Position numbers and translations under genes: made by a program. From Rehaibacterium terrae (GTDB lineage Bacteria > Pseudomonadota > Gammaproteobacteria > Xanthomonadales > Xanthomonadaceae): 64,000 bases of DNA. Below the pieces are notes generated by a model, which had not been told where the DNA came from, did not search any database, and saw nothing but the letters and a program-made list of their open reading frames with translations. Below, one piece after another: positions 1 to 64,000 of the stretch; position 1 is the first letter of the stretch; every line of letters begins with the position of its first letter. The stretch is taken from NCBI RefSeq assembly GCF_014202935.1, contig NZ_JACHHX010000014.1:1-64000 (forward strand). Direction: 5' to 3'.

Positions 1-644
1 CACCACGCATCCCACACCCTCACTATGGCTGAGGTCGATATCGCAAACAGAGGGCTTGAAAGCAAGCTCTGGCGCGGGAGAATTTCAACAAGCTGGTAGG
101 CGCGCCCGTACGAATGCACGTTGACATAGTTGCGGTCGGATTCGATGCGGCTGATGGTGGCGACGTCGATCAGCCGCTGCACGTCGCCGTCGCTCACCAG
201 CAGGCGCCGCAGCGGCCCGGGGCGTTGCGGCAGCGCGTCCAGCAGCGGCGCGAGGCGGGCCAGCAGGGCGTCGCGCGAAACATCGCGGTGACGCTCGCGC
301 AGCCGTTCGAGCATGCGCTGGAAGCGTTCGGGGCCGACCGGCTTGAGCAGGTAATCGAAGGCGTGCACGTCGAAGGCGCGCAGGGCGTAGTCGTCGTGGG
401 CGGTGACGAAGACGATGTCGGGCGGCGCGTCGCGCCCCAGCTCGGCGAGCACGCCGAAGCCGTCGAGGTCGGGCATCTGCACGTCGAGGAAGACCACATC
501 CGGGCGCAGCTCGCGCAGCCGCCGCACGGCCTCGCGCCCGCCGGCGGCTTCGCCGACGACGGTGATGCCGGGCTCGCCGTCGAGGTAGCGGCGCAGCTTG
601 GCGCGGGCCAGCGCTTCGTCGTCGACGATCAGCGCGCGCAGCAT
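1..644 (-). CDS. LytTR-family response regulator, incomplete or interrupted
   Basis: Cytoplasmic response regulator partnered with the adjacent histidine kinase. The start codon at 644 overlaps the kinase stop by one base (TGATG), so the pair is translationally coupled. The receiver domain is complete: acidic pair D8/D9, phosphoacceptor D54 in FLDVQMPD, T81 and K101 in LLKPVG. A LytTR DNA-binding domain begins near residue 145 (DGDVQRLIDVATISRIES) and continues to about residue 185 (NYVNVHSYGRAYQL). Below position about 92 the frame stays open to the window edge, but the translation no longer resembles a LytTR domain and the DNA becomes less G+C rich. I infer an insertion or rearrangement inside the domain; it could also be an unusual C-terminus. 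The true end lies outside the window. Confidence 0.75.
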   Translation of the reverse strand, partial: MLRALIVDDEALARAKLRRYLDGEPGITVVGEAAGGREAVRRLRELRPDVVFLDVQMPDLDGFGVLAELGRDAPPDIVFVTAHDDYALRAFDVHAFDYLLKPVGPERFQRMLERLRERHRDVSRDALLARLAPLLDALPQRPGPLRRLLVSDGDVQRLIDVATISRIESDRNYVNVHSYGRAYQLVEILPRQSLLSSPLFAISTSAIVRVWDAW

Positions 645-1759
645 CAGTCGGCCTCCGGCGTGCGCGCCAGCGGCAGCCGCACTTCGGCCTCCGCCCCGCC
701 GCCCTCGGCATTGCGCAGGCGCAGGCCGTAGACCGCGCCGTACAGGCGGGCGATGCGCGCGGCGGTGTTGTCGAGACCGACGCCCCCGCGCTCGCTGCGA
801 CCGGGGCCGGGGCCATGGTCGCGCACGCGGATCAGCAGATCGTCCGCCTCCGCTGCGACGGAAATCTCGACGTCTACCGTCTGCGTGGCGGGATCGACGC
901 CATGCTGCAGCGCGTTCTCCACCAGCGGCTGCAGCAGCAAGCGCGGTACCTGCGCGCCGCGCAGCGCGTCGGGCACGTCGATCCGCACGCCCAATCGCTC
1001 ACCGAAGCGCAGCCGCATGATCGCCAGGTACAGCTCGAGCAGGCGCAGCTCCTCGGCCAGCGTCGCCTCCGGCGCATTGCGCTGCTGGAAGGCGTGTCGC
1101 AGCAGCTCAGACAGGCGCGACATCATCTCGTCGGCGACGCGCGGGCTGGAATACATCAGCTCGGAGATGGCATTGAGCGTGTTGAACAGGAAATGCGGCT
1201 CGATCTGCCGCGACAGCGCCTCGATCTGGGCCTGGGTGAGTTGGGCGCGCAGGGTGGCGGCCTCGACCTCGGCGTCGCGCAGCCGGCGGTAACGGTCGAA
1301 GGCGAGCGTGAGCAGCACGGTGCCGGCGTAGATGGCGAGCTGCATCGGCAGCTCCATCAGGTAGCGGGTCGGCAGGTGGCCGTACTGATAGACGCCCAGG
1401 CCGAACAGCGGCGCCAGCAGGCTGCGGCTCAACCACATCAGCGTGGTGTGGGTGGCGGCGAAGGCGAGCGCGCCGAGCAGGTGCACCGGCAGGTTGAACA
1501 GCGCGCCGCGGCCACGCAGCGGGAAGCGCCGCGCGGCGCGTACGATCAGCGGCACCAGCAGCACCGCCAGATAGGCGCCGCTGAATTCCTCCAGCAGCTT
1601 GATCCCGGCATTGGCCCGGCCGCTGGCCGCCAGCTCGTCCAGCCATGAGCGCAGGAACAGCAGCGCGCCGATGCCGGTGCCGACGACGAACAGCGCACGC
1701 GCGCCGAGCACCGGCGCGTGCGTACGGCCAGCGGGCGCGTCGGGCGGCACGGCGCTCAT
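644..1759 (-). CDS. sensor histidine kinase, LytS/AlgZ (His_kinase) family
   Basis: Inner-membrane sensor kinase of 371 residues that should phosphorylate the LytTR regulator encoded immediately downstream. Four hydrophobic segments lie at about residues 18-36, 60-75, 87-110 and 135-154. The family signature follows: QIEPHFLFNTLNAISE with phospho-acceptor H189, the N box LVENALQHG (N282) and a G box DHGPGPG at 314-320. This layout is the family 5/6TM-LytS or AlgZ type rather than the classical HisKA type. I chose the ATG at 1759 because GGAG lies ten bases upstream; a longer reading frame to 1885 has no signal to recommend it. The stimulus cannot be read from the sequence. Confidence 0.88.
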   Translation of the reverse strand: MSAVPPDAPAGRTHAPVLGARALFVVGTGIGALLFLRSWLDELAASGRANAGIKLLEEFSGAYLAVLLVPLIVRAARRFPLRGRGALFNLPVHLLGALAFAATHTTLMWLSRSLLAPLFGLGVYQYGHLPTRYLMELPMQLAIYAGTVLLTLAFDRYRRLRDAEVEAATLRAQLTQAQIEALSRQIEPHFLFNTLNAISELMYSSPRVADEMMSRLSELLRHAFQQRNAPEATLAEELRLLELYLAIMRLRFGERLGVRIDVPDALRGAQVPRLLLQPLVENALQHGVDPATQTVDVEISVAAEADDLLIRVRDHGPGPGRSERGGVGLDNTAARIARLYGAVYGLRLRNAEGGGAEAEVRLPLARTPEAD

Positions 1760-1881
1760 CGCGGACGGCTCCGGCGAGGACCGGCGGGACGGCGGCGGGA
1801 TCGGAGAGCAGGCACGGGAGGCTCCGGAACCATGCGCCTCAGCATACACACAGCGCCCGAAACAGCGACGATGGCCGCCCC

Positions 1882-2271
1882 TCAATCGTGGACGACCTCG
1901 AGCTTGAGCTCGTCCGGATCGAGGAAGAACAGCGCGTAGTAGCCCGGTGCGTACTGCGGGTACTCGCGCGGTGGGTCGAGCACTTTCATGCCGTGCACGC
2001 GCAGCCAGTCGTGCACCGCGTCGACCTGATCGCGCCGCCCGGCGCGCAGCGCGAGGTGATGGAAGCCGGGCTGGTAGAGCCGGTGCCGGTGCTCGCGTAG
2101 TCCGTCGCGGGCGGCATAGACGATCAACTCGAAATCCGGCCGCTGCCAGACCGCCAGCCGCGCGTCGGCATGCGTGCGGCGGCAGCCCAGATGTGCCAGC
2201 AGGCCGTCGTAGAAGGCGATGCTGGCCGGCAGGTCGGCCGCGGTCAACGCGAGGTGGTGGACCAGGGTCAT
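1882..2271 (-). CDS. VOC (glyoxalase/bleomycin resistance/dioxygenase fold) protein
   Basis: A 129-residue single VOC-fold protein with two beta-alpha-beta-beta-beta modules: MTLVHHLALTAADLPASIAF at the N-terminus and GFHHLALRAG from residue 69. The candidate metal ligands of the fold are present: H5/H6, H71/H72 and E125 in the C-terminal strand LDPDELKLEVVH. Length fits small glyoxalase-like proteins. The substrate is unknown; the family includes glyoxalase I, fosfomycin resistance enzymes and ring-cleavage dioxygenases, and the context (ECF sigma operon upstream) does not decide between them. It follows the SnoaL-like gene by 19 bases and is probably in the same transcript. Confidence 0.8.
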   Translation of the reverse strand: MTLVHHLALTAADLPASIAFYDGLLAHLGCRRTHADARLAVWQRPDFELIVYAARDGLREHRHRLYQPGFHHLALRAGRRDQVDAVHDWLRVHGMKVLDPPREYPQYAPGYYALFFLDPDELKLEVVHD

Positions 2272-2290
2272 GCAGCGTTTCCAGTCGAGC

Positions 2291-2776
2291 TCAGCGGCGC
2301 TTGTTCTCGTACAGCCGGGAAAGCTTCCAGCGCCCGTCCTCCCGGCGCAGGTCGGCAATGGACAGGGCGGCGTCGACGAAGCGACCGTCCTGGTGGAAGT
2401 GCATGGCGAAGAAGGCCACCGCCTCGTCGCGCGAGCGCGGCAGCACGATCACGTCGCGGATCTCCATGCGCGGCCGCTTGCCGGCATAGTACGCGAAGGC
2501 CTGCCGCAACCCGTCCAGCAGAGCGGCGCGATCGTAGTGGATCGGCGCATCGCCGCGGCCGGGAATCACCAGGGTGGCAGTGAAGTCGGCGCTCATGCCT
2601 GCCTCCATCCGGTCCAGGTCGGCCAGTTCGAAGCCGCGGTAGTAGTCGCCGAGGAAAGCCACGACCTCGTCCACCACGTCCTGTCTGGCCAGGGCCACCT
2701 CGGCCGGTTCGACCACCGCCGCTCCCATGCTGGTTCCTGCGAATGTGAGCAACAACGCCAGCATCAGCCTGTCCAT
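2291..2776 (-). CDS. exported SnoaL-like (NTF2-fold) protein
   Basis: A 161-residue protein with a probable signal peptide (hydrophobic residues 4-19, cleavage near SMGAA) followed by a single SnoaL/NTF2-like domain. Visible family features are the helical start DVVDEVVAFLGDYYRGFELAD, the pocket segment ADFTATLVIPGRG and the terminal strand DGRWKLSRLYENKRR. The ATG at 2776 lies inside the 3' end of the ECF sigma gene (13-base overlap) and has a strong GGGGGTGG ribosome-binding site, so the two genes are co-expressed. The sigma factor carries its own C-terminal SnoaL-like domain, which suggests that this exported protein and the sigma domain may sense related ligands. That link is inference. 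Confidence 0.75.
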   Translation of the reverse strand: MDRLMLALLLTFAGTSMGAAVVEPAEVALARQDVVDEVVAFLGDYYRGFELADLDRMEAGMSADFTATLVIPGRGDAPIHYDRAALLDGLRQAFAYYAGKRPRMEIRDVIVLPRSRDEAVAFFAMHFHQDGRFVDAALSIADLRREDGRWKLSRLYENKRR

Positions 2777-3735
2777 ACCACCCCCGTGAAATCGTACTGA
2801 TAGCCATGCGTACCGGCCGGCACGCCGAGCGCCTCGGCAGCCAGTTCCAGCAGCTCCGGCGTGAAGTAGTACGTGTGCTGGGCGAGCACGGCGCCGTCGC
2901 CGATCTCCAGCGCGATCACCGAATGCAGCACCGCCCGCTGCCGCGTATCGCCGGCGAACACGAACAGTACATCGCGCCCGTCCAGCACGCCGGCCTTCAC
3001 CCATTGCGGCAGCGGCTCCAGCGCCCATTCGGCCAGCGAATTGCGGCGGCTGGTGTCGCGCCCCAGCTCGACCGCGCTGCCGACGATGGTGGTGACCGCC
3101 CGTTCGTGCAGCAGCGCGGCCAGGGCATCGGGGTCGCGCGCATCGAAGGCGGCGATGTAACGGCGAACCACATCGGCATGCGCGCGCGGCCCGGACAGCG
3201 CCGCGCGCGGCGAGGCTTCACGCGCCGGCGCCGCGGCGAGCGCGCCCCGCGCCCGGTGCAGCGCGGCCTTGACCGCGCCCGGCGTGGTGTCCAGCAATGC
3301 GGCGACCTCGTGGGCGCGGTAGTCGAGGGTTTCGCTGAGCAGAAACACGACCCGCTGCAGGGGCGTGAGCGCGTGCACCAGACGTTCGACCGCTTCGCGT
3401 GCCAGCACACGATGCTCGGGCGGCGTATCGTCCACCAGCGCCGTCTCGTCGAGCGCACAGAGCTCGGCGCCGGCCTCGGCCCGGCAGCAGTCGATCCAGG
3501 CATGGCTGGCGATGCGGAACAGCCAGGCGCGCGCGTTGACCGGCTGCCAAAGGTTGGCCAGACCCGCGAAAGCGCGCTGCAGCGTGTCCTGGACCAGATC
3601 CTCGGCATCCCAGACCGACCCGGTCAGGCGCAGGCAGTAGCCCCAGAGCGCACGCCGGTGCGGCTCGACGTGGGCCTGGAAACGGCTGCGCAACTCGCGC
3701 AGCGGCTCGCAGATGTCGGTCAACTCCCGGCTCAT
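2764..3735 (-). CDS. ECF RNA polymerase sigma factor with C-terminal SnoaL-like domain
   Basis: A 323-residue extracytoplasmic-function sigma factor. Region 2 spans about residues 25-90 (LWGYCLRLTGSVWDAEDLVQ, then ARAWLFRIASHAWIDCCR). Region 4 spans about 118-168 (LTPLQRVVFLLSETLDYRAH with the helix-turn-helix EVAALLDTTPGAVKAALHRA). Residues from about 185 to the end form a SnoaL-like domain (HADVVRRYIAAFDARDPDAL...), as in SigJ/SigG-type ECF factors, where such domains regulate activity without a separate anti-sigma factor. The linker lacks the WLPEP motif of the ECF41 group. The ATG at 3735 is preceded by GGAGGGG. The gene heads a probable transcript with the SnoaL-like and VOC genes. Confidence 0.85.
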   Translation of the reverse strand: MSRELTDICEPLRELRSRFQAHVEPHRRALWGYCLRLTGSVWDAEDLVQDTLQRAFAGLANLWQPVNARAWLFRIASHAWIDCCRAEAGAELCALDETALVDDTPPEHRVLAREAVERLVHALTPLQRVVFLLSETLDYRAHEVAALLDTTPGAVKAALHRARGALAAAPAREASPRAALSGPRAHADVVRRYIAAFDARDPDALAALLHERAVTTIVGSAVELGRDTSRRNSLAEWALEPLPQWVKAGVLDGRDVLFVFAGDTRQRAVLHSVIALEIGDGAVLAQHTYYFTPELLELAAEALGVPAGTHGYQYDFTGVVWTG

Positions 3736-3928
3736 CGCACAGCCCCTCCGCGCACGTGCCGGCATGCCGGCAGCAGGACACCGCAACCCGCCACATCGGC
3801 CGGCATGGCTGGCAGGCAGTCTGCCTGCCGCCAGCCCCCGCCACCCCCGATCGCGGGATCGACAATGGCCGGGCGGGGACGAAATCCGGCTGGCACGGGA
3901 CCGGGTGCGCGCCGATCCGCTCCACCGG

Positions 3929-4615
3929 TCATGGCCGACCGCCTTCCGGCGACTGCCGTGCATGACTGGTCTGTCCTCCGGCCTCGGGCGGATCGACCAG
4001 TACGATCACATAGGCATGCGGCGTGCCTTCCTCGATCACGAACGGGACCGATCGATGCGGCAGGTTCGCCTCCCCGGGCGAGCCGATGTCCGCGTTCCGC
4101 AGATAGGGCGCGTAGAACATCAGGTGAGGATGGCCACGCTCCACCGCGCCGGTGGCCGGATCGTGGAAGTACATGCGGGTCGAGAGCATGTAGGCGACGC
4201 CGGTCCGCCGCGGCGCGCGAAAACGGCCGCTGCGATAGCCCTCGGTCACGCGCGCGGCGATGGCGGCCTCGTCCAGACCGCGCGCCCGCCATGCGGCGAC
4301 CTCCAGCATGCGCGGAACGATGGCACGACTGCCCTCGGCGTCGTAGCAGACCGGCTCCAGACTGGCCGGATGGGAGCGCTCCACCAGACAGGTGAAGCCG
4401 TTGTCGCCATGACGGGCGACGGTGTAGCCGTTCTCGCCGAGCACGTAGATCGTGGCATCGCGGGCCACGTGTGCGGGCGCAGCGCTCTCGGCGAGCGCGA
4501 TCTCGTCCTCGCGCGACTGCGGCCTCGGCACGCTGTCGGCAACCGTCACGGTCGGTGATGCGGCGATGACCGCCGCGCCCAGCGCGGCGGAGAGCGGAAG
4601 GGACAGATTCGGCAT
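3929..4615 (-). CDS. exported protein of unknown function
   Basis: A 228-residue protein I do not recognise. An N-terminal signal peptide is likely (hydrophobic residues 4-25, cleavage near VTVADS). The mature part has two cysteines that could pair (CLVERSHP and PVCYDAEG, about 15 residues apart), a helical middle (MLEVAAWRARGLDEAAIAAR) and a histidine/aromatic-rich end (YFHDPATGAVERGHPHLMFY, then PHAYVIVLVDPP). It lies upstream of the ECF sigma gene on the same strand with a 193-base gap that holds no gene. Position suggests, but does not show, a link to the sigma regulon. Confidence 0.6.
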   Translation of the reverse strand: MPNLSLPLSAALGAAVIAASPTVTVADSVPRPQSREDEIALAESAAPAHVARDATIYVLGENGYTVARHGDNGFTCLVERSHPASLEPVCYDAEGSRAIVPRMLEVAAWRARGLDEAAIAARVTEGYRSGRFRAPRRTGVAYMLSTRMYFHDPATGAVERGHPHLMFYAPYLRNADIGSPGEANLPHRSVPFVIEEGTPHAYVIVLVDPPEAGGQTSHARQSPEGGRP

Positions 4616-4709
4616 GGATGCGCACTCCGTGGATATGGCGGGACAAGCGACAGCTTGCCCACGACAGGACGGAGCGGCGGGAAAAAAGGATACGCGGCGA
4701 CGCGCGCGC

Positions 4710-6170
4710 TCAGCCCAGGCCGCCCAGGCAGACGTATTTGATCTCCAGGAACTCGGCGATACCGTATTTGGAGCCTTCGCGGCCGATGCCGGATTCCTTC
4801 ATGCCGCCGAACGGCGCCATCTCGTTGGAGATGACCGCCTCGTTGGCACCGACCAGGCCGTAGTCGAGCGCCTCGGCGACGCGCCAGGTGCGGGCCTGGC
4901 CCTGCGCGTAGAAGTACGCGGCCAGGCCGTAGGGCGTGGCGTTGGCACGGGCGATGGCCTCGTCCTCGCTGGCGAAGCGCTGCAGCGGAATGACCGGGCC
5001 GAAGATTTCCTCGCAACTCAAGGCCATCGCCGGGTCGACGTTCTCCAGCACGGTCGGCGCGTAGAAGCGCGTGCCGAGCTCGGGCAATGCGCGGCCGCCG
5101 AGGCGGATGCGGGCGCCCTTGGCCACCGCGTCTGCGACCAGCCGCTCGACCTTCTCCCGCGCGCGCTCGGTGATCAGCGGGCCGATCCGCACGCCCTCGT
5201 CGAAGCCGTTGCCGACCGTGAGCGCGGCGACCTGGTCGCACAGCAAGGCGACGAAGCGGTCGTAGATGCCGTCCTGCACCAGCACGCGGTTGGCGCTGAT
5301 GCAGGTCTGGCCGGCGTTGCGGAACTTGCAGGCGATCAGGCCGCGCACGGCGGCGTCGAGGTCGGCATCGTCGAAGACGATGAAGGGCGCGTTGCCGCCC
5401 AACTCCAGCGACACCTTCTTGACCGTGCCGGCGCAGGCGGCCATCAGCCGCTTGCCGACGGCGGTGGAGCCGGTGAAGCTGAGCTTGCGCACCCTGGGAT
5501 CGGTGGTGAAGACCTCGCCGATCGCCGGCGCGTCGGACGTGGTCACCATGTTCAGCACACCGGCCGGGAAGCCGGCACGACGCGCCAGCTCGGCCAGCGC
5601 CAGCGCGCACAGCGGGGTGAGCTCGGGCGGCTTGACCACCACCGTGCAGCCGGCGGCGAGCGCGGGCGCGATCTTGCGTGTGATCATCGCCACCGGGAAA
5701 TTCCACGGCGTGATCGCGGCCACCACGCCGACCGGCTGCTTGAGTGCGAGCACACGGCGGTCGCCGGCCGGCGCCGGGATGATGTCGCCGTAGACGCGCC
5801 GCGCCTCCTCGGCGAACCAGCGCACGAAGCCGTTGCCGTAGCTCACCTCGGCGCGCGCCTCGGCCAGCGGCTTGCCCTGCTCGCGGGTCATCAGCCGGGC
5901 GAGGTCTTCGGCGTGCTCGTCGATCAGCCGCCACCAGCGCAGCAGCAAGGTGCCGCGCTCGGTCGCGCTCAGCGCACGCCAGCCCGGCAGTGCGTGTTCG
6001 GCGGCGGCGATGGCGTCGGCGGCATCGGCCGCGCCGGCATCGGCGACTTCGGCGACGGTGTCGCCGCTGGCGGGGTCGTCGACACGGAAACGCTTGCCGG
6101 CGCGGGCATCGCGCCAGGCGCCATCGATGAACAGGCGGGTCTGCAGCAGGTCGGGAGCGTCGAGCGTCAT
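4710..6170 (-). CDS. gabD: NAD(P)-dependent succinate-semialdehyde dehydrogenase family protein
   Basis: Aldehyde dehydrogenase of 486 residues that oxidises an aldehyde, most likely succinate semialdehyde, to the acid in the cytoplasm (end of the GABA shunt). The superfamily signatures are intact: nucleotide-binding TPWNFPVAMITRKIAPALAA (154-173), FTGSTAVGK, general base E256 in SLELGGNAPF, catalytic C290 in NAGQTCISANR, and CEEIFGPV near the C-terminus. Length matches GabD (about 480). A TetR regulator lies 25 bases upstream on the same strand, so the two are probably one transcript. Glutarate-semialdehyde dehydrogenase is an alternative substrate assignment. Confidence 0.85.
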   Translation of the reverse strand: MTLDAPDLLQTRLFIDGAWRDARAGKRFRVDDPASGDTVAEVADAGAADAADAIAAAEHALPGWRALSATERGTLLLRWWRLIDEHAEDLARLMTREQGKPLAEARAEVSYGNGFVRWFAEEARRVYGDIIPAPAGDRRVLALKQPVGVVAAITPWNFPVAMITRKIAPALAAGCTVVVKPPELTPLCALALAELARRAGFPAGVLNMVTTSDAPAIGEVFTTDPRVRKLSFTGSTAVGKRLMAACAGTVKKVSLELGGNAPFIVFDDADLDAAVRGLIACKFRNAGQTCISANRVLVQDGIYDRFVALLCDQVAALTVGNGFDEGVRIGPLITERAREKVERLVADAVAKGARIRLGGRALPELGTRFYAPTVLENVDPAMALSCEEIFGPVIPLQRFASEDEAIARANATPYGLAAYFYAQGQARTWRVAEALDYGLVGANEAVISNEMAPFGGMKESGIGREGSKYGIAEFLEIKYVCLGGLG

Positions 6171-6195
6171 GGGCGATCCTCACCCACAGCATCGC

Positions 6196-6921
6196 TCAGC
6201 CGTGCCGCAGTATCCAGTCGAGCATGCGCGCCAGCGCGCGGCGCACCCACTCGCGGTCGAGCCGGCCGTTGCCGCTGTCCGACAGCGCCTCGTGTTCGAA
6301 GCGCACGAAGTTGGCGAACAGCAGCTCGGCGTCCAGTTCCGGATCGGCCGAGCCGAGGATGCGGCACAGCCGCTCGAACGGCGCGACCAGCCGCCGGCGG
6401 TAGTCCTCGGCCAGCGCAGCCAGGCGCGGGTCGAGCAGCGCCTCGAAGAAGAAGTGCTGCTTGGCGGCGATCCAATCGGGCTGCGTGGCCAGCTTGCCGC
6501 CGATGTCGTCGACCATGCGGTCGATGACGTGATCGCGCACCCGGATGCGGCTCGTCTCGCTGTCGCGCCAGGCCGGGTCCAGCGCTTCCAGATGCCCGAA
6601 GACTTCCTCCCAGCGCCGTTCGACCTCGGGATAGCCGATGTCGACGAAGCGCTCGAAGGCACGGCAGATCATGTCGGAGAGGTCGACGAAGTAGTAGGTG
6701 GTCAGCGACAGGTTGACGCCGGCCTCCTGCGCCACCGCGCGGTGGGTGACGCGACGCACGCCATCGCGGGCGATCACGCGCAGGGTGGCATCGAGAATCT
6801 CCTGACGGGTCCGCTCGCCGCGACGGCGGGTGGCGCGCTGCCTGCGCGGACCGGGCCGTCGCTCGCCGGCATCCGGAAGCGTCTGGTCCATGCGAGCATT
6901 GTCTCGGGCTGTTCTGTCCAT
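6196..6921 (-). CDS. TetR-family transcriptional regulator
   Basis: About 241 residues. A basic N-terminal tail precedes a TetR helix-turn-helix: TRQEILDATLRVIARDG, then VTHRAVAQEAGVNLSLTTYY. The remainder is an all-helical ligand-binding domain. It sits upstream of the succinate-semialdehyde dehydrogenase gene in the same direction and is divergent from D-serine dehydratase, so either could be its target. Two in-frame starts are possible (ATG at 6921 or at 6891) and neither has a strong ribosome-binding site; I give the longer. Confidence 0.8.
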   Translation of the reverse strand: MDRTARDNARMDQTLPDAGERRPGPRRQRATRRRGERTRQEILDATLRVIARDGVRRVTHRAVAQEAGVNLSLTTYYFVDLSDMICRAFERFVDIGYPEVERRWEEVFGHLEALDPAWRDSETSRIRVRDHVIDRMVDDIGGKLATQPDWIAAKQHFFFEALLDPRLAALAEDYRRRLVAPFERLCRILGSADPELDAELLFANFVRFEHEALSDSGNGRLDREWVRRALARMLDWILRHG

Positions 6922-7142
6922 CACGATCCGCTGATTGCCGACAGGCACGCGGGTGTTTTCCCGACAGGCCGCACGCGCCGCCGTTCGCGGGCGTCCGGCG
7001 GCACCGCGGCTGTAGAACGCGGATGCTCGTCGGCGCAGGCCATGACCCGCCAGTGCGGAAAGTCCCGCAAGGCTTCGCATGACGGACCGCAGCGGCCGCA
7101 CGTCGCAACGGAACCGGCACACTGTTTCCCATTTGCATTGCC

Positions 7143-8462
7143 ATGAACGACATGACTTCCGGCACGGCCGTCACCGTCGAACACCCGCTGATCCAGACCC
7201 TGCGGCGGCGCGAACCGTTGCTGTGGCTCAATCCCGCACTCTCGCCGGCAGCCGGAACGCTGCCGCGGCTGCCGGTCGGCGCGGCGGAGATCGCCGCCAC
7301 GCAGGCGCTGCTGGCGCGCTGGGCGCCGGCGCTGGCGGCGCTGTTCCCGGCGCTGGCGGCGAGCGGCGGTCGTATCGAGTCGCCGCTGCTACGACTGGAC
7401 GATCCGCAGGCCGTGCTCGGCCATTCGCCATCCGGCATGGTATGGCTCAAGTGCGACCACGCGCTGCCGGTTGCCGGGTCGGTCAAGGCGCGCGGCGGCA
7501 TCGCCGAGGTGCTGATGCATGCCGAAGACCTGGCGCGCGCGCATGGCGTGTTCGACCCGGACGATACCCTCTGGCCGCTGCGCGAGAGGGCGCGCGCGCT
7601 GTTCGCGCGCCAGACCGTCGCGGTCGGCAGCACCGGCAACCTCGGCCTGGGCATCGGCACCCTCGCCGCCGCCCTCGGCTTCCGCGCCGTGGTGCACATG
7701 TCGGCCGAAGCGAAGGCATGGAAGAAGGCGCGCCTGCGCGAACGCGGCGCGACGGTGATCGAACACACCGGCGACTACGCGGCGGCGGTCGCGGCGGGGC
7801 GCGCGGCATCGCACGCCGACCCGGCGAGCTATTTCGTCGACGACGAGGATTCGCTGCGACTGTTGCTCGGCTATGCGGCGGCGGCGCAGCCGCTGGCGCG
7901 GCAACTGGCGCAGGCCGGCATTACCGTCGACGCCGCGCATCCACTGTTCGTCTACCTGCCCTGCGGCGTGGGCAGTGCGCCGGGCGGCGTCGGCTTCGGC
8001 CTCAAGCACGTCTTCGGCGACCACGTGCACCTGTTCTTCGCCCAGCCCTGTGCGACGCCGTCGATGCTGCTGCGGCTGGCCTTTCCGGACCGTCCGCGCT
8101 CGGTCTACGAGTTCGGCCTGGACAACCGCACCCAAGCCGACGGGCTGGCGGTACCGCGCGCCTCCGAGCGGGTTTTCGGCCTGATGCAGCACTTGGTGTC
8201 GGGTGTGTTCACCGTCGAGGACGCGGCGCTGTTCTACCACCTGCGCCGGCTGGACGCGGCGACCGGTCTGCGCATCGAACCCTCGGCCGCGGCCGGCTTC
8301 CCCGGCCCGCGCTGGCTGCTCGAAAGCCCGGCCGGTCGCGAGTATCTGGCCCGGCATGCCTTGACCGGACGCTTGGCGCAGGCCACCCACCTGCTGTGGA
8401 CGACCGGCGGACTGCTGGTGCCGGACGACGAGTTCGACGGCTGGCTGGGCCGCGCCGGCTAG
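7143..8462 (+). CDS. dsdA: D-serine ammonia-lyase (D-serine dehydratase)
   Basis: PLP-dependent cytoplasmic enzyme of 439 residues that converts D-serine to pyruvate and ammonia. Visible signatures are the PLP lysine K115 in GSVKARGG, the phosphate-cupping loop VGSTGNLGLGIG at about 161-172, the region VHMSAEAKAWKKARLRERGA, and the glycine-rich PCGVGSAPGGVGFGLK. Length fits DsdA (about 440). No DsdC-type LysR activator or DsdX permease is adjacent; a TetR gene is divergent across 221 bases. The gene is convergent with the DUF3088 gene, 21 bases apart. Confidence 0.93.
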   Translation: MNDMTSGTAVTVEHPLIQTLRRREPLLWLNPALSPAAGTLPRLPVGAAEIAATQALLARWAPALAALFPALAASGGRIESPLLRLDDPQAVLGHSPSGMVWLKCDHALPVAGSVKARGGIAEVLMHAEDLARAHGVFDPDDTLWPLRERARALFARQTVAVGSTGNLGLGIGTLAAALGFRAVVHMSAEAKAWKKARLRERGATVIEHTGDYAAAVAAGRAASHADPASYFVDDEDSLRLLLGYAAAAQPLARQLAQAGITVDAAHPLFVYLPCGVGSAPGGVGFGLKHVFGDHVHLFFAQPCATPSMLLRLAFPDRPRSVYEFGLDNRTQADGLAVPRASERVFGLMQHLVSGVFTVEDAALFYHLRRLDAATGLRIEPSAAAGFPGPRWLLESPAGREYLARHALTGRLAQATHLLWTTGGLLVPDDEFDGWLGRAG

Positions 8463-8483
8463 GCGCAAGGCGTGCTCGCGCGC

Positions 8484-8831
8484 TCAGAAATGCGGGCGCG
8501 GCGTGCCGCAGGATTCGGCCAGGTAGGCGAGGATGGCATCGGAGTCGGCGATGTAGGCGCGTCCGGTCGCGGTGCTGCGCCGGGCCGCCGGATGCGCGGC
8601 GTGCGCATCGGCCAGCACGATCACCGGACAGGCCTGCGCCTGCTCGCCGAGCAGGGCGACCAGTTCCCGGCGCGGCTTGGCAAAGCCGATCCGGCGCACC
8701 TCGACGCATTCGGCGACCGCCGGGAAGCAGGCCAGCAGGCCCTCGACCTTGATGCAGTACGGGCAGAACCACGACGTGCCCGGCCCGTCCTCGAAGCCGG
8801 GCGCCAGCAGGAACAGCACGTCCTTTCCCAT
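8484..8831 (-). CDS. DUF3088 glutaredoxin-like protein
   Basis: A small protein of 115 residues with a thioredoxin-fold start (KDVLFLLAPGFED) and a CPYC redox motif (C23 and C26 in SWFCPYCIKVEGLL), as in glutaredoxins. It matches my knowledge of the DUF3088 family, whose members share the LFLLAPGFED start. The C-terminus (AYIADSDAILAYLAESCGTP) resembles the edge of a glutathione-transferase N-domain. The start at 8831 has GAGG a few bases upstream; upstream in-frame ATGs at 8846 and 8852 are possible. Redox partner and substrate are unknown. Confidence 0.72.
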   Translation of the reverse strand: MGKDVLFLLAPGFEDGPGTSWFCPYCIKVEGLLACFPAVAECVEVRRIGFAKPRRELVALLGEQAQACPVIVLADAHAAHPAARRSTATGRAYIADSDAILAYLAESCGTPRPHF

Positions 8832-8968
8832 CCTCGCCTCGCGCATCGTCATCGCCCGGGGAGCGCATCCTGCCCATCGACACGGCGGCCAACAAGTGCC
8901 GCCCGGAACGGGCCGCATCCGGCCGTTCTCCACCCTGCGGCGACTCGCCCGCGAGGCGCCGCAACGAC

Positions 8969-8992
8969 GAAGCCCCGGCAGACCGGGGCTTC
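8969..8992 (-). terminator. intrinsic terminator downstream of gapA
   Basis: A perfect 10-bp stem (GAAGCCCCGG with CCGGGGCTTC) and a four-base loop, 30 bases beyond the gapA stop codon. The T-tract is weak on this strand (TCGTCGTTG), so efficiency is uncertain. Confidence 0.6.
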
Positions 8993-9021
8993 GGGGACTG
9001 TCGGACAGCTTGACTTGCCGG

Positions 9022-10053
9022 TCACTTGGCCGTCATCAGCGCCACGGTCATGTCGAGCATGCGGTTGGAGAAGCCCCACTCGTTGTCGTACCAGCTCAGC
9101 ACCTTGACCAGGGTGCCGCCCATGACGCGGGTCTGGGTGGCGTCGTAGACCGAGCTGCGCGGGTCGTGGTTGAAGTCCACCGACACCAGCGGCTTGGTGT
9201 TGATGCCGAGGATGCCCTTGAGCGCGCCCTCGGCGGCCTCGCGGATGGCGGCGTCGATCTCGTCCTTGCTGGTCGGACGGGCGGCGACGAAGCTCAAGTC
9301 GACCACCGAGACGTTGATGGTCGGCACGCGCATGGCGAAGCCGTCGAGCCGGCCGTTGAGCTCGGGCAGCACCAAGCCGACCGCGGCGGCGGCACCGGTC
9401 TTGGTCGGGATCTGGCTCATGGTGGCGCTGCGGGCGCGACGCAGGTCGGAGTGGTAGACGTCGGTCAGCACCTGGTCGTTGGTGTAGGCGTGGATGGTCG
9501 TCATCAGGCCGTGGACGATGCCGATCTTTTCGTGCAGCACCTTGGCCAGCGGCGCCAGGCAGTTGGTGGTGCAGGAGGCGTTGGAGATGACCGTGTGCGT
9601 GGCCTTGATCTGGTCGTGGTTGACGCCGTAGACGAAGGTGCCGTCGACGTCGGCGCCGCCCGGCGCGGAGATGATCACCTTCTTCGCGCCCGCGGCCAGG
9701 TGCGCGCCGGCCTTGGCCTTGCTCGTGAACAGGCCGGTGCACTCCAGCACCACGTCCACGCCCAGCTCGCCCCACGGCAGCTTGGCCGGATCGCGCTCGG
9801 CGCAGACCTTGATGCGGTCGCCCTGATTCTGACCAGGCATGTTCACGATCAGGTCGCCGCCGTCGACCGACACCGCACCCGGGAACTTGCCGTGGGCGGT
9901 GTCGTACTGGGTGAGGTGGGCGTTGGTCTCGGCGTCGCCCAGGTCGTTGATCGCGACCACCTGGATCTCGCCGGTGCGACCGGATTCGTACAGCGCGCGA
10001 AGGATGTTGCGGCCGATGCGGCCATAGCCGTTGATCGCGACCTTGATCGCCAT
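9022..10053 (-). CDS. gapA: glyceraldehyde-3-phosphate dehydrogenase
   Basis: Glycolytic/gluconeogenic enzyme of 343 residues that oxidises glyceraldehyde 3-phosphate to 1,3-bisphosphoglycerate in the cytoplasm. The N-terminal Rossmann motif is [10 protein letters not shown] (8-16). The active-site segment [15 protein letters not shown] carries catalytic C161, with H188 in TTIHAYT. The substrate-binding run [13 protein letters not shown] and the S-loop [12 protein letters not shown] are intact. The start at 10053 has AGGAG at proper distance; a much longer open frame upstream is a high-G+C artefact. The gene is divergent from the S1/P1 nuclease gene. Confidence 0.97.
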
Positions 10054-10152
10054 GTCTGACTCCTGGGGTTGGGGCGCCGGGGCGGCGCGAAGGGTGCGGT
10101 TGTCACCGGAATCCAATATTTTAGCCAGCTCCACGCCCCCCCGGAACCCGCC

Positions 10153-10959
10153 ATGCTGTTGCGCGCCGCCGTTTTCGCCCTCGCCTGCCTGCCTGCCGTC
10201 GCGCTGGGCTGGGGCGACGCCGGGCACCGGATCGTCGGCGAGCTGGCCGAGCGCCAGCTGACCCCGGGCGCCCGCGCCGCGGTCGCCGCCCTGCTGATCG
10301 ACGAGGCCGACCCGACCCTCGCCGGCGTGGCCAAGTGGGCCGACGACGTCCGCGGCAGCGAGGCCTACGGCTACAGCCGGCCCTGGCATTACGTGAACTT
10401 CGACAGCCTCGACTGCGAGTACCTCCCCGAGCGCCACTGCCCGAACGGCGACTGCATCGTCGCGGCCATCGCGCGCCAGGCCGCGGTGCTGGGCGACTAC
10501 GGCTACAGCCGCCAGCAGCGCGCCGAGGCGCTGAAGTTCGTGGTGCACTTCGTCGGCGACGTGCACCAGCCGATGCATGCCGGCCTGCGCGCCGACCGGG
10601 GCGGCAACAACACCCTGGTCGATTTCCGCCAGCGGCAGTGGAATCTGCATGCGATCTGGGATTTCGCCATCCTCAACAGCCATCAGCCGGACTGGCGGAT
10701 CCATGTCGAGGAGCTGGCGCCGCGCCCCTGGGGCGAGGACGGGCCGCCCACCGATTTCGCACCACTGGCCTGGGCACTGGAATCCTGCCGCGCGATCCGC
10801 GCCCGGGCGATCTACCCGCCCGAGGACCAGCGCCTGATCGGACGCGACTACCTCGAACGCCACCGCCCCTTCGCCGAGCTGCGCCTGCGCCAGGCTGGCG
10901 CGCGGCTGGCTGCCCTGCTCAACGCCACCTTGGATCCGGGCCGGCCCGACTTTGATTAG
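10153..10959 (+). CDS. S1/P1-type zinc-dependent nuclease, exported
   Basis: A 268-residue phospholipase-C/P1-nuclease fold protein that should cleave single-stranded nucleic acids in the periplasm or outside the cell. A signal peptide ends at ALG, leaving tryptophan 20 as the mature N-terminus, which coordinates zinc in this family ([14 protein letters not shown]). Other ligand segments are visible: [25 protein letters not shown] and GGNNTLVDF. The start at 10153 follows a weak ribosome-binding region; an in-frame ATG at 10069 would destroy the signal peptide. The stop codon lies inside the AT-rich site that precedes the persulfide dioxygenase gene. Confidence 0.9.
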
Positions 10960-10972
10960 ATTATGCTAATAT
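10955..10972 (+). promoter_or_regulatory. putative ArsR (BigR/SqrR-type) operator and -10 of the persulfide dioxygenase gene
   Basis: An inverted repeat ATTAG-N6-CTAAT (10955-10970) overlaps a possible -10 hexamer TAATAT (10967-10972). The 16-base core differs at only three positions from the site ATTAG-N6-CTTAT at 20530-20545 between sulfide:quinone reductase and rhodanese. AT-rich palindromes of this kind are bound by BigR-like ArsR repressors. Binding here is inference. Confidence 0.5.
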
Positions 10973-11010
10973 AAACGGCGGCGACCCACGGAACCTGCAC
11001 GGAGCCTGCC

Positions 11011-11874
11011 ATGACGCCGACCGTCCAACCCTTCTTCCACGCCGACAGCAGCACCTGGACCTACGTGGTCGCCGACCCGGCCAGCGGCGAGGCGGCCATC
11101 GTCGATCCGGTGCTCGACTTCGACCCCAAGGCCGCCCGCACGTCCACGACCTCGGCCGGGGCGGTGCTGGCCCATGTCCGCGGCCACGGTCTGCGCGTCG
11201 CCTGGATCCTCGAAACCCACGCCCACGCCGACCACCTGAGCGCCGGCCACTGGCTCAGGCAACACCTCCCCGACGCCAGGCTGGCCATCGGCGAGGGCAT
11301 CCGCCAGGTGCAGAAGACCTTCCGCCCGATCTTCAACCTCGGCGAGCACTTCCCGGTGGACGGCTCGCAGTTCGACCACCTGTTCGCCGACGATGAGCGC
11401 TTCATGGTCGGCGGCATCCAGGCGCGGGTGATCGCCGTCCCCGGCCACACCAGCGACTCGGTGGCCTACCTGATCGGCGATGCGCTGTTCGTCGGCGACA
11501 GCCTGTTCATGCCCGATGGCGGCACCGCGCGTTGCGATTTCCCCGGCGGCGACGCCGCCACGCTGTACCGCTCGATCCAGCGCCTGTACACGCTGTCCGA
11601 CGACACCCGCGTGTTCGTCTGCCACGACTACGCCCCGGGCGGGCGCGAAGTGCGCTGCCAGACCACGCTCGGCGAGCAGAAGCGCGGCAACATCCACATC
11701 CGCGAAGGCGTGAGCGAGGCCGAGTTCGTCGCCATGCGCACCGCGCGCGACGCCACCCTGGCGATGCCGACCCTGATCCTGCCGGCGGTGCAGGTGAACA
11801 TCCGCGCCGGCGCGCTGCCGCCGCCGGAGGACAACGGCGTGCGTTACCTCAAGCTGCCGATCGACCGGCTCTGA
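11011..11874 (+). CDS. metallo-beta-lactamase-fold persulfide dioxygenase (ETHE1/Blh-like)
   Basis: A 287-residue non-heme iron hydrolase-fold enzyme, probably oxidising glutathione persulfide to sulfite. The metal-binding motif ETHAHADHLSAGH (H70, H72, D74, H75) is followed by VPGHTSDSVAYLIGD and GDSLFMPDGGTARCDFPGG, an arrangement typical of ETHE1 and BigR-controlled Blh proteins. The C-terminal CHDYAPGGREVRCQTTLGEQ and KRGNIHI segments fit that subfamily. An AT-rich site resembling the sulfide-operon operator lies just upstream. Its stop is 12 bases from the convergent DUF442 gene; the two domains are fused in Blh proteins of other bacteria. Confidence 0.85.
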   Translation: MTPTVQPFFHADSSTWTYVVADPASGEAAIVDPVLDFDPKAARTSTTSAGAVLAHVRGHGLRVAWILETHAHADHLSAGHWLRQHLPDARLAIGEGIRQVQKTFRPIFNLGEHFPVDGSQFDHLFADDERFMVGGIQARVIAVPGHTSDSVAYLIGDALFVGDSLFMPDGGTARCDFPGGDAATLYRSIQRLYTLSDDTRVFVCHDYAPGGREVRCQTTLGEQKRGNIHIREGVSEAEFVAMRTARDATLAMPTLILPAVQVNIRAGALPPPEDNGVRYLKLPIDRL

Positions 11875-11886
11875 GCCGGTCGCGCC

Positions 11887-12492
11887 TCAGGGACAGCCGG
11901 TCTCGGGGCAGTCCGGCACCCCGAGCAGCTCGCGCACCCGCGGTTCGGTGCTGCGCATGCCGGCCTGACGACCGGCCGCGATCGCTTCCTCGACCGGCTG
12001 TCCGTCGCGCGCCAGCGCCAGCGCCAGCAGGGCGCCGGCACGATTGCCGCTGGCGCAGTACAGCAGGGTCTGCTGCTCGTTTCCGCGCAGGGCTTCGCGC
12101 AGCCGGTCCGCCTTGTCCAGATCAAGCCCTTCGGCGCCCTGCACCGGGATCTGCTGGTGCTCCAGCCCGGCTGCCGCCGCCTCGGTGGCCGGATCGCGTC
12201 CGCCCAGCTCGGCCTCGGTGCGCAGGCTGATCACCCGCCGCACCCCGAGGGCCGCCAACGCCGGCCAGTCTTCGGCCGCCGGCTGCGCGCCCACCCACAC
12301 CCCGTCCGGAGTGCGCATCAACACGACACCGGAAGGCAGGGTGAGGAGCGCGCCTTCGCCCTGCCCCGGCGCAGTCACGGGCTGTCCCGGCGGCAACGCC
12401 ACCGACGGCGGCACCGGTGCGCCGGCACAGCCGGCGAGCGCGATGCCGAGAACGGGAAGGATCAGCCAGGGTGGACGACGGTGGCGGGACAT
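11887..12492 (-). CDS. DUF442 / beta-lactamase-hydrolase-like phosphatase lipoprotein
   Basis: A 201-residue lipoprotein: lipobox ALAGC with lipidated C22, then a proline-rich linker, then a DUF442 (dual-specificity phosphatase-like) domain. The P-loop is YCASGNRAGALLAL, with nucleophile C146 and R151 in the CX5R pattern. In other genomes DUF442 is found fused to the metallo-beta-lactamase domain of Blh and may act as a sulfurtransferase-like partner; here it is separate and predicted to sit outside the cytoplasm. The start at 12492 has AGGAGG. It may be the last gene of the minus-strand sulfide transcript, 64 bases after the AhpD-like gene. Confidence 0.8.
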   Translation of the reverse strand: MSRHRRPPWLILPVLGIALAGCAGAPVPPSVALPPGQPVTAPGQGEGALLTLPSGVVLMRTPDGVWVGAQPAAEDWPALAALGVRRVISLRTEAELGGRDPATEAAAAGLEHQQIPVQGAEGLDLDKADRLREALRGNEQQTLLYCASGNRAGALLALALARDGQPVEEAIAAGRQAGMRSTEPRVRELLGVPDCPETGCP

Positions 12493-12556
12493 GCGGCTTC
12501 CTCCTGTGGTTGTACGGGATACGGCGGGGCTGCCTGCAACTGTATCGACTGCCGGC

Positions 12557-12925
12557 TCAGGCCACGGTTCCGGCGGCCTCTGCCGGCTGGGCGAGCTCGT
12601 CGAAGGCGCGCAGCGCCTCGGCGGCATACACCATCGACGGTCCGGCGCCCATGTAGATCGCCATCGCGCAGGTATCTAGCACTTCCTGCCGCGTGGCGCC
12701 GGCGCGCAACGCGGCCTTGACGTGAAAGCCGATGCAGCCGTCGCAGCGACCGGCGATGGCGATGCCGATCGCGATCAGCTCCTTGGTCTTGACGTCGAGC
12801 GCGGCCGGGGCGAGTGCCTCACGGGCGAGCTGGCTGAAGGCGCGCATCGGGCCGGGCGCACCGGCGCGCAGGCTGGCGATGGCGGTGTCGAGATCGTCGA
12901 TCAGCGACGGAAATGACTCGGGCAT
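12557..12925 (-). CDS. carboxymuconolactone decarboxylase/AhpD-like protein
   Basis: A 122-residue all-helical CMD-family protein with the AhpD-type redox motif: C61 and C64 in GRCDGCIGFHVK and histidine 68. Family members act as alkylhydroperoxidases or thiol-dependent reductases. It follows thioredoxin 2 by 36 bases, a gap made mostly of G-rich heptad-like repeats. Within the sulfide island a role in thiol or persulfide homeostasis is likely but unproven. Confidence 0.85.
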   Translation of the reverse strand: MPESFPSLIDDLDTAIASLRAGAPGPMRAFSQLAREALAPAALDVKTKELIAIGIAIAGRCDGCIGFHVKAALRAGATRQEVLDTCAMAIYMGAGPSMVYAAEALRAFDELAQPAEAAGTVA

Positions 12926-12961
12926 GGGCTCCTCGGGGAATGGGGGGATGGGGGAATGGTT

Positions 12962-13414
12962 TCACCGCGCCAGCGCGGCGCGCGTCCAGCGCACGATGTC
13001 GGGCGTGGCCATGCCACCGGCCTGGCGGGCGCGCTCTTGTCCGCGCACGAACAACACCAGGGTCGGAATGCTGCGGATGGCGAACCGGTCGGCCAGCACC
13101 GGTTGGCTCTGGGTATCGACCTTGGCCAGCCGCACGAACGGCTCCAGCTCGGCGGCGGCGCGCTCGAAATGCGGCGCCATCACCTTGCACGGGCCGCACC
13201 ACGGCGCCCAGAAATCGACCAGCAGCGGCAGCCCGGCACGGGCATGACGCTCGAAGTCGTCCACCGTCAGCGCGACCGGATGGCCGGAGAACAGCGGCCG
13301 GTGGCAACGGCCGCAGTTGGGCGCATCGCCCAGCCGTGCCTGCGGCACCCGGTTGGTGGTGCCGCAGTGCGGGCAGGGCAGCTCCAGGGTGGCATCGTGC
13401 GGATGCGTATTCAT
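12962..13414 (-). CDS. trxC: thioredoxin 2 (zinc-ribbon thioredoxin)
   Basis: A cytoplasmic dithiol reductase of 150 residues. The N-terminal zinc ribbon of TrxC is visible (C14 and C17 in CPHCG, C34 and C37 in CGRC), followed by the thioredoxin domain with WCGPC (C73 and C76) and the cis-proline loop RSIPTLVLF. The start overlaps the OsmC stop by four bases (ATGA), so it is coupled to OsmC. In the sulfide island it could reduce protein persulfides. Confidence 0.93.
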   Translation of the reverse strand: MNTHPHDATLELPCPHCGTTNRVPQARLGDAPNCGRCHRPLFSGHPVALTVDDFERHARAGLPLLVDFWAPWCGPCKVMAPHFERAAAELEPFVRLAKVDTQSQPVLADRFAIRSIPTLVLFVRGQERARQAGGMATPDIVRWTRAALAR

Positions 13415-13890
13415 GCACCGGCCTCGAAATGCTTGTCGCCGAGCAGCACCCGGCCATGGGCGTCCTTGACGGTGACTTCGACCTCGACGCCGTCGCGCAC
13501 GCTCTGGGTGACGATGCAGAAGTCCTCGAACTGGCCGAGGATGCGCTCGAGCTGCTGGTACTGCTCGCCGCCCTCGGGCAGGTGCAGCTCCACCCAGGCC
13601 TTGGGAATGCGCCAGCGCCCGGCGGCGTTGCGCGCGATGGTCGCGGTCACGTCCGCGCGCAAGCGGCCGGGTTCGTTCCTGAATTTGCGCAGGGCGAACA
13701 ACAGGCTGGCGCTCAGGCAGTTGCCAAGCGCGGCCAGCAGCAAGCGCGAGGGGTCCGGACCGGTACCGCCGCCGAGCGGCGGGCCCTCGTCGGTGTGCAG
13801 TGCCGCGATGGCGGTGTCGGGGAACTCGATGCGGAAGGCGTAGCCGGCCTCCTGCTCGATGCGGATGCGAACGTCTCGGGTTTCGCTCAT
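13411..13890 (-). CDS. OsmC/Ohr-family protein
   Basis: A 159-residue OsmC-fold protein with the two reactive cysteines of the family, C58 in ALGNCLSASL and C125 in EDFCIVTQSV. OsmC/Ohr proteins reduce organic hydroperoxides, and some act on persulfides. Fifty-four bases separate it from the upstream DUF3365 gene, and its stop overlaps the trxC start. Co-translation with thioredoxin 2 suggests that thioredoxin regenerates it, which is inference. Confidence 0.88.
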   Translation of the reverse strand: MSETRDVRIRIEQEAGYAFRIEFPDTAIAALHTDEGPPLGGGTGPDPSRLLLAALGNCLSASLLFALRKFRNEPGRLRADVTATIARNAAGRWRIPKAWVELHLPEGGEQYQQLERILGQFEDFCIVTQSVRDGVEVEVTVKDAHGRVLLGDKHFEAGA

Positions 13891-13944
13891 GGTCTGTCCT
13901 CGTGATGCGTTCGTCTGCCGTGCGTGGCTTGCTGTAGCACGCCG

Positions 13945-14559
13945 TCAATGGATACCGGCGGGCACCTCGACCCAGAACGCGCCGCGCAGCTCGCCCTCGC
14001 GGTAGCCGGTGGCGGCATCGTCCGGGTAGTTGGCCGCGATCGCCTTGGCGATGCCCGGGTCGATCTCGCGACCGTGGCACAGCGTGCACGGCGCCTCGAC
14101 GCGGATGCCGCGCATGAAGCGCAAGGCCACGCCGTCGGGTAAGCCGTCGCGCAACACGGCGCGCTGCGCCTCGGGCGCCTCGCCAGCGGCGACGTTGGCC
14201 GCGAAATCGCGCAGCACCGCCGCCTGCCACTCGGTGGCGGCGTTGGCCGGATTGCGCACGCGCTCGGAAGTGCGGCCAAGCCGCACGCCATGCGCCTGCA
14301 TCACTTCGCTGGCGATCACCGGCGCCTGTACGGTGCAGAAGTCGATCGCACCGAGTGGGCCTTCGGCCTGCATGCGCCCCTGCAATGCAGCGCGCAGGCG
14401 CATGCCCAATTCGCCGATGGCCGCCTCGGCGCGCGCCAGCGACGCCTCGTCGGCATCGGGTGGTCCGACCTGCGGCTCGGCGGGCGTGGGATCGGTGGCC
14501 GGCTGGCAGGCCATCAGCACGGTCGCGGCCAGAATGATCGGTAGCAGATGACGGTTCAT
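13945..14559 (-). CDS. DUF3365 c-type heme lipoprotein (Tll0287-like)
   Basis: A 204-residue protein with a lipobox (VLMAC, lipidated C18) and a DUF3365 domain. One c-type heme motif is present near the C-terminus: C158, C161 and H162 in APCTLCHGRE. C75 in AIDFCTVQAP is an extra cysteine. Family members such as Tll0287 are small heme proteins thought to sense redox state or gas. The start has AGGAGG and overlaps the RND pump stop by four bases, so the two are translated together. A periplasmic heme lipoprotein coupled to an RND pump is an unusual arrangement. Confidence 0.82.
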   Translation of the reverse strand: MNRHLLPIILAATVLMACQPATDPTPAEPQVGPPDADEASLARAEAAIGELGMRLRAALQGRMQAEGPLGAIDFCTVQAPVIASEVMQAHGVRLGRTSERVRNPANAATEWQAAVLRDFAANVAAGEAPEAQRAVLRDGLPDGVALRFMRGIRVEAPCTLCHGREIDPGIAKAIAANYPDDAATGYREGELRGAFWVEVPAGIH

Positions 14560-17500
14560 GCGGCCTCCTTGGCCGGCACGTGCCCGCGGCACAGCCAGCC
14601 GTAGTAGAGCAGCGGAATGACGACCAGGGTCAGCACGGTCGAGACCAGGATGCCGAAGATCAGCGAGATGGCCAGGCCGTTGAAGATCGGATCGTCGAGG
14701 ATGAAGAACGCACCGGCCATCGCCGCCAACGCGGTCAGCACGATCGGTTGCGCGCGCACCGCGCAGGCGTCGATCACCGCCGACTCCAGTGACTGGCCCT
14801 GCACCAGCGCGTGGTTGATGAAGTCCACCAGCAAAATCGAGTTGCGCACGATGATGCCGGCCAGCGCGATCATGCCGATCATCGAGGTGGCGGTGAACTG
14901 CGCACCCAGCAGGGCATGACCCGGCATCACGCCGATCACGGTCAGCGGGATCGGCGCCATGATGATCAGCGGCACCACGTAGCTGCGGAACTGGCCGACC
15001 ACCAGCAGGTAGATCAGCACGATGCCGGCGGCATAGGCCAGGCCCATGTCGCGGAAGGTCTCGAGGGTGATCTGCCATTCGCCGTCCCACTTGATCGCGA
15101 AACGGTCGGTGTCGGCCGGCTGCGCGAAGAAGTGCTGCGTCAGCGAATGGCCGGCGACCGTCTCGCGGCGGAGCTGGCCGACCAGATCGAACATGCCGTA
15201 CAGCGGGCTGTCGAGCGCGCCGGCCTCGTCGGCGGTGACGTACACCACCGGCAGCAGATCCTTGTGGTGGATCGCACCCTCCCAGGCATCGCGACGGACC
15301 TGCACGAGCTCCGACAACGGCACCAGCCGGCCGTCGTTCGCGCGCACCCGCAAGGCCAGCAACTGGTCGAGACTGGCCTGATCGCCGGCCGGCAGCCGCA
15401 GGCGCACCGGCACCGCGTACTTGGAGGCGCCGTCGCGCAGGAAGGTGGCATCGTGACCGGACAGCGCCATCTGCAGCGTCTGCGCCACTGCCGCCTGGCT
15501 CACGCCGAGGCGTGCCGCACGGGCACGATCGACCACCACCAGCTCGCGCTCGGCTTCGGCCTCGACACTGCTGTCGACGTCGACGATCCCCTCGGTGGCG
15601 CGGAAACGTTGCTCCAGCGCGCGGCCGATCTCGCGGGCCACCGCGTAATCGGGGCCGTAGATCTCGGCCACCAGCGGCGCCATCACCGGCGGGCCGGGCG
15701 GCACCTCCACCACTTTCACCGAGGCGCCATGGCGATCGCCGATGGCCGCCAGGGCCGGACGCACGGCGCGGGCGATGTCATGGCTCTTGCGCTTGCGCTC
15801 GCGGCGATCGACCAGGTTGACCTGCAGGTCGCCCATGGTCGCGCCGCTGCGCAGGTAGTACTGGCGCACCAGGCCGTTGAAATTGACCGGCGCGGACGTG
15901 CCCGCATAGCCCTGGTAGTGCAGCACCTCGGGCACCTCGTCGAGCGCGGCGGCCAGCTCCAGCAGCAGGCGGTTGGTGTCCTCCAGCGTGCGCCCCTCGG
16001 GCAGGTCCACTACCACCTGCAGCTCGGACTTGTTGTCGAACGGCAGCATCTTCAGCACCACCCACTGCACCACGGCCAGGCCGGCCGCCAGACCGACCAG
16101 CACGACCATTGCGCCGTACATGCCCAGGCGGCGCCTGCCGGCGTCGCGGCCGCGGCCGAGGAAAGGCGTCATCACCCGCTCGAACAGACGGTGCAGCCAC
16201 GAGGCGCGCACGGCCTCGCTTTCCGGCGAATGCGCACCGTGCGCCTGCAGATGGCGCGAGAGCAGCTTGAGCGACAGCCACGGCGTCACGATCAGCGCCA
16301 CCAGCAGCGACAGCAGCATGCCGGCCGAGGCGTTGATCGGGATCGGCCGCATGTACGGTCCCATCAGGCCGCTGACGAAGGCCATCGGCAGCAGCGCGGC
16401 GATCACGGTGAAAGTGGCGAGGATGGTCGGGCCACCGACCTCGTCCACCGCCGGCGGAATCGCCTCGCGCAGGGTCTTGCCGCCCAGCCGCATGTGGCGG
16501 TGGATGTTCTCGACCACCACGATCGCGTCGTCGACCAGGATGCCGATCGAGAAGATCAGCGCGAACAGCGACACGCGGTTGATGGTGAAGCCCATCGCCC
16601 AGGAGGCGAACAGCGTCAGCGCCAGGGTGATGATCACCGCCGTGCCGACCACCACCGCCTCGCGCCAGCCCAGCGCGACCAGCACCAGCAGTACCACCGA
16701 CATGGTCGCGAACACCAGCTTCTGGATCAGCTTCATCGCCTTGTCGGTGGCGGTGTAGCCGTAGTCGCGGGTGAGCGTGACCTCCACGCCCTCGGGAATC
16801 AGGCTGCCCTTGAGGCGCTCGACACGCTCGGCGATCGCCGAGGTGATGTCGGCGGCGTTGCTGCCGGGCTTCTTGGCGACCGCGATGGTCACCGCCGGGG
16901 CGATGCCGTCGGCGGGTCGCGCGTCGCGCCCGGCCGGCGCGCCATGCCAGGCATAACGCAAGGGAATGTCGGCGCCGCGTTCGATCCGCGCCACGTCCGA
17001 CAGGTACACCGGCCGGCCCTCGTGCAGGCCGATGGTCAGCTCGGCGATCTCCTGCGCGTCGGCCAGGAAGGTGCCGACCGTCATCGGCCGCACGCCCTCG
17101 GCGCTGACGCGCTCACCAGCCTGCACGACCAGGTTGGCCGCCTGCAACGCGCCGGCGATGTCCTCGGCGGCCAGCCCGTAGGCGGCCAGCCGGGTGGCAT
17201 CGAGCTGCACCACTACGGCGCGGTCGGGCGCGCCGATGGTGTACACGTCGCGGGTGCCAGGCACGCGCTTGAGTTCGGTTTCCAGGGTATGGGCGACTTC
17301 GGCCAACTCGGTGGCGCCACGCTGCGGGTCGTCGGTCCACAGCGTCAGGCTCATCACCGGCACGTCGTCGATACCCATCGGCCGCACCAGCGGCTGGCCG
17401 ACCCCCAGGCCCGGCGGCACCCAGTCGGCATTGGAATAGACCTGGTTATAGAGCCGCACGATGGCGGTCTGGCGCGGCACGCCGACCTCGTACTCGACCG

Positions 17501-17795
17501 TGATCACCGCCATGCCGGGGCGGCTGGTCGAGTACACATGCTTGACCTGCTCGATCTCCGAGAGCACCTGCTCCAGCGGGTAGGTGACCAGGTTCTCGAC
17601 GTCCTCGGCCGGCGCGCCCGGGAAGGGCACGAACACGTTGGCCATGGTCACGTCGATCTGCGGCTCTTCCTCGCGCGGGGTGATCATCACCGCGACCAGA
17701 CCCAGCAGCAGGCCGGCGATGGCCAGGATCGGCGTGAGCGGATTGGCCTGGAAGGCGGCGGCGAGGCGCCCGGAGATACCCATGCGCTCAGCCAT
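14556..17795 (-). CDS. RND-family efflux pump, inner-membrane permease
   Basis: A 1079-residue AcrB/AcrD/AcrF-superfamily proton antiporter with the usual duplication: helix 1, a large periplasmic loop, helices 2-6, then the same again. Helix 4 has the proton-relay pair D422/D423 in GILVDDAIVVVENIHRH, as in drug or hydrophobe pumps rather than metal pumps. The ATG at 17795 has GGAG seven bases upstream; a GTG at 17801 is too close to it. It overlaps the adaptor stop by eight bases and the DUF3365 start by four. No outer-membrane channel gene is adjacent. The substrate is unknown; its place inside a sulfide operon is notable. Confidence 0.92.
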   Translation of the reverse strand: MAERMGISGRLAAAFQANPLTPILAIAGLLLGLVAVMITPREEEPQIDVTMANVFVPFPGAPAEDVENLVTYPLEQVLSEIEQVKHVYSTSRPGMAVITVEYEVGVPRQTAIVRLYNQVYSNADWVPPGLGVGQPLVRPMGIDDVPVMSLTLWTDDPQRGATELAEVAHTLETELKRVPGTRDVYTIGAPDRAVVVQLDATRLAAYGLAAEDIAGALQAANLVVQAGERVSAEGVRPMTVGTFLADAQEIAELTIGLHEGRPVYLSDVARIERGADIPLRYAWHGAPAGRDARPADGIAPAVTIAVAKKPGSNAADITSAIAERVERLKGSLIPEGVEVTLTRDYGYTATDKAMKLIQKLVFATMSVVLLVLVALGWREAVVVGTAVIITLALTLFASWAMGFTINRVSLFALIFSIGILVDDAIVVVENIHRHMRLGGKTLREAIPPAVDEVGGPTILATFTVIAALLPMAFVSGLMGPYMRPIPINASAGMLLSLLVALIVTPWLSLKLLSRHLQAHGAHSPESEAVRASWLHRLFERVMTPFLGRGRDAGRRRLGMYGAMVVLVGLAAGLAVVQWVVLKMLPFDNKSELQVVVDLPEGRTLEDTNRLLLELAAALDEVPEVLHYQGYAGTSAPVNFNGLVRQYYLRSGATMGDLQVNLVDRRERKRKSHDIARAVRPALAAIGDRHGASVKVVEVPPGPPVMAPLVAEIYGPDYAVAREIGRALEQRFRATEGIVDVDSSVEAEAERELVVVDRARAARLGVSQAAVAQTLQMALSGHDATFLRDGASKYAVPVRLRLPAGDQASLDQLLALRVRANDGRLVPLSELVQVRRDAWEGAIHHKDLLPVVYVTADEAGALDSPLYGMFDLVGQLRRETVAGHSLTQHFFAQPADTDRFAIKWDGEWQITLETFRDMGLAYAAGIVLIYLLVVGQFRSYVVPLIIMAPIPLTVIGVMPGHALLGAQFTATSMIGMIALAGIIVRNSILLVDFINHALVQGQSLESAVIDACAVRAQPIVLTALAAMAGAFFILDDPIFNGLAISLIFGILVSTVLTLVVIPLLYYGWLCRGHVPAKEAA

Positions 17796-18852
17796 CGTCA
17801 CGCTCCGTCAGCGCACCCGCCAGCCACAGGCGTGCAGCCAGCGGATCGGCGGCGATGCGCTCACCGGGCGACAGCCCCGCCAGCACCTCCACCTCCTCGC
17901 CGACGCGATGGCCCAGCCGCACCTGGCGCAGGCTTACCCGCGCGCCGTCCACCACGTACACCGCGGTGACCTCGCTGCGCCGCACCAGCGCCGATACCGG
18001 CACCCGCAACTGCTCGGACTCGCCGAGCACGAACGCCGCTTTCACGGTCATGCCCGGGTGCAGGCCGGTTTCGATCTCGGGCAGATCCAGCCGCACCTTG
18101 AAGCTGTGCGTGGCCGGGTCGGCGTAGGGGAACACGGTCACCCTCTCGGCCTCGATGCGGCGGCCATCGGGCAGCAGCACCGCCGCCTTGCCGTGTTCGC
18201 GCAGCGCATCGATGTCGCTCTGCGGCACATCCACATGCACGCGCAGCCTCGCCAGCGACAGCCCCGACACCAGCGGCTGCCCCGGGCGCACGGTTTCACC
18301 GACACGGACATGGCGCTCGGTGAGGATGCCCGAGTACGGCGCACGGATGACGGTGTAGTCGACCTGCTCGCCGGCCTCGCGCAGTGCGGCGCGGGCGGCG
18401 TCGAGCTGGGCGCGGGCGGCATCGCGACGGGCGGTGGCCTGATCGAACTGCGCGCGCGAGACGAGCTGCCGTTCGTACATCTCGGCGATGCGCCGGTAAT
18501 CGGCCTCGGCCTCCCGGAAGGCCGCCTCGGCGGCATTGAATGCCGCCTGTGCGCGCCGCTGGGCGGCCTGCTGCTCGACATCGGTGAAGCGCACCACCAC
18601 CTCGCCAGCCTTGACGTAGTCGTTGACGTCGAACGGCAACTCGGTGACGCGCCCCCCGGTCTGCGCCGACAGCGTGGCCTGGTCCACCGCCTCGACCACG
18701 CCATCCCAAACCCGCTCACGCGGGGCCGCGCCCGGCTCGACGGTCAAGGTGGCCAGCGGGGGCTCGGTACTGGCCACCTCGGCCGCCTGATCCCGGCCGC
18801 AGGCGGCCAGTCCGACCGCCAGCGCCACCAACGCAAACGTGCGTAGCATCAT
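17788..18852 (-). CDS. RND efflux periplasmic adaptor (membrane fusion protein), lipoprotein
   Basis: A 354-residue HlyD/AcrA-type adaptor. The lipobox VGLAACG (C18) anchors it to the inner membrane. Then come a lipoyl half-motif (VEAVDQATLSAQTGGRVTEL), a helical hairpin at about residues 90-165, the second lipoyl half (DYTVIRAPYSGILTERHVRV), a beta-barrel and a membrane-proximal domain. The start at 18852 has GAGG five bases upstream, with an alternative ATG one codon later. It lies seven bases after the DUF2892 gene and overlaps the pump gene. Confidence 0.92.
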   Translation of the reverse strand: MMLRTFALVALAVGLAACGRDQAAEVASTEPPLATLTVEPGAAPRERVWDGVVEAVDQATLSAQTGGRVTELPFDVNDYVKAGEVVVRFTDVEQQAAQRRAQAAFNAAEAAFREAEADYRRIAEMYERQLVSRAQFDQATARRDAARAQLDAARAALREAGEQVDYTVIRAPYSGILTERHVRVGETVRPGQPLVSGLSLARLRVHVDVPQSDIDALREHGKAAVLLPDGRRIEAERVTVFPYADPATHSFKVRLDLPEIETGLHPGMTVKAAFVLGESEQLRVPVSALVRRSEVTAVYVVDGARVSLRQVRLGHRVGEEVEVLAGLSPGERIAADPLAARLWLAGALTERDDG

Positions 18853-18859
18853 GTCGACC

Positions 18860-19063
18860 TCAACGGAAGGCGCAGCCGGACTTGACGCCGAAGGCGGCGA
18901 AGATCTTCGCGGCCGGACAGAAACCGGTGAACGCGGCCTGCAGCATGTTCAGTCCGATGAAAGCGGTCAGCAGCAGCCACCACGGCGACACGAAATACAC
19001 CAGGGCGACGCTGATCAGGATCATCACGCCGGCGAAGGCGAGGACGGCACGGTCGAGGTTCAT
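18860..19063 (-). CDS. DUF2892 (YgaP-type) small inner-membrane protein
   Basis: A 67-residue protein with two transmembrane segments (about 7-26 and 28-46) and the conserved tail GFCPAAKIFAAFGVKSGCAF with two cysteines, C49 and C64. DUF2892 domains form the membrane part of the rhodanese YgaP and often accompany sulfurtransferase and sulfide-oxidation genes. Strong AGGAG upstream. It follows sulfide:quinone reductase by 77 bases. Confidence 0.88.
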   Translation of the reverse strand: MNLDRAVLAFAGVMILISVALVYFVSPWWLLLTAFIGLNMLQAAFTGFCPAAKIFAAFGVKSGCAFR

Positions 19064-19140
19064 GGCTTTGCTCCTTGAGGATGTCGGTGACGGGTGAGGG
19101 AGCCGCGGGCCGGCAGCCGATCGCTCGGCCCGCGTCGCGC

Positions 19141-20421
19141 TCAGCCCTGGGGTTTGATCCGCTCGATGCCCAGCGCCTTGAGCACGTATTTCTCATAGAC
19201 CGGCTCGGAAGTGCCGTGGCGCATCTTGTAGAGGAAGTATTTTTCGAAGGCGATCTTGGCCAGGTGCACCCACTTGCCGACCTTGGCCCAGGTGACGTTG
19301 CGCGGCGGGAACTGCGGCAGCGCGACGAAGGCGGCGCCGGTATCGCCCATGTCGGCCAGGCACACCGCATTCCAGGTGCCCTGGTAGTCCGGCGGGCGCC
19401 CCTCCAGCTCGGCCTCGATGTTCTTCACGATGGTGGTGACCATCGACTCGATCATGAAGCCGGTCTTGGGCGCGCCGGTCGGCACCGGCGTCGGCTCCAC
19501 CGGCGGGATCGCCACGCACACGCCGGCGGCGAAGATCTCCGGGTATTTCGGGCTGCGCTGATGCGCATCGACGATCACGAAGCCACGCGGGTTGCACAGC
19601 CCCTCCACCGCCGCCACCGCCGGCACGCCACGGAAGGCCGGCAGCAGCATCGCGTAGGCGAACGGCAACACGTGTTCCTTCTTCGGCTGGCCTTCGTCGT
19701 CGTGCTCGATGACCTGGAGCCGGCCCTCGCCGGCAGCGGCAACCTTGGCGTTGGTGATCCACTTGATGTGGCGCTGGCGGAATTCCGACTCCATCAGTCC
19801 CTTGGAGTCGCCGACGCCTCCCAGGCCCATGTGGCCGACGTAAGGCTCGCTGGTGACGAAGGTCATCGGTACCTTGTCGCGCAACTTGCGGCGGCGCAGG
19901 TCGGCGTCGAGGATCATCGCGAATTCGTAGGCCGGGCCGAAGCAGCTCGCCCCCTGCACCGCGCCCACCACCACCGGGCCGGGGTTCTCAAGGAATTTCT
20001 CCCACGCCCGCCAGGCGTGCTCGGCATGCGGTGTGGTGCACACCGACTGGGTATGGCCGCCGTCCGGCCCCAGCCCCGGCACTTCGTCGAAGGCGAGCTG
20101 CGGGCCGGTGCAGATCAGCAGGTAGTCGTAGTCGAGCCGCTGGCCGTCGGCGGTTTCCACCGCCTTCTCTTCGGGCAGGATGCGTGCGGCCGGACTGCCG
20201 GTGAAGGCGATGCCGTGCTTGCCCAGGTATTCGCCGGCCGGCAGGGTGATCTGCTCGGGCTTGCGCCAACCCACCGCCACCCATGGGTTGGATGGCGTGA
20301 AGCTGAAACGGTCGCCATCGCCGACCACGGTGATCGCGTGGTCTTTGCCGAGGGTTTCGCGCAACTCATAGGCGGCGCTCATGCCGCCGAGTCCGGCGCC
20401 GATCACGACGATCCTGGCCAT
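19141..20421 (-). CDS. sqr: sulfide:quinone oxidoreductase
   Basis: A 426-residue FAD enzyme at the cytoplasmic membrane that oxidises sulfide and reduces quinone. The FAD-binding N-terminus is IVVIGAGLGGMSAAYEL. Three cysteines fall at positions expected for type I enzymes: C128 (QSVCTTPHAEHAW), C160 (QGASCFGPAYEF) and C354 (NAVCLADMGDTG). The segment CVAIPPVEPTPVPTGAPKTG is also characteristic. The C-terminus is amphipathic (WVHLAKIAFEKYFLYKMRHG), fitting monotopic membrane attachment. The ATG at 20421 lies six bases after AGGAG; earlier in-frame starts lie in the leader. It starts the minus-strand sulfide transcript and shares a promoter palindrome with the divergent rhodanese operon. Confidence 0.93.
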   Translation of the reverse strand: MARIVVIGAGLGGMSAAYELRETLGKDHAITVVGDGDRFSFTPSNPWVAVGWRKPEQITLPAGEYLGKHGIAFTGSPAARILPEEKAVETADGQRLDYDYLLICTGPQLAFDEVPGLGPDGGHTQSVCTTPHAEHAWRAWEKFLENPGPVVVGAVQGASCFGPAYEFAMILDADLRRRKLRDKVPMTFVTSEPYVGHMGLGGVGDSKGLMESEFRQRHIKWITNAKVAAAGEGRLQVIEHDDEGQPKKEHVLPFAYAMLLPAFRGVPAVAAVEGLCNPRGFVIVDAHQRSPKYPEIFAAGVCVAIPPVEPTPVPTGAPKTGFMIESMVTTIVKNIEAELEGRPPDYQGTWNAVCLADMGDTGAAFVALPQFPPRNVTWAKVGKWVHLAKIAFEKYFLYKMRHGTSEPVYEKYVLKALGIERIKPQG

Positions 20422-20518
20422 GCCCATCTCCTGTGGTTGGCGGATACCCGTGGCCCGAGCTTGCGCCCCTTGCCGGCCGCGGGCGTCGACGGGAGTCAAG
20501 CCCGACGCTGCATGTAAA

Positions 20519-20557
20519 GTTGACACTAAATTAGCTGATGCTTATATTAGTGTCAAC
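20519..20557. promoter_or_regulatory. divergent overlapping promoters inside a 39-bp palindrome (sqr / rhodanese-arsR)
   Basis: Arms GTTGACACTAA (20519-20529) and TTAGTGTCAAC (20547-20557) are a perfect 11-bp inverted repeat. On the plus strand they give -35 TTGACA (20520-20525), a 17-base spacer and -10 TATATT (20543-20548). On the minus strand they give -35 TTGACA (20556-20551), a 17-base spacer and -10 TAATTT (20533-20528). An inner site ATTAG-N6-CTTAT (20530-20545) matches the one before the persulfide dioxygenase. The ArsR protein encoded in the rhodanese operon is the likely repressor. Confidence 0.75.
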
Positions 20558-20577
20558 TGATACTCAAGGCAAGCCCC

Positions 20578-20967
20578 ATGACCCTCAGCGCCAACACCCT
20601 CGTCGCCGAAGCCCGTGCGCGGATCCGTGAACTGACCCCGGAGGCACTGGCCCCGCGGTTGGCCGACGACATCGTCCTGATCGACGTGCGCGAGCCGGCC
20701 GAGTTCGAGACCGGCCACCTGCCCGGTGCCATCAACATTCCGCGTGGCGTGCTGGAGTTCCAGGTGGAGGCGCATCCGGCCGTCGCCTGCGTCACCGACC
20801 CGGCACTGTCGGCGCGCGACCGCGACATCGTGGTCTACTGCCGTACCGGTGGGCGCTCCGCATTGGCCGCCTACAATCTGCAGCGGATGGGCTTCACCCG
20901 GGTCCGCTCGCTGGCCGGCGGCATCACCGCCTGGCGCGAGCAGGGCCTGCCTCTGCACCTTCGCTGA
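20578..20967 (+). CDS. rhodanese-like sulfurtransferase
   Basis: A 129-residue single-domain rhodanese. The N-terminal signature is VLIDVREPAEFETGHLPGA and the active loop is YCRTGGRSAL with persulfide-forming C88. Cytoplasmic; no signal peptide. It should move sulfane sulfur between a persulfide donor and a thiol acceptor. First gene of a three-gene operon (rhodanese, ArsR, rhodanese) with 16- and 13-base gaps, starting just past the shared palindromic promoter. Confidence 0.93.
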   Translation: MTLSANTLVAEARARIRELTPEALAPRLADDIVLIDVREPAEFETGHLPGAINIPRGVLEFQVEAHPAVACVTDPALSARDRDIVVYCRTGGRSALAAYNLQRMGFTRVRSLAGGITAWREQGLPLHLR

Positions 20968-20983
20968 GCAAACCTCCCCGCCG

Positions 20984-21325
20984 ATGCGCACACACCCGAC
21001 CCAGGCCACACTTCCCGACGCCGAAACCATGCGCGCCCATGCCGGCGACGCCGCCCGCCTGCTCAAGGCCCTGGCCAACGAGCGGCGGCTGCTGGTGCTG
21101 TGCATGCTCGCCGAGGGCGAGCTGTCGGTGGGCGAGATGAACGAACGGCTCGACCTCAGCCAGTCGGCCCTGTCGCAGCATCTGGCGGTGCTGCGCGAAG
21201 AAGGGCTGGTGAACACGCGCCGCGAGGCGCAGACCATTTACTATTCGCTGGCCGAAGGCCCGGTGCACGACATCATCCAGGTGCTGCACCGGGTCTACTG
21301 CGGTGGCGGGTCGACCTGCCCCTGA
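20984..21325 (+). CDS. ArsR-family repressor of BigR/SqrR type
   Basis: A 113-residue winged-helix regulator: LLKALANERRLLVLCMLAEG, then recognition helix LDLSQSALSQHLAVLREEGL and the wing TRREAQTIYYSL. It has C40 in the LLVLC segment and C106 in RVYCGGG, spaced as the two sensing cysteines of BigR and SqrR, which form a disulfide or polysulfide bridge and release DNA in sulfide stress. It lacks an ArsR metal-binding ELCVCD motif. It lies between two rhodaneses and 427 bases from a palindromic operator, so autoregulation and control of sqr are likely. Confidence 0.9.
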   Translation: MRTHPTQATLPDAETMRAHAGDAARLLKALANERRLLVLCMLAEGELSVGEMNERLDLSQSALSQHLAVLREEGLVNTRREAQTIYYSLAEGPVHDIIQVLHRVYCGGGSTCP

Positions 21326-21338
21326 CGGACGCGCCGCC

Positions 21339-21710
21339 ATGCTCAAACGCCTGCGCGCGCTGTTCGCGCGCGACCCGCGCGACCTGTCCCCGGCCGACGC
21401 CGTGCGCCGCATCGACGACGGCGCGCTGATCGTGGACGTGCGCGAGGCCGACGAATTCGCCGCCGGCAGCCTGCGCGGCGCCACCCACATCCCGCTGGGC
21501 GAGATCCGCAGCCTCGGCCTGACCGCACTGCACCGCCGCGGCCTGTCGCCGGAGCGCCAGGATTTGCTGCTGGTCTGCCGCAGCGGGGCGCGCTCGCGCG
21601 CGGCGATGGCCCTGCTCTCGACCTGCCCGGACATGCGTCTTTTCAACCTGCGCGGCGGGATGATCGCCTGGCTCGACCACGGCCTGCCGCTGCAGCAGCG
21701 CAAGGGCTGA
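21339..21710 (+). CDS. rhodanese-like sulfurtransferase (second copy)
   Basis: A 123-residue cytoplasmic rhodanese domain with LIVDVREADEFAAGSLRGA and the active loop VCRSGARSRAAM (C80). It differs clearly from the first rhodanese of the operon (active loop CRSGARS against CRTGGRS), so they are not a recent duplication and may serve different donors or acceptors. It follows ArsR by 13 bases. Confidence 0.9.
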   Translation: MLKRLRALFARDPRDLSPADAVRRIDDGALIVDVREADEFAAGSLRGATHIPLGEIRSLGLTALHRRGLSPERQDLLLVCRSGARSRAAMALLSTCPDMRLFNLRGGMIAWLDHGLPLQQRKG

Positions 21711-21739
21711 CGCACCCGCCACCGGCATCGCGCCCGGCC

Positions 21740-21781
21740 TTGATCATCCTCAAAACAGCGTCGTCCGCACGCACGCATACT
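21740..21781 (+). promoter_or_regulatory. candidate FNR/Anr box and -10 of ompW
   Basis: TTGAT-CATC-CTCAA (21740-21753) differs from the FNR consensus TTGAT-N4-ATCAA at one position. A CATACT -10 hexamer lies at 21776-21781, which puts the box centre 41.5 bases upstream of the predicted start, the class II activator position. OmpW is oxygen-regulated in enteric bacteria. No binding evidence. Confidence 0.4.
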
Positions 21782-21813
21782 GCGTGCCGCTCCCATCCCC
21801 ACGAGGACGACAC

Positions 21814-22428
21814 ATGCACATGCACACCTTCCCTCGCACCCTGCTCGCCACGGCGCTCGTGCTCGCCGGTGGCCTGGCCCACGCCGACGACTGGTTCGTC
21901 CGCGTCGGCCCGGCGCACGTCGAACCCAAATCGAACAACGGCAGCCTTGCCGGCGGCGCGCTGCGCGTGGACATCGACAGCAACACCCAGCTCGGCCTGA
22001 TCCTGGGCTACCACTTCACGCCGAACATCGCGGTCGAGCTGCTCGCCGCCACGCCGTTCTCACACACGGTCTCGCTCAACGGCGCGCGCGCGGTGGACTT
22101 CAAGCACCTGCCGCCGACGCTGAGCCTGCAGTATTACTTCGCGCCCGACGGCCAGGTGAACCCGTTCGTCGGACTGGGCGTGAACTACACCTGGACTTAC
22201 AGCGAGCGCGAAACCGGCCCGGTGGCCGGCGCCAGCGTGGGTCTGGGCAACAGCTGGGGGCTGGCGGCGCAGGCCGGCCTGGTGTTCAAGCTGAGCGATC
22301 GCTGGGACGTGGTCGCCGAGGCACGCTGGATCGACATCGACGCCGACGTGAAGCTCGACGGCGCCAAGATCGGCACCGCCAACGTCGACCCGCTGGTGTA
22401 CGGGCTGTATCTCGGCTATCGGTTCTGA
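21814..22428 (+). CDS. ompW: OmpW-family outer-membrane beta-barrel protein
   Basis: A 204-residue eight-stranded barrel. The signal peptide ends near LAHA (residue 24). Family segments follow: DDWFVRVGPAHVEPKSNNG, LGLILGYHFTPNIAVELLAA, LPPTLSLQYYFAP, VNPFVGLGVNYTWTY and the C-terminal LGYRF ending in phenylalanine, as outer-membrane proteins require for assembly. Thought to carry small hydrophobic molecules across the outer membrane. Convergent with transketolase and separated from it by a strong hairpin. Confidence 0.9.
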   Translation: MHMHTFPRTLLATALVLAGGLAHADDWFVRVGPAHVEPKSNNGSLAGGALRVDIDSNTQLGLILGYHFTPNIAVELLAATPFSHTVSLNGARAVDFKHLPPTLSLQYYFAPDGQVNPFVGLGVNYTWTYSERETGPVAGASVGLGNSWGLAAQAGLVFKLSDRWDVVAEARWIDIDADVKLDGAKIGTANVDPLVYGLYLGYRF

Positions 22429-22474
22429 GCGGCATCGGCATCCGGGCATCGAGCCGCCGCGGATGCGGTCATGA

Positions 22475-22510
22475 AGAGCAGAACGGCGCCCTCGGGCGCC
22501 GTTCTGCTCT
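22475..22510. terminator. bidirectional hairpin terminator between ompW and tkt
   Basis: A perfect 16-bp inverted repeat with a four-base loop (arms at 22475-22490 and 22495-22510) lies between the convergent ompW and tkt stops, so it can serve both. The flanking T-tracts are short. Confidence 0.75.
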
Positions 22511-22528
22511 CTGTCGCACCGACAATGA

Positions 22529-24532
22529 TCAGCGCAGCGCTTTCGCCACCTCGACCACGCGCTCGACGGTGAAGCCGAAATGCCTGAACAGCACGTCGCC
22601 GGGCGCGCTGGCCCCGAACGTGTCGATGCCGATCACCGCGCCGTCCAGGCCCACGTACTTGCGCCAGTAGTCGCCGACACCGGCCTCGATGGCCACGCGC
22701 CTGCGGCACCACGACGGCAGCACGCCCTCGCGCCATTCCAGCGGCTGGCGGTCGAAGACCTCGGTGGACGGCATCGACACCACCCGCGCCCGGATCCCCT
22801 CGGCATCGAGCTGGCGCGCCGCCTGCATCGCCAGCTCCACCTCCGAGCCGGTGGCGATCAGGATCAGGTCGAAGCGCGCCTCGGGCGGATCCAGCAGCAC
22901 GTAGCCGCCGCGCGCGATGTCGGCGAGCTGGGCGGCAGTGCGGTGCTGGTGGACCAGGTTCTGGCGCGAGAACACCAGACAACTCGGCCCCTCGCGACGT
23001 TCGATCGCGGCCTTCCAGGCCACCGCCGATTCGACGGCGTCGCAGGGGCGCCAGACATCGTTGTTCGGGATGTAGCGCAGCGAGGCCAGGTGCTCGACCG
23101 GCTGGTGGGTCGGGCCGTCCTCGCCCAGGCCGATGGAGTCGTGGGTGTAGACGTGGATCGCGTGCGCGTGCATCAGTGCGCTCATGCGCACCGCGTTGCG
23201 GGCGTAGTCGCTGAACACCAGGAAGGTGGCGTCGTAGGGGATGAAGCCCCCATGCAGGGCGATGCCGTTGGAGATCGCGGTCATCGCGAACTCGCGCACG
23301 CCGTAGTAGACGTAGTTGGCGTCCGGGTCGCCGGAGGTGACCGGCTTGCTGCCCTTCCACAGGGTGAGGTTGGAATGCGCCAGGTCGGCCGAACCGCCGA
23401 TCAGCTCCGGCAGCAGCGGGCCGTAGGCGTCCAGCGCCATCTGCGAGGCCTTGCGCGAGGCGACCGTTGGGCCTTCCGCCTGCAGCCGGGCGATGTAGGC
23501 GTCGGCGCCGGCGGCGAAACCCGTCGGCAGCTCGCCGCGCAGGCGGCGGCCGAACTCGGCGGCGAGCTCGGGATGCTGCCTGGCGTAATCGTCGAACAGC
23601 CGGTTCCACGCCGCCTCGCGCGCGGCGCCGCGGTCGTTGGCGCGCCAGCCGGCGTAAATGGCCTCGGGGATTTCGAACGGGCCGTATGGCCAGTTCAGAT
23701 GGGCGCGGGCGGCGGCGACCTCGTCCTGACCGAGCGGCGCGCCGTGGGTGCTCTCCTTGCCCTGCTTGTTGGGCGCGCCGAAGCCGATCACGGTACGGCA
23801 GCAGATCAGGGTCGGGCGCGCGGTCTCGGCCTTGGCGGTGCGGATCGCCTGCGCGATCTCGTCGGGATCGTGACCGTCGACATGGCGGATCACCTGCCAG
23901 CCATAGGCCTCGAAACGCGCCGGCGTGTCGTCGGTGAACCAGCCGGCGGTGTCACCGTCGATGGAGATGCGGTTGTCGTCCCAGAAGCAGATCAGCTTGC
24001 CCAGGCCCCAGGTGCCGGCCAGCGAGGCGGCCTCGTGGGAAATGCCCTCCATCAGGCAGCCGTCGCCGAGGAACACCCAGGTGTGGTGATCGACGATCTC
24101 GAAGCCGGGACGGTTGAAGCGCTGCGCCAGCAGCTTCTCCGCCAGCGCCTTGCCGACCGCATTGGCAAAGCCCTGCCCGAGCGGGCCGGTGGTGGTCTCC
24201 ACGCCCGGGGTCATGAAGTTCTCGGGGTGGCCCGGCGTTTTCGATCCGAGCTGACGGAAGCGCTTGAGCTCGTCGAGCGGCAGGTCATAGCCGGCCAGGT
24301 GCAGCAGCGCGTACTGCAGCATCGAGCCATGGCCGTTGGAGAGCACGAAGCGGTCGCGGTTGGGCCAATCCGGATTGTTCGGGTTGTGGCTGAGGAAGTC
24401 GTTCCAGAGCACCTCGGCGATGTCGGCCATGCCCATCGGCATGCCGGGATGGCCGGACTTGGCGGCCTCGACGGCGTCGATGGCGAGGAAGCGGATGGCG
24501 TTGGCGAGTTCGCGGCGGGAAGGCGTCGTCAT
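22529..24532 (-). CDS. tkt: transketolase
   Basis: Thiamine-diphosphate enzyme of 667 residues that moves two-carbon ketol units between sugar phosphates in the pentose phosphate pathway. Visible features are [10 protein letters not shown] (25-34), the ThDP/metal motif [12 protein letters not shown] starting at 156 with N187, the pyrimidine-domain segments [20 protein letters not shown] and [14 protein letters not shown], and the C-terminal domain. I chose ATG 24532 over a GTG four codons earlier. It stands alone here, not next to gapA. Confidence 0.96.
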
Positions 24533-24687
24533 GGCATCGGGCACGTCTCGGGCGGGCGCGGAAAGCGCCAGCAGGGCGTCGGAGGGCGATGCCCGTCGCG
24601 CGACGGGCGGCCTATTGTCCCATTCGCCGCCGCCGCTGTCGCGGTTGCCGGCGTGGCGGATGCAGTGCTAGGCCGAAAACTCAAGCA

Positions 24688-24843
24688 ACAGCACGCACGG
24701 AGAACGCTACAGAAAGCGGGAGAGCGGGAGAAAGGGCATACCTAGGGCCGCCTGAGGTTTAGGGTCGCCTCTGAGGCCCCTGTCGACACGCTTCGACCTG
24801 CTCCGCGCCCTCGGGTTTTCTCCGCCTTCTCCGTGCGTGCTGT
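24688..24843. repeat. interspersed C+T-rich repeat element, copy A
   Basis: A 156-base element in the 327-base gap between tkt and the symporter gene. Its ends are a perfect 17-bp inverted repeat (24688-24704 and 24827-24843, outer bases ACAGCACGCACGG). The inner right side carries TTTTCTCCGC followed by CTCCGTGCGTGC, which recurs at 49793 and 59188. The rest of the gap (24533-24687 and 24844-24859) holds no gene I can support. Confidence 0.7.
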
Positions 24844-24859
24844 CGCTCCTGGCTGCCGG

Positions 24860-26167
24860 TCAGGCCACTTCCTGCAGCTCCTCGGCGCGGGCCTCGCTGC
24901 GGGCGATCACCACCGAGCCGACCATGTCGCCGCCGACGTTGACCACGGTGCGGCACATGTCGAGGAAGCGGTCCACGCCCAGGATCAGGCCGATGCCCTC
25001 GGGCGGGATGCCGAACATCGCCAGGATCATCGCGATCACCGGCAGCGAGCCGCCCGGCACACCGGCCGCGCCGACCGCGCCGAGGATGCACAGCGCCAGG
25101 ATCATCACCTGCTGCAGCAGGGTCAGCTCGACGCCGAAGAACTGCGCCAGGAACAGCACCGTCACGCCCTCGAACAGCGCCGTGCCGTTCATGTTGGCGG
25201 TGGCGCCCAGGGTGCAGACGAAACGCGCCACCCGGCGCGGCACGCCGAGCCGCTCTTCGGTCACCGCCAGCGTGGTCGGCAGCGTGGCGCTGCTCGACGA
25301 GGTGGAGAACGCGGTCAGCAACGCCGGCTCGGCGCCGCGGAAGAAGGCCAGCGGCGACATCCCGCCGAAGGCGCGCAGCAGCAGCGGGAACACGACGAAG
25401 AAGTGGATCGCCAGCGCCAGCACCACCGTGCCGACATAGCGCGCCAGCTGCACCAGCACGTCGAAGCCGAGCTTGGCGGTGATCGAGAACAGCAGCGCGG
25501 CCACCGCGTACGGCGCCAGCTGGATCACCCAGCCGATCAGCTTCAGGCAGATGTCGTACACGCCCTGCACCGCGCCGACGAAGCTGCGCGTGCCCTCGCT
25601 GCGCACCACCGTGGCGGCGATGCCGAACATCAGCGCGAAGAACATCACCGCGATCAGGTCGCCGTTGGCGGCGGCGGCCACCGGGTTGCGCGGCACGATG
25701 TTGAGCAGGATGGCGATGCCGGAGATGTCCTCGCGCCGCGCCGCGATCTCGCCGGCGCGCTCGGAAGCCTCGGCGAGCAGCTGTTGCCCGACCTCCGGCG
25801 GCAAGCCCTGGCCGGGCTTGAGCAGATTGACCGCGACCAGGCCGATGGTGACCGCGCAGGCGGTGACCACCAGGATCCACACCAGCGTCTTGCCACCGAT
25901 CCGGCCCAGCGCGCGTGGATCGCCGATCTCCACCACGCCCAGCACCAGCGCCGAGAACACCAGCGGAATCACCAGCATGAACAGCAGGCGCAGGAACAGT
26001 TGGCCGACCGGATCGGTGACGTAGCCGATCAGCGCGTTGAGCCAGCCGGCATCGACGGCGAACACGTTCGCCGCGATGCCGGCGCCGGCGCCGACGAGGA
26101 AGCCGACCAGCATCCGCGTGTGCAGGGGCATGCCGGCGTGCGAAGGGGAGGCGGACTGCGGGGACAT
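24860..26167 (-). CDS. dicarboxylate/amino acid:cation symporter (DAACS family)
   Basis: A 435-residue GltPh/GltP/DctA-type secondary transporter importing dicarboxylates or acidic/neutral amino acids with sodium or protons. The family motifs are intact: serine-rich hairpin 1 (STSSSSATLPTTL), NMNGTALFEG in helix 7, hairpin 2 (AAGVPGGSLPVIAMIL) and helix 8 LGVDRFLDMCRTVVNVGGD. The aspartate and arginine of DRFLDMCRT resemble acidic-substrate carriers. An extra hydrophilic loop (residues about 120-150) separates helices 3 and 4. It precedes nothing on the same strand for several hundred bases and follows the alanine/glycine symporter gene by 13 bases. Confidence 0.9.
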   Translation of the reverse strand: MSPQSASPSHAGMPLHTRMLVGFLVGAGAGIAANVFAVDAGWLNALIGYVTDPVGQLFLRLLFMLVIPLVFSALVLGVVEIGDPRALGRIGGKTLVWILVVTACAVTIGLVAVNLLKPGQGLPPEVGQQLLAEASERAGEIAARREDISGIAILLNIVPRNPVAAAANGDLIAVMFFALMFGIAATVVRSEGTRSFVGAVQGVYDICLKLIGWVIQLAPYAVAALLFSITAKLGFDVLVQLARYVGTVVLALAIHFFVVFPLLLRAFGGMSPLAFFRGAEPALLTAFSTSSSSATLPTTLAVTEERLGVPRRVARFVCTLGATANMNGTALFEGVTVLFLAQFFGVELTLLQQVMILALCILGAVGAAGVPGGSLPVIAMILAMFGIPPEGIGLILGVDRFLDMCRTVVNVGGDMVGSVVIARSEARAEELQEVA

Positions 26168-26180
26168 CGGCGGCGTCCGG

Positions 26181-27725
26181 TCAGGCTTCCGGTGCGGCCG
26201 CCCTGGCCCGGCGGTAGCTGCGGATCTCGCCCGAGCGCAGCCGCGCCCAGTAACGGTCGGTCTCGCGCTTGACCACCGGCATCAGCAGGTACACGCCGAT
26301 CAGGTTCGGGATCGCCATGATGAACAGCAGGCCGTCGGCCAGATCGACGATGCTGCCGAGCTGCATCGTGCAGCCGACCACCACCATCGCCAGGTAGAAG
26401 AACTTGAAGCCGTACAGCACGGCCTTGGACTCCCGCGCCAGGAAGCTGGCCGCCTTGGCGCCGTAGTAGCCCCAGGTGATGGTGGTGGAGAAGGCGAACA
26501 GGAACACGATCGCCGCCAGCACCGGCGGGAACCACGGCATCACCGTGGCGAACGCGGCCGAGGTCAGCTGCACGCCTTCCACGCCCTCGCCGCCGATGTA
26601 GGCGCCGGTGATGATGATGACCAGCGCCGACATGGTGCAGATCACCACGGTATCGGCGAACGGCTCCCACAGCGCGACCATGCCGGCGGTGACCGGCTCC
26701 TTGGTCTTGATCGTGGAGTGGGCGATGGCCGACGAACCCAGGCCGGCCTCGTTGGAGAACGCCGCGCGGCGGAAGCCGACGATCAGCGCGCCGAGCACGC
26801 CGCCGGTGACGCCCTCGGCGGTGAAGGCGCCGTCGAGGATGGCGCCGATCGCGGCAGGAATCTGGCCGACGTTGCTGAACAGCACCACCAGACAGGCGAG
26901 GATGTAGAGCGCGGCCATGCTCGGCACCAGCTTGGCGGTGACGTTGCCGATGCGGGTGATGCCGCCGATCACGACCACGCCGGCCAGCACCGCGTAGCCC
27001 AGGCCGAACAGCCAGGCCTTGCCGGCCAGGAAACCCGTCGCGCCGCCGGTGGCGGCGAGCATCTGCGAATAGGCCTGATTGGCCTGGAACATGGCACCGG
27101 CGCCGATCGCGCCAAGCATGGTGCAGACCGCGAAGACGATGGCGAGCACCCAGCCGAAGGTCTTGAGCTTGGGATAGTTCGCGCCCAGGCCGCGGCTGAG
27201 GTAGTACATCGGGCCGCCGGAGATCGTGCCGTCGGCCTTTTCCAGCCGATACATCAGACCCAGCGTGCATTCGACGTACTTGGTCGACATCGCCAGCAGG
27301 CCGGCCAGGATCATCCAGAACGTCGCGCCCGGCCCACCGATGGTGATCGCCACCGCCACGCCGGCGATGTTGCCCAGGCCCACCGTGCCGGAGACAGCCG
27401 AGGTCAGCGCCTGGAAGTAGCTCACCTCGCCGGGATTCTTCGGGTCGGTGTAGTCGCCGCGCAGCAGGCGGAAGCCGTGCGCGAAGCCGCGGATGTTGAT
27501 GAAGCGGAAGTACAGGGTGAAGACGATGCCGGCCAGGATCAGCCAGCCGACGATCAGCGGGAACTGGTTGCCGTTCACCGGCACCGCATAGAAGATCGCG
27601 GACGAGATGGCGTCGGCGACCGGTGCGACGGCGGCATCGATGCGCTCGTCCAGGCCCGCCCCGGCGGCCGGCGTCGGAAGGACTGCGAGGAGCGCGGAAA
27701 CCGCGGCAAGCAGGCGATACAGCAT
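26181..27725 (-). CDS. alanine/glycine:cation symporter (AGCS family)
   Basis: A 514-residue sodium- or proton-coupled transporter for alanine, glycine or similar. Family signatures are SAVSGTVGLGNIAGVAVAIT, GGPGATFWMILAGLLAMSTKY, ECTLGLMYR, GGPMYYLSRGLG, and RAAFSNEAGLGSSAIAHS. A hydrophobic N-terminal stretch (residues 4-24) resembles a signal peptide, as in some longer AGCS proteins. The ATG at 27725 follows AAGGGGACGG; a start at 27770 would extend into a region without signal. It lies 13 bases upstream of the DAACS gene; the two probably form one transcript for amino acid uptake. Confidence 0.92.
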   Translation of the reverse strand: MLYRLLAAVSALLAVLPTPAAGAGLDERIDAAVAPVADAISSAIFYAVPVNGNQFPLIVGWLILAGIVFTLYFRFINIRGFAHGFRLLRGDYTDPKNPGEVSYFQALTSAVSGTVGLGNIAGVAVAITIGGPGATFWMILAGLLAMSTKYVECTLGLMYRLEKADGTISGGPMYYLSRGLGANYPKLKTFGWVLAIVFAVCTMLGAIGAGAMFQANQAYSQMLAATGGATGFLAGKAWLFGLGYAVLAGVVVIGGITRIGNVTAKLVPSMAALYILACLVVLFSNVGQIPAAIGAILDGAFTAEGVTGGVLGALIVGFRRAAFSNEAGLGSSAIAHSTIKTKEPVTAGMVALWEPFADTVVICTMSALVIIITGAYIGGEGVEGVQLTSAAFATVMPWFPPVLAAIVFLFAFSTTITWGYYGAKAASFLARESKAVLYGFKFFYLAMVVVGCTMQLGSIVDLADGLLFIMAIPNLIGVYLLMPVVKRETDRYWARLRSGEIRSYRRARAAAPEA

Positions 27726-27840
27726 TCGACCGTCCCCTTGGGAATTCACACGAAGCCCCGGAGCATACACCAGCCGTCCCGGCCGGCTCAGTGCCGCGGG
27801 TCGGGCCGGCGATGTTGCAGTGCAACCACGACGGGCGCCG

Positions 27841-29517
27841 TCACTCGCCGCGCCGGTGCGCCGGGTAGTGCGGCGGCAATGCGGCCTCGCCGCTCATCCG
27901 CCCCGCCGGGGCAGCGAACGCCGGCGGCCGACGGAAAGCCTCCCGCAGCCGCGCCAGCGCGACCTCGCCATCGCCACCGCCCCAGCGCGCGGCATCGAGC
28001 GCGCGCACGGCTTCGGCCTGTGCGGGGTCGCACAACCTTTCGGCCAGCGCCGTCAGACCGTGCGGACGCGGCGGCGGGGCGGCGGTGAGCAGGGCCTCGG
28101 TGATGGCCGGCAAATCGCCCTGCGCCAGTGCGCGCCGCAACACCGGCGGAGGTCGCGATGGCGACGCCGCACCGGCATCGCGGCTGCGCGACGCCGACAC
28201 CGTCGCGCGCCCCCGGCGCCAGCCCCAAACCAGGGTCGCCAGCCACAGCGCCGCCAGTCCGGCGGTGAGCCACGGCCAGGGCAGCCCGATGGCGGAGGCC
28301 GGCGCATCGGTCCGGGGCGCGTCCGTCGGCTCGGCAGCGGGCACCGCCGCCGTGGGCGGCGCGTGCGTTGCGACCGGGACGCCGATGCCGGGCTGCAGGG
28401 CGATGCGCAACGCCGGCAGTTCGGCACGCGCGGCGCGGTCATGCTCCACGTCCCACCAGTCGATGCCGAACGCGGGAATCGCGAGCGTGCCCGGCCGGGC
28501 GGCGACGACCGCGAAACGGCGCGTCCACTCGACCACGGGACGGCCGTCGCGCACGCGCTCGCGCACGGCCGGGGCTTCGGGATAGATCTGCACGCCGTCG
28601 ATGGCGGGCAGTGCGATTTCCGGGAACTGCTCGGCGGTGATGCCTTCGGCCTCGGCGCGCACGGTGAGCGTGAACGGTTCGCCGGCGCGGGCGGTGTCCG
28701 GCGCGTCCTCGAAGCGCAGCTCGATGCGCCGTGCCGGCAACCAGGGCCGGGCGGCAGCGGGCGGGCGCGGCCGCACTTCGAGCACGAACGGCTCGCCGAG
28801 CGCGTTGAGGATCTGCCCGGTGCCGAAGCGCGAGCCGGCGCCGCCGAGGGTGCGGCCGCGGAAACGTGCCGGCGGCAGCTCCAGCGCACCGCTGCGTTCG
28901 GGGATCAGCACGTAGCGGCGCTCGACGACGGTGTAGCGGATGCCGTCGAGCACGCGCACGTAGTTGCTGTCCTCGCCGAGCCGGCGCAGCACGGCGCCGG
29001 CCGGCTCGGGCGCGTCGAGCTGGCCTTCGAGCAGGGTGACGGTGTAATGCAGGCGCACGGTGTAGACGACCGCCTGCTGCACGTAGGGCGTGGTGGTTTC
29101 GATTTCGGTTTCGAGGAACACCGGGTCGCCGGCGGCGGCCGAGCGGGGGCGTGGCGCGGTCACGGTGAGGGTGAGCGGCGCAGTGCGGTCGCTGCCGACG
29201 GCGATCGGCGGAATGGTGAGTTCGCCGATGCGGCGCGGCTCCAGCGCCACCGCCCACAGCGCGCGGGTGACGGCGCGGCCGTTGGCGATGCTGGCCTCGC
29301 TGCGGCTGGAACTGCCACGGATGTCGAAGTCGGCGGCCAGCGGCGAAAAATCCGGCCGCGCCATGCTGTCGGTGACCTCGATGTTCAGCGTCACCGTCTC
29401 GCCCAGCTCGATGCGGTCGCGGTCGAGCCAGGCGCGCGGGGTGGCACCGGTGGCGTCGATGGACAGCAGCAGGCACGCGAGCGCCAGCGATAACGTCGGA
29501 AATAGCGACCGCTTCAT
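27841..29517 (-). CDS. batD: BatD-family protein (oxygen tolerance)
   Basis: A 558-residue exported membrane protein. After the signal peptide (MKRSLFPTLSLALACLLLS) come repeated immunoglobulin-like beta domains typical of BatD (ELGETVTLNIEVTDS..., PVFLETEIETTTPYVQQAVV). One transmembrane helix lies near residue 430 (PWPWLTAGLAALWLATLVWG), then a cytoplasmic helical tail. The start overlaps the BatB/C stop by four bases. Last gene of the moxR/bat cluster, whose products are linked to aerotolerance and envelope integrity in other bacteria. Confidence 0.88.
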   Translation of the reverse strand: MKRSLFPTLSLALACLLLSIDATGATPRAWLDRDRIELGETVTLNIEVTDSMARPDFSPLAADFDIRGSSSRSEASIANGRAVTRALWAVALEPRRIGELTIPPIAVGSDRTAPLTLTVTAPRPRSAAAGDPVFLETEIETTTPYVQQAVVYTVRLHYTVTLLEGQLDAPEPAGAVLRRLGEDSNYVRVLDGIRYTVVERRYVLIPERSGALELPPARFRGRTLGGAGSRFGTGQILNALGEPFVLEVRPRPPAAARPWLPARRIELRFEDAPDTARAGEPFTLTVRAEAEGITAEQFPEIALPAIDGVQIYPEAPAVRERVRDGRPVVEWTRRFAVVAARPGTLAIPAFGIDWWDVEHDRAARAELPALRIALQPGIGVPVATHAPPTAAVPAAEPTDAPRTDAPASAIGLPWPWLTAGLAALWLATLVWGWRRGRATVSASRSRDAGAASPSRPPPVLRRALAQGDLPAITEALLTAAPPPRPHGLTALAERLCDPAQAEAVRALDAARWGGGDGEVALARLREAFRRPPAFAAPAGRMSGEAALPPHYPAHRRGE

Positions 29518-31313
29518 CGGGGCGGGTGTCCTTCGCTGAGTCGACGCTGGTATTCCAGCGCGAATTTGCGCCGCAGCAGGCCGCCCGGATCGTCCGGCAC
29601 GCGGCGCAGCCACTGTTCGATGGCGCGGCGCTGCTCCTCCTCGGCGAGCGCGGCGGCATCGAGCGGAGATTCGTCCTCAGCCGGCGACCGGCCCTGCTCC
29701 AGCGCCTGCTGCATGGCCTCGCGCAGCGCCTGCTCGGCAGCGGCGGCCTCCTCCTCGCTCAGCGGCGAGTCCTGCTCGCCTTCGGCGCCTTGCTGCGGAC
29801 CGGATTCGCCCGACGAGTCGTCGCCCTCCTCCGGCGGCGAAGACTCGCCGGAAGCGTCACCCTTCTCGCCCTGCGCGCGCTCGGATTTCTCGTCGGGTTC
29901 GCCGGGCTCGCCCTCGCCGCCCGCGCCCGCTTCCGGCGGCGGCTGTTGCGCCAGCCAGTCCCGCAGGGCCTGCCGGTTGGCGGCGGCATCGGCGAAGTCG
30001 GGATCGCGCGCCAGTGCTTCGTCGTAGGCCTGCAGGGCGGCGTCGAACCGCCCGGCCTGCGCGAGCGCATTGCCGCGGTTGTAATGCGACACGGCATCGT
30101 CGCGCTGCGACCAGGCGGCGATGGCGGCCTCCCAGTCCTGCTGGCGATAGGCGGCGGCGCCGGCCAATGCCGGATCGTGGGCGAGCCGGCGCGCCTGTTC
30201 GGCGTCACCGTCCTGCAGGGCGCGCCAGGCGCGCTGGTCGTCGCGCAGCCACAGCGCAGCCCAGTCGACCGCCTGCACCGGCGGCGCCGGCAGCCACAGC
30301 GCGCCCACCAGCAGCACCATCAGCACGCCGCGGCGGAAGCCAAGCAGCGCCAGCGCCAGCAAGGCCGGCAGCAGCCAGTAGCCCGCGTCGTGCCAGCGCA
30401 GCGCCTCGCCCCCGCCGGCCTGCGCCTGCGCGGCGCGCGGGTCGAGCACATCCAGCGTCTGCAGATCGGAGGCGTCGGCCTGCAGGACGGCGAAGCGTCC
30501 GCCACCGGCCTCGGCCACGGCGCGCAGCGCGTCGCCGTCCAGCCGCGCGATGCGCAGCCGGCCTGCGCCATCGGTGACGAAACCGCCGTCGGCCTGCCGC
30601 ACCGGTGCGCCTTCCGGGGTGCCGACGGCAAGCGCGGAGACCCGGATACCGGCGGCATGCGCCGCGCGGGCGGACGCCACGACGGCGGTGGGGTCGTCGA
30701 AAGCCGAGGCGATCAGCAGGATGTCGCCGCGCGCATGGCCGGCATTGGCGAGCAGCGTACGGGCATGGGCGATGGCGCGGTCGCCGCGCTGGCCGTCGAC
30801 CGGCATCAGCGTGGGATCGAGCGCGTCGAGCAGGTTGCGCAGGTTGCCGACGTCGTCGGTCAGCGGGGCGACGGTGAAGGCATCGCCGGCGTAGGCCAGC
30901 AGCGCGATCGGCCCGCCCTGGCGCAGTTCGAGCAGTTGCGCCAGCTTGAGGCGTGCGCGCAGCAGCCGGCTCGGCGGCGTATCGGCCGCCGACATCGCGC
31001 TCGACAGCTCCAACGCGACCACCAATGGCGCGTCGCTCTGCCAGAGTTCGACCGGCTGCTGCCGCCAGGCCGGGCCGGCCAGCGCGGTCACCGCAAGCGT
31101 CCAGGCCAGCACGATGCCGAACAGGCCGAGGTGGCGACGGCGCGGCGGTGCGGCTTCGAGCAGGGCCGGCAGCAGGTGCGGATCGACGGCCCGCCGCCAC
31201 ACGTCGTCCCGCGTCTGGCGACGCCGCCACAGCCAGACGACGACAGGCAACGCCGGCACCGCCCAGAACCATTCCGGGCGGAGGAAATGCGGCCACAGCG
31301 CGGTGAGGTTCAT
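29514..31313 (-). CDS. fused BatB (VWA) and BatC (TPR) protein
   Basis: A 599-residue protein combining two Bat functions. Residues 1-330 are BatB-like: membrane helices near 13-30 and 62-80, a von Willebrand A domain from about 96 to 270, and a helix near 300-320. Residues about 345-460 hold TPR motifs (SHYNRGNALAQAGRFDAALQ, YDEALARDPDFADAAANRQA). An acidic, serine-rich, low-complexity linker follows (about 475-555), then a conserved C-terminus (EQWLRRVPDDPGGLLRRKF). The metal-binding (MIDAS) motif, normally DxSxS, reads ELSSA from E102, so metal binding is probably lost. Both ends overlap neighbours by four bases. Confidence 0.87.
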   Translation of the reverse strand: MNLTALWPHFLRPEWFWAVPALPVVVWLWRRRQTRDDVWRRAVDPHLLPALLEAAPPRRRHLGLFGIVLAWTLAVTALAGPAWRQQPVELWQSDAPLVVALELSSAMSAADTPPSRLLRARLKLAQLLELRQGGPIALLAYAGDAFTVAPLTDDVGNLRNLLDALDPTLMPVDGQRGDRAIAHARTLLANAGHARGDILLIASAFDDPTAVVASARAAHAAGIRVSALAVGTPEGAPVRQADGGFVTDGAGRLRIARLDGDALRAVAEAGGGRFAVLQADASDLQTLDVLDPRAAQAQAGGGEALRWHDAGYWLLPALLALALLGFRRGVLMVLLVGALWLPAPPVQAVDWAALWLRDDQRAWRALQDGDAEQARRLAHDPALAGAAAYRQQDWEAAIAAWSQRDDAVSHYNRGNALAQAGRFDAALQAYDEALARDPDFADAAANRQALRDWLAQQPPPEAGAGGEGEPGEPDEKSERAQGEKGDASGESSPPEEGDDSSGESGPQQGAEGEQDSPLSEEEAAAAEQALREAMQQALEQGRSPAEDESPLDAAALAEEEQRRAIEQWLRRVPDDPGGLLRRKFALEYQRRLSEGHPPR

Positions 31314-32305
31314 GCGCGCGCCTCCCGCCGCGGCACCGCCAGCGCCAGCAAGGTCAGCACCAGCGCCGTGCCGAGCGGCCAGGGATACAGCTCGCGCCGC
31401 GGGCGCTGCGGCCGGCCTTCGTGGGTGATGGCTTCGAGCCGGTCGAGCTCGGCGTAGATGCCGGCCAGTTCGTCGGTGTCGCGGGCGCGGAAGAAGCGGC
31501 CGCCGGTCCGCGCGCTGATCGCGCGCAGCGCATCCTCGTCGATCTCCGGCTCGCTGCGCCCGAACGGCAGCCCGAACGCGCCGCTGCGCACCTCGCCGCC
31601 GAAGCCGATGGTGTGGACGCGGATACGCTCGAGTACGGCCAGTTCGGCCGCCTTCTCGGGCGGCACCACACCGGCGTTGTTGACCCCGTCGGTGAGCAGG
31701 ATGATCACCCGGTTCGGGTTCGGGCGCTCGGGATCGGCCTGCTCGCGCAGCCGCTTGACCGACAGCGCCAGCGCGTCGCCGATGGCCGTCTCGCGACCGG
31801 CCAGGCCGACCACGCTGTCGAGCACCTGTTGGCGTACGGTTTCCAGATCGAAGGTGAGCGGCGTGACCGCGTACGCGCGCTGGCCGAACAGCACCAGGCC
31901 GACCCGGTCGCCGGCGCGGCGGTCGAGGAAGTCGGCGAGCACCGCCTTGACCGCGGTCAGCCGATCCACTGGCCGCCCGGCCAGACGCATGTCGGTCTCG
32001 CTCATGCTGCCGGACAGATCCACCGCCAGCATCAGGTCGCGGCCGCTGCGCGGCGGCATGTCGGCCTCGGCCAGCGCCTGTGGTCGCGCCAGCGCCACGC
32101 ACAGCAACGCCCACACCAGCCACAGCCAGCGCGGCGCGCCACGCAGGCCGGCGCGACCGGGCGCGATGCCGGCGAGCGCGGCGATCTCCTGGCGATGCGG
32201 CAGCCGCAGCGCCGCGGCGTGGCTGCGCGCGGCCGGCAGCAGCCGCTGCCACAGCCACGGCAGCGGCAGCAGGGCGAGCAGCCAGGGCCAGACAAACTCA
32301 GGCAT
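31310..32305 (-). CDS. batA: BatA-family VWA membrane protein
   Basis: A 331-residue membrane-anchored von Willebrand A protein. N-terminal helices at about 5-22 and 58-75 precede the VWA domain, whose MIDAS motif is intact (LAVDLSGSMSETDM, later LLTDGVNNAG and TAIGDALALSV). A C-terminal helix (YPWPLGTALVLTLLALAVP) completes the BatA layout. The ATG at 32305 overlaps the DUF4381 stop by eight bases. It presumably associates with BatB/C and MoxR in a membrane complex. Confidence 0.9.
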   Translation of the reverse strand: MPEFVWPWLLALLPLPWLWQRLLPAARSHAAALRLPHRQEIAALAGIAPGRAGLRGAPRWLWLVWALLCVALARPQALAEADMPPRSGRDLMLAVDLSGSMSETDMRLAGRPVDRLTAVKAVLADFLDRRAGDRVGLVLFGQRAYAVTPLTFDLETVRQQVLDSVVGLAGRETAIGDALALSVKRLREQADPERPNPNRVIILLTDGVNNAGVVPPEKAAELAVLERIRVHTIGFGGEVRSGAFGLPFGRSEPEIDEDALRAISARTGGRFFRARDTDELAGIYAELDRLEAITHEGRPQRPRRELYPWPLGTALVLTLLALAVPRREARA

Positions 32306-32762
32306 CACCCGGCTCCGCCAGTGTCAGCAGCCGGTCTCGAACCAGCGCACGCAGCGCCTCGCGCGGCCAGTCGCCGGCGGACGGGCGGAACGGCGCCTCC
32401 AAAAGCGCACGCCCCACGCCCTGCGAGAACGCGCGGCGCGGGTCGTCGCCATCGAGGAAGCGCAGCCAGGCCTCGCCGGCCAGGGCGGCCGCGGCCGGGT
32501 CGCGCAGGCGCGCGGCGCGGCGCAGCAGCGAGGACAGCGCGGCGGCTTCCTCGGCGGCGTCGCGCGCGGTGGCCAATGCCGTGTCGAACTCGGCCAGCAG
32601 CGCGCGACGACGGCGGCGGCGGCGCCAGGCGCGCAAGGCGCGGCGAGCGAGCGCGACGATGACGATCAGCGCCAGCGCGATCAGTACCCACCACCCGGGC
32701 GCGGGCGGCCACAGGCCCGGCTCGGGCGGCAGATGGATGTCGCGCAGCGGCGGCAGGTTCAT
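32298..32762 (-). CDS. DUF4381 membrane protein of the bat cluster
   Basis: A 154-residue protein with one transmembrane helix (about 26-44), a very basic stretch just after it (WRRRRRRRALL) and a helical cytoplasmic domain. DUF4381 proteins are found between DUF58 and batA in moxR clusters, as here. The start lies in the DUF58 stop region (four-base overlap). No biochemical role is known. Confidence 0.82.
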   Translation of the reverse strand: MNLPPLRDIHLPPEPGLWPPAPGWWVLIALALIVIVALARRALRAWRRRRRRRALLAEFDTALATARDAAEEAAALSSLLRRAARLRDPAAAALAGEAWLRFLDGDDPRRAFSQGVGRALLEAPFRPSAGDWPREALRALVRDRLLTLAEPGDA

Positions 32763-33670
32763 GCCACCTCCGCCTGGCGGGCCTGCCAGAGCGAGAGCAG
32801 CGGTTCGATCGGGTCGTCGCTGCGCAGCACGCGGCAGCCGACGCGCAGGCGCGTCAGCCGCGCCTGCGCGGCATCGAGGCGGGCGGCGAAGGTCTCCATC
32901 CACGCCGCGCGCACCCGCCCATCGCCCAGGTCGAGTTCGTGGCGCTGCGCGGCCTGGATCGGCAGGCGCGCGACGGGCGGGTCGAGTTCCAGCGGATCGG
33001 CCAGCAGCACGCAGGCCACGTCCATGTGCGCCGACAGCGCGGCCAGCCGTGCGTCGGGCACGTCCCGCAGACTGTGCGGGTCGGCCAGCAACAGCACGCG
33101 CGCGCCCGGGTGCAGCAGGCGGGCGGCATTGCGCAGCGCGTGGTCGAGCCCGTCGTCGGCTGCGGGCGGTCCGGCATACCAGCGCGCCAGCGCGCCGAGC
33201 ACATGCAGCACGCCGCGCGCGCCGCCGGCCGGCGCCACCGGCGCCTCGCCGCGACTGCCGCGCAGCGCGGCAACGCGGTCGCCGGCGCGTTGCGCGGCCC
33301 AGGCCAGCAGCGCCCCGGCGCGCGCCGCCTGCACCGACTTGAAGCGTGCGCGGGTGCCGAAATACAGGCGCGGATCGGTGTCGCAGACCAGCAACGTGAC
33401 CCGTTCGCGCTCGGCGTGGAAGAGTTTGGTATGCGCGCGCCCGGTGCGGGCGGTGACGCGCCAGTCGATGTGCCGCACCTCGTCGCCCGGCGAATACGGC
33501 CGCGACTCGGCGTACTCCATGCCGCGCCCGCGCAGCGCCGAACTGGCTGGCCCGTGGGTCGACCGCGCCGCCCGCCGCGCCGGCGGCCAGGCGCGCACCG
33601 CCTCACGCAGTGCGATCAGTTCGGCCAGATCGGGGCGCAGGCCGGAAGCGGTGGCGGGGAGTTCACTCAT
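32759..33670 (-). CDS. DUF58 protein of the moxR cluster
   Basis: A 303-residue cytoplasmic protein with the DUF58 signature: GRGMEYAESRPYSPGDEVRH followed by IDWRVTARTGRAHTKLFHAE, then a VWA-like core (VTLLVCDTDPRLYFGTR). DUF58 proteins accompany MoxR ATPases and VWA proteins and are thought to take part in assembly of protein complexes. It lies 113 bases after moxR, with two GGGACTC heptads just upstream of its start. Confidence 0.9.
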   Translation of the reverse strand: MSELPATASGLRPDLAELIALREAVRAWPPARRAARSTHGPASSALRGRGMEYAESRPYSPGDEVRHIDWRVTARTGRAHTKLFHAERERVTLLVCDTDPRLYFGTRARFKSVQAARAGALLAWAAQRAGDRVAALRGSRGEAPVAPAGGARGVLHVLGALARWYAGPPAADDGLDHALRNAARLLHPGARVLLLADPHSLRDVPDARLAALSAHMDVACVLLADPLELDPPVARLPIQAAQRHELDLGDGRVRAAWMETFAARLDAAQARLTRLRVGCRVLRSDDPIEPLLSLWQARQAEVA

Positions 33671-33783
33671 CGGGACTCGGGACTCGGAGCAAGCGTGATC
33701 ACGGGCTTCCCGGCATGCGGGCCAGACTCGCTGCGGCCTGTGCGCTGCACTTGCATCGAGCTGGCGACCTCAGCGTCGCTGGC

Positions 33784-34776
<993 letters not shown>

Positions 34777-34942
34777 GTGGCGAGTCTGTCGGGTACCGGT
34801 GGGGATTGACCAGCGGTCGGGGCGCGGGTTCACACGACGAACGCCACCCCGGCGCCGGAACCGTCAGCCTCGGCGCTCGCTGCCCCCGTGGCAAGTGACG
34901 AAAGCTGCCCCACCGACGGCAGAGGACGTTGCCCCGAAGCCG

Positions 34943-35040
34943 GAAACGAGTGGAGAGGAGCGAGAAGTGAGAGAAAAGCTGACTTCGACCAGCCGACGCT
35001 TTCGCTCACTTCCCACTCATCTGCACTCACTCCTCGTTTC
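34943..35040. repeat. 98-base imperfect inverted repeat, purine-rich then pyrimidine-rich
   Basis: The left arm begins GAAACGAG (34943-34950) and the right arm ends CTCGTTTC (35033-35040). Inside, AAGTGAGAGAAAAG pairs with CTTTCGCTCACTT with one mismatch and one bulge. The left half is nearly all purine and the right half nearly all pyrimidine, resembling copies A-C in style but not in sequence. Confidence 0.55.
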
Positions 35041-35100
35041 GGGATCGCGGCTTACGCCTCCTGCAGCCGGACGGGTCTGATGGTCGCTGCGGCCCTCTTT

Positions 35101-35167
35101 GTGGGAGCCGCCATGGTGGCGGTGCATGCACCGCCAGGGCGCCGGCTGCGGCCATGGCCGCTCCCGC
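35101..35167. repeat. REP-like inverted pair
   Basis: GTGGGAGCCGCCATGG (35101-35116) faces CCATGGCCGCTCCCGC (35152-35167); the two differ at two of 16 positions. The GTGGGAGCGGCCATGG type of palindromic sequence is familiar from Xanthomonadales and pseudomonads, where REP elements occur in inverted pairs mobilised by RAYT transposases. Confidence 0.55.
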
Positions 35168-35230
35168 AAGACGGCCGCAGCCGGCGGCCGCGGCGGCGCG
35201 GCGACCGGTCCGGCAACGAAGCCCGGAAAG

Positions 35231-35257
35231 ACGAAGGGCCGCAATGCGGCCCTTCGT
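35231..35257 (-). terminator. intrinsic terminator of the pil operon
   Basis: A perfect 12-bp stem (ACGAAGGGCCGC with its complement) and a three-base loop, followed on the minus strand by CTTTCC, lies 23 bases after the pilQ stop. Confidence 0.75.
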
Positions 35258-35280
35258 GTCTGCGCGTCCGTGACCCTCCG

Positions 35281-37533
35281 TCAGGGGCGCGGGGCGACGT
35301 TGAGGATGCGCGGGGTGACGAAGATCAGCAGCTCGGCCTTCTGGTTGCTGCGGCCTTTGCGCTTGAACAGGTTGCCGAGCATGGGCACGTCGCCCAGGAA
35401 CGGCACCTTGCTCACGTCCTCGCGCGACTTGAACTCGTACACACCGCCGATCACCACCGTCTGGCCGCTCTCGACCAGCACTGCGGTGTTGACCTCGCGG
35501 GTGTTGATCTGCGGCACGTCGCCGATCGAGGTGGACACGAAGCTGGCGATCTCGTCCTTCTTCACGCCCATGTCGAGGAAGACGCGGCCGTCCTGGGTGA
35601 TGGTCGGGGTGACCTTCAGCTCCAGCAGCACTTCCTTGAACTGCACGTTCGGGATCGGGATGTTGTTGCCGCCCTGCTGCGGCGAGATGGTGACGTAGCC
35701 GACCTCGTCGCCCTGGCGGATCACCGCCTCGCGCTGGTTGCTGGTGATGATGCGCGGGTTGGAGATGACCTCGCCGCGGCCCTCGGTCTGCATCGCGGCC
35801 AGTTCCAGGTCGAGCAGGTAGCCGGCGTTGAGGATCGAGAAGGCCAGCGCGCCGGCCTGGTTCTGCAGCGGCAGGTTGACATTGAGGCCGCGGGTGATGC
35901 TCGGCGCGGTCAGGACCGGCGGCGGGGCGCCCGGGTTGGTCTGGCGCTCGATCTCCCACTGCCGCAGGCGGTTGGCGTTCTCGATCGCTGTGCTGACGTC
36001 GGAATTGCGGTTGTCTCTATTGGTTTCGAGGTTGCCGCTGAAGTAGGCGTTGTCCTTGTTGCCGCTGATGCCGAACCGCGCGCCCAGATCACGGGCGAAG
36101 TCATCGGTGGCGATGACGATGCGCGCCTCGATCAGCACCTGGTCGACCGGGCGGTCGAGCAGGGCCACGAGCTGCTTGACCTCCTCGACCTTCTTGGGAA
36201 TGTCGATGACCAGCAGGGTATTGGTGCGGCGGTCGAAGCTGACGCTGCCACGCGGCGAGAGGAAGCCGCGTGACACGACGCCGGCCGCGCCGCCGGCCGC
36301 GCCTCCCTGGGCACTCTTGCTCTCGTCGGTGAGCAGGCTGGCGATGTCCTCGGCGCTGCCGTAGTTCACCGGGATGTACTCGGTGATCATCTCGCTGCGC
36401 TGCTCGATGGCGATGCGGGCGTCTTCCTTGGCCTGCTCGTAGGCGGCCAGCTCGGCCTGCGGCGCCACCCAGATGACGTTACCCTCTTGGCGCTTGTCCA
36501 GCGACTTGGCACGCAGGACGATGTCCAGCGCCTGGTCCCAGGGGACGTTGACCAGCCGCAGGGTGACGTTGCCCTGCACCGAATCGGCGGCCACCACGTT
36601 GAGGTTGGACTCCTCGGCGACCAGCTGCAGCACGGTGCGCACCGGGATGTCCTGGAAGTTGAAGGTCACCGGCCGGCCGGTGTAGCGCTTGACCGGCAGC
36701 GCGCCGATGGTGCCGGCCACCGCCTGCGTCTCGCGCACCGGCACCACCTCGACCACGTACTCGTTACCGGTCTGGTAGGCCAGGGTCTCGAAGGCGCCGC
36801 TGGCGTTGACGGTCAGGCGGGTGCCGCCGGCATTGCTGCGCGCGTCGATGGTCTGCACCGGGGTGGCGAAATCGACCACGTCCAGGCGTTTGCGAAGATT
36901 CTCCGGGATGTGCGCGTTGACCACGTCGATCACCACACGGCCGCCCTCGCTGCGCATGTCGGCCGCGGCGCCCTCGCCGTCGAAGCTGAGCACGATGCGG
37001 CCGGCACCCTCCTCGCTGCGACGGAAATCGATGTTGGCGAGATTGACCGCGGCCGGCGGGCGCTTGGCCGGGTCGACCGGGTTGGCCGCGGCAGCGGCGG
37101 CGACGGTGCCGGCGCCACCGGCGACCGAAACGATCAGGTTGTTGCCCTCGACGCGGGTCTCGTAGGCGGCGGCGCGGAACAGGTCGATCACCACGCGGGT
37201 GCGGCCACCGGCTTCGACGGCGGACACGGCGCTGGTGGCGCCGCTGCCGATCGTGACGCGGCGCTGGGTGAGCGCGTTGGCGGTATCGGGCAGGTCGATG
37301 GCGATCCGTGGCGGGTCGTCGGTGGTGAAGGCCTGGACCTCGCTCATCGGCCGCGCGAGCTGCAGGACGATGTCGACCTTGCCGCCGGCCCCCGCCTGGT
37401 AGCGGATGTCCTGCAGGGTGTTCTGCTGCGCCCAGGCCGGCAGGGCCAGCGCGCACAGCCACACTCCGAGGCCGACGAGGCGGGCGTAGCGGCCGTGCCG
37501 CGCTTGCTGGCGATTGATGTTCATCGCGGTCAT
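35281..37533 (-). CDS. pilQ: type IV pilus secretin PilQ
   Basis: A 750-residue outer-membrane secretin through which type IV pili emerge. Signal peptide near residues 20-36 (LVGLGVWLCALALPAWA), then two AMIN peptidoglycan-binding domains (about 40-260), an STN/secretin N0 domain (VTFNFQDIPVRTVLQLVAEE), an N1 domain (SEMITEYIPVNYGSAEDIAS) and the C-terminal secretin domain with EGRGEVISNPRIITSN and the conserved VPFLGDVPMLGNLFK. ATG 37533 follows GGGGGAT at good distance; a TTG five codons earlier is less likely. Final gene of pilMNOPQ. Confidence 0.96.
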   Translation of the reverse strand: MTAMNINRQQARHGRYARLVGLGVWLCALALPAWAQQNTLQDIRYQAGAGGKVDIVLQLARPMSEVQAFTTDDPPRIAIDLPDTANALTQRRVTIGSGATSAVSAVEAGGRTRVVIDLFRAAAYETRVEGNNLIVSVAGGAGTVAAAAAANPVDPAKRPPAAVNLANIDFRRSEEGAGRIVLSFDGEGAAADMRSEGGRVVIDVVNAHIPENLRKRLDVVDFATPVQTIDARSNAGGTRLTVNASGAFETLAYQTGNEYVVEVVPVRETQAVAGTIGALPVKRYTGRPVTFNFQDIPVRTVLQLVAEESNLNVVAADSVQGNVTLRLVNVPWDQALDIVLRAKSLDKRQEGNVIWVAPQAELAAYEQAKEDARIAIEQRSEMITEYIPVNYGSAEDIASLLTDESKSAQGGAAGGAAGVVSRGFLSPRGSVSFDRRTNTLLVIDIPKKVEEVKQLVALLDRPVDQVLIEARIVIATDDFARDLGARFGISGNKDNAYFSGNLETNRDNRNSDVSTAIENANRLRQWEIERQTNPGAPPPVLTAPSITRGLNVNLPLQNQAGALAFSILNAGYLLDLELAAMQTEGRGEVISNPRIITSNQREAVIRQGDEVGYVTISPQQGGNNIPIPNVQFKEVLLELKVTPTITQDGRVFLDMGVKKDEIASFVSTSIGDVPQINTREVNTAVLVESGQTVVIGGVYEFKSREDVSKVPFLGDVPMLGNLFKRKGRSNQKAELLIFVTPRILNVAPRP

Positions 37534-37548
37534 CGTGCTATCCCCCAA

Positions 37549-38082
37549 TCACTGTTCGTCCAGGGCGATGGAAGCCCGGCGTTCCTGCCAGCCACCTGCG
37601 CCGTCGGGCACCAATTCGACAAGTTCGATGCGGTCTTCGTACACGGCCGTGATGCGGCCGTCGTTCTGCCCCAGGTAATTCCCGGGCCGGACACGATGCA
37701 CGACACGGTCCGGCGCCAGCACCAGCGCCCACAACTGCCCGCCGCTGCCGAGCGTGCCGACCATGTCCAGACTGTCGAGCGGGAAGGTCTCGAGCGTTTC
37801 CTTGCGGCGGTCCGGGTCCGGACGCGGCCCCGTGGCGGCGCCGGTGGCGCGATCGCCGACCGGCGGGCTGAACGGATCGCGCAGCGCCTGCGCGGCGTAT
37901 TCGAAGGTCTCGAACTGCTGCATCACCGGCAGCGGATCCAGCGGCGGCGGCGGGCGGTTCTTCACCTCGGCCACCCAGGCCTCCAGGTCGGCCGTGCCGC
38001 GGCCGCAGCCGGCCAGCAGCAACACGCACAGCCCAAGCGGCAGGGCACGGGACAGAGTCATCCTGATCGTGTTCGCCGTCAT
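37549..38082 (-). CDS. pilP: type IV pilus lipoprotein PilP
   Basis: A 177-residue inner-membrane lipoprotein with lipobox LLLAGCG (C26). It has the PilP core: disordered proline-rich linker, FEYAAQALRDPFSPP, then a beta domain ending PGNYLGQNDGRITAVYEDRI, which contacts the secretin N0 domain in other systems. ATG 38082 is favoured; a GTG two codons earlier would give a four-base overlap with the pilO stop. Confidence 0.93.
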   Translation of the reverse strand: MTANTIRMTLSRALPLGLCVLLLAGCGRGTADLEAWVAEVKNRPPPPLDPLPVMQQFETFEYAAQALRDPFSPPVGDRATGAATGPRPDPDRRKETLETFPLDSLDMVGTLGSGGQLWALVLAPDRVVHRVRPGNYLGQNDGRITAVYEDRIELVELVPDGAGGWQERRASIALDEQ

Positions 38083-38084
38083 GG

Positions 38085-38720
38085 TCACGGACTCCCTGCG
38101 GCGCTGCCGGCCGCCTCGTCGTCGTCGAGGTAGCGGTAGGTCTTGACGGTGCCTTCCAGCACCAGCGGGCCGCTGGAGGTGATGCCGCGGCCTTCGCGCG
38201 GCCGCAGCGAGATGTCGTGCATGGTCATGATGACCACGCGCGGCAGCGAGGCCACCCCGCTGACGAAGGCGCCGAACTGGTGGTAGGTGCCGATCATGCG
38301 CAGCGCGATCGGTTTTTCGGCGTAGAACTCCTTCGGCACCTCGGGCAGCGGCTGGAACAACTCGTTGCTGATGCCGCTGGCCAGCGCGGTCTGGGAGATG
38401 TCGACGATCAGGTCGGGCATCTCGGTCTTGCTCGGCAGCTGGCGCAGCAGCTGCAGCAGCATGGTCTCCATCTGCGCCAGCTGCTGCTTGAGCGGCTCGA
38501 GGTTGGACGCGCGGCCCTGCTTGGTTTCGAACTCGGCGCGCAGGTTCTGCTCCTGCCGTTCCAATGACTCCAGCTGGGTGCGGCGGTCGGCGACGAACAG
38601 GAACCAGGCCAGCCCGACGATGACCAAGGCGACGATGCCGCAGAAGGCCAGCTTCAGGCCGGTCGGCCAGGCGCCGGCGTTGTTGAAGTCGAGATTGCGC
38701 AGGTCGACCTTCTTGCTCAT
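38085..38720 (-). CDS. pilO: type IV pilus inner-membrane protein PilO
   Basis: A 211-residue bitopic protein: short cytoplasmic start, transmembrane helix at about 22-43, coiled coil at about 47-95 (RRTQLESLERQEQNLRAEFE) and a ferredoxin-like periplasmic domain with the PilO segment EVPKEFYAEKPIALRMIGTY. It pairs with PilN and holds PilP in the alignment complex. Overlaps pilN by four bases. Confidence 0.95.
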   Translation of the reverse strand: MSKKVDLRNLDFNNAGAWPTGLKLAFCGIVALVIVGLAWFLFVADRRTQLESLERQEQNLRAEFETKQGRASNLEPLKQQLAQMETMLLQLLRQLPSKTEMPDLIVDISQTALASGISNELFQPLPEVPKEFYAEKPIALRMIGTYHQFGAFVSGVASLPRVVIMTMHDISLRPREGRGITSSGPLVLEGTVKTYRYLDDDEAAGSAAGSP

Positions 38721-39306
38721 TGCGCACCTCCGGCAGTCGCGGCCGTCCCCTCGCCCTCGGCCGGTTTGGGCGTGGTCATGGTCACCCGCAGTGTGAAGAC
38801 GTAGGGCAGGGCCCTGTCGCCGTCGCGCGCCTCGATGATCGACAGGTCCGGGTTGGTCATCCAGCCCGAAGCCTCGATGTTGCGCATGTACGAGCTGACT
38901 CTCGCGTTCGACTGCACGCGGCCGTCGATGGTGAGCAGGTTGCCGGTCTGCTTGATCGAGGTCAGCTGCACGCCATCGGGAATGGTCCGCACCAGCTCGT
39001 CGAACAGGTGCACCATCTGCGAGCGGTTGGCCTGCAGCTGTTCGATGACCTCCTTGCGCGCCAGCAGGCGGGCGCGCTTGCGGTCGAGCTCCTCGATCTC
39101 CTTGATCTGCTGGTCGACCATGCGGATCTGCTGCTGCAGATAGGCGTTGCGCGCGTTCTGGCCGTCGATCTGGCCGCCGTAGTAGGCGACGATGAACCAG
39201 GACAGCGCCAGCGCACCGACGGCGGCCGCGCCGAGCATGGCGTAGAACTCTTTCTGGCGCTGCTTGCGGCGCTCGGCCCGCCAGGGCAGGAGATTGATTC
39301 TGGCCA

Positions 39307-39307
<1 letters not shown>
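38717..39307 (-). CDS. pilN: type IV pilus inner-membrane protein PilN
   Basis: A 196-residue protein starting with the conserved PilM-binding motif INLLPWR (residues 4-10), then a helix at about 24-43, a coiled coil (QQQIRMVDQQIKEIEELDRK) and a ferredoxin-like periplasmic domain. The start overlaps the pilM stop by one base (TGATG). Confidence 0.95.
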
Positions 39308-40389
<1,082 letters not shown>

Positions 40390-40416
40390 TTACGCGCGAT
40401 TACTGCGTAATCACAT

Positions 40417-40444
40417 TAAATACCGGTCATGACCGGTATGGCAA
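40417..40444 (-). promoter_or_regulatory. candidate pilM promoter with a 20-bp palindromic operator in its spacer
   Basis: On the minus strand, -35 TTGCCA (40444-40439), a 16-base spacer and -10 TATTTA (40422-40417). A perfect 20-bp palindrome occupies 40420-40439 (half-site ATACCGGTCA), filling the spacer. A second inverted repeat GATTAC-TGC-GTAATC (40398-40412) lies at the expected start of transcription. This suggests repressor control of the pil operon. The protein is unknown. Confidence 0.5.
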
Positions 40445-40570
40445 CCGTCGCGCAGAATGTCCCCTGTTGACGGATCCTCGGGCGCGTCGGTCCCCAGCCG
40501 AGCATACGCAATCCATCGTGGCGCCCGGCCTCGCGATATCGGCGATATCCGGCCGAAGGCATGACCGTTC

Positions 40571-40576
40571 TATACT
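40571..40576 (+). promoter_or_regulatory. possible -10 of mrcA
   Basis: TATACT lies 39 bases before the mrcA start codon, with no good -35 at the usual distance. Weak candidate only. Confidence 0.3.
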
Positions 40577-40614
40577 CTTCGCACCCTGTTCTGTAAACCG
40601 CCGGATCCCCACGG

Positions 40615-43095
40615 ATGACCCGAACTGTTCGCCTGCTGCGGTGGGCCCTGGTCCTGCTGCTGCTGCTGGCTGTGCTCGGGCTCGCGGCGGTCGGCACGGC
40701 CTACTACCTGATCGCCCCGCGCCTGCCCGACGTGCAGACCCTGCGCGACGTCGAGCTGCAGGTACCGCTGTCGGTCTACACCCGCGATGGCCGCCTGATC
40801 GCCCAGTTCGGCGAGACCCGCCGCTACCCGGTGCGGATCGAGGAGGTTCCCGAGCGGGTCAAGCAGGCCGTGCTGGCGATCGAGGACGCCCGTTTCTACG
40901 AGCACCCGGGCATCGACTGGCGCGGCATCGCCCGCGCGATCTGGCTGCTGGCGACCACCGACGACCGCCGGGTGCCGGGCGGCAGCACCATCACCCAGCA
41001 GGTGGCCCGGCAGTTCTTCCTCAGCTCGGAGTACTCGTACACCCGCAAGCTGACCGAGATCTTCCTGGCGCTGAAGATGGAGCGCGAGCTGAGCAAGGAC
41101 GAGATCCTCGGGCTGTACCTGAACAAGAGCTTCTTCGGCAACCGCGCCTACGGCATCGCCGCCGCGGCCGAGTTCTACTACGGCAAGCGGCTCGACGAGC
41201 TGAGCATCGCCGAGGCCGCCACCCTGGCCGCGATCCCCAAGTTCCCCTCCAGCGGCAACCCGATCGTCAACCCGCAGCGTGCGCTGATCCGGCGCAATTA
41301 CGTGATCGAGCGGATGCACGAGGTCGGCTACATCACTGCCGACGAAATGCACGCGGCCCTGGCCGAACCCCTCGGTGCCGAACCGCACGAGCCGCCGATC
41401 GAGGTCGAGGCGCCCTATGTGGCCGAGATGGTCCGCCAGTGGATGGTCGAGCGCTACGGCGCCGACGCCCTCACCCACGGCTACCGCGCCTACACCACCA
41501 TCGAAGGGCATGGGCAGGAAGCCGCCAACCGGGGCGTCCGCACCGCCCTGCTCGACTATGACCGCCGCCACGGCTGGCGTGGCGCCGAGGCGCACTGGGA
41601 GATCCCCGACGACGCCGACCTCGCCGCCCTGCAGCGGCGCGTGCGCGGCGTTTCGACCATCGCCGGGCTGCTGCCGGCGCTGGTACTGTCCGCCGACCGC
41701 GACGCGGCCCGCCTGCTGCTCGGCAACGGCGAGACGGTGGAGCTGCCGCTGGAACGGATGCGTTGGGCGCGCCCCTACATCGACGCCAATCGCCGCGGTC
41801 CGGCCCCGACCCGCGCCAGCGACGTGCTGACCCGCGGTGACCTGGTGCGCCTGCAGCCCGACAGCGAGAACGACGGCTACCGGCTGGCGCAGATCCCCAA
41901 GGCCCAGGCTGCGTTCGTCGCGCTCGATCCGGAGGACGGCGCGATCCGCGCCCTGGTCGGCGGCTTCAGCTTCGCCATCAACAAGTTCAACCGCGCCACC
42001 CAGGCGCAGCGGCAGCCCGGATCGAGCTTCAAGCCGTTCGTGTATGCGGCGGCATTCGAGCGCGGCTTCACGCCGGCCTCGATCGTGCTGGATGCCCCGG
42101 TGATCTTCCGCGACCGCGCCGGCAACACCTGGACACCGCAGAACGACAACCAGACCTTCGCCGGCCCGATGCGCCTGCGCGAGGCCATGGTCACCTCGCG
42201 CAACCTGGTCTCGGTGCGGCTGCTCGACGCCATCGGCGTGAGCTATGCCCATCGCTACATCCAGGGCTTCGGTTTCGCGCCGCAGAGCCTGCCGGAGAAC
42301 CTGTCGATGTCGCTGGGCACCAGCTCGATCCCGCCGCTCGCGCTGGCGCGTGGCTATGCCGTGTTCCACAACGGCGGCTTTCTGGTGGAGCCCTACGTCG
42401 TCGAGCGTGTCGAAAACCGCGAGGGTGTGACCATCGCCCGCGAGTACCCGCTGCGCGCCTGCCGCCAGTGCCCCGAGCGGCTGCGGGTCGAGGCCCGCGG
42501 CGGCGGTTCCGCCGACGGCTTCGACCTCGGCCCGGCGATGGCGCCGACCTCGGACCCGGCCGCCGCCGGAGCCGGCGAGCCGGTCGGCCCGCCGGAATAC
42601 CTGCTGGCCCCGCGCGCCATCGACGAGCGCACCGCCTACCTGGTGCAGTCGCTGCTGCGCGACGTGGTCCGCCGCGGCACCGGCCGCAACGCCCTCGCCC
42701 TCGGTCGCAGCGACCTCGGCGGCAAGACCGGCTCGACCAACGAGCACCGCGACGCCTGGTTCGCCGGCTTCGGCGGCCCGCTGGTGGCGGCGGCCTGGGT
42801 CGGCATGGACGATTTCACCACCTTGGGCAATGGCGAGTTCGGCGCCCGCGCGGCACTGCCGATCTGGACCGAGTTCATGCGCGCCGCGCTCGCCGACGAG
42901 CCCGAAAACGACTTCGCCCTGCCCAATGGCATCGTCACCGCCTGGATCGATCCGGAGACCGGCTGGCTGGCCCAGCCCGGCACACCCGGCGCGCTCACCG
43001 AATTCTTCAAGCTCGAGGACATCGCGCGGCTGGAGCAGCGCAACACGGCGCGCGAGATGCGCGTCGCCGAGGACGAGGCATTCGACATCTTCTGA
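40615..43095 (+). CDS. mrcA: penicillin-binding protein 1A (bifunctional transglycosylase/transpeptidase)
   Basis: An 826-residue class A PBP that polymerises and cross-links peptidoglycan at the periplasmic face. One N-terminal helix (about 10-32). The glycosyltransferase domain carries catalytic E90 in IEDARFYEHPGIDW and GGSTITQQVARQFF. The transpeptidase domain has S470 in GSSFKPF, SRN in VTSRNLVS and KTG in GGKTGSTNEHRDAWF. An OB-like insertion (about 300-400) is typical of PBP1A. The ATG at 40615 is divergent from pilM. Confidence 0.96.
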   Translation: MTRTVRLLRWALVLLLLLAVLGLAAVGTAYYLIAPRLPDVQTLRDVELQVPLSVYTRDGRLIAQFGETRRYPVRIEEVPERVKQAVLAIEDARFYEHPGIDWRGIARAIWLLATTDDRRVPGGSTITQQVARQFFLSSEYSYTRKLTEIFLALKMERELSKDEILGLYLNKSFFGNRAYGIAAAAEFYYGKRLDELSIAEAATLAAIPKFPSSGNPIVNPQRALIRRNYVIERMHEVGYITADEMHAALAEPLGAEPHEPPIEVEAPYVAEMVRQWMVERYGADALTHGYRAYTTIEGHGQEAANRGVRTALLDYDRRHGWRGAEAHWEIPDDADLAALQRRVRGVSTIAGLLPALVLSADRDAARLLLGNGETVELPLERMRWARPYIDANRRGPAPTRASDVLTRGDLVRLQPDSENDGYRLAQIPKAQAAFVALDPEDGAIRALVGGFSFAINKFNRATQAQRQPGSSFKPFVYAAAFERGFTPASIVLDAPVIFRDRAGNTWTPQNDNQTFAGPMRLREAMVTSRNLVSVRLLDAIGVSYAHRYIQGFGFAPQSLPENLSMSLGTSSIPPLALARGYAVFHNGGFLVEPYVVERVENREGVTIAREYPLRACRQCPERLRVEARGGGSADGFDLGPAMAPTSDPAAAGAGEPVGPPEYLLAPRAIDERTAYLVQSLLRDVVRRGTGRNALALGRSDLGGKTGSTNEHRDAWFAGFGGPLVAAAWVGMDDFTTLGNGEFGARAALPIWTEFMRAALADEPENDFALPNGIVTAWIDPETGWLAQPGTPGALTEFFKLEDIARLEQRNTAREMRVAEDEAFDIF

Positions 43096-43197
43096 GGGGC
43101 GAGCCGGGAACCGGGGGGCGGCGGATTTTCGATTTCGTGCCGGAGACCGTACATTGAAGGGGCCGGGCCTGCCCGGCGCCTCCACGAGGGCCGCGAC

Positions 43198-43845
43198 ATG
43201 CGCCACGCCCAGCGCCACGCCCAGACCCGTGCCCGCGAACGCCGCCAGCGCCTGGCCATCGAGGCCGCACGGCTGATGATCGAAAGCGGCATCCGCGACT
43301 TCCATCGCGCCAAGCTCAAGGCCGCGCAGCGTCTGGGCATCCACGACGACGAGTCGCTCCCGCGCAACAGCGAGATCGAGCAGGCGCTGCGCGAACATCA
43401 GCGGCTGTTCCTCGGCGAGGCCCAGGCCACGCTGCTGCACGACCGGCGCCAGGCCGCGCTGCGGGCGATGGTCTTCTTCGAGCGCTTCCAGCCGCGCCTG
43501 GTCGGGCCGGTACTGCAGGGCACCGCGGACCGGCACTCGGCGGTCTGCCTGCACCTGTACACCGACGACGCCGAGGCCGTGCCGCGCTTTCTGCTCGAAC
43601 ACCGGATTCCCGTCGAAACGCAGACACGCCGGCTGCGGCTGGACCGCGAGCGCAGCGCCGAATTCCCGGTGTACGTGTTCAGCGCCGAGGACACGCCCTT
43701 CGACCTGACCGTGCTGCCGCTGGACGCGCTCCGCCAGGCCCCGCTCGACCGGATCGACGACCGGCCGATGCGTCGCGCCGGCATCGAGGCGGTACGGCGA
43801 CTGCTGGTGGCCGAGGAGATTGCCGGCTTCGAGGCCGCAGACTAG
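43198..43845 (+). CDS. conserved protein of unknown function
   Basis: A 215-residue soluble protein, strongly basic at the N-terminus (RHAQRHAQTRARERRQRLA) and mostly helical for the first half. The middle has VFFERFQPRLVGPVLQGTA followed by ADRHSAVCLHLYTDDAEAV, and the tail is acidic. It looks like a family I have seen in Xanthomonadales with no assigned function; the LVGPVLQG/LHLYTDD part could be a nucleotidyltransferase-like fold, but no catalytic motif is convincing. It follows mrcA by 102 bases and its stop overlaps the convergent membrane protein gene. Confidence 0.7.
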   Translation: MRHAQRHAQTRARERRQRLAIEAARLMIESGIRDFHRAKLKAAQRLGIHDDESLPRNSEIEQALREHQRLFLGEAQATLLHDRRQAALRAMVFFERFQPRLVGPVLQGTADRHSAVCLHLYTDDAEAVPRFLLEHRIPVETQTRRLRLDRERSAEFPVYVFSAEDTPFDLTVLPLDALRQAPLDRIDDRPMRRAGIEAVRRLLVAEEIAGFEAAD

Positions 43846-44402
43846 CCCGCCGCCGACCTGCTCGTGCCGGCCAGCCCGAACACGTTCAGCTCGATCGCCA
43901 CGAAGGCGATCAGCCACAACGCCGCATCCCAGGCGTCCAGCCACTCACCCTGCCACAACCAGGCCAGTGCGAACGCCGCCAGCAGCGCATACAGCCCGAG
44001 CGTCGCACCGCGGCGCAGCCGATGGAATCGGCGGAAGCCGGCATCGACCCGCAGCTCGGACTCCAGCGCGACCACCACGCCCAGCCAGGCGCAGGCATTG
44101 GCGAAGTCCAGCCACTCGCCGTCAAGGCTGTAACTGACGCAGGCCCAGATCACCGCGAGGGTCGCGCACAGACGCAGGCCATGGGCGAACCGGCGCTGGC
44201 CGTCGCCCATCGACCAGCCCCCGGTTTCCCACTCGAACAGCAGCAAGAGCACCACCCAGGCCGCGGTATCGACCGTCTCGGCCAGGGTGCCGTGCAGCGA
44301 ATACAGCAGGACGTTCGCCGCCAGCAGTGCGTACACACACCACTTGAAACCGGCGAAGGCGCGTTGCGCCCACGCCGGCGGTGGCGACGTCGCCGCACCC
44401 AT
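43842..44402 (-). CDS. six-helix membrane protein made of three 57-residue repeats
   Basis: A 186-residue integral membrane protein of unknown function. Six hydrophobic segments lie at about 20-36, 44-58, 76-92, 100-114, 134-150 and 157-171. They form three tandem units with an exact 57-residue period: G38/G95/G152, W49/W106/W163 and E57/E114/E171 coincide, and YALLAA occurs at 24-29 and 138-143. Each unit is two helices with a buried glutamate at the end of the second. It lies just downstream of gltA on the same strand (12-base gap), so it may share the gltA transcript. Transport or voltage-sensor-like roles are possible but unsupported. Confidence 0.75.
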   Translation of the reverse strand: MGAATSPPPAWAQRAFAGFKWCVYALLAANVLLYSLHGTLAETVDTAAWVVLLLLFEWETGGWSMGDGQRRFAHGLRLCATLAVIWACVSYSLDGEWLDFANACAWLGVVVALESELRVDAGFRRFHRLRRGATLGLYALLAAFALAWLWQGEWLDAWDAALWLIAFVAIELNVFGLAGTSRSAAG

Positions 44403-44414
44403 TGTCGCGATGGA

Positions 44415-45713
<1,299 letters not shown>

Positions 45714-45824
45714 GGGCGGTCTCCTTGAAAGGGGGTCTGCGGGGGAGGATGAGCGGCCACCGACAGGGCGGCGCTCGATGCCGGGGAATTCGGCGCTGGC
45801 CCGTGCGCTCAGGCCCAAGCCATC

Positions 45825-45839
45825 GTGCGATTATCGCAC
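45825..45839 (-). promoter_or_regulatory. candidate extended -10 promoter of gltA within a small palindrome
   Basis: GTGCGAT-T-ATCGCAC is a 7-bp inverted repeat. On the minus strand it holds TGCGATAAT, an extended -10 (GATAAT at 45835-45830), about 117 bases before the gltA GTG. No clear -35 is needed for this promoter class. Confidence 0.4.
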
Positions 45840-45928
45840 AGCCCCACATGCCCCGACAGCCGCGACGCGGCCGTCCCGCCGACGCCGATCGAGCCGGAGC
45901 CACCGGATCCGGGCTGCGCCCAAAGCAC

Positions 45929-45954
45929 GAAGCCCCGCTCGTGAGCGGGGCTTC
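45929..45954 (-). terminator. intrinsic terminator of rpmE2
   Basis: An 11-bp stem of GAAGCCCCGCT with its complement and a CGTG loop, 37 bases after the rpmE2 stop, followed on the minus strand by GTGCTTTG. Confidence 0.65.
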
Positions 45955-45991
45955 GAGGACACCGGCCGGCCCGGCGAAGGACGCGCGGCGA

Positions 45992-46234
45992 TTACTTGGC
46001 GTAACGCTTGCGGAAGCGGTCGACGCGGCCGCTGGTGTCGACGATCTTCTGCTTGCCCGTGTAGAACGGGTGCGACTGGGACGAGATTTCCACCTTGATC
46101 AGGGGATACTCGTTGCCGTCCTCCCACTTGATCGTCTCCTTGCTGGTCAGCGTGGAGCGGGTGAGGAACGCGAAGTCGCAGGACACGTCCTGGAACACGA
46201 CTTCCTGATACTTCGGGTGAATATCGGCCTTCAT
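45992..46234 (-). CDS. rpmE2: ribosomal protein L31 type B
   Basis: An 80-residue large-subunit ribosomal protein. It begins [20 protein letters not shown] and ends [12 protein letters not shown], as type B L31 proteins do. It has a single cysteine (C19) and lacks the CxxC zinc ligands of type A. Type B forms are often Zur-regulated, but no clear Zur box is visible in the 86-base gap to the divergent channel gene. Confidence 0.95.
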
Positions 46235-46320
46235 GGGGAAAGTCCGCTGGGAGTCTCGGGGAAAAGACGGCTATGTTAACTTCCGCTCAGCCAGGAATGC
46301 AAGTCAGACCCAGAGGCCGC

Positions 46321-49300
46321 ATGCACATGATCTCCCGTCTTCCGCTCCTGCTGCTGGCCCTGTGTCTGCCGGTCGTGCCGGCGCTGGCGGCCGGCCCGTC
46401 CGGCATCCCTGCCCCGCTCGCTGGTGACATCGCACGCCTGGAGAGCCGGCTGGGCGAATCCCGGCTCGACGACGCCAGCCGCAGCAGCGTGGAGGCGCAG
46501 CTCGCCCAGGCGCGCGCCGACGATCGTGCCGCCGACGAAGCCCTGGCCGCGAGCGCCGCCCTGCAGGCGGAGGCCAGCCAGGCCGGCGACGAGCTGCCGC
46601 GACTGGAGGCGGCCCTGCGCCGTCCACTGCGTACCGTGCTGCGGGAATGGGAGGAACGCCTGCCGCCGCGCGAATCCCTCGACGCGCTGACCCGGCGGAT
46701 CGAGGAAACCCGCAGCCGCCTGGGCAGCCAGCGCGAATCGCTGAATGCGGCCAATGCCGCCCTCGACGCCCTGACCACCACCTCGCTCGCCCTGGCGGGC
46801 GAGCTTGCCGACCAGCGCCGCCTGGTCGAGGAGCGGCGCGATGCGGCCGACGCCGCCCGCGCCCTGGCACGCAGCAGCGACAGCCCAGTCGCCCAGGCAC
46901 GGGCGCTGGCGGCGGAGGCCGCCCTGCGCCTGGCGCTCGCCACCCTGCACCGGCTCGAAACCGAGCAGGAGACACTGCCCGCCCGGCAGCGCCTGTGGGA
47001 GGCCCGCCGGCGCGCTCGCGAGCGCGAGCTCAACCTGGCCGAACAGCAACTGGCCGTACTGCAGACGCGACTGGAAGAGCGCCGCGCCAGCCTCGCCGAG
47101 GCGCTGCGGCTGCGGCTGGAAGCCGAACGGCAGGAGTTCGCCGGCAGCTCGCCCGAGGCCGAGACGCTGGCGCGGGAGAACCAGGCCCTGGGCGAGCAGC
47201 TGCTGGCGCTGGAAAACGAACTGTTCGCCCAGCGCCGCGCCGCCGCCGCTTCGGCACGCGAGCTGCTGCAGGCCGAGGAGTCGCTGCGCAACACCCGCGC
47301 CCGCCTCGCCCTGGGCGGCAGCGACGAAGCCCTCGGCCTGCTGCTGCTCGGCGAGCGCCGGCGCCTGGCGGATCCGGCGCGCCTGCAGCGCCAGCTCGAC
47401 ACGGTGCGCCGCCGTTACGCCGCTGCCCGGCTCAGCCTGATCGACCTGGCCGAGCGCAGCAGCGAGCTGGACAACCTCGCCGAAGCGGTCGACCGCCGTC
47501 TCGCCGGTCACGAGGACGATGTGGCCGACGAGGATGTCATCGCGCAGCGACGCGAAGCCTACTACCGTCTGCTCGGCACCCGCGCCGAGCTGCTGCCGGA
47601 ACTGGTCGACACCACCCGCCAGCTGGCCGCCGTGCTGGGCGAACTCGAACGCACCCTGCAGGCGCAACTGGAAACGACCCGCACGCTCTCGACCATGCTC
47701 GACCGCCGCCTGCTGTGGGTACGCAGCCATGCGCCGGTCGACCCGGCCTGGCTGAGCCGCGTGCCGGCCGGCTGGGCCGACCTGTTCAAGCCCTCCCGCT
47801 ATCTCACCGCCCTGCGGCTGGGCGGCCGCGCCGCCCTGGAGCGCTGGCCGCAGACGCTCGTCCTGCTGTCCGCGCTGGCTCTCGGCCTGTGGCTGCGGCG
47901 TCGCCTGCCGGACGAGCTGGAGCGCTGCGCCCGCCCGCTGCGCAGCGTGCGCCAGGACGCCTACCGCCACACGCTGCGGGCCTTGCTGCTTACCCTGCTG
48001 GCAGCGACCCCGCTCGCCGTGCTGCTGGCCGGTGCCGGCTGGCTGTTCAGCGTCGCCGGCGAAGCCGGGCGCTTCAGCCATTCGCTGGGCCGCGCGCTGC
48101 TGCTGGCCGCCCCGACCGCCTACCTGTACTCGCTGCTCGGCCTGATGCTGCGCGAGCGCGGCCTGCTGCCCACGCACCTGCGCTGGTCCGCCGGCACCCT
48201 CGCCGCCCTGGCCTGGCTGCGGCCCTGGCTGCTGTGGGCATTGCTGCCGCTGCACCTGTTGGTGAATCTGGCCTTCCTGCGCAACGTCGATCCGGCCCTG
48301 GAAACCGCCGGGCGCATGATGCTCGCCGGCCTCGCCCTGATCTACGCCTGGCTGGCCTGGCGGCTGCTCGCTCCCGACGGCCTGTGGCCGGGACGGCGCG
48401 GCGCGGACAGCCTGCTGCGGCGCGTCCTGCGCGGGCTGCTGCCGGCCGGCCTGGTGGCGCTGGCGCTGCTGGCCCTGGCCGGCTACCTGCTGACCGCCGG
48501 CGTGCTGCTGCGCAATCTCTGGCTCAGCTTCCTGCTCGTGCTCGCGGTGGCGCTGCTGCACGGACTGGTGTCACGCTGGCTGCTGCTGGGCGAACGCCGC
48601 CTGGCGCTGCGCCGCTACGAAGCCCGCCGGGAAGCGGAGAACGAGGCCGGTGAGGAACACCCCGCCGATACCGGCGAAGCGCTGCCGGAGGTGGAGCCGG
48701 AGGAGATCAATCTGCACAGCGTGAACACCCAGACCCGCCGCCTGCAGCGCGCCTTCACCCTCAGCCTGCTGGCGGCCGCCCTGGTCTGGGCGTGGATCGA
48801 CACCCTGCCCGCCATCAGCCGGCTCGACGAGCTGGCGCTCTGGCACATCGCCGACGTCGACGCCGAAGGCCGTCCGGTGCGCCTGGCCGTGAGCCTGCAG
48901 GACCTGCTGTTCGGCGCGCTGGTACTGGCGCTGACCTTCGTCGCCGCACGCAACCTGCCCGGCCTGGTCGAGATCGGCCTGCTGTCGAAGATCCAGGTCG
49001 ATGCGCCGACCCGCTATGCGATCACCAGCGTCAGCCGCTACCTGATCGTCATCGTCGGCCTGCTCACCGGCCTGTCCCTGTTCGGCGTGCGCTGGAGCCA
49101 GCTGCAGTGGATGGCCGCGGCGCTGACCGTGGGCCTGGGCTTCGGCCTGCAGGAGATCTTCGCCAACTTCGTCTCCGGCCTGATCCTGCTGTTCGAGCGG
49201 CCGTTCCGGGTCGGCGACATCATCACCATCGGCGACCTCACCGGCACCGTCACCCGCATCCGCACCCGCGCCACCACCCTGGTGGACTTCGACAACAAGG

Positions 49301-49698
49301 AGATCGTCGTCCCCAACAAGACCTTCATCACCGGCCAGCTGGTCAACTGGACGCTCAGCGACACCCGCACCCGCATCATCGTCAAGGTCGGCGTGGCCTA
49401 CGGCAGCGACCCGGCACTGGTGCACCGGCTGCTGATGCAGGCCGCCGAAGAGCATCCGAAAGTGCTGGCCGAGCCGGCGCCGCGCAGCTGGTTCATGGCC
49501 TTCGGCGCCAGCGCGCTGGAGTTCGAGCTGCGGGTGTTCGTGAGCGAGATCGCCGACCGCCTGCGCACCCTCAACGACCTCAACAGCCGGATCGCCGAGC
49601 TGTTCGCCGAACACGGCATCGAGATCGCCTTCCCGCAGCTGGACATCCACGTCCGCGACCTGCCGCCGCGGGCGGACGAGGCGCCGGCGGGAGGCTGA
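46321..49698 (+). CDS. MscK/KefA-type mechanosensitive channel
   Basis: A 1125-residue inner-membrane channel. Signal peptide (MISRLPLLLLALCLPVVPALA), then a long periplasmic coiled-coil region (about 40-490), a series of transmembrane helices (about 515-860) and a C-terminal MscS domain. The pore-lining helix and following segment read AALTVGLGFGLQEIFANFVS, then LILLFERPFRVGDIITIGDL and the beta domain PNKTFITGQLVNWTLSD. Size and layout match MscK/MscM rather than small MscS. It releases solutes under low osmolarity; MscK is potassium-modulated in E. coli. ATG 46321 has AGAGG four bases upstream. Confidence 0.92.
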   Translation: MHMISRLPLLLLALCLPVVPALAAGPSGIPAPLAGDIARLESRLGESRLDDASRSSVEAQLAQARADDRAADEALAASAALQAEASQAGDELPRLEAALRRPLRTVLREWEERLPPRESLDALTRRIEETRSRLGSQRESLNAANAALDALTTTSLALAGELADQRRLVEERRDAADAARALARSSDSPVAQARALAAEAALRLALATLHRLETEQETLPARQRLWEARRRARERELNLAEQQLAVLQTRLEERRASLAEALRLRLEAERQEFAGSSPEAETLARENQALGEQLLALENELFAQRRAAAASARELLQAEESLRNTRARLALGGSDEALGLLLLGERRRLADPARLQRQLDTVRRRYAAARLSLIDLAERSSELDNLAEAVDRRLAGHEDDVADEDVIAQRREAYYRLLGTRAELLPELVDTTRQLAAVLGELERTLQAQLETTRTLSTMLDRRLLWVRSHAPVDPAWLSRVPAGWADLFKPSRYLTALRLGGRAALERWPQTLVLLSALALGLWLRRRLPDELERCARPLRSVRQDAYRHTLRALLLTLLAATPLAVLLAGAGWLFSVAGEAGRFSHSLGRALLLAAPTAYLYSLLGLMLRERGLLPTHLRWSAGTLAALAWLRPWLLWALLPLHLLVNLAFLRNVDPALETAGRMMLAGLALIYAWLAWRLLAPDGLWPGRRGADSLLRRVLRGLLPAGLVALALLALAGYLLTAGVLLRNLWLSFLLVLAVALLHGLVSRWLLLGERRLALRRYEARREAENEAGEEHPADTGEALPEVEPEEINLHSVNTQTRRLQRAFTLSLLAAALVWAWIDTLPAISRLDELALWHIADVDAEGRPVRLAVSLQDLLFGALVLALTFVAARNLPGLVEIGLLSKIQVDAPTRYAITSVSRYLIVIVGLLTGLSLFGVRWSQLQWMAAALTVGLGFGLQEIFANFVSGLILLFERPFRVGDIITIGDLTGTVTRIRTRATTLVDFDNKEIVVPNKTFITGQLVNWTLSDTRTRIIVKVGVAYGSDPALVHRLLMQAAEEHPKVLAEPAPRSWFMAFGASALEFELRVFVSEIADRLRTLNDLNSRIAELFAEHGIEIAFPQLDIHVRDLPPRADEAPAGG

Positions 49699-49715
49699 AT
49701 GTGTAGCGCGTGGAA

Positions 49716-49818
49716 AGCACGCACGGAGAAAGGCGGGAGACAGACAGAGGACACGGAAGGCCTATGAACCAAGAATTCTCCGTGTACTCCCCTTTTCTCC
49801 GCTCTGCTCCGTGCGTGT
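49716..49818. repeat. interspersed C+T-rich repeat element, copy B
   Basis: About 103 bases between the convergent channel and nucleoside hydrolase genes. It starts AGCACGCACGGAGAA (49716-49730) and ends TTTTCTCCGC (49793-49802) with CTCCGTGCGTG (49807-49817), forming an inverted repeat that could act as a terminator for both genes. Same family as 24688-24843 and 59106-59214. Confidence 0.7.
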
Positions 49819-49843
49819 CGTTGCTGTTGCCGTTGTCCGGCCC

Positions 49844-50773
49844 TCAGCCCGCTCCCAACGCCCGCCGCACCTGCGCCTCGAAGCGGGACTGGTCGTAACG
49901 CAGCAGGATGCGGGCATTGGGCGGATGGCCGTGGCGGCGATCCCAGTCGACCACGGTGGCGCCACGGCTGAGCCGGCCTTCCAGCTCCACGTGCACGCGA
50001 CGCTCCTCGCATTCGAGCGCCCCGGCCGGGTCCAGCGCCTGCGCCATCGCCAACGCATCGGCCGCCAGCCATTGCGTGCCACGGCGATCGGACGACCAGT
50101 CGCGGTTCTGACGCGAAATCGCGGCATAGAAGCGCGCCCGTCGGTCGCCCGCCGTCAGCCAGCGCCCGAACTCGGCTTGCGACAGACCATGCCGCAGCAC
50201 CGCCTCCCAGTCGACCAGATCGAAGTGCGCGAAGCTCTCGAACACGATGTGCGCCGCCTCGGGATCGAAGCCGATGTTGAACTCGGCCGGAATGCTGGTG
50301 TTGCCGCGTCCGGTGACCGCGCCCCCCATCACCACCAGCCGGGCGATGCGCGAGGGCAGCGCCGGGTCGAGTCGCAGCGCCAGCGCGAGATTGGTCAGCG
50401 GCCCGAGCGTGACCAGCCGCAGCCGGCCGGCGTGCTCGTGGCTCAGACGGACGATCGCCAGCGCCGCATGCTCGGCCTCGGCACGGCGCGTGGCCGGCAG
50501 GTAGCCGGTGTCGCCGAAACCATCGCGGCCGTGCACATAGGCGGCATCGGCAGCGGCATGCACCAGCGGCACCGGGCAGCCGGCGAACACCGGCACCTCG
50601 ACAGCGGCCACTTCGCACAACTTGAGCGCGTTGGCGACGGTGTGCGCCAGGCCGACGTTGCCGGCGGCGATGCTCAGCCCGACCACCTCGTGCGCCGGAT
50701 CGGCGAAGGCCATCAGCAGCGCCAGCGCGTCGTCCACGCCGGGGTCGGTGTCGATCAGCAGGGGGATTTTCAT
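49844..50773 (-). CDS. inosine/uridine-preferring nucleoside hydrolase family protein
   Basis: A 309-residue calcium-dependent ribohydrolase that splits nucleosides into base and ribose. The signature DTDPGVDDALAL (8-19) holds the metal-binding aspartates, and EFNIGFDPEAAHIVF carries the substrate-binding asparagine and the third aspartate. GGAVTGRGNTSIPAEFN is also conserved. No signal peptide. Purine or pyrimidine preference cannot be told. It follows recG by 88 bases, a gap filled by G-rich heptads. Confidence 0.9.
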   Translation of the reverse strand: MKIPLLIDTDPGVDDALALLMAFADPAHEVVGLSIAAGNVGLAHTVANALKLCEVAAVEVPVFAGCPVPLVHAAADAAYVHGRDGFGDTGYLPATRRAEAEHAALAIVRLSHEHAGRLRLVTLGPLTNLALALRLDPALPSRIARLVVMGGAVTGRGNTSIPAEFNIGFDPEAAHIVFESFAHFDLVDWEAVLRHGLSQAEFGRWLTAGDRRARFYAAISRQNRDWSSDRRGTQWLAADALAMAQALDPAGALECEERRVHVELEGRLSRGATVVDWDRRHGHPPNARILLRYDQSRFEAQVRRALGAG

Positions 50774-50776
50774 TCC

Positions 50777-50835
50777 GGGAATCGGGAGTCGGGAGTCGGG
50801 AGTCGGGAGTCGGGAGTCGGGAGTCGGGAGTCGGG
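50777..50835. repeat. GGGAGTC heptad tandem array
   Basis: One GGGAATC followed by seven GGGAGTC units and a last GGG: nine G-triplets spaced exactly seven bases apart on the plus strand, between recG and the nucleoside hydrolase start. Such arrays can fold as G-quadruplexes. Similar heptads occur at several other gaps in the window. Confidence 0.9.
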
Positions 50836-50861
50836 CAGAGCGTACTCCAGTCACCACACCG

Positions 50862-52976
50862 TCACGCGCCCGCGTACTCGGCGGCGTGGCCGACCCAGCG
50901 TTTCACCAGCGCCTCGGCCAGGGCCGGCGCCTCGGCCAGCAGCCGGTCGGCGCTGTCGCGCACTTGCGGCAGCAGGCCGGCGTCGCGCGACAGGTCGGCG
51001 ACGCGGAACTGCGCCAGGCCGGTCTGGCGGGTGCCGAGCAGCTCGCCGGGGCCGCGAAGTTCCAGATCCTTTTCGGCGATGATGAAGCCGTCGGTGGTCC
51101 GGCGCATGGTTTCGATGCGCGCCCGCGCCATCGCCGACAGCGGTGGCTGGTAGAGCAGCACGCAGGTCGATGCGGCGGCGCCGCGGCCGACGCGGCCACG
51201 CAGCTGATGCAGCTGCGCCAGCCCCAGCCGCTCGGCGTTCTCGATCAGCATCAGCGAGGCATTGGGCACATCCACGCCGACCTCGATCACGGTGGTGGCG
51301 ACCAGCAACTGGATCGCGCCGTCCTTGAAGGCACGCATGGCGTCCTGCTTCTCCCTTGCCTTCATCCGGCCGTGCACGAGACCGACACGCAGGCCGGGCA
51401 ACTGCTGCGACAGCGACTCGTAGGTGCTCTGCGCGGCCTGCGCGGCGACCTCCTCGCTGTCCTCGATCAGGGTGCAGACCCAGTAGGCCTGCCGCCCTTC
51501 GGCGCAGGCGGCGCGGATGCGCTCGATCACCTCCGGCCGGCGCTCGGCGCTGACCGCCACGGTCTGCACCGGGGTACGGCCGGGCGGCAGCTCATCGATC
51601 ACCGACACGTCGAGGTCGGCATAGGCGGTCATCGCCAGCGTGCGCGGTATCGGCGTGGCGGTCATCACCAGCTGGTGCGGCACGTGCGCGCCGCTGCGCC
51701 CCTTGTCGCGCAGGGCCAGGCGCTGGTGCACGCCGAAGCGGTGCTGCTCGTCGACGATGCACAAGGCCAGATCGTCGAAGGCCACCGCCTCCTGCATCAG
51801 GGCATGGGTGCCGACCACCACCTGCGCGGCGCCCGAGGCGATGTCGGCCAGCACCGCCTGCCGCGCCTTGCCGCCGACTTTGCCGGCCAGCCAGGCCACG
51901 CGCACGCCGAGCGGCTCCAGCCAGGCGCGGAAGTGGTTGAGGTGCTGTTCGGCCAGCAGCTCGGTCGGCGCCATCAAGGCGACCTGGCGACCGGCCTCGA
52001 CCGCCAGCAGCGCGGCCAGGGCGGCGACCACGGTCTTGCCGCTGCCGACATCGCCCTGCACCAGCCGCAGCATCGGCTCGGCGCGCGCCAGGTCGGCGCG
52101 CACTTCGGCGAACACCCGCTGCTGCGCGCGGGTCAGTGCGAACGGCAGCGCTTCGCGCAGGCGCTTGGCCAGTGCGCCCTTCACACGGATCGGCTCGGCA
52201 CCATGGCGCTGCAGCGCGACACGCTGACGACGCAGGCTGAGGTGGTGGGCCAGCAGCTCCTCCAGCGCCAGCCGCCGCTGCGCCGGATGCAGGCCGAGCG
52301 CGAGCTGCGCGAGATCGGCGCCCGGGGGCGGCCGATGCACCGCCAGCAGCGCCTCGCGCAAGGTCGGCAGGGACAATGCATCGCGCAGCGCGTCGGGCAG
52401 CAGCTCCAGCTCGGGCGCCGGCGGCAGTCGCTTGAGGGCTTCGTCGATCAGGCGCCGGATCAGCGCCGGGCCGACACCCTCGACCGCCGGGTAGACCGGA
52501 TCGAGGCAATCGCGCAGTTCGCCATCGTCCTCGTCGGACAGCAGGCGATAACTGGGGTGCACCATTTCCAGCCCGTGGCTGCCGGGCCGCGCCTGGCCGT
52601 AGGCACGGATACGCCGGCCGGGCGCGAACTGCGCCGCCTGCGCGGAGCGAAAGTGGAAGAAGCGCAGCACCAGCGTCGCCCGCGAGTCGTCGCCGATCGC
52701 CACTCGCAGCGTCGGCCGGTAGCGGAAGCCGCGCTCGACGGCTTCCACCCGACCCTCGACCTGCGCGGTTTCGCCTGGCCTGAGTTCGCGGATCGGTGTG
52801 AGCCGGGTGCGGTCCTCGTAGCGCAACGGCAGATGCAGCCACAGATCCTGCAGCGTGCGCAGGCCGCGCGCGGCGAGCCGCTCGGCAACACGCGGGCCGG
52901 CGCCGGGCAACGTCGCCACCGGCGCCTCGCCAGCGGCGAGCGTGGTCTCGGGCCGGCCGCGGGCTGCGCGGTTCAC
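50862..52976 (-). CDS. recG: ATP-dependent DNA helicase RecG
   Basis: A 704-residue branch-migration helicase acting on stalled forks and Holliday junctions. N-terminal wedge/OB domain (VEAVERGFRYRPTLRVAIGD), then helicase motifs: Walker A GDVGSGKTVVA (308-318), DEQH (409-412), motif III VMTATPIPRTLAM, and C-terminal QLHQLRGRVGRG and TTDGFIIAEKDLELRGPGE. Length fits RecG. First gene of the cluster's second half, sixteen bases after ridA. Confidence 0.96.
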   Translation of the reverse strand: MNRAARGRPETTLAAGEAPVATLPGAGPRVAERLAARGLRTLQDLWLHLPLRYEDRTRLTPIRELRPGETAQVEGRVEAVERGFRYRPTLRVAIGDDSRATLVLRFFHFRSAQAAQFAPGRRIRAYGQARPGSHGLEMVHPSYRLLSDEDDGELRDCLDPVYPAVEGVGPALIRRLIDEALKRLPPAPELELLPDALRDALSLPTLREALLAVHRPPPGADLAQLALGLHPAQRRLALEELLAHHLSLRRQRVALQRHGAEPIRVKGALAKRLREALPFALTRAQQRVFAEVRADLARAEPMLRLVQGDVGSGKTVVAALAALLAVEAGRQVALMAPTELLAEQHLNHFRAWLEPLGVRVAWLAGKVGGKARQAVLADIASGAAQVVVGTHALMQEAVAFDDLALCIVDEQHRFGVHQRLALRDKGRSGAHVPHQLVMTATPIPRTLAMTAYADLDVSVIDELPPGRTPVQTVAVSAERRPEVIERIRAACAEGRQAYWVCTLIEDSEEVAAQAAQSTYESLSQQLPGLRVGLVHGRMKAREKQDAMRAFKDGAIQLLVATTVIEVGVDVPNASLMLIENAERLGLAQLHQLRGRVGRGAAASTCVLLYQPPLSAMARARIETMRRTTDGFIIAEKDLELRGPGELLGTRQTGLAQFRVADLSRDAGLLPQVRDSADRLLAEAPALAEALVKRWVGHAAEYAGA

Positions 52977-52991
52977 GCCGCGATGCGTCCG

Positions 52992-53375
52992 TCAGTCGAG
53001 CACGGCAATGGCGTCCACTTCCACCTGCGCGCCCCTGGGCAGCGCGGCGACGCCGATGGTCGAGCGCGCCGGATATGGCTCACTGAAATACTCCGCCATC
53101 ACCGCATTGACGGCGGCGAAGTTGCCCAGGTCGGTGAGGTAGATGCCGACGCGCACCACCTGCGACAGCGAGCCGCCGGCCGCCTCGCAGACCGCCTTGA
53201 GGTTGTCGAACACGCGCCGTGCCTGGGTGGCGATGTCGCCCTCGACCAGTGCCATCGTCGCCGGGTCGAGCGGAATCTGGCCAGAGAAGTAGAGCGTGTT
53301 GCCGCAGCGCACGGCCTGCGAATAGGGGCCGATGGCGGCGGGGGCGTGCTCGGTGCTGACGGGTTGGCGGGACAT
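52992..53375 (-). CDS. ridA: RidA family enamine/imine deaminase
   Basis: A 127-residue trimeric enzyme that hydrolyses reactive 2-aminoacrylate and related enamines. Signature [20 protein letters not shown] with substrate-binding R104 and the N-terminal [20 protein letters not shown]. Located between spoT and recG, its usual position in this group. Confidence 0.95.
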
Positions 53376-53457
53376 GGGGCGCTTCCGGACGGGCAGGCCT
53401 CGGATTCTATCGGCGCGCCCGCGGTTCGGAAATCGGCCGGCGACTGCGCCACCTCAA

Positions 53458-53478
53458 CCGGAAACCGGAAACCGGAAA
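53458..53478. repeat. CCGGAAA heptad triplet
   Basis: Three consecutive CCGGAAA units in the 164-base gap between ridA and spoT. Unlike the GGG heptads it is not a quadruplex sequence, but it has the same seven-base period. Confidence 0.7.
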
Positions 53479-53539
53479 GGTGTACGGAATGCCGCTCCTG
53501 CTCTCCTGCTACCGGCTACCCGCGTTTGAGTCGGCCTCC

Positions 53540-55699
53540 CTACAGCCGCTGCACCCCATGCACCACGCCCAGCCGGCGCACCCGGCGGATCACGTCGGCC
53601 AGGTGCTTGCGATGACGCACCTCGATGGCGAAGTCGAGCACCGCCACGGTGAGGTCGCGCTCCCGGTACTCGACGCTGTCGATGTTGGAATTGGCCGCCG
53701 CGACCGCCGCCGCCACCTGCGCCAGCACGCCGGGCTTGTTGTCGACCTCGATGCGCAGGCCGGCGCGGTAGTCGCCCTCGACGTTGCGGTCCCAGTCGAT
53801 CGGCACCCAGCGCTCGGGCGACTTGCGGTACTCGGGCACGTTGCGGCATTCCAGACGGTGCACCACCACGCCCTTGCCGGCGGTGAGATAGCCCATGATC
53901 TCGTCGCCTGGAATCGGATGGCAGCAGGCGGCGAACGTGAGCACGCCGCGCTCGGCGCCGGTGATCGAGATCTTCTCCCCGGCGGCCGGCATCGGTTCCG
54001 GCGACGGCAGCTCGCCCTGGACGCGGGTGAGCGCCTGCGCCACCTGTGCAGGCATGCGGTTGCCGAGCGCGATATCGGCGAGCAGATCTTCCAGCCGGCG
54101 GTAACGCTGCTCGGCGAGGTACTGCTCGATGTGCTCCGACGGCACCCGGTCGAGCGAGCTGTCGAGCGCCTCCAGCGCGCGGTCGAGCATGCGGTGACCG
54201 AGCTCGACCGCGTCTTCGTGCTCCAGCCGCTTGAGGTGGTGGCGGATCGCGGTGCGCGCCTTGCTGGACACCACGTAGTCCAGCCACTGCGGGCTCGGCG
54301 CGGCCGACGGCGCGGTGATCACCTCCACCGTCTGGCCGGACACGAGCTTGCTGCGCAGCGGCACCAGCTTGCGGTCCACGCGCGCGGCGACGGCATGGTT
54401 GCCGACATCGGTGTGCACCGCGTAGGCGAAGTCGAGTACGGTGGCGTTGCGCGGCAGGGCGAGGATGTCGCCCTGCGGGGTGAACAGGTAGACCTCGTCG
54501 GGGAACAGGTCGACCTTGACGTTCTCAAGGAATTCCAGCGAGGAGCCGGCCACCTGCTGGGATTCGAGCAGGTTGCGCACCCAGTCGTGGGCGCGGCTCT
54601 GCGCGCTGTTGCTGCCGGCTTCGCCGGACTTGTAGGCCCAGTGCGCGGCGATGCCGCGCTCGGCGATCAGATCCATCTCCTCGGTCCGGATCTGCACCTC
54701 GATCGGCGAACCGTAAGGCCCGAACAGCACCGTGTGCAGGCTCTGGTAGCCGTTGGCCTTGGGAATGGCGATGAAGTCGCGGAAACGCGCATCCAGCGGC
54801 TTGTACAGCGAATGCACCGCGCCGAGCGCGTGATAGCACTGCATCACGTTCTGCACCACGATGCGGAAGCCGAACACGTCCATCACCTGGTCGAGCGTCT
54901 TCTGCTCGGTGCGCATCTTGGTGTAGATGCTCCAAGGCGTCTTGACGCGCCCGACCAGCCGGTGCGGCAGACCTTCCTGTGCCAGTTTCTGCGCCAGTTG
55001 CGCCTCGATCTTGCTCATCGCCTCGCGGCGCACCACCGGCTGCGCCTGGATGCGCTTTTTCAGGACCGCATGGCGGCACGGATAGAGCGCGCGGAAACCG
55101 AGATCCTGCAGCTCGCTCTTGATCCGGTTCATGCCCAGCCGCTGGGCGATCGGGGCGTAGATCTCCAGCGTCTCGCGGGCGATGCGGCGGCGCGCCTCGT
55201 CGGCCATCGCGTCGAGCGTGCGCATGTTGTGCAACCGGTCGGCGAGCTTGATGAGGATCACGCGCAGGTCGCGCGCCATCGCCAGCAGCATCTTGCGGAA
55301 ACTCTCCGCGGCGGCTTCCTGGCGGCTGCCGAAGCGCAGCTTGTCGAGCTTGGTGACGCCGTCGACCAGGTCGGCCACGGTTTCGCCGAACTCCGCGGCG
55401 ATGGCGCTGCGCGGCAAGGGGGTGTCCTCCAGCGCGTCGTGGAGGATGGCGGCGCAGAGCGTTTCCCAGTCGAGTCTCAGGTCGGCGAGGATGCCGGCCA
55501 CGGCCACCGGGTGGGTGATGTAGGGCTCGCCGGACTTGCGGGTCTGGCCGGCATGCGCCTCGGCGCCTAGCCGGTAGGCGCGGCGCACCTTGCCGATCTG
55601 CTCGGCGTCAAGGTAGTCGGCCAGCTTGCGCTCGAGCGCGACGACGTCCTGCGGCAGGACGTCGCTACAGCCACTGGGTGCGGACTCGGCGGAAGGCAT
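53540..55699 (-). CDS. spoT: bifunctional (p)ppGpp synthetase/hydrolase SpoT
   Basis: A 719-residue stringent-response enzyme. The N-terminal HD hydrolase is intact (H63 in ITHPVAVAG, then ILHDALEDT with H87/D88, and KLADRLHNMRTL). The synthetase domain covers about 230-360 (MDVFGFRIVVQNVMQCYHAL and ANGYQSLHTVLFGP). A TGS domain follows (VYLFTPQGDILALPRNATVL), then a helical region and a C-terminal ACT domain. The intact HD site argues for SpoT or Rel rather than RelA. It sits directly after rpoZ (52-base gap), its usual neighbour. Confidence 0.96.
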   Translation of the reverse strand: MPSAESAPSGCSDVLPQDVVALERKLADYLDAEQIGKVRRAYRLGAEAHAGQTRKSGEPYITHPVAVAGILADLRLDWETLCAAILHDALEDTPLPRSAIAAEFGETVADLVDGVTKLDKLRFGSRQEAAAESFRKMLLAMARDLRVILIKLADRLHNMRTLDAMADEARRRIARETLEIYAPIAQRLGMNRIKSELQDLGFRALYPCRHAVLKKRIQAQPVVRREAMSKIEAQLAQKLAQEGLPHRLVGRVKTPWSIYTKMRTEQKTLDQVMDVFGFRIVVQNVMQCYHALGAVHSLYKPLDARFRDFIAIPKANGYQSLHTVLFGPYGSPIEVQIRTEEMDLIAERGIAAHWAYKSGEAGSNSAQSRAHDWVRNLLESQQVAGSSLEFLENVKVDLFPDEVYLFTPQGDILALPRNATVLDFAYAVHTDVGNHAVAARVDRKLVPLRSKLVSGQTVEVITAPSAAPSPQWLDYVVSSKARTAIRHHLKRLEHEDAVELGHRMLDRALEALDSSLDRVPSEHIEQYLAEQRYRRLEDLLADIALGNRMPAQVAQALTRVQGELPSPEPMPAAGEKISITGAERGVLTFAACCHPIPGDEIMGYLTAGKGVVVHRLECRNVPEYRKSPERWVPIDWDRNVEGDYRAGLRIEVDNKPGVLAQVAAAVAAANSNIDSVEYRERDLTVAVLDFAIEVRHRKHLADVIRRVRRLGVVHGVQRL

Positions 55700-55751
55700 G
55701 CAGGCAGCCTACGCGGGGCTGCCACAGCGGGCAACGGGCCCGGACGGGCGC

Positions 55752-56048
55752 TTACAGGTCGTCACCGCCCTTGTCGTCGTCGACCACCTCGGCGGCGGCC
55801 CACTCCATCGCCTCGCGCTCGGCGCGCTCGCGCTCGGCCTTCTCGACCGCGTCGATCAGGGCCTGATCGACCGTGCGGGCGGCGATCTCGCGCAGGGCAA
55901 GGACGGTCGGCTTGTCGTCGGCCTCGCTGTTGTCGAGGGTGGGCTCGGCCCCCTTGGACAGCTGCCGGGCGCGCTTGGACGCCATCAGGACCAGCTCGAA
56001 GCGGTTGTCCACCACTTGCAGGCAGTCTTCAACGGTGATGCGGGCCAT
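55752..56048 (-). CDS. rpoZ: RNA polymerase omega subunit
   Basis: A 98-residue subunit that helps assemble RNA polymerase. It starts [20 protein letters not shown] and has [10 protein letters not shown] and [15 protein letters not shown], the family's conserved core. GGAGAG precedes the ATG at 56048. The acidic C-terminal tail ([11 protein letters not shown]) is typical. It lies between gmk and spoT as in most gammaproteobacteria. Confidence 0.97.
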
Positions 56049-56145
56049 GGGCTCTCCAGCCTGTAGATCGATCAGCGGAACCGCGCATTGTACGCGGGAC
56101 ACCCACGGCACTGCAAACCGGGCCGGCCACCCCCGCCGCCCGGCC

Positions 56146-56763
56146 TCACTCCCCGGCCAGCAGGGCCCGGATCAGCTCCGCATGACGCCCGGCCTGCGCC
56201 TCCCGACGCAGGCGCCGGGCAAGGAAGATGCAGCGCAGCTCGTCCACGGCCCGCTCGAAGTCTTCGTTGACCACCACGTAGTCGAACTCGTGGTAGTGGC
56301 TCATCTCCTCGCAGGCGGCGGCCAGCCGGCGGGCGATGACCTCCTCGCTGTCCTGCCCGCGGCTGCGCAAGCGTCGCTCCAGTTCGGCGCGGGAGGGCGG
56401 CAGGATGAAGATGCCGACCGCATCGGGCATCTGGGCGCGCACCTGGCGGGCGCCCTGCCAGTCGATCTCCAGCAGCACGTCCTCGCCGCGCGCCAGCACC
56501 GGCTCGACCGCCGCGCGCGAGGTGCCGTAGAAGTTGCCGTGCACCCGGGCGTACTCGAGGAACGCGCCGGCGGCGGCCTGCCGCTCGAACGCCTCCGGCG
56601 AGACGAAGTGGTAATGCTCGCCCTCGCTCTCGCCCGGCCGCGGCGGCCGGGTGGTGGTGGAGATCGACAGCCGGACGCCCGGCACGCGCGCCAGCAGGGC
56701 GTTGACCAGGCTGGACTTCCCGGCCCCGGACGGGGCGGCGACGATGAAGAGGGTTCCTGGCAT
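56146..56763 (-). CDS. gmk: guanylate kinase
   Basis: A 205-residue enzyme making GDP from GMP and ATP. P-loop [10 protein letters not shown] (10-19), then the GMP-binding segment [20 protein letters not shown] and [14 protein letters not shown] 56763 is the family start; the open frame upstream contains the GGGAGGC-GGGAATC heptads and is not coding. Confidence 0.97.
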
Positions 56764-56842
56764 CGGGCGAGGACCGGAATACGGGAGGCGGGAATCGTAG
56801 TGCATCGGGCTCGCCACCGCTCCTGCGGCTCCCGGCTCCCGG

Positions 56843-57706
56843 CTATTCGATGTTCTGCACCTGTTCGCGCAGCTGCTCGATCAGCACCTTCAGCTCCACC
56901 GAGGACTGGCTGGTGCGGGCATCGACCGACTTGGAGCCCAGCGTATTGGCCTCACGGTTGAACTCCTGCAGCAGGAAGTCCAGCCGCCGCCCCACTGCCT
57001 CGGGCAGACCGAGCACGCGCCGCGCCTCCTCGACATGGGTGGCGAGCCGGTCCAGCTCCTCGTCGACATCGAGCCGCTGCAGCTGCAGTACCAGCTCCTG
57101 CTCCAGCCGGCCCGGGTCGAGTGGCTGCTTCAACTCGGCCAGTCGCGCATCGAGCTTCTGGCGTAGGCCGGCGCGGATCTCCGGCAGCCAGCCGCGCACC
57201 TCGCCGACGATGGCGGCGATCCGCTCCAGCCGCTCCCGCATCAGCTCGCCCAGCTTGGCCCCCTCGCGCTCGCGCGCGGCGACGAAATCGGCCAGCGTCG
57301 TTTCCAGCAGCGCCAAGGCTTCGGCCTGCAGCGAGGCGGCGTCCAGCTCCTCCTCTTCCAGCACGCCGGGGAAACGCAACAGCTCGGTCAGATCCACGCG
57401 CAGCCCGGGAAAACGCGAGCCCAGGTCCAGCGACAGTTCCGAGAGTTGACCCACCAGCCGGTGGTTGACCCTCAGTTCGGCCCCACGACCGGTCGCGGGG
57501 CGGTAGCGCAGGGTCAGGTCGACCTTGCCGCGCGCCACCTTCTGGCCGACCCGCTCGCGCAGCGCCGGTTCGAGCGCGCGCAGCTCCTCGGGCAGGCGCA
57601 CGCCGAGTTCGAGGAAGCGATGATTCACGGCGCGCAGCTCGCAACCCAGCACGCCCCAGGGGGTGCTGCGCTCGCCGGCGGCGAAGGCGGTCATGCTGCG
57701 GATCAT
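56843..57706 (-). CDS. yicC: YicC family endoribonuclease
   Basis: A 287-residue protein with the N-terminal YicC segment [20 protein letters not shown] and [20 protein letters not shown], and the conserved C-terminus [20 protein letters not shown] followed by [15 protein letters not shown]. YicC proteins act as endoribonucleases in RNA and sRNA turnover. Divergent from rph by 65 bases. Confidence 0.95.
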
Positions 57707-57771
57707 GGCGGTGCCCGGGCGGAAGGAAGCCGAATGGTAAGCTTTCGGCCCGCATTTCAGGAACTTCGCGT

Positions 57772-58497
57772 ATGTCCTTCGCCCGCCCGAGCGGTCGCGC
57801 ACCCGATCAACTGCGCCCGGTCGAGATCGTCCGCCATTTCACGCGGCACGCCGAAGGCTCGGTGCTGGTGAGCTTCGGCGACACCCGCGTGCTGTGCACC
57901 GCCAGCGTCGACAACAAGGCGCCGGCCTTCCTGCGCGGCAAGGGCGAGGGCTGGGTGACCGCCGAGTACGGCATGCTGCCGCGCGCCACCCACAGCCGCA
58001 GCCAGCGCGAAGCGGCCAGCGGCAGGCAGGGCGGCCGCACGCTGGAGATCCAGCGCCTGATCGGCCGCAGCCTGCGCGCCTGCGTCGACCGCAAGGCGCT
58101 GGGCGAGCGCACCATCACCCTCGACTGCGACGTGCTGCAGGCCGACGGCGGCACCCGCACCGCTGCCATCACCGGCGCCTACGTGGCCCTGGTCGATGCC
58201 GTCCGCCGCCTGCAGGCCGATGGCGAGCTCGATCGCGACCCGATCCACGGTGCCGTCGCGGCGGTCTCGGTCGGCATCTACCGTGGCGTGCCGGTGCTGG
58301 ACCTCGACTACGCCGAGGACGCCGGCTGCGACACCGACATGAACGTGGTGATGAACGACGGCGGCGGCTTCATCGAGCTGCAGGGCACCGCCGAGGGCCA
58401 CGCGTTCCGCCGCGATGAGCTGGACGCCTTGCTGACGCTGGCCGGCCAGGGCGTGGCCGAGCTGATCGCACTGCAGCGCCGGGCGCTGGCCGGATGA
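57772..58497 (+). CDS. rph: ribonuclease PH
   Basis: A 241-residue phosphorolytic 3'-exoribonuclease that trims tRNA 3' ends. Visible are [55 protein letters not shown] and the C-terminal [17 protein letters not shown]. Full length, with none of the frameshift damage seen in some laboratory E. coli. Its stop overlaps the rdgB start by four bases. Confidence 0.97.
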
Positions 58498-59117
58498 AGC
58501 GGCTGGTGCTGGCCAGCGGCAACCCGGGCAAGCTCGCCGAACTGCGCGAGCTGCTCGCCGACAGCGGCCTCGACCTGCACGCGCAGAGCGAACTGGGCAT
58601 CGCCGACCCGGAGGAAACCGGGCTGACCTTCGTCGAGAACGCGCTGATCAAGGCCCGCCATGCCGCGCAGGCCAGCGGCCTGCCGGCGCTGGCCGACGAC
58701 TCCGGGCTGATCGTCGATGCGCTCGGCGGCGAGCCGGGCCTCAGAAGCGCCCGCTACGCCGGTGCGCAGGGCGATCATGCCGCCAACATCGCCAAGCTGC
58801 TGGCCGCGCTCGCGGGGGTGCCGGCCGCACAGCGCACGGCGCGCTTCCACTGCGTGATCGTGCTGCTGCGCCACCCCGAAGACCCGCAGCCGCTGATCGC
58901 CGAAGGCACCTGGGAAGGCCTGATCCTGGAGGCCCCGCGCGGCGACGGCGGCTTCGGCTACGACCCGGTCTTCCTCGATCCGGCCCAACAGCTCAGCGCC
59001 GCCGAGATGGATCCCGGACTCAAGCACCGCCTCAGCCACCGCGGCCAGGCCCTGGCCCGGCTGCTGGAGCGCCTGCGCGAAAATCCCATCCAGGAACAAC
59101 GGCACTCACGGAGATAA
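58494..59117 (+). CDS. rdgB: XTP/dITP diphosphatase (non-canonical purine NTP pyrophosphatase)
   Basis: A 207-residue Ham1-family enzyme that removes ITP, dITP and XTP from the nucleotide pool. Start motif [18 protein letters not shown], then [20 protein letters not shown] followed by [19 protein letters not shown], and the C-terminal [10 protein letters not shown] with [11 protein letters not shown]. Translationally coupled to rph. Confidence 0.96.
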
Positions 59118-59214
59118 GCGGAGAGAATCAGGAGGTCACGGAGCACGCTCCAGGAGATTTTCTCCGCCTTTCTCCGCCCTTCTCCGCTTTTCTCCGCGTC
59201 CTCCGTGCGTGCTT
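59106..59214. repeat. interspersed C+T-rich repeat element, copy C
   Basis: Occupies nearly all of the rdgB-hemW gap. The left part is purine-rich (CACGGAGATAAGCGGAGAG). The right part has four tandem ten-base units of the form TCTCCGCNTT (59161-59200) and ends CTCCGTGCGTGC (59201-59212). Shares TTTTCTCCGC (59188-59197) and the terminal motif with copies A and B. Confidence 0.65.
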
Positions 59215-59233
59215 TTTCCTCCGTCCGCAGCCC

Positions 59234-60388
59234 ATGTCGCTGATCCCGCCGCCACTGTCGCTGTACGTGCATATCCCGTGGTGCGTGCGCAAATGCCCGT
59301 ACTGCGACTTCAACTCGCACGGGCAGCAGGGCGCGCTGCCGGTGGACGAATACGTCGATGCGCTGATCGCCGATCTCGATCAGGACCTGCCGCTGGCCTG
59401 GGGCCGCACCGTGCACAGCGTGTTCTTCGGCGGCGGCACGCCCTCGCTGTTCCCACCCGGGGCCATCGGCCGCATCCTCGACGCGGCCTCGGCGCGGCTG
59501 CGCTTCGCGCCCGGGCTGGAGGTGACGCTGGAGACCAACCCCGGCACCGCCGAGCATGGCCGTTTCGACGGCTACCTGCGTGCCGGCGTCAACCGCATCA
59601 GTTTCGGCGTGCAGAGCTTCGACGACGGCTGCCTGCAACGGCTCGGCCGCATCCACGACAGTGGCGAAGCCGAGCGCGCGGTGAAGCTGGCGCAGGACGC
59701 CGGCCTCGACAACATCAACCTCGACCTGATGTACGCCCTGCCCGGTCAGGATCCGGCCATGGCCGAGCGTGACGTCGAGCGGGCCGTGGCGCTGGCGCCC
59801 GCGCACATCAGTCACTACCAGCTCACGCTGGAGCCGAACACCGTCTTCCATGCCCGGCCGCCGCCGGACCTGCCCGACGACGACGCGGGCTGGACCATGC
59901 AGGAACGCTGCCAGGCCCTGCTCGCACAGACCGGCTACGCCCAGTACGAGACTTCGGCGTATGCCCGGCCCGGCCGGCAGTGCGCGCACAATCTCAACTA
60001 CTGGCGCTTCGGCGATTACCTGGGCATCGGCGCCGGCGCGCACGGCAAGCTCAGCCTCGGCGCCAGCGGCGAGATCCTGCGCCGCTGGAAAGTGAAAAAC
60101 CCGCGCGACTACCTCGCCAAGGCGGCGAGCCAGGCGCGCATCGGTGGCGAGGAACGGGTCGCGCCGGCGCAGCGGCCGTTCGAATACATGCTCAACGCGT
60201 TGCGTCTGATCGAAGGCTTCGCACTGGCCGACTTCGAGGCGCGCACCGGCCTGCCGCGCGCGGACATCGCCGACGAACTGGCGACCGCCGTCGGCCGCGG
60301 CTGGCTGTCCGTCGATGGCGAGCGCATCGTGCCGACCGAACTGGGCCGGCGCTTCGCCAACGACGTGATCACGCTGTTCCTGCGCTGA
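59234..60388 (+). CDS. hemW: radical SAM heme chaperone HemW
   Basis: A 384-residue radical SAM protein resembling coproporphyrinogen III dehydrogenase HemN but of the HemW group, which carries heme for insertion into partner proteins. The iron-sulfur cluster motif is HIPWCVRKCPYCDFNSH (C17, C21, C24), with the HemW feature that H follows the motif region. GGGTPSLF, ETNPGT and NRISFGVQSF are conserved. It lies after rdgB, as in most gammaproteobacteria. Confidence 0.94.
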   Translation: MSLIPPPLSLYVHIPWCVRKCPYCDFNSHGQQGALPVDEYVDALIADLDQDLPLAWGRTVHSVFFGGGTPSLFPPGAIGRILDAASARLRFAPGLEVTLETNPGTAEHGRFDGYLRAGVNRISFGVQSFDDGCLQRLGRIHDSGEAERAVKLAQDAGLDNINLDLMYALPGQDPAMAERDVERAVALAPAHISHYQLTLEPNTVFHARPPPDLPDDDAGWTMQERCQALLAQTGYAQYETSAYARPGRQCAHNLNYWRFGDYLGIGAGAHGKLSLGASGEILRRWKVKNPRDYLAKAASQARIGGEERVAPAQRPFEYMLNALRLIEGFALADFEARTGLPRADIADELATAVGRGWLSVDGERIVPTELGRRFANDVITLFLR

Positions 60389-60429
60389 CCGCGCCGTTCC
60401 CGCGCCGGACGGGCATGCACAATGCGCAC

Positions 60430-60615
60430 ATGCGCAATGCCGTCACGCTCACCTGCCCGTTCTGCGGCGAACGGTTCCAGACGCTGGTCGACCTCGCTGA
60501 AGGCGAGGCCGAGTACGTCGAGGACTGCCCGGTGTGCTGCCGGCCGATCCGGCTGCGCCTGCACGTCGACGACAGCGGCGAGTTCAGCGGGCTGGATGCC
60601 GGGCGCGACGATTGA
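60430..60615 (+). CDS. CPXCG-motif small cysteine-rich protein
   Basis: A 61-residue protein with two cysteine pairs typical of the family: TCPFCGERFQTLVDLAEGEA, then YVEDCPVCCRPIRLRLHVDD. The cysteines probably bind zinc. An ATG at 60415 would add five residues and follows GGACGGGC, so the start is uncertain. It lies 41 bases after hemW and before the cobalamin riboswitch. No function is known. Confidence 0.85.
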   Translation: MRNAVTLTCPFCGERFQTLVDLAEGEAEYVEDCPVCCRPIRLRLHVDDSGEFSGLDAGRDD

Positions 60616-60644
60616 GCGCACTTCCGGCCCTGCCCCGCCTGCCG

Positions 60645-60650
60645 TACACT
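60645..60650 (+). promoter_or_regulatory. possible -10 upstream of the cobalamin riboswitch
   Basis: TACACT at 60645-60650, with a poor -35 (TTCCGG at 60622-60627) 17 bases away, immediately before the riboswitch. Placement is sensible; the -35 is weak. Confidence 0.35.
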
Positions 60651-60656
60651 GCGCGC

Positions 60657-60808
60657 CGCCCAAGGTGCTCGGGAAGCCGGTGAGAGTCCGGCGCTGCCCC
60701 CGCAACGGTAAGCAGGCGTAGTCCGCGCAAGGCCACTGGAAGCGATTCCGGGAAGGCCGCGGACGTGAGGCGCAAGCCTCCCCTGCCAGCCCGGAGACCG
60801 GCCTTGCG
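60657..60808 (+). ncRNA. cobalamin (AdoCbl) riboswitch
   Basis: The leader of btuB has the conserved cobalamin-riboswitch blocks in order: GGGAAGCCGGTGAGAGTCCG from 60671, GCTGCCCCCGCAACGGTAAG from 60693, GGCCACTGG from 60731, GGGAAGG from 60750 and the B12 box CAGCCCGGAGACCGGCC from 60787. It should repress btuB expression when cobalamin is abundant, by hiding the ribosome-binding site or terminating transcription. The 121 bases from the aptamer to the btuB start can hold the expression platform. Confidence 0.95.
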
Positions 60809-60929
60809 GCATGACTGGCGCGTTGCGGTGGGCGACGGCGCGAGCTTCGGCCGTCCTCTCTCCCGTGCCGTCGTTTCGCCCCTGCCCACCCGACGCACTC
60901 CCTGAACGCGGGTGAGCGCAGGAGGCTCG

Positions 60930-62747
60930 ATGAAACCCACTCTTTCCCATTCCCTGCTCGCGGCCGGCATCGCCGCAGCACTGTCATTGCCGTTTTCCGC
61001 CGCCACGGCCGAACCGGTGCGCCAGCCGCAGGTGCTGGTCACCGCCAGCCGCCACGCGCAGAACGCGGACGAGGCGCTGGCCAGCGTCACCGTACTCACA
61101 CGCGAGGACATCGAGGCCAGCCAGGCGCCGGACCTGATCACCCTGCTGTCTCGCCAGGCCGGCGTCGACGTCGCCCGCACCGGTGGTCCGGGCTCGGCCA
61201 GCACGCTGTTCCTGCGCGGCAGCAACGCCAACCACACCCTGGTGCTGATCGACGGCATCCGGGTCAACTCCACCGGCCAGGGCGTGTTCGACTTCGCCCA
61301 CCTGCCACTCGACCAGATCGAGCGCATCGAACTGGTGCGCGGCCCGCGCGCCGCGCTGTGGGGTTCGGACGCGATCGGCGGCGTGCTGCACATCTTCACC
61401 CGTGACCCGGCCGCCACCTCGGTACGACTGCGCGGCGGCCGCTACGGCCGTGCCGAAGGCAGCGCCACGCTCGGCCAGCGCGGCGAGCGCGGCGGCTTCG
61501 GCCTGACCGCCGGCTACGGCCGCCTGCGCGGCTTCTCGGCCACCAACGAGGACAGCTTCAGCTTCGACCCGGACGACGACGGCTACCGCAACCGCAACCT
61601 GAGCCTGCGCGGCGACGTCGCGCTCGGCAGCCAGCGGCTCGGCTTCCACGCGCTGGCCACCGATGCCGACGTCGAGTTCGACCGTGGCGAAACCGCCGCC
61701 CGCAACGCCTCCGGCGGTCTCACGCTCGGCGGCGAGCTGGGCGCAGGCTGGTCGCACCAGCTCTCGCTCGGCCACGCCCGCGAGGACCTGGACACGCCGG
61801 CCTTCGGCAGCCGCTTCGAAAGCCGCCGCCACAATGCCGACTGGGTGAACAGCTTCGTCCTCGGCCACGGCGTGCTCAACGCCGGCCTGAACTGGCAGCA
61901 CGAAAGCGGCCTGTCGCTGTCGCAGTTCAGCGGCGTGGTGATCGACCGCGTGCGCACCACCCGCGCCGGCTTCCTCGGCTACGCCGGCCGCGCCGGCGCG
62001 CAGGATTTCGAAGCCGCGCTGCGCCACGACGACAACAGCCAGTTCGGCGGCGCCACCACCGGCAACGCCGCCTGGGGCTGGCGCTTCGCCGATGACTTGC
62101 GCCTGCGCCTGAGCTGGGGCCAGGGCTTCCGTGCGCCGAACTTCAACGAGCTCTACCACCCCGGCTTCGGCGGCGGCCTGTTCGCCGGCAATCCGGCCCT
62201 GCAGCCGGAGCGCTCGCGCAGCATCGAGGCCGGCCTGGACTGGACACCGGGCGACGGCCAGCGCCTCGGGCTGTCGGCTTACCGCAGCCGCGTCCGCGAC
62301 CTGATCTCGTTCAGTGGCACCAACTTCCAGGCGATCAACATCGCCCGCGCCGAGATCGACGGCGCCGAACTGGAATACGGCCTGACCCGGGGCGGCTGGC
62401 GGTTCGACGGCAGCCTGACCTGGCAGGACCCGGTCAATGCCGACACCGGCCAGCGCCTGCTGCGCCGTGCCGCCCGCAAGGCCAACGCCTCGCTCGGCCA
62501 TCGCTTCGACGGCGGCATCGACCTCGCCCTGGACGGCCAGTTCGTGTCCGACCGCGAGGACGTCGGCGGCGGCCTGCCCGGCTACGCCCTCGCCCACCTG
62601 CGCCTGGGCTGGGAACTGGCCCCGGCCTGGCGGCTGGAGGCGCGGATCGAGAACCTGTTCGATCGCGACTACACCGTGGTCCGCGGCTACAACACCCCCG
62701 GCCGCAACCTGATGGTCACGCTCGGCTGGCAGCCCGTACAAAGATAA
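60930..62747 (+). CDS. btuB: TonB-dependent cobalamin receptor BtuB
   Basis: A 605-residue outer-membrane TonB-dependent transporter importing vitamin B12. Signal peptide to about residue 27 (ALSLPFSAATA), a TonB box-like PQVLVTASR, then the plug domain (LITLLSRQAGVDVARTGGPG and FLRGSNANHTLVLIDGIRVN, GPRAALWGSDAIGGVLHIFT) and a beta-barrel ending with LMVTLGWQPVQR. The plug signatures and riboswitch together identify BtuB. AGGAGG lies four bases before ATG 60930. No BtuCDF genes are adjacent. Confidence 0.95.
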   Translation: MKPTLSHSLLAAGIAAALSLPFSAATAEPVRQPQVLVTASRHAQNADEALASVTVLTREDIEASQAPDLITLLSRQAGVDVARTGGPGSASTLFLRGSNANHTLVLIDGIRVNSTGQGVFDFAHLPLDQIERIELVRGPRAALWGSDAIGGVLHIFTRDPAATSVRLRGGRYGRAEGSATLGQRGERGGFGLTAGYGRLRGFSATNEDSFSFDPDDDGYRNRNLSLRGDVALGSQRLGFHALATDADVEFDRGETAARNASGGLTLGGELGAGWSHQLSLGHAREDLDTPAFGSRFESRRHNADWVNSFVLGHGVLNAGLNWQHESGLSLSQFSGVVIDRVRTTRAGFLGYAGRAGAQDFEAALRHDDNSQFGGATTGNAAWGWRFADDLRLRLSWGQGFRAPNFNELYHPGFGGGLFAGNPALQPERSRSIEAGLDWTPGDGQRLGLSAYRSRVRDLISFSGTNFQAINIARAEIDGAELEYGLTRGGWRFDGSLTWQDPVNADTGQRLLRRAARKANASLGHRFDGGIDLALDGQFVSDREDVGGGLPGYALAHLRLGWELAPAWRLEARIENLFDRDYTVVRGYNTPGRNLMVTLGWQPVQR

Positions 62748-62759
62748 ACGGCGGCTGAC

Positions 62760-62784
62760 GGCACGGGGCGCATCGCCCCGTGCC
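62760..62784 (+). terminator. intrinsic terminator of btuB
   Basis: A perfect 11-bp stem (GGCACGGGGCG with CGCCCCGTGCC) and a CAT loop begins 12 bases after the btuB stop. It lacks a T-tract. Confidence 0.65.
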
Positions 62785-62822
62785 GGAGACCGGTTTGTGC
62801 GGCATTCGCTAGGCCGACCGAC

Positions 62823-62849
62823 GAAACCCCCTTAGAATCAGGGGGTTTC
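62823..62849. promoter_or_regulatory. hairpin before the DUF1631 gene
   Basis: GAAACCCCC pairs with GGGGGTTTC around a nine-base A/T-rich loop, 18 bases before the DUF1631 start. The loop contains TTAGAAT, a possible -10. It could be a terminator or a leader structure; neither is decided. Confidence 0.45.
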
Positions 62850-62867
62850 TTCCGTCGAGCCCGTGCC

Positions 62868-64000
62868 ATGCCCCATCCGGCGGTCCATGCCCGCCCCGCA
62901 GCGCAGAGCGCCGGCGCCACCCTGGCCAGCCGCAGCTACCCCCCGCGTGTGCGCAAGCTGCTCGAGGGCGTGCTCGGCCTGGTGGCCGCGCAGCTCGAGT
63001 ACCGGCTGCAGATCGTCCTCGAAGACACCGAGGACATGCTGTTCCGCCACTCCGACGAAGCCGACTCGCGCGAGACGCGCGCCGACTGCTACACCGCGAT
63101 CAGCGAGCTCAAGCGCGGCCGCGCCGAGCTGTTTCCACGCTTCCTCGCCGGACTCGAATCGGCCCTGGCCAAGATCGGCGACCCGCCGCCGGCCGGCGCC
63201 CGCGGCGGCATCATCCCGCTGGTCGAGGAGCTGGCGCTGGTCGACGACGAGCAGCACCACGAAGACAGCGTCATCGAGGGCATTGCCAATCGCGCCAACG
63301 TCCGTCACGGCCTGGCACTGTCGCTGCTGGGCCAGCGTTTCGCCGTGCTCGCGGCACGCCCGCCGATCGACGCCGACCGCCTGCCGGTCGGACCGAAGAG
63401 CCTGTGCCGCATCCTCGGCGAGGCCCTGCGTCATCTGGACCTGTCCGCGCAGCACCGGGTGGCGGTCTACCGCCAGTTCGACCGGGTGGTGTTTCCGCGC
63501 TACGCCGAGTTGCTCGACGCCATCAACGCCTACCTGATCCGCGAGGACGTGCTCGCCAGCCTGCAGCACGTGCCGCTGCGCTCGCGCGGCGCCGCACCGC
63601 GCGGCGCCGGCGGCCCGCCCCGTCAACGCCGCGCCATGCAAGGGCCGGACACCCATTGGCCGGGCGAGCTCCGCCACGGGCAGGCCGAGGACGACGCGGC
63701 TGCGGATGAACTCGAACAGGCCTTCGCCCGGCTGCAGTGGCTGCTGGCGCGGCGTGGCGCGGCCGATCCCGCCGCCCACGGGATCGGCCGGCAGGGCGAC
63801 TTCGTGATCCCGCGCACGGACCTCGACGCGGTGCTCGGCCAGCTGCAGCGGCAGGCCGACGGCGTCGCGCCGATGAGCGGCACGTTGCTGAAGACCAAGC
63901 TGCTCGAGCTGCTGCAGGCTTGCGTGCCGGTCGGCGCCAGCCCGGTGCTGGACGACGAGGACGCCGACACCATCGACCTGGTCTGCCTGCTGTTCGAGCA
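62868..64000 (+). CDS. DUF1631 protein, partial (runs off the right edge)
   Basis: The first 377 codons of a DUF1631 family protein; the gene continues past 64000. The N-terminus is LEGVLGLVAAQLEYRLQIVL followed by the family's FRHSDEADSRETRADCYTAI. A proline/glycine-rich linker lies near residues 240-265. Family members were once called thymidine phosphorylase by error; their function is not known, although in some bacteria they are linked to c-di-GMP or regulatory pathways. Confidence 0.85.
   Translation, partial: MPHPAVHARPAAQSAGATLASRSYPPRVRKLLEGVLGLVAAQLEYRLQIVLEDTEDMLFRHSDEADSRETRADCYTAISELKRGRAELFPRFLAGLESALAKIGDPPPAGARGGIIPLVEELALVDDEQHHEDSVIEGIANRANVRHGLALSLLGQRFAVLAARPPIDADRLPVGPKSLCRILGEALRHLDLSAQHRVAVYRQFDRVVFPRYAELLDAINAYLIREDVLASLQHVPLRSRGAAPRGAGGPPRQRRAMQGPDTHWPGELRHGQAEDDAAADELEQAFARLQWLLARRGAADPAAHGIGRQGDFVIPRTDLDAVLGQLQRQADGVAPMSGTLLKTKLLELLQACVPVGASPVLDDEDADTIDLVCLLFE

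Follow-up and report, generated by a model that had tools for sequence, protein, structure and literature searches.

A predicted six-helix membrane protein with a threefold hairpin repeat next to gltA in Rehaibacterium terrae

Families in which a helical hairpin has been triplicated within one chain are few. AmiS/UreI proteins are proton-gated urea and amide channels that assemble as a hexameric ring with one pore per protomer, and the mitochondrial carriers (SLC25) contain three two-helix repeats per chain, each of about 100 residues, with a PX[DE]XX[KR] signature at the odd helices. The pore of the UreI monomer is formed by six helices arranged as three two-helix hairpins, and both the N- and the C-terminus are periplasmic (PMC12087780). 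SatP has the same fold as UreI, with six helices in threefold pseudo-symmetric hairpins (PMC4602095). Both of these cited proteins are channels, showing that a protomer made of three hairpins can be one (PMC12087780; PMC4602095).

The stretch of Rehaibacterium terrae DNA analysed here (the window, 64,000 nucleotides) encodes a 186-aa membrane protein of comparable plan, which we call the short form (Table 1). As judged from its repeat profiles and predicted helices, it resembles AmiS/UreI (PF02293) in having six helices in three two-helix hairpins, a threefold plan it shares with SatP of the Gpr1-Fun34-YaaH acetate-succinate channels (PF01184). Its topology appears to be opposite to that of UreI, however, since the charge bias places the termini in the cytoplasm rather than in the periplasm. 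The three two-helix repeats are also a likeness to the mitochondrial carriers, but the repeats here are 57 residues long as compared with about 100, and the PX[DE]XX[KR] signature is missing from the window protein, whose prolines are confined to residues 7-9 with none beyond residue 9.

Membership in either channel family was rejected. PF02293 was absent at E≤1 from the 19 members of the family scanned against Pfam with hmmscan, and the hhalign family-profile probability for AmiS/UreI was 0.2%. Likewise, no Pfam match to the SatP / Gpr1-Fun34-YaaH family was found in the members, and hhalign against five PF01184 proteins gave probabilities of 0.1-0.2%. For the window protein and the other family members, relatives were not found in Pfam, NCBIfam or the PDB, where the sequence search returned nothing up to E 5, and the plasmids and viral contigs searched held no relatives. 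DUF1516 matched two members (best E 0.003) and was set aside, being seen in neither the window protein nor any of five long forms. A literature search found no description of the family or of the polyamine cluster described below. The membrane protein family is real and somewhat unusual, new to the curated libraries searched, and its architecture is of a known kind.

Table 1. Features of the six-helix membrane protein gene and its neighbours in the window.
Feature	Coordinates	Strand	Details
Gene next to the six-helix gene	43198..43845	+	215 aa; convergent, 4-base overlap with the end of the six-helix gene
Six-helix membrane protein gene	43842..44402	-	Short form, 186 aa; from translation, homologues and AlphaFold2
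Repeat 3	43863..44033	-	Residues 124-180; predicted helices 124-150 and 154-176; D156, D159, W163, E171
Repeat 2	44034..44204	-	Residues 67-123; predicted helices 67-93 and 97-118; D99, N102, W106, E114
Repeat 1	44205..44375	-	Residues 10-66; predicted helices 10-37 and 40-60; D45, W49, E57, E59
gltA, citrate synthase	44415..45713	-	NCBIfam PRK05614; 12 bases upstream of the six-helix gene, same direction

The threefold repeat and the predicted fold

An earlier note on this DNA had described the protein as an exact threefold repeat of 57 residues. Translation of the gene confirms the identities at shift 57 of G38/G95/G152, W49/W106/W163 and E57/E114/E171, and the alignment of D45/N102/D159 and the YALLAA motif at residues 24-29 and 138-143 are as the earlier note said. 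When all shifts from 10 to 149 were scanned, the ungapped BLOSUM62 self-score of the protein peaked at 77 for shift 57, followed by 56 for shift 114, and the best of the remaining shifts scored 32. A score of 77 at any shift of 30-90 was reached by 0/2000 full shuffles and by 0/2000 shuffles that preserved the hydrophobic/polar pattern. The five three-way identities by themselves are not significant, as about 25% of shuffles match that count at some period, and this would speak for a chance likeness of hydrophobic hairpins. Against it stand the shift-57 score, attained by none of the 4000 shuffles, and the repeat profiles built from 33 homologues, which hhalign aligned in an identical, gap-free register with P values of 1e-7 for R2-R3, 2.4e-5 for R1-R3 and 3.8e-5 for R1-R2. 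Unrelated six-helix families behaved differently, the repeat profiles giving E values of 0.05-0.76 against AmiS or SatP. The repeat-profile test refutes the chance reading, whose probability we take to be negligible.

The AlphaFold2 model of the short form, computed from an input of 19 sequences, has six helices (pLDDT 91.5, pTM 0.84). Their starts, at residues 10/67/124 and 40/97/154, are exactly 57 apart in the window protein. A long form of about 285 aa is found among the relatives, and its model contains six helices and a small mixed periplasmic insert (pLDDT 91.6, pTM 0.86); in both forms the pLDDT of the six helices is above 90. The proposal of three copies of a two-helix hairpin is thus borne out by the self-score, the repeat profiles and the six predicted helices. 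We confidently predict that the gene product is an inner-membrane protein with six predicted helices, derived from the triplication, which we count as shown, of one two-helix hairpin. The loops differ in charge, with K+R averaging 3.7-5.1 in the cytoplasmic loops and N-terminus and below 1 in the periplasmic loops, where D+E average 1.4-2.3. On this bias the cytoplasmic side would contain both termini together with the H2-H3 and H4-H5 loops, and the three hairpin tips would be periplasmic. The periplasmic insert contains two cysteines in 26/26 long forms, a pair that would fit a periplasmic disulfide.

Comparison of the models with known structures gave no Foldseek match in the PDB at E≤0.001 for either form. 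In a structural second look the matches of both models stayed inside the range given as background for helical bundles, and UreI was absent among the matches listed for either model. SatP (5ys8) matched the short-form model with a Z of 8.0 over 135 residues at 4.1 Å, a Z within the helical-bundle background, with helix 2 pairing with SatP helix 1. Cytochrome b561 chains were among the few matches to span most of either model (4o6y, Z 7.9, 156 residues, 4.9 Å; and Z 8.3, 178 residues, 4.8 Å), as might be expected if the protein were a heme-binding redox protein of that type. These Z values also lie inside the background, however, and the conserved columns hold no invariant histidine, H74 being present in 23/33 homologues, and therefore no heme ligands. 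A redox role of this kind is very improbable.

Conserved residues and a putative central path

The short-form relatives come from many Lysobacteraceae and from betaproteobacterial MAGs, and the long-form relatives from other Gammaproteobacteria plus a single, more distant genome within the same phylum. A contig of the cyanobacterium Tolypothrix (L032) carries a Lysobacteraceae gltA locus with this gene at 64% identity, which is probably assembly contamination. Conservation and spacing were counted over 57 distinct sequences, namely the window protein and 56 other homologues.

Among the aligned trios of the earlier note, the tryptophans, listed there but not stressed, proved the strongest, W49/W106/W163 being invariant in 57/57 sequences, whereas G95 of the glycine trio is poorly conserved (10/33). 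D159, E171 and E59 are likewise invariant, D45 is near invariant, and position 102 is N, D or E. Conservation of the glutamate trio held in part: E171 is invariant and 50/57 sequences retain all of E57, E114 and E171, but three homologues have L or M in place of E57, and four have Q or A in place of E114. In repeat 1 the invariant glutamate is E59, two residues past E57.

The undisturbed period had been taken to imply structural constraint, a claim that does not survive comparison with the homologues. A W-W spacing of 57/57 occurs in 0/56 of the others, in which the first spacing varies from 57 to 130 and the second from 57 to 70, because the periplasmic loops differ in length, the shortest having a few residues and the longest about 70. 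Other Lysobacteraceae have a longer third hairpin tip than the window protein; in the long form, the first tip is extended by about 20 residues and the second by about 70. Only the window protein shows 57/57 spacing, and its exact period is therefore uninformative on constraint. Constraint acts on the hairpin cores, and the exact period is a peculiarity of the window protein.

The conservation profile correlates best with itself at shift 57 (r=0.52). Conservation moments single out one face on each second helix of a hairpin, made up of E42/D45/W49/L52/F56/E59 on H2, D99/N102/W106/L113 on H4 and D156/D159/W163/A166/I170 on H6. These faces occupy 57-equivalent positions and carry the pattern D/N-W-(L/V/A)-E on each, an arrangement that would fit a pore or a binding site. 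Judging from helical periodicity, each face would begin at its periplasmic end with an acidic or amide residue (D45/N102/D159 with E42/D99/D156), then pass the invariant tryptophan, and finish at the cytoplasmic end with a glutamate (E57 with E59, E114 and E171). The three faces would come together to enclose a central path, and the protein would be a small, acidic channel or carrier gated by tryptophan. Such a channel or carrier, built on the plan of UreI and SatP, is in our view the best explanation as a whole, and we assign it a probability of about 45%. An unclassified family with an invariant tryptophan trio and near-invariant acidic residues would offer a compact model for a threefold-symmetric permeation path.

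Acidic and tryptophan residues are, on the other hand, frequent in amine-binding sites, and a periplasmic domain, probably disulfide-bonded, is present in the long form. Both features would suit a membrane sensor that relays the binding of a small cation or metabolite through the protein with no transport. Neither form has a cytoplasmic signalling domain, however, their termini being short, and the short form is devoid of the periplasmic domain. We consider a sensor quite improbable.

Gene neighbourhoods of the short and long forms

At every Lysobacteraceae locus examined, gltA is next to the short form. No terminator-like or promoter-like site was found within 43500-46300 of the window, and the short-form gene apparently sits in the gltA operon of Lysobacteraceae. 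The convergent 215-aa gene is also conserved beside the six-helix gene in this family (61-71% identity) and has no Pfam match at E≤0.1. In betaproteobacteria, UbiB and sodium:solute symporter (SSF) genes precede the short form.

The surroundings of the long form were searched with agmatinase, class III aminotransferase, gamma-glutamyl-GABA hydrolase (PuuD), glutamine-synthetase-like ligase, PuuB and PuuC as queries. Polyamine-catabolism homologues lie within 4 kb of 19/20 long-form genes and, when only the genes unused in choosing the queries are considered, of 13/14. As a control, the same genomes were sampled in nineteen arbitrary stretches amounting to 232,899 bases, which gave one match. 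The usual cluster order is aminotransferase, agmatinase, PuuD-like hydrolase and then the long form, and the cluster of class III aminotransferase, agmatinase, PuuD-like hydrolase and long form recurs in Gammaproteobacteria (L045-L049, L084-L096). A second paralogue, about 30% identical, lies on the opposite strand in the same clusters (L084:8743-9615, L091:5324-6193, L094:10764-11645, L096:5421-6278); paralogues of this kind have D or E in place of N102 and have lost E116.

Because the gene lies in polyamine-catabolism clusters, the cargo of the long form is likely an organic cation of the putrescine or agmatine type. The gammaproteobacterial long-form clusters examined are mostly devoid of an adjacent transporter or a recognised polyamine importer. 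A wider proposal is that the proteins make up an unclassified family of small threefold-hairpin channels or carriers, whose long-form clade is an unrecognised inner-membrane route for putrescine or agmatine working with the agmatinase/aminotransferase/PuuD pathway; we regard it as possible though doubtful. For bacteria whose clusters mostly lack an adjacent importer, the link to polyamine catabolism provides a testable lead to a polyamine transporter. The polyamine role was rejected for now for the short form. PuuD homologues were missing from the six short-form host genomes searched, with the same query matching in four long-form genomes as a positive control, and therefore the role is not transferable to the window protein. 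The sole ligase homologue of the six hosts is GlnA-like (31-34% identity), presumably the housekeeping glutamine synthetase.

The genes beside the long form could equally need a sensor or an accessory subunit. An accessory or regulatory membrane subunit with no pore of its own, stabilising or regulating a neighbouring transporter or enzyme, would be in keeping with a small protein that has no recognised transporter signature. It would also account for the symporter gene that precedes the short form in betaproteobacteria, the SulP permease that precedes the long form in L047 and L096, and the SSS symporter two genes from it in L103. An adjacent transporter is, however, absent from most long-form clusters examined. 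The neighbours moreover vary by clade (gltA, symporter, polyamine genes), and there is therefore no constant partner. The most conserved residues would form one face of H2, H4 and H6 and not an exposed surface patch. An accessory subunit is accordingly held to be unlikely, and a small channel or carrier is the reading we retain. The two SulP permease genes lie directly before the long form, at L047:4624-6771 and L096:7293-9491, and the L047 copy has STAS and cyclic-nucleotide-binding domains.
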